From: Pelagibacteraceae bacterium AG-390-C22
GTDB taxonomy: Bacteria; Pseudomonadota; Alphaproteobacteria; Pelagibacterales; Pelagibacteraceae
Reading direction: 5' to 3'
Length of the DNA stretch: 64,000 bases
Assembly: GCA_003278125.1 (NCBI GenBank)
Contig: QCGX01000004.1
Span: 27,653-91,652 of the forward strand
Shown here: positions 1 through 64,000 of the stretch, in pieces
Numbering within the stretch: position 1 is the first letter of the stretch
Layout of the letters: each line of letters opens with the position of its first letter
The notes under the pieces: model-generated
Databases searched by the model: none
Told to the model about the DNA's origin: nothing
The model's input: only the letters and a program-made list of their open reading frames with translations
Position numbers and translations under genes: made by a program

Positions 1-736
1 CTATTGATGGTATTTTGTATTTAATTTTTCGTTGAATGATTTCTTTCCCTTCTCTTTCTTCATTTTCAAATATAAAAGATTGCTGAGGTTTTTCAGTTAA
101 AGAAACTTCATTTTCTGTTTTATCACTTGAAAGATTAACATGTGTTGTATTTTCTTCTTTCTTTTTAAAGAAAAAATAAAAAGTTTGTAATATTATTTTT
201 TTTAAATTTAGGTCTGAAGAAAAAATAAAAAAGATTAAAGTTAAAAAAAATAGGACAAAAATAGAATACTCGTTATTAATCCAAGGAGCTTTATTGTTTA
301 TGAAATTATAACTTATTTCTCCCACAAAACCTGAATTGCCATTATCTATAAGCCAAAAAGAATTATTAAATGTAAGATAAACGAAAATTGATCCTAGTGT
401 AAGATAAACCACAACTAAAAATAATTTTAAGATTATCCTTTTGATTTCTTTTTTAATTAATAAACTTATTCCCCAAAATAAAAAATTAGCTAAAAGTAAA
501 AAAGAAGCTAAACCAAAACTTTGAAGAAGAAAGTCCGCTATACTGCTTCCGTATATACCAAAGAAATTTTTAATTTCTATACTGCTATCCCCATAAATAA
601 ACGAAGGGTCTTCAGGGGCATAAGTTGCAAAGGAAATTGCAAGCCCCACACCTGTTAAAATTAGGATTAAACCCAAAAATTCAAAGGTTCGTTTTTTTAA
701 AAAATTTGTTACACTGTTTAAAAAGTTTGTATTCAT
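1..736 (-). CDS. ftsK: DNA translocase FtsK, N-terminal membrane region (partial, runs off left edge)
   Basis: Hand translation of minus strand from ATG at 736: MNTNFLNSVTNFLKKRTFEFLGLILILTGVGLAISFATYAPEDPSFIYG..., typical FtsK 4-TM N-terminus; open to window edge. Confidence 0.8.
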   Translation of the reverse strand, partial: MNTNFLNSVTNFLKKRTFEFLGLILILTGVGLAISFATYAPEDPSFIYGDSSIEIKNFFGIYGSSIADFLLQSFGLASFLLLANFLFWGISLLIKKEIKRIILKLFLVVVYLTLGSIFVYLTFNNSFWLIDNGNSGFVGEISYNFINNKAPWINNEYSIFVLFFLTLIFFIFSSDLNLKKIILQTFYFFFKKKEENTTHVNLSSDKTENEVSLTEKPQQSFIFENEEREGKEIIQRKIKYKIPSI

Positions 737-792
737 ATCGAATCGTTTTACGTACTTTTTACCATTTTTATGAAAGTGAGAAAAATTTTAAT

Positions 793-1890
793 ATGAAAAA
801 ACAGAGAATATGCATAGTTGGAGACGGTCTTTCAGGTTTAATAGCTGCTTTGGCGCTGAATAAATTAGAAGGTTTAGAAGTTCATTTAATATCTAAAAAA
901 AACAAGCATTCTAAAGATAAAAGAACGACAGCTATTTCTGCTTCTAACTATGAGTTTTTTAATGAAGTTATAGAAAAACTCCATAAAAAGTTGTTTTGGC
1001 CTTCTAGAAAGATAGATCTTTTCTACGAGACAAAAGATCAAAATATGAATTTTTTAAACTTCAATGAAGATAGCAAAAATCTTATGTACGTTTTTGAAAA
1101 TGACAAAATTAAAGAAATTCTAATTAAAGAAATAAAAAAGAAAAAGATCAAAACTTTTCAAAAAAATATTAATAGACTAAAAGATTTAGATGGTTACGAT
1201 ATGAAAGTACTCTGCTTAGGTAGATCCTCAAAAATCTATCAAAGTATAATTGATAAAAGATCATTAGATAAAGATTATAAAGAAATTGCTATCACAGGCT
1301 ATGTTAAGCATAATTTAAAAAATTTGAATACTGCTCAGTATTTCTTAAAAGAAGGACCTTTAGCAATACTCCCTTTTTCAAAAAATAATTTTTCATTTGT
1401 GTGGAGTCTAGATAAAGACTTTCTTAAAAAAGATATCAATTTAATTGTTAAATCTAAAATCTGTGAAGTTTTAAAAACAAAAAAAATACAGATTTCAAAT
1501 CAGCAATCTTATCCTTTGATACTTAATTTAAAACGAACATATTATAAAAATGATATTCTTATTTTGGGTGAAGGGTTGCACACTGTCCATCCTGTAGCAG
1601 GTCAAGGCTTTAATCTTGTACTTCGAGATATTAATAAATTACAAGAGATACTTAAGTACTATACTGGATTAGGCATGTCTTTAAAAAGCACTCCAGCGTT
1701 TAAAGATTTTACAAATTATAGAAAATCCGAAAATATCATCACTGGTATAGGAATTGATCTAACACATAATTTTTTTAAACAAAATAAATTACTAGATCCA
1801 TTTAAAGAGACAATTTTGAAGAATATTTCCAAAAATAATACTCTTAAAAAAATAAGCAAATTTATTTCTAATCAAGGTTTATCAATTTAG
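793..1890 (+). CDS. UbiH/UbiF-type FAD-dependent monooxygenase (ubiquinone biosynthesis hydroxylase family)
   Basis: MKKQRICIVGDGLSGLIAALAL (Rossmann GxGxxG) and ILGEGLHTVHPVAGQGFNLVLRD motif; ATG at 793 preferred over ORF start 625. Confidence 0.85.
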   Translation: MKKQRICIVGDGLSGLIAALALNKLEGLEVHLISKKNKHSKDKRTTAISASNYEFFNEVIEKLHKKLFWPSRKIDLFYETKDQNMNFLNFNEDSKNLMYVFENDKIKEILIKEIKKKKIKTFQKNINRLKDLDGYDMKVLCLGRSSKIYQSIIDKRSLDKDYKEIAITGYVKHNLKNLNTAQYFLKEGPLAILPFSKNNFSFVWSLDKDFLKKDINLIVKSKICEVLKTKKIQISNQQSYPLILNLKRTYYKNDILILGEGLHTVHPVAGQGFNLVLRDINKLQEILKYYTGLGMSLKSTPAFKDFTNYRKSENIITGIGIDLTHNFFKQNKLLDPFKETILKNISKNNTLKKISKFISNQGLSI

Positions 1891-1894
1891 TTCA

Positions 1895-3223
1895 ATGAAC
1901 ATTTATGCTCTTTCATCAGGCAGAGGTCCGTCAGGAATAGCCATCGTTAGAATCTCAGGAAAAGACACACTTAAAATTTGTAAGAATTTGACTAAATTAA
2001 AAGAGATTAATTCTAATGAGGTAAATTATTGCAAATTTTATGACCCTAAAAACGATAAAGTTATAGACCCAGAGGCCCTATTATTGTGGTTTCGTCGCCC
2101 TAATAGCTATACTGGGGAAGATTTAGCCGAGTTCCAAGTTCATGGAAGTAATGCTGTAATCAATGCTTTATTGAAAGTGTTATCAGAACAAAATAATTGT
2201 AAATTAGCCGAACCAGGTGAATTTACAAAAATAGCTTTTCAAAATGATAAAATTGATCTTTTAAAAGCTGAAAGTATTGGTGATTTAATTCATGCAGAAA
2301 CTGAACTTCAGAGAGATCAAGCTGTTAAATTAGTTCAAGGCAATGCCTCAAATTATTATAATGATTTAAGAGAAAAACTTATAAAATCTTTATCTTATAT
2401 CGAGGCAAAAATAGATTTTGCAGAAGATGATTTACCAGAAAAAATCTTAAAAGAAGTACATAACTCTGTTAAACTCATTCATAAGGATATTCTTAAGATA
2501 ATTGAGAATAATAAAATTGGAGAAAAAATAAGAGATGGATTTAGAGTCTCCATTACAGGTGAAGTCAATGCTGGAAAATCGTCTCTTTTAAATTTATTAG
2601 CAAAAAGAGATGTTGCTATCGTTTCAGATGAAGCAGGAACAACAAGAGATATAATCGAGACTTATTTAAATATAGATGGATATCCTGTAATTCTAGCAGA
2701 CACAGCCGGCATTAGAAAAGCAAAAAATGAGATTGAAAAAAAAGGGATTTCATTAGCTTTAGGAAAATCAAAAGAAGCTGATTTAAATATTGTCGTTATA
2801 GATAACTCATCAAAAAATATAAACAGTGATATTAAGAAAATGATCAACAAAGATACAATAGTTTTACTTAATAAATCGGATGTACAAGATAAACAAAATC
2901 ATAAATTTGAGGCAGATACAGTCTTGGTTTCAGTTAAAGAAAATAAAAATATAGATAAATTGATTAAAAAGATTAAACAAAAATTAAGCAAGAAATTTAC
3001 ATCAAATGACAGTGTTTTAATTACAAGAGAAAGACATAGATTAAGGCTTAATGAATGCTTAAAAGAAATAGACAACTTTCTTAAAAAAGATCAAAAGAAG
3101 GATCTAGAACTAGCTGCAGAAGACTTAAGAATGGCCACACGCCATCTTGGAAGTATTGTAGGCAAAGTTGATGTCGAAGAAATACTTGGTTCCATATTTA
3201 AAGACTTCTGTATAGGTAAATAA
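1895..3223 (+). CDS. mnmE: tRNA uridine-5-carboxymethylaminomethyl modification GTPase MnmE
   Basis: G1 GEVNAGKSSLLN, DTAGIR, C-terminal FCIGK. Confidence 0.97.
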   Translation: MNIYALSSGRGPSGIAIVRISGKDTLKICKNLTKLKEINSNEVNYCKFYDPKNDKVIDPEALLLWFRRPNSYTGEDLAEFQVHGSNAVINALLKVLSEQNNCKLAEPGEFTKIAFQNDKIDLLKAESIGDLIHAETELQRDQAVKLVQGNASNYYNDLREKLIKSLSYIEAKIDFAEDDLPEKILKEVHNSVKLIHKDILKIIENNKIGEKIRDGFRVSITGEVNAGKSSLLNLLAKRDVAIVSDEAGTTRDIIETYLNIDGYPVILADTAGIRKAKNEIEKKGISLALGKSKEADLNIVVIDNSSKNINSDIKKMINKDTIVLLNKSDVQDKQNHKFEADTVLVSVKENKNIDKLIKKIKQKLSKKFTSNDSVLITRERHRLRLNECLKEIDNFLKKDQKKDLELAAEDLRMATRHLGSIVGKVDVEEILGSIFKDFCIGK

Positions 3224-3265
3224 AATAGCTCTTGTATTCCTAATTTACCACGTTACATTCATCTC

Positions 3266-5134
3266 ATGACAAAACAAACGTACGATGTAGTAGTAATTGG
3301 TGGTGGGCACGCTGGATGTGAAGCTGCAGCCGCATCTGCTAGAATGGGCGTAAATACTGCGCTTTTTACACATAAAATAGAGACAATTGGTGAGATGTCA
3401 TGCAATCCAGCTATAGGTGGACTAGGAAAAGGACATCTTGTCCGAGAAATAGACGCCTTAGACGGCGTTATGGGTATAGTAGCTGATAAATCAGGCATTC
3501 AGTTTAGATTGTTGAACCGAAGTAGAGGACCCGCAGTACAAGGACCTAGAACACAGTCAGATAGAGCTCTTTACAAAGAGTATATGCAAAGCATTTTACT
3601 TAATTATCAAAATTTAGAGGTAATAGCGGACCCAGTAATTAAATTTTTATTTAGTAAAAATAAAATTGTTGGATTTGTTTGTCAAAGTAGGAAAGAAATT
3701 AGATGTAAGGAGTTAATACTTACTACCGGAACGTTTTTAAACGGATTAATTCATATTGGAGAAAAACAAACTCCAGCAGGACGATTTGACGAAAAGCCTT
3801 CAACAGGATTAAGCGAACAATTAGAAAAATTTAAAATACAAATTGGCAGGCTTAAAACTGGTACACCGCCTAGGCTTGACGGTGATACTATCAACTATGA
3901 TGACTTAGAAATGCAGCCAGCAGATGACGAACCTAGCTATTTTTCCTTTTTAACTAATAAATTACAAAACAGGCAAATTAAATGCGGTATGACTTATACC
4001 AATGATGCTGTACACAAAATTATAAGTGAGAATATTTCTAAGAGCGCCATGTACTCAGGGAACATAAAAGGTGTTGGACCTAGATACTGTCCAGCTATAG
4101 AAGATAAGATAGTTAAATTTAAAGACAAGGAAAAGCATCAAATATTTCTCGAACCGGAAGGACTAATGGACAATACTATCTATCCAAATGGAATATCAAC
4201 CTCTCTTCCAGAAGAGATTCAGGTCAAAATATTGGCTAAAATTAAGGGTTTAGAGCATGTAAAGATGAAAAGAGCAGGATATGCAATTGAATACGATTTT
4301 GTTGATCCTAGGGAGCTAAAATTAACTTTAGAAACAAAGAAAATTGAGTCACTTTTTCTAGCAGGTCAAATTAACGGTACTACCGGTTATGAAGAGGCGG
4401 CTGCACAGGGTCTTGTAGCAGGTGTGAATGCAGCTTTAAAAGTTAAAAATGAAGAAGAATTTATTTTAAGTAGATCAAATTCTTATATTGGTGTCATGAT
4501 AGATGATTTAATAACTAAAGGAGTGTCGGAGCCTTATAGAATGTTTACATCAAGAGCAGAATACCGATTAACTTTGAGAGCAGATAACGCTGATCAAAGA
4601 TTATCTCCTTTGGGTATAAAAATTAATTTGCTTCAACAAGAGAGAAAAAATATTTATTTAGATAAAGAAAAAAAATTAATTCATTTAACTAAATCTTTAA
4701 AATCAAGTTTGTTATCTCCTAACGAAGCAAAAAAATTTTCAATTAAAATTGCGATGGATGGCGTGAAGAGAACTGCTTTGGAGATCATAGGGCAAAGAAA
4801 TGTAAATATGGCAAAAATAAGGCAGATATTTACTTCGATTCCTATCTATGAACGTGAATTGGATAAACAGGTTGAAATCGACGCCCACTACCTAGGATAT
4901 TTAGATAGACAGTCTCATGACATAGAGTCTTTCAAGAAAGATGAGTCAATTAATATACCTGTACACTTCAATTATGACTCACTAAGTGGTCTTTCAAATG
5001 AAATTAAGACTAAGTTAAATAAGATTAGACCAACTACACTAGGACAGGCCCTAAGAATAGACGGAGTAACTCCTGCAGCAGCTGTATTAATTCTTTCCCA
5101 TCTAAAAAAAGCAAAAAGAAGAGCCTCGGCTTAA
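3266..5134 (+). CDS. mnmG: tRNA uridine-5-carboxymethylaminomethyl modification enzyme MnmG (GidA)
   Basis: [38 protein letters not shown]; full length 622 aa. Confidence 0.98.
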
Positions 5135-5751
5135 TGGATGAGTTAAAAGTAGCTCATATACTCAAAAATCAGCTTGGATTTAAAGATTCTTCCATAAAAA
5201 AGATCAAAAAATTACATAATCATCTATTAGAATACAATAAACGTTATAATTTAATTTCTAAGAACACTGAGAACAGCATATGGCTTAGGCATATCTTAGA
5301 TTCAGCTCAGCTAATTAAATTTATAGACTTTTCAAAGGTCAAAAATTTAGTTGATTTTGGTACTGGAGCTGGTTTTCCTGGCTTAATAATAGGAATTTAT
5401 GCTGAAGATCTAAGTTTTCACGTGAAATTATATGAAAAATCTAAGGTAAAAAGGGAATTTCTTATAAATATGAAGAAAAATTTTAATTTAAAAAATGTTT
5501 CAATAAAGAATAACGTATATGAAAAACCTATATCAACTGATATCATAGTCTGTAGGGCATTTAAAAAATTGAAAGAAATTTTAATGATTTCACGTGAAAT
5601 AGTCAAAAAACCCCATAAATTGATAGTTCTTAAAGGAAAAAATGCACAGTCAGAAATTAATAATGTATCATTAGCATCAAATTATAGTTATAAACTAGAA
5701 AAGAGCATTACGGACGATGATTCTAAAATAATCATAGTCGAGGTAAAATAA
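5134..5751 (+). CDS. rsmG: 16S rRNA (guanine527-N7)-methyltransferase RsmG (GidB)
   Basis: LVDFGTGAGFPGL motif; position between mnmG and parA. Confidence 0.95.
   Translation: MDELKVAHILKNQLGFKDSSIKKIKKLHNHLLEYNKRYNLISKNTENSIWLRHILDSAQLIKFIDFSKVKNLVDFGTGAGFPGLIIGIYAEDLSFHVKLYEKSKVKREFLINMKKNFNLKNVSIKNNVYEKPISTDIIVCRAFKKLKEILMISREIVKKPHKLIVLKGKNAQSEINNVSLASNYSYKLEKSITDDDSKIIIVEVK
5414..5429. promoter_or_regulatory. parS-like site 1 (inside rsmG)
   Basis: GTTTTCACGTGAAATT; core TTTCACGTGAAA matches the centre of the ParB consensus TGTTTCACGTGAAACA. Confidence 0.75.
5586..5601. promoter_or_regulatory. parS-like site 2 (inside rsmG)
   Basis: GATTTCACGTGAAATA, contains perfect 14-bp palindrome ATTTCACGTGAAAT. 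Confidence 0.8.
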
Positions 5752-5752
5752 A

Positions 5753-6556
5753 ATGGAGAGTAGATCTACTATTGCAGTGATCAATCAAAAAGGAGGAGTA
5801 GGAAAAACAACTACTGTAATCAATTTAGCTACTTCATTGTCCATTTTGGGTCAAAATAATCTCATCATTGATCTTGATCCACAAGGCAATGCTACAACAG
5901 GATTGGGAAGATCAAATAATGATGAAAATAACAATATTTATAATCTCTTAATTAAAAAAATTGAACTAAGAGATGCAATTCAAAAAACAGATGTTAAAAA
6001 TTTAGACATCATAGCATCAAACGTAAATTTATCAGGACTTGAAGTTGAAACAGCAAATGATTCCGATAGGGCTTTCGTATTAAAACAAATTCTAGAGAAA
6101 GAAAAAACGGGGCTCATATCAAATTATGACAATATTTTTATAGACTGTCCTCCTTCTTTAAGTTTATTGACAATTATGGCTTTGGTGGCATCCGATGAGA
6201 TATTGGTTCCTCTTCAAACAGAATTTTTTGCTTTGGAGGGTATAACCCAGCTAGTTAAAACTATAGATCGAATAAAGATAAATTTAAACCCAGAATTAAA
6301 AGTTCGAGGAATCTTACTAACCATGTTTGACAAAAGAAACAAACTATCTTCACAAGTTGATAAAGAAGCACGAAGTTATTTTAAAGAAAAAGTCTACAAA
6401 ACTGTGATACCTAGGAATGTTAGATTATCAGAAGCACCTTCACATGGTCTACCTTGTGTCATCTATGATAAAACTTGCTTAGGAAGTAAATCTTATTTTA
6501 AATTAGCAGATGAATTTTTAATTAAAAAAAACCATAACGTAGAAAGCGCAGCGTGA
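5753..6556 (+). CDS. parA: Chromosome partitioning ATPase ParA (Soj)
   Basis: INQKGGVGKTTTVINLA deviant Walker A; DCPPSL. Confidence 0.97.
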   Translation: MESRSTIAVINQKGGVGKTTTVINLATSLSILGQNNLIIDLDPQGNATTGLGRSNNDENNNIYNLLIKKIELRDAIQKTDVKNLDIIASNVNLSGLEVETANDSDRAFVLKQILEKEKTGLISNYDNIFIDCPPSLSLLTIMALVASDEILVPLQTEFFALEGITQLVKTIDRIKINLNPELKVRGILLTMFDKRNKLSSQVDKEARSYFKEKVYKTVIPRNVRLSEAPSHGLPCVIYDKTCLGSKSYFKLADEFLIKKNHNVESAA

Positions 6557-7419
6557 GCACATCTAAGAAAAAAGGATTAGGAAGAGGTTTAACAGCTCTT
6601 TTTGGAGATCAACAAGAGAAAGTCAAAAAAGAGGATAAAACTAGGAATAATGGTTTAAAAGCTAATATAGCTGATTTAAGCCCAAATAAGTATCAACCTA
6701 GAGTACATTTTGATGAAGAAAAATTGAAAGAATTGGCTAATTCTATAAAGAAAAATGGCATTATTCAGCCAATAGCAGTAAGAGAAGACAAAGTAGACCC
6801 AGGGAGATACGAGATAGTTGCAGGAGAGAGAAGGTGGATAGCAGCTCAAAAAGCCGGCTTGCACGAAGTCCCAATCGTGCTTTTAGACTTAGATGATAAT
6901 GAGGCTTTAGAAGTGGCTATTGTAGAAAATATTCAAAGGGATGATCTTAATGTTATAGAAGAAGCAAAAGGTTATAAGAGATTATCCGAAGAGTTTGGTT
7001 ATGATCATGAAAAAATTGCGAATTTTATGTCTAAAAGCAGGAGTCATATTAGTAATACATTACGACTTTTAACTTTACCTAAAGATGTAATAGCTATGAT
7101 AGAAGAGGGTAATCTGACTGCTGGACAAGCAAGACCTTTGATAGGTCTGCCTAGCGCAACTAACATAGCAGAAGAAATTGTAGCCAAGAATCTAAGCGCT
7201 AGAAGTGTAGAACTTTTAGTAAGAAATAAAAAAGGGCCTCAAAAATCTGGACAGATAAGAGTAGACTCCAACATATTAAGTGAACAAAATAAAATTGAAG
7301 AAAATTTAGGCTTAAATGTCAATATTCAAAATAAAAGAGACAATTCTGGAAAAATAACAATTTTGTATAAAAATCTAGAACAATTTGAGTTAGTTTCAAA
7401 ATTACTTAAGCGGAATTAG
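6553..7419 (+). CDS. parB: Chromosome partitioning protein ParB (Spo0J); GTG start
   Basis: KKKGLGRGLTALFGD, NKYQPRVHFDEEKLKELANSIKKNGIIQPI, GERRWIAAQKAGL. Confidence 0.97.
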   Translation: MSTSKKKGLGRGLTALFGDQQEKVKKEDKTRNNGLKANIADLSPNKYQPRVHFDEEKLKELANSIKKNGIIQPIAVREDKVDPGRYEIVAGERRWIAAQKAGLHEVPIVLLDLDDNEALEVAIVENIQRDDLNVIEEAKGYKRLSEEFGYDHEKIANFMSKSRSHISNTLRLLTLPKDVIAMIEEGNLTAGQARPLIGLPSATNIAEEIVAKNLSARSVELLVRNKKGPQKSGQIRVDSNILSEQNKIEENLGLNVNIQNKRDNSGKITILYKNLEQFELVSKLLKRN

Positions 7420-8404
7420 CAGTTACACATAAATCTATTATTAAATCCTTTATTAATAGGTCTTTTCTTATAGAAGAGTTAGATTTCATTTCAATTTCAG
7501 TATTGTAAGTTTTTTTCAGAGCTCTTTGAATTTTATTTTTATTCCACTTTTTAGATTGTTCTATCAACATTCCTTTATCCTTCCAAAATACTGGTGGTTT
7601 AAGATTAGAAATGATCGAATCTATATTTAGGTTTTCCTGTTTCATATTTTGTATTTCGTTCAGTCTATTTATTCTTTGATTAATAGAGTTTAAATAGTAA
7701 ATATTATTTTCTATCTCAAAAACAGTGTCTGCAAGCAGTCTATTAGTGTTGATTTTATTGCCTTTTAAAGCCTCATCCTTGAGCAAGTTGAAATCATCAT
7801 TAGTTCTATTGTTAAGTAATGAATCTATTTTATTTAAGTCCACTTTTCTATCACTAAAACAACTAATGATTTTATCAATTTCATTGTTAAGTTTGTTTCT
7901 ATCTAATCCAGTGTTTTGCGTAATTAAATTTATAATTTGACTCGTCATGCCATGGAAGTCTTTTAATCTCTTACTAATAATTTTTTTAATTGTAATCTCA
8001 CTGTCTTGATAACATGGTGAAATTCCACAAGATTTAGATTTTTCAAAATAATTTCTTAATTTTGATTTTTTATCGAGAATATCAGCAAATAAGAAAACTC
8101 TTTCTTCTTGTATACTTTCCACGATTTCATCTAGAGTATCTAAAATTTTATCATTTACATGGTTGATAAAGATGATTTTTTTTTCATTAAATAATGATTT
8201 ATTTTTTATTTCGTTTATAAAAATATTTTTATTTTTAATTATTTCATCTTGAAATAAATTAAGGATTTCTTTTGTTTTATTTTGTTTCTTCAACTTTTCT
8301 TTAAATTCTTGTTTTAAACCTTGGTTTTCTCCATAAAATAAAAATAACTTGCAATTATGAATAGGTTTAAAATTTTCTTCTATAATATAACTTTTAAAGA
8401 TCAT
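7406..8404 (-). CDS. holA: DNA polymerase III delta subunit HolA
   Basis: LFFYGENQGLKQEF N-terminus; conserved position between parB and lptE/leuS. Confidence 0.85.
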   Translation of the reverse strand: MIFKSYIIEENFKPIHNCKLFLFYGENQGLKQEFKEKLKKQNKTKEILNLFQDEIIKNKNIFINEIKNKSLFNEKKIIFINHVNDKILDTLDEIVESIQEERVFLFADILDKKSKLRNYFEKSKSCGISPCYQDSEITIKKIISKRLKDFHGMTSQIINLITQNTGLDRNKLNNEIDKIISCFSDRKVDLNKIDSLLNNRTNDDFNLLKDEALKGNKINTNRLLADTVFEIENNIYYLNSINQRINRLNEIQNMKQENLNIDSIISNLKPPVFWKDKGMLIEQSKKWNKNKIQRALKKTYNTEIEMKSNSSIRKDLLIKDLIIDLCVTANSA

Positions 8405-8873
8405 TTATTATTAGGTTAATTTGTTTTTTTATTTTATCAGAAATATCATTGGTTAAATCATCAATTAATCTTTTTTCATTTTTTAGTGTTGAAGAATATT
8501 TATCAGATACTTGATAATTTCCAGTTGATATAATATTAAATTCTTTTTTCTTATTATTTTTTGAAAATTTTAATTTTACATAGGAACTCAACGTTATTTG
8601 GTATTTTGTAATTTGATTTTTTATATTTTTTTCTTTAACTTTTTTCTTCTTTTCAGTGTATAGTTCCATTACTATACTCTGCTCTCCACTTTCTGAAGAA
8701 TTAATTATCATACTGTTTTTGATTTTAAAATTTATTCGATTATCCCCAGAAGTTTTTATTTCTGTGATACTAAAATTTTCAGAACCTTGATTATCTAAAA
8801 CTTTATAGCCACAACTGGATGAGATAATAAAAATAAGTATTAAGCAGAATTTAGCTATGATTTCTTTCATCAA
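8394..8873 (-). CDS. lptE: LptE-like LPS-assembly lipoprotein
   Basis: Lipobox-like [13 protein letters not shown](P/V)L start and position between holA and leuS. Confidence 0.75.
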
Positions 8874-11398
8874 TTTTTTACAATGTAATTTATAATTTTG
8901 TTTTTGACAAAAATAGTCTTTAAAATCTTTTTATTTATTATGTATTTATTGGCTTTTAATGATTTATTTACGAGGTCAGCTATTTCAGTTTCTTCTAAAT
9001 TTCTTTTTACATTTAGTACATCTCTTGTCTTACCATTTATCTGTACAACCATCTTTATTTCACTATTTTTGACTGTCTCATGATTAACTTTTGGCCATTG
9101 ATTCAATTCCTCACATTTTAAATTTGTTAAACATTCGTAGGCAATATGAGGGGTAAAAGGTATCATCAACTTCATTATTTTAATCATATTTGTCATTAAT
9201 ACTTTGTTATTTATTTCTAATTCTAAGGAGTCATTAAAATATCTATAAATTTCATAAAACTGTGCAATAGCCACATTAAATTGAAAACGATTTATAGCAT
9301 TATCAATTTTGTAAACATAAAGGTCTACTTTATCTTCAAAAGATTTTTGTTTTTTCTCGTTTGCTTTTGTTTCAGCTTTATTCAATATTGACTGATTAAG
9401 ATTCCAAATTTTTTGCAGAAATTTACTTGATGAAACTACACCTGCATCAGACCACTGAACATCTTTTTCAGGAGGACTATCAGATAATATAAACCATCTA
9501 ACTGAGTCAGCTCCATATTGCTTAATCATGGTTTCAGGATCTACAGTATTTTTTTTAGATTTAGACATTGACTCTGATGCACCAATTGTAACTTTAGATT
9601 TATCAGTTTTTTTTATAGCTTTTTTTTCTGAAATTTTTTCTATTTCAATAGGACTTAACCAATTACCTTTGGTATCCTTATAAGTTTCATGACATACCAT
9701 TCCCTGTGTAAATAAATTTTTAAAAGGCTCAGAGTATTTAATTTGAGTATTAGTATTTTTAATAGCCTTCATAAAAAAACGTGAGTAAAGGAGATGTAAA
9801 ATCGCATGTTCTATGCCTCCAATATATTGATCTACAGGCATCCAGTAATTTGCTTCTTTAGTTTCAAAAGGGTATTTTTCGTCTTTAGGGGAACAGAATC
9901 TTAAAAAATACCATGAAGAGTCCACGAATGTATCTAGAGTGTCCGTCTCTCTAACAGCTGGTTTCCCAGTTTTTTTACAGGTTGTCTTTTTCCAACTCGG
10001 ATGATTTTCCAGAGGATTTCCAGAAGAATTAAGATCAACATCCTCTGGAAGAGTAATAGGCAGTTCACTTTTATCTACTGGCACAATAGAACCATCCTCA
10101 AGGTAAATCATTGGTATAGGGCAACCCCAATATCTTTGCCTGGATATTCCCCAGTCTTTCAGTCTGAATAAAATTTTTTTTTCCCCAATCTTATTTTTCT
10201 CAATTTTATCAATAATAGTTTTTTTAGCCTCATCTACACTTAGACCATTTAAAAAATCAGAATTTATGATCTTACCGCTGCCAGTATAAGCTGTCTTCAT
10301 TTTTTCACCTTTTTCAGAATCATTTTCATCAGATACTACTTTTATAATTGGTAGTTTATATTTTTTTGCAAAATCAAAATCTCTTTGATCATGTGCCGGA
10401 CAACCAAAGATAGCTCCATTTCCGTAATCCATTAAAACAAAATTTGCTACATATATTGGTAACTTTTTATTTTTAAGAAATGGATGTTCTGCAAATAATT
10501 TCGTATCAAAACCTAGCTTCTCTGCATTTGCTAAGGCTTCTTCCGTCGTTCCAATTTTTGAACATTCCTTTTGAAATTTTTTAAAATCAGGTTTTTCATT
10601 AAAATTTTTTGAAATTTCATGATCTGAAGATATAGCAATAAAACTTGCACCAAAAATTGTGTCAGGTCTAGTAGTAAATATTCTTAATTTTTTATTTATA
10701 CTCTTAATTTCAAAATCTAATTCACAACCAGTTGACTTCCCGATCCAATTTTTTTGCATTAGTTTAACTTTATCTGGCCAGCCACTTAAATCATCTAAGT
10801 CTTTTAAAAGTTGATCAGAAAATTTTGTGATATTAAAAAACCATTGTGATAATTTCTTTCTTTCTACTACAGCATTAGATCTCCAGCCCTTGCCATTTAT
10901 AACTTGCTCGTTGGCTAATACTGTCTTTTCTACTGGATCCCAGTTAACATATGTTTCTTTTCTAGAAACTAGTCCTTGATTATAAAAATCAATAAATAGT
11001 TCCTGCTGATGTTTGTAGTAGTTTTGATTACAAGTAGATATTTCTAAATCCCAATCTATTGATAATCCCAACATCTTTAGTTGATGTTTCATTGTTTTTA
11101 TATTTTCTTCAGTCCAATTTTTAGGATTTGTATTGTTTTCTCTTGCTGCATTTTCAGCAGGAAGACCGAAAGAATCCCATCCCATTGGATGTAAAACATT
11201 AAAGCCATTTAGATATTTATAACGCGCTATAACATCACCGATGGTATAATTTCTCACATGACCCATGTGAATTTTTCCTGATGGATAAGGAAACATCTCA
11301 AGACAATAAAATTTTTTTCCATCTTTATTATGTAATTTTGAGGAATTAAATCTATCTTGCCATTTTTTTTCAATTACTTGAAAGTTTACTCTTTCCAT
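8870..11398 (-). CDS. leuS: Leucyl-tRNA synthetase
   Basis: [24 protein letters not shown] (HIGH-type), [12 protein letters not shown] (KMSKS). Confidence 0.98.
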
Positions 11399-11405
11399 TA
11401 AGAAT

Positions 11406-11951
11406 TTATTTCTTCTTCTTTTTATTTTTAGATTCTTTTTCTAATAAAGCAGCTTTTCTAAGTATTGTTGTATGCAATTCTTCTTTAATTTTTGTGTTTG
11501 ATAATAAAACTACTCTGCAATTAAGATTAGCCGAACAGATTTTTTGATGAACAATAACTTTTAAGCTTTCACTTCTTATATCATTAGATAAAAATCTTAG
11601 AGAAATTTTAATCGACTCTTTTGATGAATCATTATCAGAATACCAATCTGTAATAATTACACCTCCTGAATAATCTACTGTTGTTAATGGAAGAAAATCT
11701 AAAGTTTCTAATGAGGCTCTCCACATGGGATTAGATGAGCTAAACTCATACGTCGTTCCTCTTCCAATTCCTCTGGTAATGCCACCAATTGATGCTCCTC
11801 TTCCTTCCTCAATGTTTTTTCTTGCTTTAGCTTGAGCCCCGTCCGGACGAGTTCGTTGATCAACTTTTTCGTATCCACCGCATGCAGTAAGCGCCAAAAG
11901 GATTGTTATTAGAGCTGCTATTAGAGGAACTTTAATCTTAAAAATAATCAT
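11406..11951 (-). CDS. DUF3576 family lipoprotein
   Basis: Lipobox [16 protein letters not shown]...[31 protein letters not shown] typical of DUF3576 next to leuS. Confidence 0.85.
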
Positions 11952-12063
11952 AATTTTTATAGTATATCCTTATATATCTGCAAAAATGCTAAAATTACCA
12001 TTTATTTAGTTTTTATAAGAGATTATAGTGTTGTATTTTTACAACAATCGAAATAAAAGACAA

Positions 12064-12093
12064 GTTTTTAAGTACTTTAAAGCCCTTAAAAAC
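12064..12093. repeat. Inverted repeat/hairpin upstream of porin
   Basis: GTTTTTAAG-N12-CTTAAAAAC, perfect 9-bp arms. Confidence 0.6.
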
Positions 12094-12119
12094 CAATAAT
12101 TTGATAAAAAACAAGCATT

Positions 12120-12135
12120 ATTATTAATTAATAAT
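12120..12135. repeat. Perfect 16-bp palindrome just upstream of porin
   Basis: ATTATTAATTAATAAT equals its reverse complement; low complexity. Confidence 0.5.
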
Positions 12136-12151
12136 TAACTAAAGGAAAAAT

Positions 12152-13207
12152 ATGAAAAACATAACTAAAACTTTACTTGTGTTAGTTTCTTCACTTTCTA
12201 TTTCTTTTGCTGCTACAGCAGGCGAACTTGCAGTTTCAGGTTCAGCTAAAGCATCATACGTAATAGGTGGATCAACTGACTCAAACAGTAAAGGTATTGG
12301 TGTTGGTAACGAATTGAACTTCACAGCGTCTGGTGAAATGGACAATGGATTTACATGGAGTTACAGCACAGAGTTAGATCCAGCAGATGGTGGAACAGCT
12401 ACAAATGACGACTCTCAATTAGTAATTGGGATGGGCGACATGGGTACAGTTGGTTTCTACGATTCAGAAGGTGGATTATCTAAAGAGCTTGGTTACGGAA
12501 TTGGAGCTTTAGGAACAGGTACAGACTACAACAACACTATGACGATTCAATATGGTGGAACTGTATCTACTTCTCCTAACGTACAATATCACTTACCAGC
12601 TGATCTTTTACCTTTCGGTCTAACTGCTAAAGTTGGTTTCGTACCAAACTTAAGCGATGGATCAGGTAACAGCTTTAAAAACAGTGGACCTCTACAAACT
12701 AATAGCTTAGCAGGTGATACAGCTACTCAATATCAAGTAACTGCAGCACCAATGGATGGTTTATCAATTGGAGCAGACTATTATTCAACGGATGATGGTA
12801 CAGCTACAGCTCAGGACTATGAGTCTGGTAACTATTATGCTCAATACGCTATGGGTAACTGGAAAGTTGGTTACAACAAAGGTCACTATGCGCCAGCATT
12901 ATCTAACAAAAACGGTTCCGTATCTGAGTATGAAAATACTGCGTGGGGAATTGAATTTGCAGTAAATGATGCATTGAGTGTTTCATACAACGAAGAAACA
13001 TCTGAAGCTACAACTAGTGTTGCTATCGTAGCAGGTGCTAGCTCTGGAGTTAAAACATCTGTAGAATCTGAAATGGAATCTATTCAGGTTGCTTATATAA
13101 TGGGTGGAGCTACTCTAGGTATATCTGTAGTTGATGTAGGAAACGCTGACTACGTAGCAAATAAAGATGAGAAAAGAACTGTATTTGCACTAGCTATGGA
13201 CTTTTAA
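12152..13207 (+). CDS. Outer-membrane porin (Gram-negative 16-strand type family)
   Basis: Signal peptide MKNITKTLLVLVSSLSISFAATAGELAVSGSAKASYV, alternating beta pattern, C-terminal ...VFALAMDF. Confidence 0.85.
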   Translation: MKNITKTLLVLVSSLSISFAATAGELAVSGSAKASYVIGGSTDSNSKGIGVGNELNFTASGEMDNGFTWSYSTELDPADGGTATNDDSQLVIGMGDMGTVGFYDSEGGLSKELGYGIGALGTGTDYNNTMTIQYGGTVSTSPNVQYHLPADLLPFGLTAKVGFVPNLSDGSGNSFKNSGPLQTNSLAGDTATQYQVTAAPMDGLSIGADYYSTDDGTATAQDYESGNYYAQYAMGNWKVGYNKGHYAPALSNKNGSVSEYENTAWGIEFAVNDALSVSYNEETSEATTSVAIVAGASSGVKTSVESEMESIQVAYIMGGATLGISVVDVGNADYVANKDEKRTVFALAMDF

Positions 13208-13229
13208 TTAAGTCGTAGTTAATTAAAAT

Positions 13230-13805
13230 TTAAAAAAGCCGGTTAAATAATTTAGCCGGCTTTTTTTTTATTTCAGACAAAAGGGCAAAAGAATTAGATT
13301 TGACCATTTTTAACTTCATCAAATTAGATAATTTAATGCCACCTAAAGGCACTAAATTTTCCCTTCTAGATAATTTAAAGAGGTTAAACTTAATTATACC
13401 CAGGAAGCCTTTTTTCAACGGATGAGAGACTTTAAATAATCTGGAAAAGATAATAGTAGAGCAACCTTGCAAGATTTTTATGTTGAGTTCCTTAATATTA
13501 TGTGCAGATCCAATTATTTTATAGTTAGCTTTTTTTAATTTTGCTAGCCTGAGATTTGAGTTGTGCGCCGAAATATATAAACCATCAGCTCTTAGGTTTG
13601 ATGTTAGCTTTTCATCATTCGATACATAGAAATCTATCTTTTTAGATTTACAACGCCTTCTAAATCTTACTAATTTATCAATATTTTCTATTTTACCCTT
13701 ATTTCTATAAATGATTATGTATTTATTAATAAGTTTGATATTTCTTAAATCTATATCTTTGATATTTTCTATTATTAAAAAATATTTATTTTTAAAGGTA
13801 AACAT
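13230..13805 (-). CDS. Divergent thiamine-phosphate synthase/TENI-like TIM-barrel protein
   Basis: ADGLYISAHNS...YKIIGSAHNIKEL...VPLGGIKLSN resemble TMP-TENI motifs; start MFTFKNKYF at 13805 chosen over 13916. Confidence 0.6.
   Translation of the reverse strand: MFTFKNKYFLIIENIKDIDLRNIKLINKYIIIYRNKGKIENIDKLVRFRRRCKSKKIDFYVSNDEKLTSNLRADGLYISAHNSNLRLAKLKKANYKIIGSAHNIKELNIKILQGCSTIIFSRLFKVSHPLKKGFLGIIKFNLFKLSRRENLVPLGGIKLSNLMKLKMVKSNSFALLSEIKKKPAKLFNRLF
13232..13269 (+). terminator. Rho-independent terminator after porin
   Basis: AAAAAA-GCCGGTTAAAT-AA-TTTAGCCGGC-T9: about 10-bp stem (one G-T pair), short loop, T tract. Confidence 0.93.
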
Positions 13806-14456
13806 ATGAACATCATAGTTGAAAGATTTAATAAAATAAAATCGAATATATCTAAAATAGATAACGCCAATGCTTTGAAAATAATAGCAATTAGCAAAAC
13901 TTTCTCTTTGGACCATATAATGCCCTTAATTGAATTCGGTCACAATCATTTCGGCGAAAATAAAGTTCAGGAAGCAGACGCTAAGTGGCATAAAGTTAAA
14001 AAAGAAAAGAAAAACTTAAGATTACATATGGTAGGCAAATTACAAAGTAATAAGGCAAAAAAAGCAGTTCAAATATTTGACTACATTCATTCCCTCGAAA
14101 ACCAAAAACTGGCTGATACTTTATCTAAGTGTCAAAATGAAATAAACAAATCTATCAATTATTTTATTCAAGTAAATATTGGTAACGAATCTCAAAAAGC
14201 TGGCGTCAAATATAATGAAGTAGATCAGTTTTATAACTACTGCACTAGAGAAAAAAAAATGAATATTATAGGGTTAATGGCAATACCTCCAAATGATGAA
14301 AATACTGAAAAGTATTTCAAAAGCCTTTCAGAGTTAAATTCGTCATTAGGTCTTAAAGAACTTAGTATGGGCATGTCCTCTGATTACATGAAAGCTATTA
14401 ATTATAAAGCCACTTACCTAAGAATAGGTAGCGCGATATTTGGGGAAAGATCTTAA
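13806..14456 (+). CDS. YggS family pyridoxal-phosphate homeostasis protein
   Basis: IIAISKTF, FGENKVQEADAKW, HMVGKLQSNKAK, GLMAIPP, MGMSSDYMKAI, RIGSAIFGER. Confidence 0.95.
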   Translation: MNIIVERFNKIKSNISKIDNANALKIIAISKTFSLDHIMPLIEFGHNHFGENKVQEADAKWHKVKKEKKNLRLHMVGKLQSNKAKKAVQIFDYIHSLENQKLADTLSKCQNEINKSINYFIQVNIGNESQKAGVKYNEVDQFYNYCTREKKMNIIGLMAIPPNDENTEKYFKSLSELNSSLGLKELSMGMSSDYMKAINYKATYLRIGSAIFGERS

Positions 14457-14944
14457 ATTATATTTATAATTGTTTTTCTATTAATCCTTTTTAAAATTTC
14501 TTTTAAATCTTTTTTGCTCACAGCAATACATCCATTAGTTTTGTTATAATTTTTTTTTGCAACATGGATAAAGATAGCGCTTCCTTTATTTCTACGTATA
14601 GGATTTAGATTGAAGTTTAGAACTAAAATTATGTCGTAAGTATTATTAGTTTTATAAAGTTTTTCAAAATTATATTCAAAAGGCAATCTAATAAGTTTAT
14701 TATAAGACTTTGACTTAGGATCATCACACCATCCCATATCTTTACGAATAATTAATTTAGTTAATTTAGTCTTTAAATTGGGAATACGATCTTTTCTATA
14801 TAGTATATATTTAACTTTGAATTTTCCTCTAGGTGTAATCTGGTCTCCTTCTCTCTTTTTTCTACCAATTCCTCTTTTACCTGTAGAGCATTTTACTTTA
14901 TAATTATTGAAAAAGAGTTTTTTATTTTTTATTAGAATATGCAT
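14453..14944 (-). CDS. L,D-transpeptidase (YkuD) family protein
   Basis: FIHVAKKNYNKTNGCIAVSKKDL = YkuD H...GC motif; no obvious signal peptide. Confidence 0.85.
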   Translation of the reverse strand: MHILIKNKKLFFNNYKVKCSTGKRGIGRKKREGDQITPRGKFKVKYILYRKDRIPNLKTKLTKLIIRKDMGWCDDPKSKSYNKLIRLPFEYNFEKLYKTNNTYDIILVLNFNLNPIRRNKGSAIFIHVAKKNYNKTNGCIAVSKKDLKEILKRINRKTIINII

Positions 14945-15565
14945 ACAATTAATGTTTTAACTTTTGGTTCAAGAAATTTTAACACTTCGCTAGAAGAACT
15001 TAAAGATTATTTAAACTTTAAACTAACTTTCGCTGATAAAGAGATAAACAAAGAAACCTTAAATAATCACGATGTCTTAATTCTTCACCAAGATGGATTA
15101 TTAGGAGATTCTTTAGAAAAATTATTAAAAGATAGTAAAAAAATTAAGATTTTAGTCTCAAATAAAAGTGATAAAAAAAAAGATCAATTTAATGAAATCA
15201 TTTCTTTACCTCTTAAAATATCAGATCTCAATCAAATTGTAGAAAATGCGATCACGAAAAAAAATTTCAGCAAAAATTCATCTATATTAATTAAACAATA
15301 TAAGTTGGATAAAAATGAAAAAAAATTAATAAAAAATAAAAATTATATTTTGTTAACTGAAAAAGAGATACAACTTTTAGAGTTATTTTTAGACAACAAA
15401 AAACCTATCAGTAAAAACATAATTTTAAAAGAAGTTTGGAAGTATTCGACATCTGCAGATACCCATACTGTAGAAACGCATATTTATAGATTAAGAAAAA
15501 AGATAAAGTCTAAATTTTTAGATGAAAATTTTATCTTAAACAACAAAGATGGATATTTATTATGA
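14939..15565 (+). CDS. Orphan OmpR-type winged-helix protein with degenerate receiver-like N-domain
   Basis: C-term LTEKEIQLLELFLDNKKPISKNIILKEVWKY...HTVETHIYRLRKKI...NNKDGYLL (Trans_reg_C); N-domain lacks the usual acidic pocket. Confidence 0.8.
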   Translation: MHTINVLTFGSRNFNTSLEELKDYLNFKLTFADKEINKETLNNHDVLILHQDGLLGDSLEKLLKDSKKIKILVSNKSDKKKDQFNEIISLPLKISDLNQIVENAITKKNFSKNSSILIKQYKLDKNEKKLIKNKNYILLTEKEIQLLELFLDNKKPISKNIILKEVWKYSTSADTHTVETHIYRLRKKIKSKFLDENFILNNKDGYLL

Positions 15566-15669
15566 AGAAAAGAAATAAAATAGCTTTAGATTTATTTACT
15601 AATAAATATCGTAAACGTATCGTCAAACCAAAAAAAGGAAAAGGTAGTTTTAAAAGAAGAAAAAAATAA
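15562..15669 (+). CDS. arfA: ArfA-like alternative ribosome-rescue factor, 35 aa (not in ORF track)
   Basis: Hand translation MKKRNKIALDLFTNKYRKRIVKPKKGKGSFKRRKK*; resembles ArfA core ...ALL.DPLFRQRV.KNKKGKGSYxRK; ATGA overlap with upstream gene. Confidence 0.75.
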   Translation: MKKRNKIALDLFTNKYRKRIVKPKKGKGSFKRRKK

Positions 15670-15670
15670 T

Positions 15671-16600
15671 CTAATTAAGTCGAGCGCCAATTTTTTGAAT
15701 TATTTTCGACGACATTTCAGTACCTTTATTTAAACTTTCTTTAAGAGATAGATTGTTTACGTGACCATGTAGAAAACCTGCTGCAAATAGATCACCAGCA
15801 CCAGTTAAGTCTTTAATTTTAAGATTTTTTTGAGCTTTGCATTCAACAATTTCATCTCCTTTAATTGCGATTGCTCCTTTTTCACCTCTAGTAATAACTA
15901 ACAATTTTTTAATTTTTTTTGAAAATTCAATAACATTATTAAAATCTCTTGTATCTATTAAAGACATTATTTCTTGTTCATTAGCAAAAGCAATATGTAA
16001 TTTATTTTTAACCAAATTTAAAAAATGTGGCTTATGCCTTTCTACGCAGAACAAATCTGATAAAGACATTGCTACTTGATCAGAGTTTTCAATTGCTTTT
16101 TCAAAAGCCTTTTTTGGCTCTCCTTCATCCCAAAGATATCCTTCTAGAAATACAAGATCACTATTTTTCACTGAGTTAACATCTATATCATTCTCATTAA
16201 TTTTTCCTGCAGTTCCAAGGAATGTACACATAGTTCTCTCAGAGTCAGGAGTAATTAAAATCAAACAAGTGCCAGTAGGAATTGCTTCTTTTTTTTTAGA
16301 ATAAAAATATTTAACTTTCTCTTTTTTGAGTCCTACTTCGTACTTGGCGCCCAGCTCATCATCGCTTACTTTACCAATAAAACCTACTTTATTTCCTAGC
16401 TGAGAAAGACCTACAATTGAATTTGCAACTGAACCACCAGAAACTGTTTCTTCAATCCGAAGATTTGATAGTAATTTCTTAAACTCACTCTCATCCACAA
16501 GCTTCATAGTGCTTTTTGTTAATTTGTTATTAGTTAGAAAGTTTTCTTCTACTTTACAGATAACATCAACAATTGCATTTCCAATTCCTATAACTTTCAT
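15671..16600 (-). CDS. PfkB family carbohydrate/adenosine kinase
   Basis: GNAIVDVICKV, SGGSVANSIVGLSQLG, DLTGAGDLFAAGFLHG. Confidence 0.92.
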   Translation of the reverse strand: MKVIGIGNAIVDVICKVEENFLTNNKLTKSTMKLVDESEFKKLLSNLRIEETVSGGSVANSIVGLSQLGNKVGFIGKVSDDELGAKYEVGLKKEKVKYFYSKKKEAIPTGTCLILITPDSERTMCTFLGTAGKINENDIDVNSVKNSDLVFLEGYLWDEGEPKKAFEKAIENSDQVAMSLSDLFCVERHKPHFLNLVKNKLHIAFANEQEIMSLIDTRDFNNVIEFSKKIKKLLVITRGEKGAIAIKGDEIVECKAQKNLKIKDLTGAGDLFAAGFLHGHVNNLSLKESLNKGTEMSSKIIQKIGARLN

Positions 16601-16603
16601 TTT

Positions 16604-17257
16604 TTAAGCTTTTTTTGTTTTAATTGGTTTGTTTCTTTTTGGATAACAGCTTTTACAAATTTTACAAGATATACCGTAACATTCTCTAGCCTGACAGTAT
16701 TCTCTTCCATACCAAATTATCTGCAGATGGAGTTTATTCCATGATTTTTTTGGAAATAATCTCTTCAAATCTTTTTCAGTCTGAATAACATTTTTACCAT
16801 TGGTCAATCCCCATCTTTGTGCTAATCGATGGATGTGAGTATCTACTGGAAAAGCAGGGTGTCCAAAACCTTGAGACATTACTACACTAGCAGTTTTATG
16901 TCCTACTCCGTGTAATTTTTCCAAATCTTCAAAATTTCCAGGCACTTTTCCCCCATGTTTTTCAACCAATTGTTTTGAGAGTAGATATACGCTTTTAGCT
17001 TTTCTTTTAAAAAAACCAGTACTTCTTATTAATTGTTCAATTTTTTTTCTTCCAAGTTTTATAAAGTGTTCAGGCTTATTATATTTTGGGTATATTTTTC
17101 TAGTCGCTTTATTTACATTTATATCTGTAGTTTGTGCAGACAAAGCTACAGACACTAGTAAAGTAAATAAGTTTCTATGTTTTAAGGGCACTGAAACTCG
17201 AGGATAAAATTTATTTAAAAGTCTTAATACTATAGTCGCTCTTCTATTTTCACTCAT
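16604..17257 (-). CDS. nth: Endonuclease III
   Basis: LHGVGHKTASVVMSQGFGHPAFPVDTHIHRLAQRWGL HhH-GPD; C-x6-C-x2-C-x5-C cluster. Confidence 0.96.
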   Translation of the reverse strand: MSENRRATIVLRLLNKFYPRVSVPLKHRNLFTLLVSVALSAQTTDINVNKATRKIYPKYNKPEHFIKLGRKKIEQLIRSTGFFKRKAKSVYLLSKQLVEKHGGKVPGNFEDLEKLHGVGHKTASVVMSQGFGHPAFPVDTHIHRLAQRWGLTNGKNVIQTEKDLKRLFPKKSWNKLHLQIIWYGREYCQARECYGISCKICKSCYPKRNKPIKTKKA

Positions 17258-17267
17258 TGTTTTAAAT

Positions 17268-18044
17268 TTATTTAAAATTCAAAACGTTTCTCATGGAGTA
17301 TAAGCCAGGTTTTTTGCCTATTATCCATCTTGCAGCTGTTAATGCACCTTCGGAAAAAAGTGCTCTATCAAAAGCTTCATGATTTAAAGAAACTATCTCT
17401 TTTCCACTTGAAAAAGAAACTTCATGTTTGCCTATAACTGATCCTTTTCTGAGTGAATTAAAATTAATTTTTTTTCCATAAGGAAAAGATTTTTTATTTA
17501 GATATTTTTTTCCTATTAATCCATAAAAATCTTTATTTTTTCCTACGGCTATACCTTTACCAAGCATTAAAGCAGTTCCTGAGGGATAATCTTTTTTATT
17601 TTTATGATGAACTTCAAAAACTTTGCTTAAGAAATTATTATTAAGGGATTTTGAAGCTATTTCAGTTAAATACATTAGCAAATTAACTCCTAGACTCATA
17701 TTTCCAGCCTTAAGAATAGGAATTTTTCTTGAGTATTTTTTTATTATATTTTCTTCTCTTTTAGTGAATCCAGTCGTCCCAATCACAACTCTTTTTTTTA
17801 GTTTTGATGCAATTTTTAAAACTTCCAAGGTACATTTAGGCACTGTAAAATCTATTATTACATTTGCTTTCTTAAATGCATTTTCTGTATTTAAATTAGG
17901 TCTGATACCCATTATATTTTTATTTATTATTCTATTTTCAGTCAGAGATACTAACTTAAAGTTTTTATTTGCTTTTGAAGTTTTAATGAGTTGTCGACCC
18001 ATTCTTCCCATACAACCAGTTATTGCTAAATTAATTTTTTTCAT
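17268..18044 (-). CDS. dapB: 4-hydroxy-tetrahydrodipicolinate reductase
   Basis: NLAITGCMGRMGRQLIK, VIGTTGF, EVHHKNKKDYPSGTAL; internal start MKKINLA at 18044. Confidence 0.95.
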   Translation of the reverse strand: MKKINLAITGCMGRMGRQLIKTSKANKNFKLVSLTENRIINKNIMGIRPNLNTENAFKKANVIIDFTVPKCTLEVLKIASKLKKRVVIGTTGFTKREENIIKKYSRKIPILKAGNMSLGVNLLMYLTEIASKSLNNNFLSKVFEVHHKNKKDYPSGTALMLGKGIAVGKNKDFYGLIGKKYLNKKSFPYGKKINFNSLRKGSVIGKHEVSFSSGKEIVSLNHEAFDRALFSEGALTAARWIIGKKPGLYSMRNVLNFK

Positions 18045-18046
18045 TA

Positions 18047-18211
18047 CTATACAAGATTTATAACTACAATAATAATAAGAACAATTATAGTCCAAATAGA
18101 TAAATTTTTTAAAAACTGTTTTATCTTATTATTCGTAGATAAAAATGCTGGTAAGATTAAAATTAATACTGCAATTAAAAATATTGCAGACATTATTTGC
18201 TCAGTTTCCAT
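18047..18211 (-). CDS. Small (54 aa) two-TM hypothetical membrane protein (not in ORF track)
   Basis: Hand translation METEQIMSAIFLIAVLILILPAFLSTNNKIKQFLKNLSIWTIIVLIIIVVINLV*; fills dnaJ-dapB gap. Confidence 0.75.
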   Translation of the reverse strand: METEQIMSAIFLIAVLILILPAFLSTNNKIKQFLKNLSIWTIIVLIIIVVINLV

Positions 18212-18216
18212 TTAAT

Positions 18217-19341
18217 TTATGATCCTTTCCAGAATTTTTTTGCTTTTTCAAAAAAAGTTTTAATCACTGGATCAGGTTTATTTGACTCTATTTCATTAAA
18301 TTCTTCTAATATTTCCTTTTGTCTTTTTGAAAGAGAAGTCGGTACTTGAGTAACAACTCTTATATATAAATCTCCAAACACACTTCTTCTTAATATAGGC
18401 ATACCTTTTCCTTTTAATCTAAATTGTTTACCATGTTGAGTTCCCGCAGGAATTTTAATTTTAGATTTCCCCCCATCGATTGAAGGCACTTCTACAGTTG
18501 TTCCTAAAGTTGCGTCTGAAAAAGAAATTGGAAGTTCATAATATAAATTTTCCTCAGATCTTTTAAAAATAGTATGGTTATCGATAGAAATAAAAAGATA
18601 AAGATCTCCACTAGAACCACCTTTTGAACCAGCCTCACCTTTACCAGATAGCCTTATTCTAGTTCCATCATCAACACCTTTAGGAATCTTTACAGTTACA
18701 TTCTCACTACCTTGTACCTTCCCATTTCCACTACAAGTTTTACATGGAGTTCCTATTGTTTCTCCGTAACCACTACATTGAGGACAAGTTTGCTGAATTG
18801 TAAAAAATCCTTGATTAGTTCTGACTTTACCTTTTCCAGAGCAATAGGTACATTTTATAGGTTTGGATCCTTTTGCAGCTCCACTACCAGAGCATGGAGA
18901 ACACTTTTTATAAGTAGTGTATTTAACATTTTTCTCTAATCCTTTATAAGCTTCCTCTAAACTGATACTAGTATCGTACCTTAAATCATTTCCTCTATTA
19001 CTAGATCTTCTTGATGTTCCACCACCGAAGTCTCCAAAAAAATCTTCAAATATGTCAGAGAACGAAGATGAATTGAAATCGAATCCTCCAAAACCTTGAC
19101 CACCTCCTCCAGCTCCTTCAAAAGCAGCATGACCGAATTGATCATAATTATTTTTTCTCTTATCATCAGAGAGAACATGATAAGCTTCACTAGCCTCTTT
19201 GAATTTCTCTTCAGAGGTTTTATCACCTTTTGTTTTATCTGGATGATACTTTAGAGCTAATTTACGATAGGCTTTCTTAATTTCATCTTTAGAAGCTGAG
19301 TTTGTTACACCTAAGACATCGTAATAATCTCTTTTAGCCAC
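18217..19341 (-). CDS. dnaJ: Chaperone DnaJ
   Basis: J domain HPD, G/F region, four CxxCxGxG zinc repeats. Confidence 0.98.
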
Positions 19342-19365
19342 AGGACGTCTCCTCTATTAATTTTC

Positions 19366-21285
19366 TTAGGCGCTTTTTTCTTTATCTTCTTTTACATCTT
19401 CAAAATCTGCATCTACAACATTTTCTTTATCTTCTGGTTTTGCGTCTTTTGATTCTTTTCCTTTAGTTTCTTTAGTTTTTTGCTGACTTTTATAAACTGC
19501 TTCACCTAACTTCATTGAAACTTGAATTAAGCTTTGTGTTTTTTTCTTAATATCTTCTGAGTCAGTTCCTTCTAAAGATTTTTTAAGATCTGCAATTCCA
19601 CTTTCAATAGCCTTTTTCTCCTCTGCTGAGATTTTATCACCGTGTTCTTTTAGGCTTTTCTCTGTTGAAAAGACCAAACTATCAGCTTGGTTTCTAGCAT
19701 CAACGGACTCTCTTTTCTTTTTATCAGCTTCTTTGTTAGCCTCAGCATCTTTAACCATCTTTTGGATTTCTTCTTCGGATAAACCACCAGATGCTTGAAT
19801 TTGAATTTTTTGTTCTTTTCCAGTTCCTTTATCTTTAGCTGAGACATTTACAATTCCATTTGCATCAATATCAAATGTAACTTCAATTTGAGGCGTTCCT
19901 CTTGCAGCAGGAGGAATTCCTACTAATTCAAAGTTTCCTAAAATTTTATTGTCTGAAGCCATTTCTCTTTCACCTTGCAGAACTCTTATAGAAACTGCAG
20001 GCTGATTATCTTCTGCTGTAGAAAATACCTGGCTTTTTTTAGTAGGTATTGTAGTGTTTTTATCGATTAACTTAGTTGAAACACCACCTAGAGTTTCTAT
20101 TCCCAGAGATAATGGAGTTACATCAAGCAATAAAACATCTTTAACATCACCTTGTAAAACACCTGCTTGAATAGCGGCTCCCATAGCTACTACCTCATCG
20201 GGATTTACACTTTTGTTTGGTTCTTTACCGAAGAAATTTTTAACTGTTTCAACAATTTTAGGCATTCTAGTCATACCACCAACTAAGACTACTTCATTAA
20301 TCTCTGCAGCAGAAAAACCAGAGTCTTTAAGAGCAATTTTGCATGGTTCTAAAGTTTTTTCTACTAAGTCTGAAACTAAAGCCTCTAGTTTAGCTCTTGT
20401 GAATTTTAAATTAACATGCTTAGGTCCAGTTTTATCAGCTGTGATAAAAGGTAAATTGATTTCTGTTTGAGCCGCAGAAGACAATTCTATTTTTGCTTTT
20501 TCAGCAGCTTCTTTTAATCTTTGTAAAGCTAATTTATCATTTTTTAAATCAATTCCATTATCTTTTTTAAATTCACTTACTAGATAGTTAACTATCGCAT
20601 CATCAAAGTCTTCTCCTCCTAAAAAAGTATCTCCATTAGTTGATTTAACTTCAAAAACACCATCTCCAATTTCTAATATTGAAACATCAAACGTTCCGCC
20701 TCCCAAATCATATACTGCAATTTTTTGTCCATTTTTTTTATCTAAACCATAAGCTAAAGCTGCAGCTGTTGGTTCGTTGATAATTCTTAAAACTTCTAAG
20801 CCTGCAATCTTTCCAGCATCTTTAGTTGCTTGTCTTTGTGCATCATTAAAGTAAGCAGGGACAGTAATAACTGCTTTAGTTACAGCTTGGCCTAAATATT
20901 TTTCTGCAGTTTCTTTCATTTTTTGCAAAATAAAAGCAGATATTTGTGAAGGTGAATATTTTTTTCCTTTACCTTCAATCCACGCTTCTCCATTATCTGA
21001 TTTGATTATCTTAAAAGGAACTCTGCCAATATCTTTTTTGACTGTTTCATCTTCAAAAGATCTACCAATTAATCTTTTAGTAGCAAAAATCGTATCTTGT
21101 GCATTTGTTACCGCCTGTCTTTTTGCAGGTTGACCAATAAGTTTTTCTTCATTATCTAAAAAAGCAACTACTGAAGGTGTAGTTCTAGTTCCTTCAGCAT
21201 TTTCTAAAACTTTAGCCTGCGAACCATCCATAATGGCTACACATGAATTTGTAGTTCCTAAATCTATTCCTATTACTTTGCTCAT
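19366..21285 (-). CDS. dnaK: Chaperone DnaK
   Basis: [18 protein letters not shown]; full length 639 aa. Confidence 0.99.
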
Positions 21286-21343
21286 TGTTTAAATTCCTTT
21301 ATTCGTCGTTGTTTATATGGGTGTTTTTTCTTCTTCTACAAGG

Positions 21344-21934
21344 TTATTTCTCATCTTTTTTTTTATCTTTTTCCTTACTTTTAGATGTTTTTTTCTTCGC
21401 TACAGCTACTAATGCCGGCCTCAACAATCTTTCTCCCAGCATATATCCAGGCTGAATTTCTTCTAGAATAGCACCAGTTTCTGCTTTCTCATCTTCAATT
21501 TCGGACATAGCCTGATGAAGATTCGGATCAAATTTATGATTTTGTGTATTAATTTTCTTAATTCTATTTTTTTCAAATATGGATACCAAATCTTTTTCTA
21601 TAACAGTTATATTGTCCAAAAATTTATCTAAATCTTTATTATTTTTAAGAACTTCATCGTTCTTAATAGCTAGCTTAGCCCTTTGTAAATTATCTAAAAT
21701 TGCCAGACTTTCTTTAGCAAAATTAAAAGACCCGAACTCAAAAGCATCTTTGATTTCTTTTTCAAATCTTCTTCTTTGGTTTTCTATTTCAGCTAATGAC
21801 CTTAGTAATTTATCCTCAGATTCAGCCAATTTATCTTCTAGGGATTTTTCTTTTTTAATCTCATCCTTAGACTGATCATCTTTATTCTGATCTTCCTTTG
21901 ATCCGTCAGCTTTTTTTTGGTTATCTTCAGCCAT
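21344..21934 (-). CDS. grpE: Nucleotide exchange factor GrpE
   Basis: AEIENQRRRFEKE...FDPNLHQAMSE...LEEIQPGYMLGERLLRPALVAVAKK. Confidence 0.96.
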   Translation of the reverse strand: MAEDNQKKADGSKEDQNKDDQSKDEIKKEKSLEDKLAESEDKLLRSLAEIENQRRRFEKEIKDAFEFGSFNFAKESLAILDNLQRAKLAIKNDEVLKNNKDLDKFLDNITVIEKDLVSIFEKNRIKKINTQNHKFDPNLHQAMSEIEDEKAETGAILEEIQPGYMLGERLLRPALVAVAKKKTSKSKEKDKKKDEK

Positions 21935-21978
21935 GATAATTGCTATATAGTGCCTATAATTTAAAATACTAGGTATAG

Positions 21979-22557
21979 ATGAAAAAAATTTTTATAGGTA
22001 CTCACAACAGGGGAAAATTTAAAGAAATTAGCTACCTATTACCCAAAAAAATAAAAAAAATCTCTCCAATTAAATTAAAAGTCAAAAGTCCAAAAGAAAC
22101 TGGGAAAACTTTTCTTTCTAATGCAAAACTTAAAGCAAAATATTTTTCTAAGTTTACAGAACTACCAGTAATTTCTGATGACTCTGGACTTTGCATAAGA
22201 GCATTAAAAGGAAAACCTGGAATTTATTCGGCTAGATGGGCGAAAAAATATGGAAGCTTTTCAAATGCAATGCGATTTATATTAAAAAAGATGAAAAAGA
22301 AAAAAAATAGATCTGCTACATTTATATGTAGTTTGTCTTTTAAATATCCAAGAGGAAAAGTGGTTACAGTAATAGGGAAAATTAACGGTTTAATTTCTTA
22401 CAAGATGCTTGGAACGAGAGGGTTTGGCTATGATCCTATATTTATTCCTGCAGGTGAATCTATTACATTTGGACAAATGTCTAAATTAAAAAAAATTAAC
22501 ATGGATCACAGATATATTGCTTTTAAGAAATTAAAAAGAAAAATTAAAATTTTGTAA
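21979..22557 (+). CDS. rdgB: Non-canonical purine NTP pyrophosphatase (RdgB/HAM1)
   Basis: IGTHNRGKFKEI, SDDSGLCIRALKGKPGIYSARWA, GTRGFGYDPIFIP. Confidence 0.96.
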   Translation: MKKIFIGTHNRGKFKEISYLLPKKIKKISPIKLKVKSPKETGKTFLSNAKLKAKYFSKFTELPVISDDSGLCIRALKGKPGIYSARWAKKYGSFSNAMRFILKKMKKKKNRSATFICSLSFKYPRGKVVTVIGKINGLISYKMLGTRGFGYDPIFIPAGESITFGQMSKLKKINMDHRYIAFKKLKRKIKIL

Positions 22558-23698
22558 ATCGATTGTTTGCAGCTTTATAAATACTTAGATTTTGGATTGT
22601 TTTTTTATTATTAAAACTAAAAGTTCCAATTTTGCCTTTAATTTTACCTTTAAAAGAAAAATCATTTACCGAATTTATTTTACCCTTTTTTTTCCAGGCA
22701 TAATAAATTAGACCTATGGCATCATAAGCTAAAATAGTTATTTCACTCGGAAAATTATTAAATATTTTAAAATAATTATCTTTATATTTTTTAAACTCTT
22801 TATAATTAACTGAAGGATAATACAAACTTCTCACAGTATTTTCATAAAAGATACTCTCATCAAACCATTGGTTTATAGTTGTAAATAAAACTTTTTCTTG
22901 GTCTACATCAGTAAAGACTAATGATGTTAATACACTTTTTAAACTGTTTCCAAAGTCAATTATAATTACTGAGTCAAAATTTACATCTCCTAGAGTATAC
23001 TTTTGTTCCAATTTTTCCAATTGACGTTTTGACTGTTCATCTTCTTTATCTTCAAACATTTTTTTTCTGTTTTCTAGATTTCTTTTTCTTTGAGAATAAT
23101 TTGTTAAAATTTCAATTTCTCCAGTTAAAACTTTTGGATCGGGGTTGTATTTAAATATTTTATAATTTTTCAAATCTAATTTATTTAATTTTTTCTCAAT
23201 AAAATTTGCATATTGATTTTTAGGTATAAAGATTACAGTCTTATTTTTTTTTTGTATTTTAATAAATTTCATCAAAGCAAACATTTGAGATTCAAGACTT
23301 ACACCAATGCTTATTATGTTGTTTTGAAATTCAGGGTTTATATTTGAAGGAGAAATAAATATCATATCATTGAATTTCTTTACCTCATCAAAATCTTCAT
23401 TATTGATTGGTCCAATTACAATATTCACCCCTTGCGATCGAATTTCTTGAATTGCTTTAATTAATTTTTTTTTATCATTCGAACCAGAGTCCCTTGGTAT
23501 TATCTGAACATTTTTATCATTAATTTCATCTAAAGCTAATTGTAAGGAATATAGAAGGGAATCCCCAAGTTCTTTATATTCTCCACTTAGAGGTGCCAGC
23601 AAGCCAACTTTGAGAATATTATTATTCTCATTACCTTGTAGATTAGAATTAAAAAAGATTAATATATAAGCTATTATTGTTATAAATTTATTTTTCAT
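22544..23698 (-). CDS. Penicillin-binding protein activator (LppC/LpoA-like, periplasmic-binding fold)
   Basis: KVGLLAPLSGEYKELGDSLLYSLQLALDE; adjacent to rsmI. Confidence 0.85.
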   Translation of the reverse strand: MKNKFITIIAYILIFFNSNLQGNENNNILKVGLLAPLSGEYKELGDSLLYSLQLALDEINDKNVQIIPRDSGSNDKKKLIKAIQEIRSQGVNIVIGPINNEDFDEVKKFNDMIFISPSNINPEFQNNIISIGVSLESQMFALMKFIKIQKKNKTVIFIPKNQYANFIEKKLNKLDLKNYKIFKYNPDPKVLTGEIEILTNYSQRKRNLENRKKMFEDKEDEQSKRQLEKLEQKYTLGDVNFDSVIIIDFGNSLKSVLTSLVFTDVDQEKVLFTTINQWFDESIFYENTVRSLYYPSVNYKEFKKYKDNYFKIFNNFPSEITILAYDAIGLIYYAWKKKGKINSVNDFSFKGKIKGKIGTFSFNNKKTIQNLSIYKAANNRFTKF

Positions 23699-23701
23699 AG
23701 T

Positions 23702-24544
23702 ATGAAATTGTCTATTAAAACCTTATATATTGTTTCAACTCCCATTGGAAATCTTGATGATATAACTATAAGAGCGATAGATGTACTAAAAAAATCTGAC
23801 ATAATTCTTTGTGAAGATACTAGACACTCTTTAAAGTTATTAAATCATTTAAAAATTAAAAAACAGTTAATCTCTTATCACAAGTTCAATGAAAAAAAAG
23901 AACTTGAAAAAATCATAAAATATTTAAATGAAGGCAAAATTTTGTCTTTAATTTCTGACGCTGGCACCCCCTCTCTCTCTGACCCAGGTCGTTTACTAAT
24001 TCAAACATGTATTAAAAAAAATATAAGGGTTATTCCGATTCCAGGAGCATCTTCTATTACAACTTCAATGAGCATTTCTGGGTTTAAAGATCAATTTCTT
24101 TTTTATGGCTTTTTACCTAAAACTGAGAAGGAATTAGAAAAAATTTTATCATCTCTTTGTCAATTTAGTTTTTCCCAAGTATTTTTTATACCGTCTATTA
24201 AAATTAATTTTTACTTAAAAAAATTCAAAAAGTTTTTCCCGGGCAGGAAGTTGTTAATTGCCAAAGAACTTACAAAGATGCATGAATCGTTTTATAGAGA
24301 AGATATTGATAAAATTAATATGTTTAAAACTTCAATTAAAGGTGAGTTAACAGTTGTAATATCAGAAAAAAATATTAAAGATAAATTCTTTGATGAAAAT
24401 AAAATTATTAAAAAAGCTAAAATTTATCTTAAAAAATACAGCTTAAAAGATGTTGTTGAACTGTTATTCGAGTCAGAAAAAATTAACAAAAAAAAGATTT
24501 ATCAAATATGTTTAAATATAAAAGAAAATGCGAAAAATAATTAG
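23702..24544 (+). CDS. rsmI: 16S rRNA (cytidine1402-2'-O)-methyltransferase RsmI
   Basis: LYIVSTPIGNLDDITIRAIDVLKKSDIILCEDTR; ISDAGTPSLSDPG. Confidence 0.97.
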   Translation: MKLSIKTLYIVSTPIGNLDDITIRAIDVLKKSDIILCEDTRHSLKLLNHLKIKKQLISYHKFNEKKELEKIIKYLNEGKILSLISDAGTPSLSDPGRLLIQTCIKKNIRVIPIPGASSITTSMSISGFKDQFLFYGFLPKTEKELEKILSSLCQFSFSQVFFIPSIKINFYLKKFKKFFPGRKLLIAKELTKMHESFYREDIDKINMFKTSIKGELTVVISEKNIKDKFFDENKIIKKAKIYLKKYSLKDVVELLFESEKINKKKIYQICLNIKENAKNN

Positions 24545-25106
24545 TTTACTATTAATATTTCTCTTAGTTTCGTGCACCTCGGTTGGGAGATTTGGAACAG
24601 GTGTTGATATAACTTTTGACCCTAGGACAATTGGTATGCAAATTGACGATACAATTATGCAAAAAAATTTGAATGCTAGACTTGCATTAACAGATAAAAA
24701 ATATTTTTTATCAATACAATCAGAAGTGATTGATGGGAGAATATTTTTATCAGGAAAAGTAGATGAACCAGAAGAGAAGATTAAAATAACAAAAATGGCT
24801 TGGGAAACAAAGGGTGTTCGATCAGTAAAAAATGCCATAAGTATTAAGGGACAAAGCAATTTTAAGGGCACCGCAAAAGACATTTTAATTACTAGTCAAT
24901 TAAGATCTGCTTTAATATTTAATAAAAAGACCAAAGCGAGAAATTATACTTTGGAAACTATAAACAAAAATATTTATATTTTTGGCATAGCGATGGATGA
25001 GGAAGAAAAAAGCCAAGTTATTAATGAAGCTAATAAGATATATGATGTTGAGAATGTAATTCCATCTATATATTTAGTTTCTGAATTAAGCCGTAATAAA
25101 ATTTAA
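24528..25106 (+). CDS. BON-domain lipoprotein (DolP/YraP-like)
   Basis: Lipobox LLVSCTS; two BON-like repeats. Confidence 0.85.
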   Translation: MRKIISLLLIFLLVSCTSVGRFGTGVDITFDPRTIGMQIDDTIMQKNLNARLALTDKKYFLSIQSEVIDGRIFLSGKVDEPEEKIKITKMAWETKGVRSVKNAISIKGQSNFKGTAKDILITSQLRSALIFNKKTKARNYTLETINKNIYIFGIAMDEEEKSQVINEANKIYDVENVIPSIYLVSELSRNKI

Positions 25107-25108
25107 AT

Positions 25109-27385
25109 TCAATATTCAATTACGTCTGAAGAATATGCTGCAACAGAAGCTAAGTTTAAAATATCAGATGTGCTTGATCTTAATGGAGCAACTTCAATAG
25201 GTAATCCAAGTCCAATTAAAAGAGGGCCTATTAATTTTGCTCCTCCATATTCTTTCATCAATTTAGTTGAAATAGCTGCACTATGTAGTGCTGGCATAAT
25301 TAAAATGTTAGCCTTACCTACAATTTTAGAGAAAGGATAAACCTCTTGATACATTGGGTTTAATGCCACATCAGGCTGCATTTCTCCATCAAAATCAAAA
25401 TCTACCTTTTCTTTTTTTAATATCTCAATAGCGTCTCTTACATGTTTTGTATTTTTTGATATTGGCTTACCGAAAGTAGAGTGAGAAAGAAAAGCAACCT
25501 TAGGATCAAATCCAAACAATCTAGCAACACGCACACAAGATTTAGATACATTTGCTAGTCTTTCTGCCGAAGGAAAATCTTTTACGTTTGTATCAGCCAC
25601 TAGTACGGTTTTTCCCTTAGAATTAATCATTGTCATACCAAAAATTTCTTCACCAGGTCTAGGATCAACAACCTTTCTTAATTTTTCTATTGAAGCAGTA
25701 TAATGTCTAATATTACCAGTTACCATTGCATCTGCATCTTTACATGCAATCATGGAGGCTCCCCATGCAATACGATCATTTCTTACCAATCGGTCTACAT
25801 CTCTTTCCAATTGACCTTCTCTTTGCAGTCTTTTGTATAGATGCTTAACGTATTTTTGTCTTTTTTCTTTATCAGTTGAATTAACTATTTCTATCTTGTG
25901 ATTTTCATCTAAACCAATTTTTTTCAACTGTTCTTTAATTCTTTTTTCAGCTCCTATCAATATTGGTGTTCCAAGTTTATTTTTCCCAAATTCAATTGCT
26001 GCCTTCAGCATGTTTTCATCTTCACCTTCAGCAAATATGACTTTTTTTGGATTTTTTCTTACTTTTGCATTGATACCTTGCATAATTGACATTGATGGAT
26101 CTAATCGGTTTGTTAATTCATCTTTATAACTATCAAAGTCTTTAATTTTTTTTCTCGCTACTCCACTTTTAATAGCAGCTTTAGCTACAGCAGAAGGAAT
26201 CACGCTTATTAATCTTGGATCAAATGTAGAAGGTATAATATAATTTTTTCCATATTTCGGTCTGTCTCCGCCGTACGCAGATACAACTTCGTCCGGAACA
26301 TCTTCTCTTGCCAACAAGGCAATTGCTTTTGCAGCAGCAACTTTCATTTCTTCATTAATTTCTCTAGCTCTTACATCTAGAGCTCCTCTAAATATATAAG
26401 GAAAACCAATTAAGTTATTTACCTGATTTGGATAATCAGATCTGCCAGTTGCTATTATCGCATCAGATCTGACATCCTCTATAATTTCTGGTTTAATTTC
26501 AGGATCAGGATTAGCACATGCAAATATTATTGGATTTTTTGCCATGGATTTTACCATGTCTTTAGATACTACATCTTTTGCAGATAAGCCTAAAAACACG
26601 TCAGCATTTTTCATAGCTTCCTCCAAAGTTCTTAACTTGGTGCTAACTGCAAATGCTGATTTAAATTGATCCAAATTTTTTCTACCTTTATAAATTACAC
26701 CTTTACTGTCACACATAATAATGTTTTCACTTTTTACGCCAGAACTTTTAAATAAATTTGTACATGCTTGCGCAGACGCTCCTGCTCCATTAATAACAAC
26801 TTTAACATTGTTGATTTTTTTTTTGGAAACGTCTAAGGCATTAATTAAAGCAGCTGTGGTAATAATTGCAGTACCATGTTGATCATCGTGAAAAATAGGT
26901 ATATCTAAAACTTCTTTTAGTTTTTGTTCAATAATAAAACAATCAGGCGCAGCAATATCTTCAAGATTAATCCCTCCAAATGTGCCACTTATATTTTTAA
27001 TTGTTTCAATTATAGAGTTGGTATTATTGCTATTAACTTCTATATCAATCGAGTCTATGTCTGCAAATCTTTTAAACAATACAGATTTGCCTTCCATTAC
27101 TGGTTTTGATGCAAGTGAACCAAGGTTGCCAAGACCCAATATTGCTGAACCATTACTAATAACAGCGACCAGATTTCCTTTACTAGTGTAGTCATAAACA
27201 GAATTAGGATTTTTAGCTATTTCTTTAACGGGAGCCGCAACACCAGGAGAATATGCTAAAGATAAATCTCTTTTTGTTGTTAAGGGCTTAGAAGAATTTA
27301 TCTCAATTTTGCCTGACTTTCCTTTTATATGAAAATCAAGTGCTTCTTTATCAGAATAATGGTCGATTTTGGATTTTTTTGTCAT
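25109..27385 (-). CDS. maeB: NADP-dependent malic enzyme with phosphotransacetylase domain
   Basis: AYSPGVAAPVKEIAKNP, FHDDQHGTAII; C-terminal PTA-like domain; 758 aa. Confidence 0.96.
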   Translation of the reverse strand: MTKKSKIDHYSDKEALDFHIKGKSGKIEINSSKPLTTKRDLSLAYSPGVAAPVKEIAKNPNSVYDYTSKGNLVAVISNGSAILGLGNLGSLASKPVMEGKSVLFKRFADIDSIDIEVNSNNTNSIIETIKNISGTFGGINLEDIAAPDCFIIEQKLKEVLDIPIFHDDQHGTAIITTAALINALDVSKKKINNVKVVINGAGASAQACTNLFKSSGVKSENIIMCDSKGVIYKGRKNLDQFKSAFAVSTKLRTLEEAMKNADVFLGLSAKDVVSKDMVKSMAKNPIIFACANPDPEIKPEIIEDVRSDAIIATGRSDYPNQVNNLIGFPYIFRGALDVRAREINEEMKVAAAKAIALLAREDVPDEVVSAYGGDRPKYGKNYIIPSTFDPRLISVIPSAVAKAAIKSGVARKKIKDFDSYKDELTNRLDPSMSIMQGINAKVRKNPKKVIFAEGEDENMLKAAIEFGKNKLGTPILIGAEKRIKEQLKKIGLDENHKIEIVNSTDKEKRQKYVKHLYKRLQREGQLERDVDRLVRNDRIAWGASMIACKDADAMVTGNIRHYTASIEKLRKVVDPRPGEEIFGMTMINSKGKTVLVADTNVKDFPSAERLANVSKSCVRVARLFGFDPKVAFLSHSTFGKPISKNTKHVRDAIEILKKEKVDFDFDGEMQPDVALNPMYQEVYPFSKIVGKANILIMPALHSAAISTKLMKEYGGAKLIGPLLIGLGLPIEVAPLRSSTSDILNLASVAAYSSDVIEY

Positions 27386-27461
27386 TTAAATTATGAGCAT
27401 TTAATATAACTTATAATATTGCATTATTTATTTATTATTTGTGGCTTAATTTAGAACTTAT

Positions 27462-28988
27462 ATGAACTTGTTATCTTCAACATATGTTTTTAGTTTTTTT
27501 ACCTTATTAAGCAGAGTTTTAGGCTACCTTAGAGATATATTAATTGCAATATTTTTAGGAGCATCAATTTTTGCCGATGCTTTTTTTGTTGCTTTTAGAC
27601 TTCCAAATACATTTAGGCGCTTATTTGCAGAAGGGACATTTAATGCAGCTTTTATACCCAGTTATGTCTCAGAAAAAACTAAAAGTCAAAAAAGAGGAAA
27701 AAAATTTGCTGACGAGAGTTTAAGTATATTAATTCTTATTCTTTTTTTTATAGTTCTGCTGGTAGAGATATTTACACCTTATTTAGTTTATTTAATTGCG
27801 CCAGGCTTCTTGGAAAATACTGAAAAATTTAATCTTGCAATAGAGTTTACTAGAATAACATTTCCTTTTTTATTGTTTGTAAGCATTTCATCTTTTTTTT
27901 CAGGGATTTTGAATTCTAATAATAAATTTGCTGCAGCAGCTGCAGCGCCGATTATACTTAATGTTATTCTGATATTAAGTTTATTAACTTCTTACTTTTT
28001 TGGTTTAAATTTTGCTAAACAATTATCTTATGGAGTTACTTTGGCTGGAATAATCCAACTAATATTTTTAATATTTGTCACAAAAAAATATTATAGACCA
28101 TCTATTGAATTCAAAACTAAATTAAGCAGTAAAGTAAAATTTTTTTTTAAAAAACTTTTACCTAGCATACTTTCTTCTGGAGTTATGCAGATAAATATTT
28201 TGGTTGGTACAATTATAGCTTCTTTCGAAGCTAGCGCAGTATCATATCTATATTATGCGGATCGGATTTATCAGATTAACCTAGCTATAGCAGGTATTGC
28301 AGTAGGAACTGTTTCCTTGCCAGTTTTGTCTAAAGCTTTTAAACAAAAAAATTTTTTGAAAATTTCAAATATTCAGAGTAGATCAATAGAGCTTTCCCTT
28401 TTATTATCAATACCAGCCAGTTTGGGTTTAATCATAGCTTCCAAAGAGATTGTAAATGCTTTATTTGGATATGGGTCTTTTACTATTGAAAATATTAATA
28501 TGACGGCTTCTGCCTTAAAATATTTTGGCTATGGTATCCCAGCATTTGCTTTGATTAAGATTTTATCCAATTTCTTTTTTGCTAGAAACAATACCAAAAC
28601 ACCATTTTATATTTCAACTTTAATTGTTTTATTAAATATTTTGATAAGCATTACCTTCTTTAATAAAGTAGGTTTTATTATAATTCCTATTGCTACGTCT
28701 ATTTCTGCTTGGGTTGGAGTGATAGCTTATGTATATCTACTAAATGAGAAGAATTTTTTATTACTAAAAAATTATTTACCCCGAAACATCTTAAAAATAA
28801 TTTTAAGTACAGTTTTTATGTCTTTTCTTTTGATTTTTGCATTAGATCATTATGCAGATTATTTAGACTACAATTATAAATATAAATCAGTTTATTTATT
28901 GATAATTGTTGGTTTTGTTGGCAGTATTTATTTGGTATCTTGTTATCTAACTGGAATTTTAAAAACAAAAAATTTTAAAACAAATTAA
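27462..28988 (+). CDS. murJ: Lipid II flippase MurJ
   Basis: TLLSRVLGYLRDILIAIFLGAS, FRLPNTFRRLFAEGTFNAAFIP. Confidence 0.96.
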   Translation: MNLLSSTYVFSFFTLLSRVLGYLRDILIAIFLGASIFADAFFVAFRLPNTFRRLFAEGTFNAAFIPSYVSEKTKSQKRGKKFADESLSILILILFFIVLLVEIFTPYLVYLIAPGFLENTEKFNLAIEFTRITFPFLLFVSISSFFSGILNSNNKFAAAAAAPIILNVILILSLLTSYFFGLNFAKQLSYGVTLAGIIQLIFLIFVTKKYYRPSIEFKTKLSSKVKFFFKKLLPSILSSGVMQINILVGTIIASFEASAVSYLYYADRIYQINLAIAGIAVGTVSLPVLSKAFKQKNFLKISNIQSRSIELSLLLSIPASLGLIIASKEIVNALFGYGSFTIENINMTASALKYFGYGIPAFALIKILSNFFFARNNTKTPFYISTLIVLLNILISITFFNKVGFIIIPIATSISAWVGVIAYVYLLNEKNFLLLKNYLPRNILKIILSTVFMSFLLIFALDHYADYLDYNYKYKSVYLLIIVGFVGSIYLVSCYLTGILKTKNFKTN

Positions 28989-28989
28989 T

Positions 28990-29994
28990 ATGAGTGAAAA
29001 AAAACTAGTATTTTCAGGTGTTCAGCCCACTGGAAACTTGCATCTAGGAAATTATCTTGGAGCATTGAAGAATTTTGTATCATTACAAAAAAATATGGAT
29101 TGTATTTATTGTGTTGTTGACTTGCATGCAATAACTACTTTTCAAAATCCGAAAGAGTTAAAAAACAATATTTTAGAGACTACCGCAAGTTTTTTGGCGA
29201 CAGGGCTTGATCCAAACAAAAGCATAATTTTTAATCAATCTTCTGTTTCTGCTCACTCAGAATTAGCTTGGATTTTTAATTGTGTATCAAGAGTTGGTTG
29301 GTTAAATAGAATGACTCAATTCAAAGATAAAGCAGGATCAGACAAAGAAAAAGCTAGTGTAGGACTTTATATCTATCCAAACTTAATGGCTGCTGACATA
29401 TTGTTATATAAAGCTACTCATGTTCCTGTTGGAGCTGATCAAAAACAGCATTTAGAATTGTCAAGAGATATTGCCCAAAAATTTAATAATGATTTTAACT
29501 GCAAAGGTTTTTTCCCCTTACCAGAACCTCTTATTCTTAAAAATATTTCAAGAGTAATGAGTTTAAGAGATGGAACAAAAAAAATGAGTAAATCTGAAGA
29601 ATCAGACTACTCAAGGATTAATCTTAAAGATAGCGCAGATGAAATTGTAAAAAAAATTAAAAAAGCTAAATCTGACTCAGAGTCCATTCCAGATAACTTG
29701 AAATCTTTAGAAAAAAAACCAGAGGCACTAAATCTTTTGAACATATATTCAGAGGTATCTAAGATTAATTTAGAGAAAGCATTAAAAGAAATGGCGGGAA
29801 AAGAATATTCATTCATTAAGAGTAAACTGGCAGATCTTTTAGTAAGCGAAATTTCTCCAGTTGGTAAAGAAATAAATAAATTAATGAATGACAAGGCATA
29901 TTTACTTCAGATATTGAAAAAAGGCACTGAAAAAGCCTCTATTAAAGCTGAGGAGAACCTTAAAAATGTACGTGAAAAAGTCGGCTTGATATAA
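28990..29994 (+). CDS. trpS: Tryptophanyl-tRNA synthetase
   Basis: SGVQPTGNLHLGNYLGALKN; KKMSKS. Confidence 0.97.
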   Translation: MSEKKLVFSGVQPTGNLHLGNYLGALKNFVSLQKNMDCIYCVVDLHAITTFQNPKELKNNILETTASFLATGLDPNKSIIFNQSSVSAHSELAWIFNCVSRVGWLNRMTQFKDKAGSDKEKASVGLYIYPNLMAADILLYKATHVPVGADQKQHLELSRDIAQKFNNDFNCKGFFPLPEPLILKNISRVMSLRDGTKKMSKSEESDYSRINLKDSADEIVKKIKKAKSDSESIPDNLKSLEKKPEALNLLNIYSEVSKINLEKALKEMAGKEYSFIKSKLADLLVSEISPVGKEINKLMNDKAYLLQILKKGTEKASIKAEENLKNVREKVGLI

Positions 29995-30008
29995 TATACA
30001 ATATTTCA

Positions 30009-30557
30009 ATGATCCAAACAGAATCAACACCAAATCCAGAGTCTTTAAAGTTCTTGTCTGAAAAAATAATTTCAACGATTGGAACGGAAGAATTTCAAAA
30101 AAATCAAATTGATAAAGTGACAAATCCTTTTATTAAAGAACTGCTGGGCTTTAAAGGAGTAGAATTAGTTTTGCTTTCAAAGAATTTTTTATCTGTAAAA
30201 AAAACAAAAGAAACTTCTTGGAATGAACTAAAACCAATGGTTATTTCTCATTTGAACCATTACTTTGAAAATAACAAAGAGCCTATTTTAAAAGAAGAAC
30301 AAAAGGATACAAAAAACAATAATGAAATTGATGAGACGGTTAAAAAAATAATTGATGTATTAGATACTAAAATTAGACCCGCTGTAGCTAGAGATGGAGG
30401 TGACATAAAATTTAAATCCTTTGAAAAAGGAGTTGTAAAAGTTGAGCTTCAAGGGAGTTGCTCGGGCTGCCCAAGCTCTTTAATGACTTTGAAACAAGGA
30501 GTTCAAAATCTTTTAAAACATTATGTTAAAGAAGTAAATTCTGTAGAAGCAAACTAA
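30009..30557 (+). CDS. NifU-family Fe-S scaffold (Nfu type)
   Basis: IQTESTPNPESLKFL; LQGSCSGCPSSLMTLKQGVQNLL. Confidence 0.93.
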   Translation: MIQTESTPNPESLKFLSEKIISTIGTEEFQKNQIDKVTNPFIKELLGFKGVELVLLSKNFLSVKKTKETSWNELKPMVISHLNHYFENNKEPILKEEQKDTKNNNEIDETVKKIIDVLDTKIRPAVARDGGDIKFKSFEKGVVKVELQGSCSGCPSSLMTLKQGVQNLLKHYVKEVNSVEAN

Positions 30558-30558
30558 A

Positions 30559-32052
30559 ATGAAAAAAAAATTAACTTACAGAGATAAATTATTAGAATTA
30601 GCAAAAATTTATAATGTAAAAGAAATTCAAGAATATATCCGAAACAGAAAAAACTTAACTTCTGGTCAAATAGAATTAATTTTAAGAAAAAATAAGATTA
30701 TTATTCCAAAAGACTTTCAAACAAATTTTTTCAAAGAGAATTTTACTAAACCATTAAATAAGATATCTAGACGAATAGATGATATTAAAGAAGACAGTTC
30801 TAGAACAGCCAACAGAGTATCAAGAAAAATAACTTATTTTAAAGAAGATAGCTCAAGATCATTTTATAGGTTTATTATAAATTCATGGAGGTCTGTTGGC
30901 CATGTAGGTCTTGGTTTTCTGAATGTTTTTCCACAAGTTGGAAGAGCAATTTATGATTTTGCAGGAAAAACTTTAACAAATTTATTTCATGGAATTTATG
31001 ATCAGCAAATAAACAAAAATAAAGCTAGTAAAGTTATAGTAGTGTTCTTTGTAATAGTTGGCGCTATTACTATTATAGTTTCTGGGGTTACAACATTTAA
31101 TAATTTAGATAATTCTAACAAAAAACAAATAGTTAAAAAAGAAGAGAAAATAAAGAAACCAGAAGTAAAAATAAAAAAAGAGGTAAAAAAACCCAAACTT
31201 AAGGCTGAGCCAGAAAAGAAAGCAAAAAAAGAAATAAAAAAGAAAGAAAAGGTTACTGAATTAATTTTACCTGATTTAAATCTAAAAACTGAAACAGTTT
31301 TAAATTTATTCGAAGATGTAGAATATGATTTAAATACAGTTAGATATGAAAAAAAAGTAAAACCAATTTATTTTACTCAATTTCCTAAGGATTTGGATGA
31401 AATTCAAAGTGTTAAGCTAAAAAAAGAAACTTTTATTAAAATCGTTCTTCCGCTAATTGTTGCTGAAAATGAAAAGATATTAGATGACAGATTTAAATTA
31501 AAAGATATTACTTCTAAGAAAATAACTACAGACCAAGAGAAACAATGGCTACGGCAAAAATTTTTAGAGTACAAAGTAAAAAAAGGTAATGTAGAGGAAT
31601 TAAAGATTAGAATGGATATAATTCCAGTATCTATTGCTCTTGCACAAGCCGCTAAAGAAAGTGGCTGGGGCACGTCTCGTTTTGCTTTAGAAGGAAATGC
31701 AATATTTGGTCAATGGACTTGGAATGGAAAGGGTATTGAACCATTATTAAAAGATAAATCTAAAAATCATAAAATTTTAAGATTTCCAATTTTAAGAGCT
31801 TCGGTTAAGGCTTATAAAAATAACTTAAATACTCACAAAAGTTATATAAAATTCAGAGAAAAAAGAGAAAATTTAAGAAGTAAAAATAAAAAAATTAATG
31901 GTCTAGAGCTGTCAAAAACATTGGGAAATTACGCTGAGACCGGAAGTGAGTATACTAAAATTTTGGCACAAATTATTACACAGAACAGATTAATGGATTT
32001 TGAACCAGTAACATTATCTAACTCAGTACCAAGACAAGAATTAAACTTATAA
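30559..32052 (+). CDS. Membrane-anchored glucosaminidase-domain (Bax-like) protein
   Basis: TM VIVVFFVIVGAITIIVSG, Lys-rich linker, PVSIALAQAAKESGWGTSRFALEGNAIFGQWTW. Confidence 0.85.
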   Translation: MKKKLTYRDKLLELAKIYNVKEIQEYIRNRKNLTSGQIELILRKNKIIIPKDFQTNFFKENFTKPLNKISRRIDDIKEDSSRTANRVSRKITYFKEDSSRSFYRFIINSWRSVGHVGLGFLNVFPQVGRAIYDFAGKTLTNLFHGIYDQQINKNKASKVIVVFFVIVGAITIIVSGVTTFNNLDNSNKKQIVKKEEKIKKPEVKIKKEVKKPKLKAEPEKKAKKEIKKKEKVTELILPDLNLKTETVLNLFEDVEYDLNTVRYEKKVKPIYFTQFPKDLDEIQSVKLKKETFIKIVLPLIVAENEKILDDRFKLKDITSKKITTDQEKQWLRQKFLEYKVKKGNVEELKIRMDIIPVSIALAQAAKESGWGTSRFALEGNAIFGQWTWNGKGIEPLLKDKSKNHKILRFPILRASVKAYKNNLNTHKSYIKFREKRENLRSKNKKINGLELSKTLGNYAETGSEYTKILAQIITQNRLMDFEPVTLSNSVPRQELNL

Positions 32053-32055
32053 CAA

Positions 32056-33147
32056 TTATTTTTCAGCAATTACAAATTGAATTCCCAGCCAACGCCAAAA
32101 ACCAGCATCTTCCTTTAGAGAACAATTAATTCGTCCACGTTCTCCAATAAATTTTTCACTAATCTTTATTTCTAAAGTATTTTTTTCAAGAAAAGAGATA
32201 TTAGAATTTCTCCATTTTTGACCCTCATTAGAAAAACATGTAATTTTTTCAAGATTATCTATATTTTCTTTGAAAATAATTTTAACGTTTGGCGGGTTGT
32301 TAGATTGCAATAAATATTTATCCTCAGGAGAAATTTTTTTATATTTGAGTGGCAATGTTTTCATTAAAGTTTTAAATCTAGTTAACTCTCCGTACTTTTC
32401 ATTTATTGGAAATCTCGGCAGTTCCCATAAATCTTTTGTTTCATCTATTACACCTGAATGTTGACCAAATGCATAACTAAAGCCAAGATCTTTAATAATA
32501 TTTTTGAATTCTAAACTATATTCACCGAATGGATAAGAAAAGAATGCTGAATTTGTTCCAAGTTTTTCATTAAAAATTTCTATAGACTTTAAAATATCAT
32601 TTTTAATCAATTCTGGACTTTCATCCACTAGGTACTCATGAGAGTGACTATGATTTCCAATTTCCACATGATCAGTATTATGTAATTCTAGAATCTGATC
32701 CCAGTTCATATAATTAAAGGAACCCACTTCTCTAGTATTCACAAATAAAATAAAAGGTATTTTCCTTTTTTTTAAAATTGGCCATGCGTTTTTGTAGAAT
32801 GATATTAGTCCATCATCTATTGTTAATAAAATTTTTCTTTCTTTTTTATTTTGGGTGAGATTTTCTTCAAAGTTTTTTGGATCAATAAACTGTATGTTCT
32901 CATTTTCAATTATTTTTAGTTGTTCTTTAAATATTTCTAATTGGATATTCGTTGATGGGTATTTGCTTTCGTTAAATCTATGATACATAATTGCTATTAA
33001 ACCGTAGTCATCAAAATCTTTAGCAAATAAAGTGTAATATGATTTGTTTTGAGGAAATAAAAAAATTATAAATATAAATATGATAAAAGATTTTTTAATA
33101 ATAAATTGCACAGGCAAAAATGACAAAATTGGTTTAAAAATAAACAA
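32056..33147 (-). CDS. Polysaccharide deacetylase (NodB-type)
   Basis: IAIMYHRF, LLTIDDGLISFYKNAWPIL, EIGNHSHSHEYL, SYPFGEYS; GTG at 33111 is an alternative start. Confidence 0.88.
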   Translation of the reverse strand: MFIFKPILSFLPVQFIIKKSFIIFIFIIFLFPQNKSYYTLFAKDFDDYGLIAIMYHRFNESKYPSTNIQLEIFKEQLKIIENENIQFIDPKNFEENLTQNKKERKILLTIDDGLISFYKNAWPILKKRKIPFILFVNTREVGSFNYMNWDQILELHNTDHVEIGNHSHSHEYLVDESPELIKNDILKSIEIFNEKLGTNSAFFSYPFGEYSLEFKNIIKDLGFSYAFGQHSGVIDETKDLWELPRFPINEKYGELTRFKTLMKTLPLKYKKISPEDKYLLQSNNPPNVKIIFKENIDNLEKITCFSNEGQKWRNSNISFLEKNTLEIKISEKFIGERGRINCSLKEDAGFWRWLGIQFVIAEK

Positions 33148-33463
33148 TAATTTTTTTATTCATGATTTTCAAACAAAAATTAAAAACAATGAAATATTAG
33201 TTTCAACCATATTAAATTTAACCAATAAGCACAAAGCAAATATTGATAAACATTTTACAGTTCTTGTAAATAAAGGTCCAGGTAGCTTTTCAACTATACG
33301 AGTAGCTTTGGCAGTGGCAAAAGGAATTAAAATATCTAATAATGTAGAGATATTTGGGTTTAAGGATGAAGATTTACCTCAATTTAACCTTGAAAATATT
33401 GAAGTTTTAATTAATAAAAAGTTAATAGAAAAAAAATTGATAAAACCGTTATATTTAAGTTAA
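33080..33463 (+). CDS. tsaB: TsaB-like tRNA t6A biosynthesis protein (short form)
   Basis: VNKGPGSFSTIRVALAVAKGI matches TsaB GPGSFTGIRxGxxxAKG; only 127 aa; C-term KPLYLS. Confidence 0.75.
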   Translation: MIKDFLIINCTGKNDKIGLKINNNFFIHDFQTKIKNNEILVSTILNLTNKHKANIDKHFTVLVNKGPGSFSTIRVALAVAKGIKISNNVEIFGFKDEDLPQFNLENIEVLINKKLIEKKLIKPLYLS

Positions 33464-33474
33464 ATTAATAAAAT

Positions 33475-33900
33475 ATGAATGCCATTGAAGAGAAATGTAA
33501 ATTAAAAGGAGTTAGGCTTACTGATCAAAGAAAGATTATAGCTCAGGTTATGTCCGACTCTAAACAGAAGTATGGCACAAAGGATCACCCAGATGTTGAT
33601 GAATTGCATAAAAGAGTTACAGAAGTTGATGATAAGATTAGTATCGCAACAGTTTATAGAACAGTAAAATTATTTGAAGAATCAGGAATTGTTGAGAAAC
33701 ACGATTTTAAAGGTGGAAAAGCTCGATATGAACAATCGCCAGATGAACATCACGATCATTTAATAGATATTAATAGCGGAGAGATAATAGAATTTGTAGA
33801 TAAAGATATAGAAAAACTTCAAGATCAAGTTGCAAAAAAACTAGGTTATAAGCTAGTTGATCACAAATTAGAACTTTACGGTACAAAAATAAAAAAATAA
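33475..33900 (+). CDS. fur: Fur family transcriptional regulator
   Basis: GVRLTDQRKIIAQVM, ISIATVYRTVKLFEESGIVEKHDF, DEHHDHLI. Confidence 0.93.
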   Translation: MNAIEEKCKLKGVRLTDQRKIIAQVMSDSKQKYGTKDHPDVDELHKRVTEVDDKISIATVYRTVKLFEESGIVEKHDFKGGKARYEQSPDEHHDHLIDINSGEIIEFVDKDIEKLQDQVAKKLGYKLVDHKLELYGTKIKK

Positions 33901-33901
33901 A

Positions 33902-35236
33902 TTGCCAAAAAAAATATTTATCAAAACATTAGGTTGCCAAATGAACGAATACGATAGTAATCGTATTTTAGATTTAACAAAAAAAATTAATTATACTTCA
34001 ACTAATAATATTAAAGAGGCTGATTGTTATGTTCTTAACACTTGCCATATAAGAGAGAAAGCTACAGATAAAGTTTATCACGATATAGGTAGAGTTAAAA
34101 AAGAATTCAGAAACAAGAAAAAGCCAATTGTATTAATTGCTGGGTGTGTAGCTCAAGCAGAAGGAGATATTTTACTAGAAAGAGAAAAATATATTGATGC
34201 AATAGTTGGCCCACAATCATACCATGAGATAAATAAGATAATTTTAAGCATAAAAGACAAAGACAAAAAAATTAATTTAACAGAATTTGAAGCTATAGAA
34301 AAATTTGATGAACTTAAATTAACTAAAAATTCTAATAGCAAAATTTCTTCTTTTTTAACTATTCAAGAAGGATGCGATAAATTTTGTAAATTTTGTGTCG
34401 TTCCTTATACTAGAGGTCCGGAATATTCTAGACCGCTTTCAGAAATTATATCTGAAGCAAATCAACTTGTTTATAATGGTTCTCGTGAAATTATTTTATT
34501 AGGACAAAATGTAAATGCCTACAATTTCAAAAATAAAAGATTATCAGATTTATTGTATTTACTTAGTGAAATTAAAAACTTACAAAGAATCAGATATACC
34601 ACGTCCCATCCAAAAGATTTTACATTAGATTTAATCGAAGCACATGGCAAATGTGCAAAATTAATGCCACTATTACATTTACCAGTTCAGAGTGGATCAA
34701 CAAAGATCTTAAAAAACATGAATAGAAATCATTCGATAAAGCAGTACCTAGAAATCATTAATAGACTTAAAGAAAAAAATTCATCAATAAAGTTCTCTAG
34801 TGATTTTATCATTGCTTATCCTGGCGAAACAAAAGATGATTTTGAAAAAACAATATCATTGGTTAAAGAGGTAGGTTTCATCAATTCATATTCATTTATT
34901 TTTAGCCCAAGACCTGGAACACCAGCAGGTAATTTACAAGAAGTAGATAGCAAAATTGCTAAAGAGAGGCTCTTTATTTTTCAACATATTGCAGATGAAA
35001 TAAAAAAGAATTACAGAAAAAAACTAATTAATTCAAACGCTAAAGTATTATTTGAAAATAAAATTAAAAATGAGAATAAATTTTTTGGTAGAGACGAATA
35101 TTTTAATTCAGTAATTGTAAATAGCAGGGAAGATTTGACTGGAAAAATTAGAAACGTAAAAATAAATCAGTGTAATCAAAATACTCTATTTGGTGAAGTT
35201 ATTACAGACACTCAACATAAGGAGCATGCAGCATAA
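33902..35236 (+). CDS. miaB: tRNA-2-methylthio-N6-dimethylallyladenosine synthase MiaB (TTG start)
   Basis: IKTLGCQMNEYDSNR; EGCDKFCKFCVVPYTRGPE. Confidence 0.96.
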   Translation: MPKKIFIKTLGCQMNEYDSNRILDLTKKINYTSTNNIKEADCYVLNTCHIREKATDKVYHDIGRVKKEFRNKKKPIVLIAGCVAQAEGDILLEREKYIDAIVGPQSYHEINKIILSIKDKDKKINLTEFEAIEKFDELKLTKNSNSKISSFLTIQEGCDKFCKFCVVPYTRGPEYSRPLSEIISEANQLVYNGSREIILLGQNVNAYNFKNKRLSDLLYLLSEIKNLQRIRYTTSHPKDFTLDLIEAHGKCAKLMPLLHLPVQSGSTKILKNMNRNHSIKQYLEIINRLKEKNSSIKFSSDFIIAYPGETKDDFEKTISLVKEVGFINSYSFIFSPRPGTPAGNLQEVDSKIAKERLFIFQHIADEIKKNYRKKLINSNAKVLFENKIKNENKFFGRDEYFNSVIVNSREDLTGKIRNVKINQCNQNTLFGEVITDTQHKEHAA

Positions 35237-35241
35237 GATTT

Positions 35242-36246
35242 ATGTCAGAGATAAGTAAATTAGAACAAAGTTTTATCATTAAAAAAATAGATTCAACCAC
35301 AGTTAACATGCAAATAACTAATAATGAAATGTTGATGACAATTGTCGGTGAATTTAATCAAAATTTAAAAGAATTGGAGAAATTAACTAATACGAATATA
35401 TTTTTTAGAGGAAATTCAATCACTTGCAAAGGAAAAGAAGCAAATTTGAAAGATTTTTCAAAGGCAATTAAATTTTTAATTAATAAATATCTTTTGACTA
35501 ATTTTATTGAAAAAGGAGATATAATGTTATCAGTTAAAAAAAATATGAAACTTGAAGAATCAAACGTTCAATCATTTAAACAACTAATCAAGACACCTCG
35601 AAGTTCTGTTATAGCGAGATCTAAAAAACAATCTGATTATATTAAAGCGCTAAAAGAAAATGATATTGTTATCTCACTTGGTCCAGCAGGAACTGGAAAG
35701 AGTTTTTTAGCAGTTTCAGTTGCGGTATCTCTATTAATGGAAAAAAAAGTGGAGAGAGTAATTTTGTCAAGACCTGCAGTGGAAGCGGGTGAAAAATTAG
35801 GCTTTTTACCAGGAGATATGAAAGAAAAAGTTGATCCATACCTTAGACCACTTTATGACGCTTTATATGAATTATTTGGCTCAGATAAAATTGACAAAAA
35901 AATTGCAACGGGAGAAATTGAAATTGCTCCTCTTGCATTTATGAGAGGAAGAACTTTAAAGAATTGTTTTGCAATTCTAGATGAAGCACAAAATGCAACT
36001 GAAACTCAAATTAAAATGTTCTTAACTAGAATAGGGGAAAATTCAAAATTGGTTGTTAATGGCGATCCTTCTCAAATAGATTTAATCAACAAATCACAAT
36101 CCGGTCTTATAAAATCAAAAAATATTCTTAAAGGTTTGAATGAGATAAAAATTATAGAATTTGATCATACTGACGTAGTAAGACATCCCTTAGTTTCAAA
36201 GATCATTCGGGCTTATCAAAAAAAAAGCGCTGATGATAAAAGTTAA
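35242..36246 (+). CDS. PhoH-like ATPase
   Basis: SLGPAGTGKSFLAVSVAVSLL; GDPSQIDL. Confidence 0.95.
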   Translation: MSEISKLEQSFIIKKIDSTTVNMQITNNEMLMTIVGEFNQNLKELEKLTNTNIFFRGNSITCKGKEANLKDFSKAIKFLINKYLLTNFIEKGDIMLSVKKNMKLEESNVQSFKQLIKTPRSSVIARSKKQSDYIKALKENDIVISLGPAGTGKSFLAVSVAVSLLMEKKVERVILSRPAVEAGEKLGFLPGDMKEKVDPYLRPLYDALYELFGSDKIDKKIATGEIEIAPLAFMRGRTLKNCFAILDEAQNATETQIKMFLTRIGENSKLVVNGDPSQIDLINKSQSGLIKSKNILKGLNEIKIIEFDHTDVVRHPLVSKIIRAYQKKSADDKS

Positions 36247-36697
36247 TGTAATTTTAAATAACATTAATTGGAAAAGATATCTAAGAAATCCAAATAGGTT
36301 TATTGATAAAAAGATAACACTACTTAATAAAAAAAATAAACTATTCAAAAAAAATACTTTGATATGTTCCTTGCTTTTATCAGGAGCTAAAGAAATAAAA
36401 AATTTAAATAAAAAATTTAGGAAAAAAAATAAGTCTACCGATGTACTGTCCTTTCCTTTTTATGAAAAAAATCAACTAAATAACAAAATAAGAAAAGAAA
36501 AAGAGGTTTACCTAGGGGATATCATTATCAATTTGAGCCAAGTAAAGAAAAAGAATAATAAGGCTAAGTTTAAAGAGGAATTAAATAAACTTTGGATACA
36601 TGGGCTATTACATTTATTGGGATACGATCACAAATCAAATTCACAATATTTACAAATGCAAAAAATAGAAAAAAAATTTTCTTATTTAATTAAATAA
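36233..36697 (+). CDS. ybeY: rRNA maturation RNase YbeY
   Basis: STDVLSFPF; HGLLHLLGYDH zinc motif. Confidence 0.95.
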   Translation: MIKVNVILNNINWKRYLRNPNRFIDKKITLLNKKNKLFKKNTLICSLLLSGAKEIKNLNKKFRKKNKSTDVLSFPFYEKNQLNNKIRKEKEVYLGDIIINLSQVKKKNNKAKFKEELNKLWIHGLLHLLGYDHKSNSQYLQMQKIEKKFSYLIK

Positions 36698-36698
36698 A

Positions 36699-38249
36699 AT
36701 GCTAAATCAAATTCTTAATAATAGAACAATATTAGTTTTTATAATACCTTTTTTTCTTGGACTATTATCAGTTTTATCTTTTCAGCCTTTTAATATTACA
36801 TTAATCAATTTTTTAATATTTCCTATTTTTTTTTTAATATTAAGCAATATTAATAGACGCTCAAAAAATAAATATCGAAAAAAACCTTATTTAAAAAATC
36901 TTTTTTTGGCAGGATATCTTTTCGGTATAGGTTTTTTTCTCTCAGGAACATATTGGATATCTTATTCACTAACATTTGATGAAAATTTAAAGATATTAAT
37001 ACCTTTTTCTTTAATTTTGATTCCTTTATCTTTAGGACTTTTTTTTGGCTTTGCGTCTTTATTTTCAGGCCCATTTATAAAAAACAATTATCCTTCTTTT
37101 TTTTTATTTTGTTTGATTTTCTCTACTATAGATTATTTAAGAGGAAATATCTTATCCGGCTTCCCTTGGAATTTGTGGTCTTACTCTTGGTCATGGTTAG
37201 TTGAAATAATTCAGGTTTTAAATCCTATAGGACTTTATGCTTTTAACTCTATCTCAATTGTTTTTTTTTGTTCACCTGCGATATTATTTTTTAACAATAA
37301 GTATAAATATTTTGTTTTTTCAATTTTTTTATTAATATTTTTCTCTTTTTATATTTTCGGATCTTACAAGATTAATGCTGGTCAAGAGATAACAAGAGAT
37401 ATCAAAAAAACGGTATATGTGAAGGTAATATCTCCTAATTTTGATATGAGATATATTCATAGTGATGAAGAAATAAAAGATACAATTGAAAAAATTGTAA
37501 GATATAGCGATCCTCAGCCAAATAAAGAAACTATTTTTATATGGCCAGAAGGAATTTTTGCTGGAGTTTATTTTGAAGATTTAAAAAAATTTTCAAATAT
37601 TTTTAGTAAAAGTTTTTCTAAAAAGCATTTGTTAATTTTTGGAATCAACACTCAAAGCAAATCTTCAAATGAATTTTATAATAGCCTTATAGCATCTAAC
37701 AACAATCTTGAGGTTCTTTATAAATACGATAAAAAAAAACTTGTTCCTTTTGGTGAGTTTTTTCCTTTCAATGATTTTTCAGAAAAACTTGGATTAAAAA
37801 AAGTCACTCAGGGATATGGTTCTTTTTCAAAAGGAAATAAACAAGAAAATTTTATATTAGATGACTTAAATATACTTCCTTTAATATGTTACGAAATAAT
37901 TTTTCCAAATCTCACTCAATTTTCCGATAAAAAAACTAATATGATTGTTAACATTTCTGAGGACGCGTGGTTTGGGAATTCTATAGGACCTCACCAGCAT
38001 TTTACTAAAGCAATTTTTAGAGCTACAGAAAATAATACTTATTTGATTAGATCAGCCAATAAAGGTATTAGTGCTTTTATTAACAATAATGGCAAAACTA
38101 TAAAAAGACTAGAACCAAATGAGACAGGGAATATAGAATTAGATGTGCCATTGATAAATAATAATATTAAAAACAAAAATGATTTGATATTTTTTATTCT
38201 TTTATTTACATATCTATCTATCTTTTTAATTTTTAAAAATAAAAACTGA
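36699..38249 (+). CDS. lnt: Apolipoprotein N-acyltransferase
   Basis: [29 protein letters not shown]; multi-TM N-terminus. Confidence 0.94.
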
Positions 38250-39418
38250 TGCAAAATAATAAATATTTATTTACTAGTGAGTCTGTTTCAGAGGGGCATC
38301 CGGATAAAGTCTGCGATAGAATTTCAGACATGGTTGTAGACTCTTATTTGTCCCAAGATCCTTTTTCTCGTGTAGCATGTGAGACACTTACAACAACCAA
38401 TAAAGTTGTATTAGCTGGAGAGATAAGAGGACCAAAAATACCAAAAGAGAAAATTATAGAAAAAGTAAGAAATTGCATAAAAGATATTGGTTATGACCAA
38501 GAAGGGTTTAGTTGGAAAACAGCTAACATAGAAACATTTCTGCATGAACAGTCTCCTGATATAGCAATGGGAGTTGACTCCAAAGATAACAAAGATGAAG
38601 GTGCAGGCGATCAGGGGATTATGTTTGGTTATGCTTGTAAAGAAACAGAGGATTTAATGCCAGCACCAATTCATTTTTCACATAAAATTTTAAGATTAAT
38701 GGCCGAAGATAGAAAGAAAAAAGCATTAAAAGGCATAGAACCTGACTCTAAAAGTCAAGTTACGATGTTATATCAAGACAATAAACCCATAAAGGTTACT
38801 TCAGTAGTTATATCAACTCAGCATTCAAAAGACCTGAACCAAGAAAAAGTTAAGAATTTGGTTCTGCCATATATTAAAAAATCTATACCTGAAAAATATT
38901 TAAAAGATTTAGATCCTAAAGAAATTTATATTAACCCAACGGGGCAATTTATAATTGGCGGACCAGACGGTGATACAGGTTTAACAGGAAGAAAAATAAT
39001 TGTAGATACTTATGGAGGTGCTGCGCCACATGGTGGAGGAGCTTTTTCAGGTAAAGATCCAACTAAAGTAGACAGATCAGCAGCCTATGCAGCAAGGTAC
39101 TTGGCTAAAAATATTGTATCAGCAGGAGTGTCCGAAAAGTGTTTGATACAACTTGCCTACGCTATTGGAGTTTCGAAACCCTTATCTATTTTTGTAAAAC
39201 TTGCAGAAGGAGATGAAGATAAGGTAGAGAATGTAAAAAAAATTATCGATCAAAATTTTAATTTATCTCCAAGAGGTATAAGAGAGATGTTGAAACTAAA
39301 CAACCCAATATATGAAATTACTTCTGCCTATGGGCATTTTGGAAGAAAACCATCAAATACTGGTGAATTTACTTGGGAAAAAACAGACAAAGAAGATTTA
39401 TTTAAATTGAAATCTTGA
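38249..39418 (+). CDS. metK: S-adenosylmethionine synthetase
   Basis: [42 protein letters not shown]. Confidence 0.99.
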
Positions 39419-39465
39419 AAAAACCATAATTTTCAATTAAAAAAACCTTATTACTGGATAATATC

Positions 39466-39492
39466 AAAATGGGCTTTAGCCCATTTTTTTTT
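39466..39492 (+). terminator. Intrinsic-terminator-like hairpin between metK and nusA
   Basis: AAAATGGGC-TTTA-GCCCATTTT with 9-T run; 9-bp stem, 4-nt loop. Confidence 0.88.
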
Positions 39493-39507
39493 AGGAGTAC
39501 TTAAAAA

Positions 39508-41061
39508 ATGTTAAATAGAGGGTTAGATAAACAAGAACTATTAAGAATCGTAGATGCGGTTGCTAATGAAAAATCGATAGACAAAGAACTTGTCATTGGT
39601 TCTATGGAAAGTGCAATTCAAAAAGCTGCATTAACTAAATTTGGTAATGATAATAATATCGAGGTAATAATAGATAGAGAAAGTGGTGATATAAAAATTC
39701 AAAAAGTTTTGGATATTGTAGAAAAGGTAGAGGATCCAGCAAGAGAGATTGCCTTAGATGACGCTAAAAAGATTAAATCAAAAAATAATGATGAACTTAA
39801 AATTGGAGATAAAATTTTTGAAGATTTACCCCAAGTTGATTTTGGAAGAATTGCTGCTCAAAGCGCAAAACAAGTAATTAGCTCCAGAGTAAGAGAGGCT
39901 GAAAAAAATAGACAGTATGAGGATTTCATAGATAAACAAGGGCAAATCTTAAGTGGAATTATTAAACGACTTGAATATGGAAATGTTATAGTTGACTTAG
40001 GAAAAGCAGAAGGTGTTATTAAAAAAGATGAGCTAATACCAAGAGAGATTTTAAAAACTGGCGACAGAGTGAAAGCATATTGTTATGAAGTTAAGAAAGA
40101 AATTAAGGGACATCAAATATTTTTATCAAGAGCGCACCCTCAATTTTTGGCAAGATTGTTTTTTCAAGAAGTTCCTGAAATTTATGAAGGAACAATAGAA
40201 ATTAAATCTGTAGCGCGAGATCCAGGAAGTAGAGCTAAAATTTGCGTATATTCACAAGACTCTTCTATTGATCCAGTAGGAGCATGTGTAGGTATGAGAG
40301 GTAGTAGAGTTCAAACAATAGTTAATGAACTCCATGGAGAAAAAATAGATATAATAAAATGGACGGAAGATTTGCCTACTTTAATTTCAGAATCTCTTTC
40401 ACCAGCAGAAATCCAAAGAGTTTTGATAGATCAGGACAATAAAAGAATTGATATAATATTAACGGAAGAAAATTTAAGTAAGGCAATTGGTCGTAGAGGG
40501 CAGAACGTAAGGCTAGCCTCAAAGTTAACTAATTATGAAATTGATATATTGACTGACAAAGAAGACTCAGAAAGAAGACAGGCTGAGTTTAAAGATAGAA
40601 CAGAGACTTTAATTAAAAATTTAGAGGTTGATGAAACATTAGGTCAACTTTTAGTTTCCGAAGGCTTCACGAGCATTGAAGATATAGCTCAATCAACACC
40701 TGAAAATATTTCAAAAATAGACGCAATAGATGAAGATACTGCAAAAGAATTAATTAACAGATCTAAAGAAACTTTGGTTAAAGAAAAAGAAGCGGTAGCT
40801 GAAAAACTAAAAGAACTTGGAGTTGAGGAGTCATTAATAAATTTAAAAGGAATGACCCAAGGAATGCTGGTTATCTTAGGACAAAAAAATATTAAAAAAT
40901 TAAGTGATTTTGCTGATTTGTCCTCAGATGAATTAATTGGCGGATTTGACGAAATAAAAGGAAAGAAAATTAGGATTGACGGATATTTAGAAGAATTTTC
41001 TCTATCAAGAAAAGAAGCTGATGACCTTATTATGTCAGCTAGAGAGATTGTGTACAAGTAA
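39508..41061 (+). CDS. nusA: Transcription termination/antitermination factor NusA
   Basis: S1/KH architecture; DPVGACVGMRGSRVQTIVNEL; AIGRRGQNVRLA. Confidence 0.97.
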   Translation: MLNRGLDKQELLRIVDAVANEKSIDKELVIGSMESAIQKAALTKFGNDNNIEVIIDRESGDIKIQKVLDIVEKVEDPAREIALDDAKKIKSKNNDELKIGDKIFEDLPQVDFGRIAAQSAKQVISSRVREAEKNRQYEDFIDKQGQILSGIIKRLEYGNVIVDLGKAEGVIKKDELIPREILKTGDRVKAYCYEVKKEIKGHQIFLSRAHPQFLARLFFQEVPEIYEGTIEIKSVARDPGSRAKICVYSQDSSIDPVGACVGMRGSRVQTIVNELHGEKIDIIKWTEDLPTLISESLSPAEIQRVLIDQDNKRIDIILTEENLSKAIGRRGQNVRLASKLTNYEIDILTDKEDSERRQAEFKDRTETLIKNLEVDETLGQLLVSEGFTSIEDIAQSTPENISKIDAIDEDTAKELINRSKETLVKEKEAVAEKLKELGVEESLINLKGMTQGMLVILGQKNIKKLSDFADLSSDELIGGFDEIKGKKIRIDGYLEEFSLSRKEADDLIMSAREIVYK

Positions 41062-41065
41062 TGTT

Positions 41066-43249
41066 ATGGAAAAAGATAAAAAAAAAACACTTACAATTTC
41101 ATCGGGTTTAAAAAAAAAAATTGATACAAGCTCTATCAGTGCAAGTGGAAAAAAATCTTTCTCAGTAAAAAAAAAAGAACCCTTTAGAGGAAATAAAAAC
41201 TCTAATAGACCCAATCAGACATTCAATCAAGTCAAAAACCCAGATTTAAAAAAGAAAAATTTTGCTAGAAAATTTGTTGAGCAACAAGCCACTAAATCAT
41301 TTATAAAAAAAGACGATAAACCAACAGGAAAAAGCAAATTAAAGCTCAAAGGTCCAATTGATAAAAGAGATTTTAAATTAACTGTCTCACGAGCTTTAAA
41401 TGTCGAGGAAATTGAAATTAAACAAAGAAGTTTAGCTTCTGTTAAGAGGGCTAGATTAAAAGAGAAAAAAAATAAACCAGAGGGTGAAGAGAAGAAAGAA
41501 TTTAAAAAAGTAATTAGAGATGTAAAAATACCTGAACAAATTACCATACAAGAGCTTTCAAATCGAATGGCAGAGAAGTCTAGTGATATTATTAAGTTTC
41601 TATTTAATATGAAAGTGATAGCAACTATTAATCACAATATTGATAAAGATACTGCAGAATACATTGTTAAAGAATTCGGACATAAGCCAATATTAGAAGA
41701 TCAGCCAACATTAGATACAAATAAAGTAAAAGAAAAATTAGAGGGTGATGTACAAACTAGACCGCCTATAGTTACAATTATGGGGCATGTTGACCATGGA
41801 AAAACTTCTTTGTTAGATTCTTTAAGAGATACAAATGTGGTTTCCGGAGAACATGGTGGTATTACCCAACACATAGGAGCATACCAAGTTACAACTGAGG
41901 ATAAAAAAGTAATTACTTTTATAGATACACCTGGTCATGCAGCTTTTACTGAAATGCGAGCAAGAGGATCAAAAATTACTGACATCGTAGTTTTAGTCGT
42001 AGCAGCCGATGACGGCATTAAACCTCAAACTATCGAAGCTATTAAACATGCTAAAGCAGCAAAAGTTCCTATAATAGTAGCAATTAATAAATGTGATTTG
42101 CCTGAAAAAAATATAAGTAAGATTAAAAATGAAATGATGCAATACGAATTAATTGCTGAAGATCTAAGCGGAGATACTTTATTTGTAGAAGTATCAGCAA
42201 TCAAAAAAACTAATTTAGACAAACTTAAAGAAAGTATTTTATTACAATCAGAAATTTTAGATTTAAAAGCTTCATTCTCTGGACAAGCTAAAGGTATTGT
42301 TATCGAGTCCAAAATAGATAAAGGCAAAGGGCCAGTATCTACAGTTTTAATTAGCAACGGAAAATTAAGAAGAGGAGATCATTTCATTTGCGGAGATACT
42401 TGGGGCAAGATTAGAGCTATGATAAATTATGAAGGTAAAAATATTGATGAGGCACTACCCTCTATGCCAGTTGAAATACTTGGAATGAATAGTTCGGCTT
42501 TTGCAGGAGCAGAATTTTTAGTAACAAAAGATGAAAATGAAGCTAAAGAGTTGTCAGAGTATAAAAAGAATAATTTTGCCCAAAACAAAGTTCTAGCAAA
42601 AGATAAAGCTACACTTTTTGACTCTGCAAAAGAAAAAGATGAATTAAATATTATAATTAAATCTGATGTTCAAGGATCAAGCGAGGCATTAAAACTTGCA
42701 ATAAATAAAATTAAACATCAAGAAGTCGAAGCTAAAATCATTTTGTCTGACATTGGAATGATAAATGAAACTGATGTTTCTTTAGCTAAGGCTTCAAATG
42801 CAGTATTGATTGGTTTTAATGTTAAACCTAATAGAGAGGCCAAGAAATTAGCTGAAGAGCAGAAAATTGATGTTAAATTTTTTAATATAATTTATGAAGC
42901 CCTTGAATATGTAGAAAAATCATTATCAGGTTTATTAGAACCAGATGTTAAAGAAACAATTCTAGGATCTGCGGAGATACAAAAAATATTTAAAGTGTCT
43001 AATGCTGGTAAAATTGCAGGATCAAAAGTTATTAATGGAGAGATTAAAAATAAATCTAAAGCAAGAATTATAAGAGATGGAGTAGTTGTATATAATGGTG
43101 AGATTCAAAGTATATATAGAGAAAAAAATCAAGTTAAGGAGGTTGGCACAGGGCTTGAGTGCGGAATTAGCATTAAAGATTTTATTGATTTTAAAGAAAA
43201 AGATGTAATCGAGTCATATCATGCTGAAGAAATTCAAAGGTCAATATAA
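41066..43249 (+). CDS. infB: Translation initiation factor IF-2
   Basis: IMGHVDHGKTSLLD; start MEKDKKKTLTISSG at 41066 preferred over 41021. Confidence 0.97.
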   Translation: MEKDKKKTLTISSGLKKKIDTSSISASGKKSFSVKKKEPFRGNKNSNRPNQTFNQVKNPDLKKKNFARKFVEQQATKSFIKKDDKPTGKSKLKLKGPIDKRDFKLTVSRALNVEEIEIKQRSLASVKRARLKEKKNKPEGEEKKEFKKVIRDVKIPEQITIQELSNRMAEKSSDIIKFLFNMKVIATINHNIDKDTAEYIVKEFGHKPILEDQPTLDTNKVKEKLEGDVQTRPPIVTIMGHVDHGKTSLLDSLRDTNVVSGEHGGITQHIGAYQVTTEDKKVITFIDTPGHAAFTEMRARGSKITDIVVLVVAADDGIKPQTIEAIKHAKAAKVPIIVAINKCDLPEKNISKIKNEMMQYELIAEDLSGDTLFVEVSAIKKTNLDKLKESILLQSEILDLKASFSGQAKGIVIESKIDKGKGPVSTVLISNGKLRRGDHFICGDTWGKIRAMINYEGKNIDEALPSMPVEILGMNSSAFAGAEFLVTKDENEAKELSEYKKNNFAQNKVLAKDKATLFDSAKEKDELNIIIKSDVQGSSEALKLAINKIKHQEVEAKIILSDIGMINETDVSLAKASNAVLIGFNVKPNREAKKLAEEQKIDVKFFNIIYEALEYVEKSLSGLLEPDVKETILGSAEIQKIFKVSNAGKIAGSKVINGEIKNKSKARIIRDGVVVYNGEIQSIYREKNQVKEVGTGLECGISIKDFIDFKEKDVIESYHAEEIQRSI

Positions 43250-43647
43250 TGGGAAATCAAACATCACAAAGAGCTTTTAGTCAGAGACAATTAAGAGTTG
43301 GAGAGTTGGTTAAACAAAATTTAGGAGAGCTATTTATTAGAAATGAAGCTAAAATTCCATTGATTAATTCGAAACTAATTACTGTAACCGAGGTTAGAAT
43401 GACACCAGACTTAAAAACAGCTAGAGTTTATGTAATACCTCTAGGCGGCATAGATATGAAAGAAACAGTTAGAGCCTTGACGGAATACTCTCATCTTGTT
43501 AGAAAAGCGCTGTCTAAAAGGTTAGATATTAAGTTTCTTCCTAAACTTACATTTGTTGAAGATAACTCATTTGAATATGCTGAAAAGATTGAAAAAATTA
43601 TAAAAAAAATAAAGATTAATGATACAGAAAAAAAAAGATATAATTAA
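43249..43647 (+). CDS. rbfA: Ribosome-binding factor A
   Basis: SQRQLRVGELVKQNLGEL; VRMTPDLKTARVYVIPLGG. Confidence 0.93.
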   Translation: MGNQTSQRAFSQRQLRVGELVKQNLGELFIRNEAKIPLINSKLITVTEVRMTPDLKTARVYVIPLGGIDMKETVRALTEYSHLVRKALSKRLDIKFLPKLTFVEDNSFEYAEKIEKIIKKIKINDTEKKRYN

Positions 43648-43879
43648 GTCATTAGCGATCCATAATAAGGATGTAGGATCTACGGAGATACAGATTGGGT
43701 TATTAACTGATAAAATATCAAAACTCTCAGATCATTTTAAAAAGTTTAAGAAAGACAAACATTCAACATTAGGATTAACAAAATCCGTTAATAAAAGAAA
43801 AAAACTTCTAGTTTATCTTAAAAAGAAAAATTCAGATTCATATCAAAAAATAATAAAACAATTAAATTTAAGGAAATAA
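43619..43879 (+). CDS. rpsO: 30S ribosomal protein S15
   Basis: [52 protein letters not shown]. Confidence 0.96.
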
Positions 43880-45951
43880 TGTTCAAGATTCATAAAGAAG
43901 AAATCGAAATTAATGGAAAAAAAATAACTTTAGAAACAGGAAAAATTGCTAGGCAAGCAGACGGAGCGATTATTGCTACTTGTGGTGAAACAATGGTAAT
44001 AGCTACTGCTGTGGGCGCTAAGAATTTAAAAGATGGGCAGGATTATTTTCCATTATCAGTAAATTACCAAGAAAAATATTATGCAGCAGGAAAAATACCT
44101 GGGGGATATTTTAAAAGAGAAGCAAGACCTACTGAAGCAGAAACTTTAATTTCCAGATTAATTGATAGACCAATTAGACCATTATTTCCATCAAGCTTTA
44201 TGAATGAGGTTCAGTTATTGCCTACCGTGCTATCTTACGATGGGGAAAATCAACCAGATATTTTATCTATAATTGCTTCATCCGCAGCATTAGCTATATC
44301 CGGACTGCCTTTCCAAGGGCCAATTGCTGCAAGTAGAGTTGGATATAAAGATGGAAAATATTTATTAAATCCTTCTCCAAAAGAATTGCTTGACTCTGAA
44401 TTAGATTTAGTTGTGGCAGGCACAAAAGATGCAGTTCTAATGGTAGAGTCAGAAACAACAGGACTAAGTGAAAAAATCATGTTGGACGCAGTAAAGTTTG
44501 GACACGAAAATTTTTTACCTGCAATCAAAGCAATTGAAAGTTTAGCTAAAAAAGCTGGAAAACCTAAATGGGAAATAGAAGAAATAGATCACTCAGAAAT
44601 TAAAAAGAAAATTGCTGGTACTTTTGAGAAAGATTTAAGAAAAGCTTTCCAAGAAACTGATAAAAAGAAAAGATCAGCCGCTATTTCTGAAATAGACACT
44701 AAATGTAAAGAGATGTTCGCAGAAGATGAGAATATAACTGAGAATCAAGCAATGGCTCAATTAAAGTCACTGGAAAAAGATATAGTTAGAACAGCAATTT
44801 TAAAAGATAAGAAAAGAATTGACGGTAGAGGTCTTGCAGATGTGAGACAAATTAAATGTGAGGTAAGCGTATTACCTAGAACACATGGATCAGCCTTATT
44901 TACAAGAGGAGAGACTCAAGCTTTAGTAGTTACTACATTAGGTATGGCAGATGATGAACAAAGATTAGAAAGTCTTGACGGAATGCAAAGATCAAATTTT
45001 ATGCTCCATTATAATTTTCCTCCATTTTCAGTAGGTGAATGTGGAAGAATAGGTACTGGCAGAAGAGAAATAGGACATGGTAAATTAGCTTGGAGAGCTA
45101 TCAAGTCGTCTTTACCAAAAAAAGAAAATTTTCCTTACACTTTAAGAGTTGTTTCTGAAATTACAGAGTCAAATGGATCATCCTCAATGGCAACAGTTTG
45201 TGGGACTTCATTATCATTAATGGATGCAGGAGTGCCTATAAAAGAACCAGTAGCAGGAATAGCTATGGGTTTGATCAAAGAGGGAGATAAATTTTCAGTA
45301 TTGTCAGATATTTTAGGAGATGAAGATCATTTAGGTGATATGGATTTTAAGGTAGCCGGAACTAAAGATGGTATCACCTCTCTTCAAATGGATATTAAGA
45401 TTACAGGAATTACATTTGAAATTATGGAAAAGGCTTTGGATCAAGCTAAAGCTGGAAGAGAACATATCTTAGGAGAGATGAATAAAGCCTTAAAATCTTC
45501 AAGAAAAGAATTCTCAAAACACACTCCTAAAATGGAAACAATAAAAGTGGATAAAAAAGATATTGCAACAGTTATAGGGAAAGGTGGAGCAACAATTAGA
45601 GAAATAGTTGAGACTTCAGGAGCAAAAGTAGACGTAAAAGATACAGGAGAAGTTACCGTTGCAGCTCCAGATGAAGAGTCAAGAAACAAAGCATTAGAAT
45701 TTATTAAAAGTCTTATAGCAAAACCAGAAATGGGAAAAATTTATAAAGGCAAAGTGGTTAAGATTATGGAATTTGGAGCTTTTGTGAATTTTCTAGGAAA
45801 ACAAGATGGTTTAGTTCATATTTCAGAACTTGCAACAAAAAGAGTTGCAAAAGTAGGTGATGTTGTAAAAGAAGGAGACGAAGTTTCTGTAAAAGTTGTA
45901 GGTTTTGACAGAGGCAAAGTAAAATTATCTATCAAGCAAGCCGTAGCTTAA
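43879..45951 (+). CDS. pnp: Polyribonucleotide nucleotidyltransferase
   Basis: PNPase core, KH ([13 protein letters not shown]), S1 ([16 protein letters not shown]). Confidence 0.99.
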
Positions 45952-45955
45952 AGTC

Positions 45956-46471
45956 TTAAATCTTATATTCAAAATTTTGAGTTTTCTCATTTACTTGAAG
46001 TTCAAAAGCACCGTTACGTAAATGAAAATTTCTAGCCATGTCAGTCAAGGGAGATAAAGTTACCAATCTATTTAAATGATTAGACTGTTTAATTTTTTTA
46101 AATACTTCTTTAACGATTAATTTACCCCCACCTTTTTTCTTAGACCAAACCGTGTAGGCAATCGCTATCTTACCTGTTTTCTGGTCTCTTAGAGCACTTT
46201 GTAAATGCGCATCTTTGGTCATTAAATCCAATTCTTCAACGGTCTTAGGAATATCATTTGTAAATCCAAAACACATAATTGCACAAATTTCTTTTTTAAA
46301 TTTAACTCCATAGATTTTACGTCCATATTCAGTTCTAAATTTAACATCAAGCTCAGGTCTAACAGGATCTTCACTAACATTACATGTTTCTAATTCGATT
46401 AATTCAGCTCCTTTTACCCAGTCAAAAAAGTTTCCTATTTTTTCTTTTACCTTTAAATTAAATTTTTTCAT
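45956..46471 (-). CDS. Conserved hypothetical, possibly GNAT-like acyltransferase fold
   Basis: 171-aa ORF; C-term LSPLTDMARNFHLRNGAFELQVNEKTQNFEY is weakly acetyltransferase-like. Confidence 0.5.
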   Translation of the reverse strand: MKKFNLKVKEKIGNFFDWVKGAELIELETCNVSEDPVRPELDVKFRTEYGRKIYGVKFKKEICAIMCFGFTNDIPKTVEELDLMTKDAHLQSALRDQKTGKIAIAYTVWSKKKGGGKLIVKEVFKKIKQSNHLNRLVTLSPLTDMARNFHLRNGAFELQVNEKTQNFEYKI

Positions 46472-46550
46472 TTTAATCTCAAATTGATAAAGTTTTTTAT
46501 TTTATCTTATAATTGTTATGATTTTATTTCAGATATGCAATTTTTGCAGG

Positions 46551-47336
46551 TTAAGAAATATTTTTAGGATCAGGCATTCCTACTTTGTTATAACCAGCAT
46601 CAACATAATGAATTTCTCCTGTAACTCCAGACGCAAGATCACTTAATAGGTAAAGAGCAGAATTTCCTACGTCATTTATGTCTACATTTCTTTTTAAAAA
46701 AGAATGATCTTCGTTCCATTTGTATAAAAATTTTGCGTCTCCTATAGCAGAAGCAGCAAGGGTTTTAATAGGCCCTGCACTAATTGCATTTACTCTAATT
46801 CCTTTTGAGCCAAGATCTCTCGCTAAGTACTTTACGCTTGCCTCAAGCGCAGATTTACAAACACCCATTACATTATAATTTGGAATAGCTTTATTAGACT
46901 CATAAGTTAAAGTAAGCATGCTTCCACCTTTTTTCATTATTTTTGAAGCTTCTTTAGCGATTTCAGTAAATGAAAAACATGATACTAACATGCTTTTTAA
47001 AAAATTTTCTCTTGTTGTATTTAAATATTCTCCTGAAAGTTCTGATTTATCTGAGAAAGCTATAGCATGGACAACAAAATCAATCTGTCCCCACTTTGCT
47101 TTGATGTCTTCAAAAAGTTTAATAACTTCATCTTTATTTTCTACATTACAACTTAGTGTGAATTCAGAATTTAAAGATTTAGCCAATGGTATCACTCTTT
47201 TTTTCAAGGCATCTCCAAGATATGTAAATGCTAATTCAGCTCCAGACCCAGCAAGTTTTTGAGATATTCCCCAAGCAATCGATCGCTCATTTGCAACACC
47301 CATAATTAGTCCTTTTTTACCTTTAACTAGACTCAT
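46551..47336 (-). CDS. fabI: Enoyl-ACP reductase (NADH)
   Basis: GKKGLIMGVANERSIAWGI; YNVMGVCKSALEASVKYLARDLG. Confidence 0.97.
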   Translation of the reverse strand: MSLVKGKKGLIMGVANERSIAWGISQKLAGSGAELAFTYLGDALKKRVIPLAKSLNSEFTLSCNVENKDEVIKLFEDIKAKWGQIDFVVHAIAFSDKSELSGEYLNTTRENFLKSMLVSCFSFTEIAKEASKIMKKGGSMLTLTYESNKAIPNYNVMGVCKSALEASVKYLARDLGSKGIRVNAISAGPIKTLAASAIGDAKFLYKWNEDHSFLKRNVDINDVGNSALYLLSDLASGVTGEIHYVDAGYNKVGMPDPKNIS

Positions 47337-48548
47337 TTATACCTTTTCAAAAATTAATGTTGCATTTGTTCCACCAAATCCAAAGCTATTTGACATAACA
47401 GAATTTAAACTTACTTCTTTTTCAGTTTTATTTATTATTGGAAATTTTTTTGCTTCTTCGTCCATTTCATTAATATTAGCTGATCCGGTTATAAAATTAT
47501 TTTTCATCATAATCAAACTATAGATAGCTTCATGAACAGATGCAGCACCTAAAGGATGTCCAGATAAAGATTTAGTTGAACTTATTTTTGGAATTTTTTC
47601 TTTAAATGTCTCACCTATGGCTTTTAATTCTGTGATATCTCCAACCGGGGTAGAAGTTCCATGAGTGTTAATATAATCTATTTTATTCTTAGATGTTTGT
47701 AATGCCATCTGCATACACCTTACAGCCCCTTCTCCAGAGGGAGCCACCATATCATATCCATCAGACGTAGCTCCATATCCTGTTATTTCTGCATAAATTT
47801 TAGCTCCTCTTGCTTTCGCATGCTCATATTCCTCAAGAACTAAAACCCCACCTCCTCCAGCAATAACAAATCCATCTCTTGTTTTATCATATGCTCTTGA
47901 AGCTTTTTCTGGAGTGTCATTATATTTTGAAGATAAAGCTGTCATAGCATCAAACATCGCAGTCATAGCCCAATGTAATTCCTCGCTTCCTCCTGCAAAC
48001 ATAATCTTTTGTTTACCTGATTGAATTAACTCAACAGAATTTCCTATGCAATGCCCGCTGGTAGCACAAGCTGAGCTCATTGTATAATTTACTCCTTTTA
48101 TCTTAAATGGAACAGCTAAAGTTGCTGAAGCTGTACTAGCCATAGTTCTTGGAACTATAAATGGTCCCATTAATTTTGGAGTTTTTGCTCTAGTTTTATC
48201 TGCAGCTAGAATCACATTTTCTATTGAAGGACCACCTGAACCCATAACAATTCCAGTTGAAACATTACTTACATCTTTTTCTTCTAAACCTGAGTCTTTC
48301 ACAGCCTCTTTCATAGCAATGTAATTATAGGCCGATCCTGATCCCATAAATCTAATAGTTTTTCTATCAACATGATCTTGAAGGTTGATATTAGGTTTTC
48401 CGTGTATATGGCTCTTTAAATTATGTTCTTTGTACTCTTCACAAAAAGATATTCCTGATTTTGAGTTCAGAAGTGATTGATAAACCTCGTCTTGGCTATT
48501 TCCTAAACAAGATACTATTCCTATACCAGTTACTACTACTCTTTTCAT
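47337..48548 (-). CDS. fabB: Beta-ketoacyl-ACP synthase I
   Basis: [45 protein letters not shown]. Confidence 0.97.
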
Positions 48549-49048
48549 GATTTAAACAAACCTACTTTTAAATTTTCTGCGTTGTAAATTATCTTTCCAT
48601 CTATACTCAGTATACCATTTGCAAGACCAACTGTAGCACCTTCTTTTTTTAAAATTCTTTTCATATTTATTTCATAAGTTGCTTTTTTGGCTTTTTTTAG
48701 CACCTCTCCAGTAAATTTTACAGAGTTAACACCTAAAGCTCTTCCTTTTCCCGGCTCACCTATCCAACCTAAGTAAAAGCCAACTAATTGCCACATTGCA
48801 TCTAGGCCTAAACAACCTGGCATTACAGGATCGTTTTTAAAATGACAATCAAAAAACCATAGATTATTTTTTATATCTAACTCAGCTTTAATAAATCCTT
48901 TTTTAAATTCACCTATATCTCGTTTAATTTCTGTAATTCTATCGAACATTAACATAGGAGGTAAAGGAAGTTTTGCATTACCCTCACCAAATAATTCACC
49001 ATTTGCACAAGCAATTAATTCGTCGTAATTAAAACTGTTTTTTTGCAT
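48545..49048 (-). CDS. fabA: 3-hydroxydecanoyl-ACP dehydratase
   Basis: [30 protein letters not shown]. Confidence 0.97.
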
Positions 49049-49074
49049 AGATTAAGTTAATAGTTTTTACTTGA

Positions 49075-49096
49075 TTTATATACAATTTTATATAAA
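49075..49096. repeat. AT-rich dyad in fabA/irr divergent regulatory region
   Basis: TTTATATA-CAATTT-TATATAAA, 8-bp perfect arms (low complexity). Confidence 0.4.
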
Positions 49097-49138
49097 TAAT
49101 TATAAAAATTTTTAAATACTTCTAAAAAGCTATTGTTT

Positions 49139-49552
49139 ATGCAACAAAAAAAAGAAATTATAAATAAATTAAGATCTTCTAACCTTAGACCAACTAAACA
49201 AAGAATTTTAATAGCTAAGAAACTATTTGATAGAAAAGAAACTTTTCACTTTACCGCTGAAACTCTAAATAAAGAAATAAATAGAAAAGGGCAAAATAAA
49301 ATTTCTTTAGCAACTATCTACAACACAGTTGAAGCCTTTAAAAGAGCTGGACACATAAGAGAAATCTTAACTAATAATTGCAAAAGTTATTATGATACGA
49401 ACATAAAGTCGCACCATCATTTTTATGACCCTGACTCAAAAAAACTAACTGATATTGATTATCAAGAAGTTATTATGAAAAAAATTCCAAATCCGCCAAA
49501 AGGAAAAAAGATTAAAGATTTAGAGGTTGTAATCAGTTTACAAAAAAAATAA
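49139..49552 (+). CDS. irr: Irr-type Fur family regulator
   Basis: NLRPTKQRILIAKKLF, ISLATIYNTVEAFKRAGHIRE, SYYDTNIKSHHHFYDP; next to fabA. ATG 49139 preferred over TTG 49133. Confidence 0.85.
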   Translation: MQQKKEIINKLRSSNLRPTKQRILIAKKLFDRKETFHFTAETLNKEINRKGQNKISLATIYNTVEAFKRAGHIREILTNNCKSYYDTNIKSHHHFYDPDSKKLTDIDYQEVIMKKIPNPPKGKKIKDLEVVISLQKK

Positions 49553-49559
49553 TTTCATA

Positions 49560-51772
<2,213 letters not shown>

Positions 51773-51799
51773 AGCTAACTAACTATTAACTAAGGTATA

Positions 51800-52039
51800 A
51801 TGTTAAAATTAATAATAATTTATGAAATAAGTTTTGTACTATTTTGGAACATTTTATATCATTCCAACTCAGGCGTAGAAAACTGGTTTGAAGAAAAAAT
51901 TTTATCAGCAATATATACTGTTTTATCTACAATGGCTTTAGGTTTTGCAGCTGTTTATGTTATATATATTACTGCTAAGATATCTGGTCTATTAGATAAA
52001 GTTAAAAAAATCAGAGATCCAAGGAGGGATGTATCTTAA
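51800..52039 (+). CDS. Small two-TM hypothetical protein
   Basis: 79 aa, two hydrophobic segments, overlaps next start by 1 nt (TAATG). Confidence 0.65.
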   Translation: MLKLIIIYEISFVLFWNILYHSNSGVENWFEEKILSAIYTVLSTMALGFAAVYVIYITAKISGLLDKVKKIRDPRRDVS

Positions 52040-52281
52040 TGACAGAATTAACGCAGGGTATTTTTTCAACTGCAAAATCTATTTATAAGAATAACAAAGG
52101 ATCAATTCTTAGAACAATAATCTACACAATTGGTCACTTTGCGATAGCAATAATTGTCTTAATGTCCATAGCAGATGTTTCTTTTACGGTTGCCTTGACA
52201 GATGCTATCGTTGAACCCCTAGCGAATGCAGTTTGGTATTTTCTTTTAGATAAATTCTGGGCTTCAAAAGTAAAAAATTAA
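52039..52281 (+). CDS. DUF2061 family membrane protein
   Basis: IIYTIGHFAIAIIVLMSIADVSFTVALTDAIVEPLANAVWYFLLDKFW. Confidence 0.85.
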   Translation: MTELTQGIFSTAKSIYKNNKGSILRTIIYTIGHFAIAIIVLMSIADVSFTVALTDAIVEPLANAVWYFLLDKFWASKVKN

Positions 52282-52724
52282 AGACGTCCCCACAAACTAT
52301 CTTTTTTCAACCAACCTTTGTATTTATCTGATTTAGCTTTACACCAGTATTCTTTGCATTTTAAAATTTTTGTAAGTCGTCCTTTTTTAAGTATAGCTAA
52401 GGGTTTTGAATAAATAGTAGGATTTTTGAACATTATTAATTTATCATCGATCACTATTGCAGCTTTTTTCTTCGATAGCTGAGAAATATGTATCCAACCA
52501 GTATTATTTTCGTGATCTCTAATTTTTCTGAAATTATCAGATTGATCTTGAATCAACACTGGTAAAAATTTTTTTTTGTAAAAAATTTTTACTGGATATT
52601 CACGGGATGGGCCTTGTCTAAGATTTACTTTGTTGTATCTTAAAGTTAAAAAATATTCATCTTGAGAAAAGCTATATCTTTCAAAAAATAAAATACTATA
52701 AATAATAATAGCTATTCTTAACAT
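52278..52724 (-). CDS. SH3-domain periplasmic protein
   Basis: Signal-like N-terminus; VNLRQGPSREYPVKIFYKK...GWIHISQL; GWLKKDSLWG. Confidence 0.8.
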   Translation of the reverse strand: MLRIAIIIYSILFFERYSFSQDEYFLTLRYNKVNLRQGPSREYPVKIFYKKKFLPVLIQDQSDNFRKIRDHENNTGWIHISQLSKKKAAIVIDDKLIMFKNPTIYSKPLAILKKGRLTKILKCKEYWCKAKSDKYKGWLKKDSLWGRL

Positions 52725-53467
52725 TTATTTATACATTTTGGATTAATAGATATTTTAGATTTTCTAAATTCAGCTTTGAAAGCATCAAATATAAGTACAT
52801 GATTGTTAAGATCATTTTTAGTATTTAAAATCGATTTTAATACCTCATTGGCTTGTAAAGAACCCATCACTCCTGCTACGGGCGAAAAAATTCCTTCGTT
52901 TTGGCAGTTATTTTCAAAGTCAGGGAGACTTGGCATAAAACATCTATAACATGGACCTTTTTTTTTAAAATTAAATTTCATGAGATGCCCATCAAATTTA
53001 CTTATAGCCGATGAAATTAATATTTTTTTATTTTTTACACAGTAATCATTAATTAAATATCTAGTATTATAATTATCTGTGCCATCACATATAATATCAA
53101 ATTTATTTAAAATTTTCTTGATATTTTTAGATGTGAGTTTTTTTTTATATGTAATAATTTTTATTTTTTTATTTATTTTGTTGATAGCTTTTTTTGCTTG
53201 ATTTACTTTAAATTTACCTATGTCATTTGGATTAAATAAAGTTTGTCTATTTAAATTTGAAATTTCAACTTTATCAAAATCTACTATTCCGATTTTTCCA
53301 ACTCCAGAAGCAGCCAAATAAGTAAGCAATGGGCATCCTAAGCCCCCTATGCCTATAATCAAAACATTTCCAGAGAATATTTTCTTTTGACCTACTAAAC
53401 CAATTTTTTTTAAAATTATTTGTTTCTCAAATCTTTTAATTTGATCAAAGTTAATTTTCATTTTCAA
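52718..53467 (-). CDS. HesA/MoeB/ThiF family E1-like adenylyltransferase
   Basis: VLIIGIGGLGCPLLTYLAASGVGKIGIVDFDKVEISNLNRQTLF. Confidence 0.93.
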   Translation of the reverse strand: MKMKINFDQIKRFEKQIILKKIGLVGQKKIFSGNVLIIGIGGLGCPLLTYLAASGVGKIGIVDFDKVEISNLNRQTLFNPNDIGKFKVNQAKKAINKINKKIKIITYKKKLTSKNIKKILNKFDIICDGTDNYNTRYLINDYCVKNKKILISSAISKFDGHLMKFNFKKKGPCYRCFMPSLPDFENNCQNEGIFSPVAGVMGSLQANEVLKSILNTKNDLNNHVLIFDAFKAEFRKSKISINPKCINKC

Positions 53468-53469
53468 AA

Positions 53470-53910
53470 TTATTTACTTCCAGTTGAGCCAAATCCACCT
53501 TTACCTCGTTCTGTTTCACTTAGGTCTTCTACTTCTTTAATTTGAGCTTGTACCACAGGACACACAACCATCTGAGCTATACGTAACCCCTTTTCTACCT
53601 TGAAAGTTTCTTGGCCCTGGTTGATCAATATTACTTTTATCTCACCTCTATAATCTGAATCAATTGTTCCTGGTGTATTTAAAACGCTTATTTTTTTTTT
53701 AGCAGCTAGACCGGACCTAGGTCGAATTTGTACCTCAAATCCTTTAGGGACTGATAATGCTAAGCCAGTAGGAATGATTGCTGTTTTACCAGGATCAATA
53801 TTAATATTACCAGCTATATTGGCTGCCAAATCCATACCAGAAGATCCAGCCGTTTCATATTTGGGTAAAGAAATTTCTTTTGATAGTCTCTTAATTAATA
53901 TTTTTGTCAT
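53470..53910 (-). CDS. dut: dUTP diphosphatase
   Basis: [48 protein letters not shown]. Confidence 0.97.
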
Positions 53911-55120
53911 TCGTCAAAAGTTTATCTAATATAATTTTTGCAATTGCATTAGCAATATAACTTTTTTTACTTCTTTGAATTGATTTAATTCTACCTTTTT
54001 TATCAATTATAGAAACTTCATTATACTCTGAATTAAATCCTAAGTCTTTTTTAGAAACATCATTTGCAATAATTAAATCACAATATTTTTCTTTAATTTT
54101 TTTTTTTGAGTTTTGAATTACGTTTTCTGTTTCAGCAGAAAATCCGACTACCATTTTAGGTCTAGCTTTGTTGTTTTTGCTCAAATAATCTAAAATATCA
54201 GGATTTTTTTCTAAACTCATATAATCTAAATTAGAAATACCTTTTTTAATTTTGTTTTTACTTTTACTAATCGGTTTAAAATCAGATACAGCTGCTGCAC
54301 ACACAGCTATGTCAACTGGTAGAGACTTTTTGACTTCATTTAGCATTTCCTTAGCAGAAATTATTTTTTTTATTTTCAAACCTTTAGAGTAAATAAGACT
54401 AGATGGCCCAGCTATTAATTTAGTTTTTATACCTAGTTTTTTAAGGGCTAAAGCAATCTCATATCCTTGTTTGCCGCTTGATTCATTTGAGATATATCTT
54501 ACTGGATCTAAATATTCTCTGGTTGGACCAGTAGTAACAAGAGCTTTAAATTTTTTTTTTTTAAATAAATCTTTTTGATGAAAATAATTTTTTAAATATG
54601 AATAAATTTGTCTTGGACTTGACATCTTTCCTTCTCCATACTCTCCACAAGCCATTTCACCTTTTTCAGGACCAATGAAATAATAACCATAGTCTTGCAG
54701 AGTCTTTAAATTTCTTTGAGTTGCTTTGTGAAGCCACATTCGAACGTTCATCGCTGGAACTAAAAGAACATCTTTGTTAGAGGCTAACAAAACTGTTGTA
54801 GCTAGATCTTCTGCCTTACCTATGCTTAGTTTTGTCATGAAGTTTGCTGTTGTTGGCAAAACGATAATTAGATCTGCCCATCTTGATAATGATATATGAT
54901 CTATTTCAGCTTCGCTATTTTTATCAAAAATATCTTCAAAGGTCTTATTTTTTGTAAGAGTTGTAATTGAGAGCGGTGTAACAAATTCTTTACCACTTTT
55001 AGTTAGAATAGTTTTTACATTAACATTATTCTTTTTTAATAGTCTTATTAAATCAAGAGCTTTATAAGCAGATATGCCACCCCCAATAACTATTAAAATT
55101 TTTTTATTTTTTAATGACAT
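53891..55120 (-). CDS. coaBC: Bifunctional phosphopantothenoylcysteine decarboxylase/synthase
   Basis: [46 protein letters not shown]. Confidence 0.96.
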
Positions 55121-55127
55121 TATCTAA

Positions 55128-56693
55128 TTAAAATACTAATAGAATAACAATTACAATACCAAAAAAACCTATAATCAAATTGTTTCTAAAATTTTTTAAC
55201 CTCATTTGTTCGATCTCTAGGTTTTTGTTATTTCTTAACCCTATATTTAGTTTTCCTTCAGCCATTAACTGAAGAGCATAATTAGCCTTATCCATAAGAT
55301 CTGGAAAATCAGGGACTCTTTTTAATATCTCCGCAGAAGTATTAATGGCAGTATCCAAGGTAGACTTTGGGCTTTTCATATCTTTTAACCAATCTTCTAA
55401 AACAGGTCTAGAAACTTGCCAAATATTAGTTTCAGGATAGAGCTTTCTAGCAACTCCTTCTACTACAACCATAGTTTTTTGTAAAAGAAGTAAAGGAGTT
55501 TGTGTTGGCATATTAAATTTTTCAGTAATTTCAAAAAGTTGAGCCAATAGATTGCCTCCTGATATATCTTTAATAGATTGACCAAAGATTGGTTCTCCAA
55601 CTGATCTCAAAGCCTGCGCAAATTCATCTTTGGAGGCATTTTGCGGAACAAGACCTGCCTGAAAATGGACTTCGGCTACTTTTACATAATCTCTCTGAAT
55701 AAAACCATATAAAATTTCAGCTAAAAATTTTCTATTGTTTTTATCTAATCTTCCCATTATGCCAAAATCTACAGGTATAATATTTCCTTGTTTATCAACA
55801 AATAAATTTCCTTGATGCATATCTCCATGAAAAAAACCATCCCTTATAGCTTGTTTTAAAAAATGTTGAATTAAGTTTTCAGCAAGGAATTTTAAATCAA
55901 TACCAATTTCTTTAAGTTTTTTATGTTCTCGTATAGATATTCCATCTACTTTATCCAGAGCTAGGACTTTTTTAGTGGTATAATTCCAGTATATTTTAGG
56001 CACATTAAAACGATTGTCGTTTTTAGTGTTTTCATATAATTCACTTGCGGCTGCAGCCTCAAATCTTAAATCCATCTCAATATTTGTAATTTCTCGTAAT
56101 AAATGAACTACCTCAACCAATTTAAGTCTTTTTGCTTTTGAAAAGGTATTTTCAATTATATAAGCAAACAACATTAAAGCATCCAACTCTTCATTAAATA
56201 ATTTTTCTATATTTGGTCTTAAAATTTTAATTGCAACTTCTCTATTTTCATTTGCTTCTTTTATTTTTGCTATATGAACTTGAGCGATTGAAGCAGCCGC
56301 TATGGGTTCACTTAACTCCAAAATATTTTTATATTGAGTCTCTCCTACTTCTTTTTTTATAATTTTTTTTGCCTCATAAGTATCAAATGCAGGAAGTTTA
56401 TCTTGCAATTTTTCTAAATTATCCGCTAACTCTTCACCAATGATATCAGGTCTTGTTGCTAGAAATTGGCCGAGTTTGATAAAAGTGGTGCCCATGTCCT
56501 CTAGCGCCAAACAAAGTTTTTCTCCAGGTTTTTTTTGATTATTCACCAATTTTTTTTCAGATCCTATTGAAATTAAATTAAAAAAAATATTTATAGTTAC
56601 AGGTAAAGTGTATATTTGGTTTATAGTATCTATAGCTCCAGAAGTGGACAATTTTCTTGCAATTTTAAACAACTGAAAAATTCTCTTAAACAT
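55128..56693 (-). CDS. ubiB: UbiB-type ABC1 kinase-like ubiquinone biosynthesis protein
   Basis: EDMGTTFIKLGQFLATRPDIIG; AAASIAQVHIAK; GFFHGDMHQGNLFVD. Confidence 0.96.
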   Translation of the reverse strand: MFKRIFQLFKIARKLSTSGAIDTINQIYTLPVTINIFFNLISIGSEKKLVNNQKKPGEKLCLALEDMGTTFIKLGQFLATRPDIIGEELADNLEKLQDKLPAFDTYEAKKIIKKEVGETQYKNILELSEPIAAASIAQVHIAKIKEANENREVAIKILRPNIEKLFNEELDALMLFAYIIENTFSKAKRLKLVEVVHLLREITNIEMDLRFEAAAASELYENTKNDNRFNVPKIYWNYTTKKVLALDKVDGISIREHKKLKEIGIDLKFLAENLIQHFLKQAIRDGFFHGDMHQGNLFVDKQGNIIPVDFGIMGRLDKNNRKFLAEILYGFIQRDYVKVAEVHFQAGLVPQNASKDEFAQALRSVGEPIFGQSIKDISGGNLLAQLFEITEKFNMPTQTPLLLLQKTMVVVEGVARKLYPETNIWQVSRPVLEDWLKDMKSPKSTLDTAINTSAEILKRVPDFPDLMDKANYALQLMAEGKLNIGLRNNKNLEIEQMRLKNFRNNLIIGFFGIVIVILLVF

Positions 56694-57398
56694 TTATATC
56701 TTCCATCCGGAGTGAATTGCAGAAATACCATTAGAAAGATTTCTATATTCTACATTGGTAAACCCATTTTTAGTTATTAGTTCTAAGAGCTGTTTTTGAT
56801 TATAGAAAACATCTATGCTGTTAATTAAATAATCGTAAGGTTTTGATGATCCTACAATATATTTTCCTAAAACAGGTATAGCTTTTGAATAATTTTTATA
56901 TAAAAAATTTAATAATTCATTATCTATTTTTGAAAATTCTAAACACATAAAACGACCTCCTGGCTTTAAAACTCTGTAAGCTTCCTTGAGAGCTTTGTTA
57001 ATATCAGAAACATTTCTTATTCCATAGCTAATTGTATAAAAGTCATACATATTATCTTCAACAGGTAGAGATTCAGCTCTAGACATGATCCATTTAATAT
57101 TCTTAAAATTTACAAGATTACTCTTACCTTTCTTAAACATATCTTCATTTGGTTCTACACAAGTGATCATTGATAAGTTTTTATTTCGTAAAGAAAATTT
57201 TTTTGCTATATCCCCAGTGCCTGATGCGACATCAATCAATGAGGAACTAGGAGAAGGATTTATCCAATCAATAAATTTATCCTTCCAAATGCGATGTATT
57301 CCTAAAGACATCACGTCGTTCATCAAATCATATTTATTATAAACTTCTGAAAATACCGAATTGACTAATTTTGCTTTATCTTGAATAGTGCTTTTCAT
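56694..57398 (-). CDS. ubiE: Ubiquinone/menaquinone methyltransferase UbiE
   Basis: NDVMSLGIHRIWKDKF; DVASGTGDIAKK; ISYGIRNVSDINKALKEAYRVLKPGGR. Confidence 0.97.
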   Translation of the reverse strand: MKSTIQDKAKLVNSVFSEVYNKYDLMNDVMSLGIHRIWKDKFIDWINPSPSSSLIDVASGTGDIAKKFSLRNKNLSMITCVEPNEDMFKKGKSNLVNFKNIKWIMSRAESLPVEDNMYDFYTISYGIRNVSDINKALKEAYRVLKPGGRFMCLEFSKIDNELLNFLYKNYSKAIPVLGKYIVGSSKPYDYLINSIDVFYNQKQLLELITKNGFTNVEYRNLSNGISAIHSGWKI

Positions 57399-57409
57399 AG
57401 ATTAATTAT

Positions 57410-58279
57410 ATGCCAGAATTACCAGAAGTTGAAGTTGTTAAAAAGTCCTTAATTAACAAAACTCAAAATTTAATTGTAAAAGCAGTCAAAATAAATGATG
57501 GGAGATTAAGATATAAAATTGATAGAAACAAAATCAAAAAAATTATTGGGCTGAAGTTTAAAAAAATTTCTAGAAGATCCAAATATTTACTATTTTTCTT
57601 TAATAAAGATGTTGTAATGCTAGTACATTTAGGTATGACGGGAAAATTTTTTTTCGTTAACCGCAAAAGAACAAAATATAAAACAAGTTTTTACTACGAT
57701 ATTAATGAAGATAAAGACAAAAAACACGATCGCATAATTTTCAATTTATCAAATAATCAAAAATTAATTTATAATGATGTAAGAAAATTTGGTTTTATAA
57801 AGTTTATTCAACGAGCCGGTCTAGAACAAAATGCCCACCTTAAACATTTAGGGCCAGAACCAATGAGTGCTAAATTTAATATTGGATACTTTAAAGATTA
57901 TAGGACAGGAAAAGAAAGGAATATTAAAAATATTTTAATGGATCAAAAATTCATATCTGGATTAGGAAATATTTATGTAAATGAAATTCTTTTTTTAAGT
58001 GGAGTAAAACCTGTAAAAAAAATTAAAAAACTTACAGATGTTGAGATAAAAAAAATTATAAAATTTACCAAAAAAATAATTTCTAAAGCCATAATACTTG
58101 GAGGTTCATCTATAAAAGATTTTTCTAGTAGCAGTGGAAAAAAAGGTTCATTTCAGCAATATTTCAACGTTTATGGAAAAAAAGGTGAAAATTGCCCAAA
58201 GGTTAAATGCAAGGGAAAGATAAAAAAAATTGTTGTATCTAATCGAGCATCATTTTTTTGTAATAAATGCCAAAAATAA
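57410..58279 (+). CDS. mutM: Formamidopyrimidine-DNA glycosylase
   Basis: PELPEVEVVKKSL; LGMTGKF; C-terminal zinc finger. Confidence 0.97.
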   Translation: MPELPEVEVVKKSLINKTQNLIVKAVKINDGRLRYKIDRNKIKKIIGLKFKKISRRSKYLLFFFNKDVVMLVHLGMTGKFFFVNRKRTKYKTSFYYDINEDKDKKHDRIIFNLSNNQKLIYNDVRKFGFIKFIQRAGLEQNAHLKHLGPEPMSAKFNIGYFKDYRTGKERNIKNILMDQKFISGLGNIYVNEILFLSGVKPVKKIKKLTDVEIKKIIKFTKKIISKAIILGGSSIKDFSSSSGKKGSFQQYFNVYGKKGENCPKVKCKGKIKKIVVSNRASFFCNKCQK

Positions 58280-58284
58280 TAAAG

Positions 58285-58313
58285 TTGACCGTATTTAAAT
58301 GCACATATATACA
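58285..58313 (+). promoter_or_regulatory. Sigma70-type promoter for rpsT
   Basis: TTGACC-N17-TATACA ending 10 nt before the rpsT ATG. Confidence 0.7.
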
Positions 58314-58323
58314 ATCCTAAAAA

Positions 58324-58575
58324 ATGCCAAATACTAAATCAGCAATTAGAAGAGTAAGAAGGGTTAAAAAACAAACCCAAGTTAATAGAATAAGAAAAAG
58401 TAAATATAAAAATGCCATCAAAAAGATGGATTTATTAATAAAGTCTAAAAATAAGACCGAAGCTAAGAAATATTTCTCAAAGTTCCAATCAATTCTAATG
58501 CAGGTTGCTAAATCAGGGGCAATAAGCAAACGAACTGCCTCTAGAAAAATTTCAAGAGTATCTAAAAAAATTTAA
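58324..58575 (+). CDS. rpsT: 30S ribosomal protein S20
   Basis: MPNTKSAIRRVRRVKKQTQVNRIRKSKYKNAIKKM. Confidence 0.96.
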   Translation: MPNTKSAIRRVRRVKKQTQVNRIRKSKYKNAIKKMDLLIKSKNKTEAKKYFSKFQSILMQVAKSGAISKRTASRKISRVSKKI

Positions 58576-58617
58576 TTTTTGATTTAACAATTCAAAGTTG
58601 ATTATTTTTGTTAAATT

Positions 58618-58672
58618 AATCTATATTTAGATTCAATAAACCAAATCTAGTTTCATTTTTAAGTTGTAGATT
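58618..58672. repeat. Cluster of four AATCTA/TAGATT hexamers upstream of dnaA
   Basis: AATCTA 58618, TAGATT 58628, AATCTA 58644, TAGATT 58667. Confidence 0.5.
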
Positions 58673-58797
58673 AAATTTTTTTTCTATCATAACGTTAATG
58701 CTGCAACCTGATTAAGTTTTTTTTTCATTACAACCTGTGGCTAGTTGCAAATGTTTTGTAAAAAGCGTTTAAAGGAATCTCTTTAAGAATTAATTAC

Positions 58798-60186
58798 ATG
58801 GACAAAAATAATATAAAAAAACAAAATGTTTATATTTCTGAGGAAGAAAAAACATTGAACTGGGATGAAATCCAGAGCTCTTTCAAGAAAACATTTGGCG
58901 CTGAGATTTATACTAGCTGGTTACAAAAAATTTATTTGGTTAAAGAATACAATGATTATTTAATTCTTGGTGTTCCTACAAGGTTTTTTAGAGATTGGAT
59001 AGTATCTAGATATTTAGACAAAATTTTAGAACAAGTTAAAAGTTTTAAACTTAGCCTTAACAGAATCGAATTTAAAATAATTGAGGAGAACAAAAATAAT
59101 AGTGATTTAATTAAGATTGATGAATTGAGCAAGGTTACAGAGATTAAAGACTCTATATTAAATTATAATAGATTAAATCCTAATTTAAATTTTGACAATT
59201 TTATTCAAGGAGAAAGTAATGATATAGCTTTATCCTATTCTAAAAAAGTTTGTGAACACATATCAAGATACAATCCGCTATATGTATGTGGTGGCGTAGG
59301 TTTAGGCAAAACTCATTTGCTAAATGCTATTGGCCTTGAACTTCAACCTGAAAATAACGTTATGTTTATCTCTGCTGAAAGATTTATGTATCATTTTATA
59401 AAATCTATCAAAAAGAATGACATGGTTAATTTTAAAGATTTTTTCAGAAAATCATCCGTATTTATTATCGATGATATTCAATTTATAAGAGGAAAAGAAA
59501 GTTTACAGGAAGAATTCTTTCATACCTTTAATAGTTTGATGGATAAAGGATCTCAAATTGTTATATCTGCTGACAGAACACCAATGAAATTAGATAGGGT
59601 ACAGGAAAGAATTAAATCACGATTAGCAGGAGGTTTAGTTGTGGACATAGATACTCCAGATTTAGAATTAAAAGTGAAAATTATTAAGAAAAGAATTTTA
59701 GAAATAGAAAATCAATTTAAGGAGAATATTAATCTTAACGATGATGTAATTAATTATATTGCAAATGAAAGCAAAACCAATATTAGGGAACTTATTGGTA
59801 TCTTAAATCGAGTGATTGCTTTTGGGAGAGTTCACAATAAAATTCTAACTACGAGTGACTGTAAAAATATATTAAAAGATGTTTTTAGCCAAATTAAAGT
59901 TATTACAGTTGATAAAATACAGAATGTTGTATCAAATTATTTCAATATTCCTTTAAACGAAATGCTCTCTCAAAGACGTTCTAGACCTTTAGCGAGACCT
60001 AGACAAATCGCAATGTTTTTGTCGAAGAAAATGACTACTAGATCTCTTCCTGAAATAGGAAGAAGATTTGCAAATAGAGATCACACGACTGTTATACATG
60101 CTGTAAAAACCATAACGAGATTATCCGAGCAGGACGATGAAATGAAAAAAAATATAAATCAAATTAAAAGTCTTTTGCTAGAATAG
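58798..60186 (+). CDS. dnaA: Chromosomal replication initiator DnaA
   Basis: YVCGGVGLGKTHLLNAIG; FIIDDIQFI; RPLARPRQIAMFLSKKMTTRSLPEIGRRFANRDHTTVIHA. Confidence 0.99.
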   Translation: MDKNNIKKQNVYISEEEKTLNWDEIQSSFKKTFGAEIYTSWLQKIYLVKEYNDYLILGVPTRFFRDWIVSRYLDKILEQVKSFKLSLNRIEFKIIEENKNNSDLIKIDELSKVTEIKDSILNYNRLNPNLNFDNFIQGESNDIALSYSKKVCEHISRYNPLYVCGGVGLGKTHLLNAIGLELQPENNVMFISAERFMYHFIKSIKKNDMVNFKDFFRKSSVFIIDDIQFIRGKESLQEEFFHTFNSLMDKGSQIVISADRTPMKLDRVQERIKSRLAGGLVVDIDTPDLELKVKIIKKRILEIENQFKENINLNDDVINYIANESKTNIRELIGILNRVIAFGRVHNKILTTSDCKNILKDVFSQIKVITVDKIQNVVSNYFNIPLNEMLSQRRSRPLARPRQIAMFLSKKMTTRSLPEIGRRFANRDHTTVIHAVKTITRLSEQDDEMKKNINQIKSLLLE

Positions 60187-60194
60187 TATCAGAG

Positions 60195-61310
60195 ATGAAG
60201 TTTATTGTTAAAAGAGATATTTTATTAAAATCTTTAAATTTTGTTCAAGGAGTGGTCGAGAAAAAAAATACTCTTCCCATACTTTCCAATGTTTTATTAC
60301 AACTTAAAGATAATAAATTGTCTATAGTTGCTACTGATCTAGATATAGTTTTCCATGATGAAATAAATGAGGTTAAAATTACAAAAGAGGGAAGTACGAC
60401 AACATCTGCAGCTATACTTTACGACATTCTCAGAAAAATATCTTCAAATTCAGAATTAAATTTTGATCTTAAATCAGAAAATAAGCTTAGTTTAAAGAGC
60501 GATAATGCTGACTTTAATTTACTTTGTTTACCTACAGACAATTTTCCAACATTTTCTGATGAATTTGAAGGTCCTGAAATTTCATTAAATAATACAAAAT
60601 TTTTAAAGCTTTTAAATAAGACTAAAATTGCAATTTCAAATGATGACTCTAGACATTATTTGAATGGAATTTTTTTACATTTGACAGAAGCTCATGGCAG
60701 AAACTTTTTGACAGGCGTAGCTACTGATAGTCATAGGCTGTCATCTAGTAGTCTTGAAATAGAAAATGCTGATAACTTTTCGTCTCTAATTTTACCAAGA
60801 AAAACTGTTTTTCAGCTTTGTTCCTTACTAACAGAGTCCAACGAAAAATTATCACTTCAAACAAGTGAAAATAAGATTAAATTTACATTAGGAAATATAA
60901 AATTGGTTTCCAAGGTTATTGATGGAAAATTTCCCGATTACAAAAAGGTTGTCCCTGCTAATAATGAAAAATCTCTAGTCGTGCCTTCTAAAGATTTTAT
61001 AAATTCAATCGAAAGAGTAGCAAGTGTTTCATTGGACGGAAAGGAAGGAGTAAAATTAGTTATCAACAAAGAAAATATTCAACTTTCTGTTAATAGCGCT
61101 AATTCTGGAGAAGGGCATGAGGTTATAAAAGCCAGTTTTAATTCAAATGACCTTAATATAAGTTTTAATTCAAAATATTTGATTGATATTGCATCAGAAG
61201 TTGAAGATAAAAATTTAAAAATGAATTTAAAAGACTCTGTTTCACCAGTATTAATCGAAGATGCTTCAGATAAAAATAGTTATTACGTTATAATGCCTAT
61301 GAAAATCTAA
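60195..61310 (+). CDS. dnaN: DNA polymerase III beta clamp
   Basis: NTLPILSNVLLQLKDNKLSIVATDLDI; C-term YYVIMPMKI. Confidence 0.97.
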   Translation: MKFIVKRDILLKSLNFVQGVVEKKNTLPILSNVLLQLKDNKLSIVATDLDIVFHDEINEVKITKEGSTTTSAAILYDILRKISSNSELNFDLKSENKLSLKSDNADFNLLCLPTDNFPTFSDEFEGPEISLNNTKFLKLLNKTKIAISNDDSRHYLNGIFLHLTEAHGRNFLTGVATDSHRLSSSSLEIENADNFSSLILPRKTVFQLCSLLTESNEKLSLQTSENKIKFTLGNIKLVSKVIDGKFPDYKKVVPANNEKSLVVPSKDFINSIERVASVSLDGKEGVKLVINKENIQLSVNSANSGEGHEVIKASFNSNDLNISFNSKYLIDIASEVEDKNLKMNLKDSVSPVLIEDASDKNSYYVIMPMKI

Positions 61311-61343
61311 TTTTTTTTAAATTTACAAATTTTTTTTTATTTC

Positions 61344-61393
61344 AAGCTAAAAGCATTGGTAATTGATCATTTTAAGCTATAAGAAGCACTGGT
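61344..61393. repeat. Imperfect direct repeat upstream of gyrB
   Basis: AAGCTAAAAG---CATTGGT (61344-61360) and AAGCTATAAGAAGCACTGGT (61374-61393). Confidence 0.55.
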
Positions 61394-61436
61394 CGTTTTC
61401 TATTAACTTAAAAAAATGATATAATTATTTATCTAA

Positions 61437-63506
<2,070 letters not shown>

Positions 63507-63513
63507 AGTTAAA

Positions 63514-64000
63514 ATGAATTTTTCTACTCTCTTTAGACTGAGAGAAAATCTTAACTTAGATAGAAAAACCTTAGTAATTTTAAGATGGATTGCAATAATA
63601 GGGCAATTCTCAGCAATAACTCTAGTCTATTTCTATTTAAATTTAGATTTTCCAATTTTAATAGCTTTTGCGGTATTATTTTTAGGTTTTTTATCAAATC
63701 TATATTTACAGTTTGGGATTAGATCAATTACTTTAAGAGATTTTTATTCAAGTGTATTCCTAGTTTATGATTTAATTCAACTCTCTGCCTTGCTGTATCT
63801 AACTGGAGGAATTTCAAATCCCTTTTCAATATTAATGATTATCCCAACTATTGTTTCATCAACACTCTTAAGCATGGGAACAACTATCATATTGGGGATT
63901 TTAACCATTATTTTTTTATTTTTATTAACAATCTTTCACTATCCTTTGCCGGGAATACATGATCATTCAATTACTTTTCCAAAACTTTATTTAACTGGAT
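63514..64000 (+). CDS. RegB/PrrB-type sensor histidine kinase, N-terminal membrane part (partial)
   Basis: Hand translation MNFSTLFRLRENLNLDRKTLVILRWIAIIGQFSAITLVYFYL...LLYLTGGISNPFSILMIIPTI; runs off right edge. Confidence 0.75.
   Translation, partial: MNFSTLFRLRENLNLDRKTLVILRWIAIIGQFSAITLVYFYLNLDFPILIAFAVLFLGFLSNLYLQFGIRSITLRDFYSSVFLVYDLIQLSALLYLTGGISNPFSILMIIPTIVSSTLLSMGTTIILGILTIIFLFLLTIFHYPLPGIHDHSITFPKLYLTG

Follow-up and report, generated by a model that had tools for sequence, protein, structure and literature searches.

A conserved 35-residue ArfA-like protein of SAR11 bacteria, probably a short form of the ribosome-rescue factor ArfA

A small open reading frame at positions 15562-15669 of the DNA analysed here is a conserved gene under purifying selection, and its 35-residue product is homologous to the ribosome-rescue factor ArfA. 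On sequence comparison, this SAR11 gene and its phage counterparts very probably encode a stripped-down ArfA. It is highly likely that the product is a genuine short ArfA that escapes tmRNA feedback and has taken the back-up role of ArfB, its rescue activity being predicted. The gene lies in a 64-kb piece (the window, i.e. the whole stretch of DNA that was analysed) of a 1.04-Mb genome of SAR11 (Pelagibacteraceae), a group that ranks among the most abundant cell groups on Earth.

The gene, its locus and its conservation

The features of the locus are the following:

14939-15565, plus strand: upstream gene of an OmpR-type winged-helix protein of 208 aa (PF00486; Trans_reg_C, 1.3e-14)
15562-15565, plus strand: ATGA start/stop overlap, candidate translational coupling (NTGA in 78 of the 80 named loci)
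15562-15669, plus strand: arfA-like micro-ORF, 35 aa, TAA stop, product MKKRNKIALDLFTNKYRKRIVKPKKGKGSFKRRKK (by translation)
15607-15666, plus strand: codons of the conserved tail Y/F-R-x-R-[IV]-[IV]-K-P-K-K-G-K-G-S-[FY]-x-R (Pfam match and alignment to PDB ArfA)
15671-16600, minus strand: convergent PfkB-family sugar kinase (PF00294, 2.1e-42), a close convergence that recurs in relatives

The micro-ORF is real and its translation is exactly the one quoted in the preliminary description, which had also placed its start in an overlap with the preceding gene; indeed, the ATG of arfA overlaps the TGA of the winged-helix gene. Conservation of this overlap in related genomes had been proposed as a check, and NTGA is retained at nearly all the SAR11 loci with varying initiators (ATG 30, TTG 24, GTG 23, CTG 1). 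The overlap is therefore preserved although the start codon drifts, which is consistent with translational coupling.

The upstream winged-helix protein is as long as a complete response regulator but has no Pfam match to a receiver domain; the receiver half may therefore have degenerated. Its gene is divergent from that of a YkuD-type L,D-transpeptidase (14453-14944, minus strand), the two head-to-head start codons forming the palindrome ATGCAT at 14939-14944. This 6-base overlap, which recurs in most loci of the same genus and in some others examined, leaves no space for leaders or a promoter between the two genes. On the other side, the ends of arfA and of the PfkB kinase gene are one base apart (15669-15671), and elsewhere in SAR11 these ends can overlap, by as much as about 20 bases; transcripts of arfA thus probably extend into the kinase gene in antisense orientation. 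No RNA family was found by Rfam over the window and no NCBIfam family corresponds to the 35-aa ORF.

The gene occupies one conserved locus within SAR11. Matches to the window protein occur in 43 of 61 close genomes, and the PF03889 (ArfA) model matches 111 of the 147 sampled genomes of the family in a genome search (80 above the cut-off). Across the order, a SAR11 profile matches 213 of 297 genomes; for the better genomes, the count is 117 of 150. Eleven columns are invariant across 46 distinct SAR11 sequences, and 101 distinct SAR11 core sequences give a median dN/dS of 0.135 and a pooled pN/pS of 0.18. In the sister family f2, matches of the window protein are weak and fall in frames of 311-316 aa; profile search also yielded f2 candidates of 43-47 aa, which keep the front motif, lack KGKGS and were excluded from the ArfA count. 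Four complete or near-complete genomes of the family (G063, G077, G086 and G095) have no recognisable arfA copy and carry two GGQ proteins each; they may rely for rescue on tmRNA alone or on some factor not yet recognised.

Relatives in marine phages and in other Alphaproteobacteria

The assignment to ArfA is not entirely new, since gp30 of the pelagiphage HTVC027P, a close relative, is already annotated as ArfA and is reported to be expressed both early and late in infection (PMC12753301). The gp30 sequence NPVAKEVRTPKYKSQIIKPKKGRGSFKR aligns along the SAR11 protein, from which gp30 (58 aa) differs by an extra N-terminal stretch. At least 96 viral contigs encode relatives, and ArfA-like genes are widespread in marine ones (L148-L227). 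In one contig (L162), the gene directly follows a clamp loader gene and lies near a DNA polymerase gene, and in another (L161) genes for portal and head proteins are close by; this gene content identifies both as genuine phage loci. Some viral ArfA-like genes (L199, L212 and L227) have long C-terminal extensions. A tblastn search of phage records with the 35-aa protein gave no match, the query having probably been masked by the low-complexity filter.

These viral relatives, some of them beside replication or head genes, and the expression of gp30 during infection raise the possibility that the SAR11 gene was captured from a phage, where it would have manipulated host translation. Such an origin would be compatible with an ArfA function. 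It is possible but rather doubtful: the gene is conserved at a single locus within SAR11, and about 30 aligned residues are too few to settle the direction of transfer.

Beyond SAR11 and phages, related sequences are sparse. Fifteen of 385 sampled Alphaproteobacteria match the SAR11 profile, three of them being SAR11. The other matches are scattered; several have a KGKGS-like tail and pass PF03889, and others, devoid of KGKGS, share the front motif only and have a KKxYxRK tail. The combination of the ArfA front motif, here RNPxAKxLRxPKYRxRV, with a KKxYxRK tail is seen in DUF7230 and its relatives, at L244, L245 and L247 (sister SAR11 genus), L258-L263 and L287. The homologue from the sister SAR11 genus scores exactly 27.0 bits against DUF7230 (PF23876), a Pfam family that the window protein does not match. 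A mixed profile of the KKxYxRK forms, which includes SAR11 sister sequences chosen by the analyst, retrieves solved ArfA chains from the PDB (E 0.0015) and reaches 96.7% against SAR11 ArfA but only 81.6% against gamma ArfA. A relationship between DUF7230 and ArfA may thus be proposed from these comparisons as a lead, not as a proof.

Homology with ArfA and the minimal core

The proposal that the 35-aa product is ArfA-like, and the suggested search with the ArfA HMM, are borne out by Pfam, PDB and profile-profile matches, activity being predicted. The isolated window protein matches PF03889 with an E-value of 1.5e-5 and 24.8 bits, just under the curated cut-off of 25.5; the genome search, in which translation continues beyond the stop, gives the locus 26.4 bits, above that threshold. 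PF03889, and no other Pfam family, is matched by each of the 46 distinct SAR11 versions (E <= 1; best 3.1e-8). Against the PDB, the best match of the single window sequence is ArfA (E 0.014), and the SAR11 profile finds six ArfA sequences at 3e-6 to 8e-6, the next match being at 2.7. The modest scores of the single sequence (24.8 bits in Pfam; 0.014 in the PDB) reflect a very short and lysine-rich protein.

A profile built from gamma ArfA only gives the window ORF 26.6 bits and ranks it first among the 614 window ORFs of at least 20 aa, the second obtaining 7.2 bits. Genuine SAR11 sequences score 21.7-38.3 bits against this profile, whereas the best of 9,200 shuffled SAR11 versions obtains only 12.5 bits and reversed copies score below 0.

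The homology extends beyond the basic tail into the front half of the protein. The alignment with PDB ArfA spans SAR11 residues 5-34, and hhalign aligns the SAR11 and gamma ArfA profiles over 31 columns, front half included (probability 97.2, E 2.9e-11). The Pfam match pairs window residues 16-35 with PF03889 positions 23-42, and the tail encoded by 15607-15666 corresponds, in the alignment to PDB ArfA, to about residues 25-44 of E. coli ArfA, i.e. the mRNA-channel segment. Each of the eight residues that never vary in the gamma set (N14, F25, K34, G35, K36, G37, S38 and R41) has a SAR11 counterpart (N5, Y16, K25, G26, K27, G28, S29 and R32), F25 being read as Y/F. E. coli ArfA (YhdL, PF03889) and its gamma relatives share with the SAR11 protein an N-x(10)-F/Y-R-x-R core and a KKGKGS[YF]xR tail.

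Two points set the SAR11 gene apart from that of E. coli: the N-terminus resembles that of a short-N-terminus gamma family (f189), which we take to be Pseudomonas-like, rather than that of E. coli ArfA, and the hairpin typical of gamma arfA mRNA is lacking. The SAR11 protein begins eight or nine residues further in than E. coli ArfA, has neither its N-terminal extension nor its hydrophobic tail, and counts 35 aa against 72 (55-60 in structures). Replacement of A18 by threonine abolishes release by E. coli ArfA (PMC5378476); this alanine has no conserved SAR11 counterpart at the same ungapped position, since position 9 varies and the invariant alanine is A8; the f189 family likewise lacks it, having a serine there. 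In published structures, no more than about 46-48 residues of E. coli ArfA are modelled, and its activity does not require the last 17-18 residues of the protein (PMC8012679). With its end near the counterpart of residue 44, the SAR11 protein is close to this resolved core.

The short-N-terminus gamma ArfA, N-K-A-K-S-L-V-A-Q-P-L-F-R-S-R-x-x-x-P-K-K-G-K-G-S-Y, is a sequence bridge to the SAR11 form. Both share an N-K-x(6)-Q/N-P-L/K-F/Y-R core and a PKKGKGSY tail, but the f189 copies have an NWEAS-type tail and a hairpin, which the SAR11 copies lack.

This bridge bears on the idea that the SAR11 protein is a separately evolved factor, comparable to ArfT or BrfA, that acquired its KGKGS tail by convergence. 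ArfT of Francisella tularensis, a 40-aa protein with a KGKGS-like tail whose gene has no hairpin ahead of the stop codon, shows that an independent origin of such proteins is possible (PMC6299226), and the SAR11 N-terminus is unlike that of E. coli ArfA. Convergence is nevertheless unlikely: besides the bridging gamma form, the front part is also similar, N5, Y16, R17 and R19 aligning without gaps with N14, F25, R26 and R28 of E. coli ArfA. ArfT is devoid of clear ArfA homology and works with either RF1 or RF2 (PMC6299226).

Rescue factors, regulation and significance

Like cells carrying gamma ArfA, the source cell encodes both tmRNA and RF2. The search for tmRNA elsewhere in the genome, suggested in the preliminary description, reveals one of alphaproteobacterial type (3.7e-66). 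The RF2 of this genome is clear along its length (E. coli RF2 match, 1e-107), and V198, F217 and the strand 213-217, known as contacts of ArfA (PMC5378476), are identical to those of E. coli. RF2, rather than RF1, is the probable partner of the SAR11 protein. Between species, the compatibility of rescue factors can be poor (PMC6881298).

ArfB (YaeJ), the back-up rescue factor of Alphaproteobacteria, is a GGQ hydrolase unrelated in sequence to the SAR11 protein. In the source genome, the ArfB model gives only sub-cut-off cross-matches to RF1/RF2 and no ArfB above the cut-off. The GGQ domain (PF00472) has at most two matches in 146 of 147 SAR11 genomes, a fragmented one having three, and the GGQ-domain proteins among the matches listed are RF1- or RF2-sized; at most two matches are also found in family f2 of the same order. 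The 35-aa product itself carries no GGQ, the ArfB hallmark being a GGQ hydrolase domain of about 140 aa.

Published surveys restrict ArfA to beta- and gamma-proteobacteria (PMC6881298), or add ten species of the Bacillus subtilis group and report ArfA in none of 2,376 Alphaproteobacteria, 2,022 of which have ArfB (PMC11633108). As Alphaproteobacteria generally have ArfB and lack ArfA (PMC11633108), SAR11, with ArfA and without ArfB, represents the reverse case. This pattern of presence and absence suggests that ArfB was replaced by ArfA in SAR11.

The retention of RF2 by cells devoid of ArfB also argues against a small basic peptide associated with ribosomes, involved in their assembly or hibernation and recruiting no release factor. 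The size and strong basicity of the 35-aa product would suit such a role, but Pfam and PDB give no match to any ribosomal or hibernation family and in the PDB only ArfA is significantly related, which makes this reading very improbable. As for a spurious ORF, arising because SAR11 DNA is AT-rich and its lysine codons frequent, conservation (dN/dS of about 0.14, the invariant columns and the shuffle controls) refutes it.

The regulation of arfA distinguishes SAR11 from gamma-proteobacteria. In E. coli, arfA is subject to an RNase III/tmRNA feedback (PMC3989581). A strong hairpin lies 3' of the core codons at every gamma arfA locus tested (mean z -3.97, 16 loci), whereas none is found at 30 SAR11 loci (mean z +0.39), where arfA terminates in an ordinary stop codon. 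A feedback of the E. coli type is thus impossible by that route, and SAR11 arfA does not reproduce the way in which the E. coli gene is regulated. The production of a non-stop mRNA through an RNase III hairpin or a terminator is, however, a regulatory trait and lies outside the definition of the ArfA protein family.

The genuine short ArfA proposed here would act on ribosomes stalled at the end of a message devoid of stop codon. There, the empty mRNA channel would receive its basic tail, PKKGKGSFKRRKK, and the decoding centre would house its front part, RNKIALDLFTNKYRKR. Docked on this front part, RF2 would then release the nascent chain by cutting it. The protein would be translated by reinitiation downstream of the winged-helix regulator, free of tmRNA feedback, and would assume the back-up role that ArfB has in other Alphaproteobacteria.

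The wider picture, in which arfA is a core gene of SAR11 that replaced ArfB, is free of tmRNA feedback, is common to pelagiphages and other marine phages and is tied to DUF7230, has about an even chance of being right as a whole. A conserved SAR11 arfA, together with the loss of ArfB and the absence of the feedback hairpin, changes the published map of ArfA distribution. The pelagiphage copies raise the question of why a phage would carry a rescue factor. If its link with ArfA is true, DUF7230, a family of unknown function, would also belong to ribosome rescue, with KKxYxRK as its own version of the channel tail. The preliminary description had seen in the 35-residue protein a near-minimal ArfA, and this protein is indeed predicted to be a natural near-minimal rescue factor.
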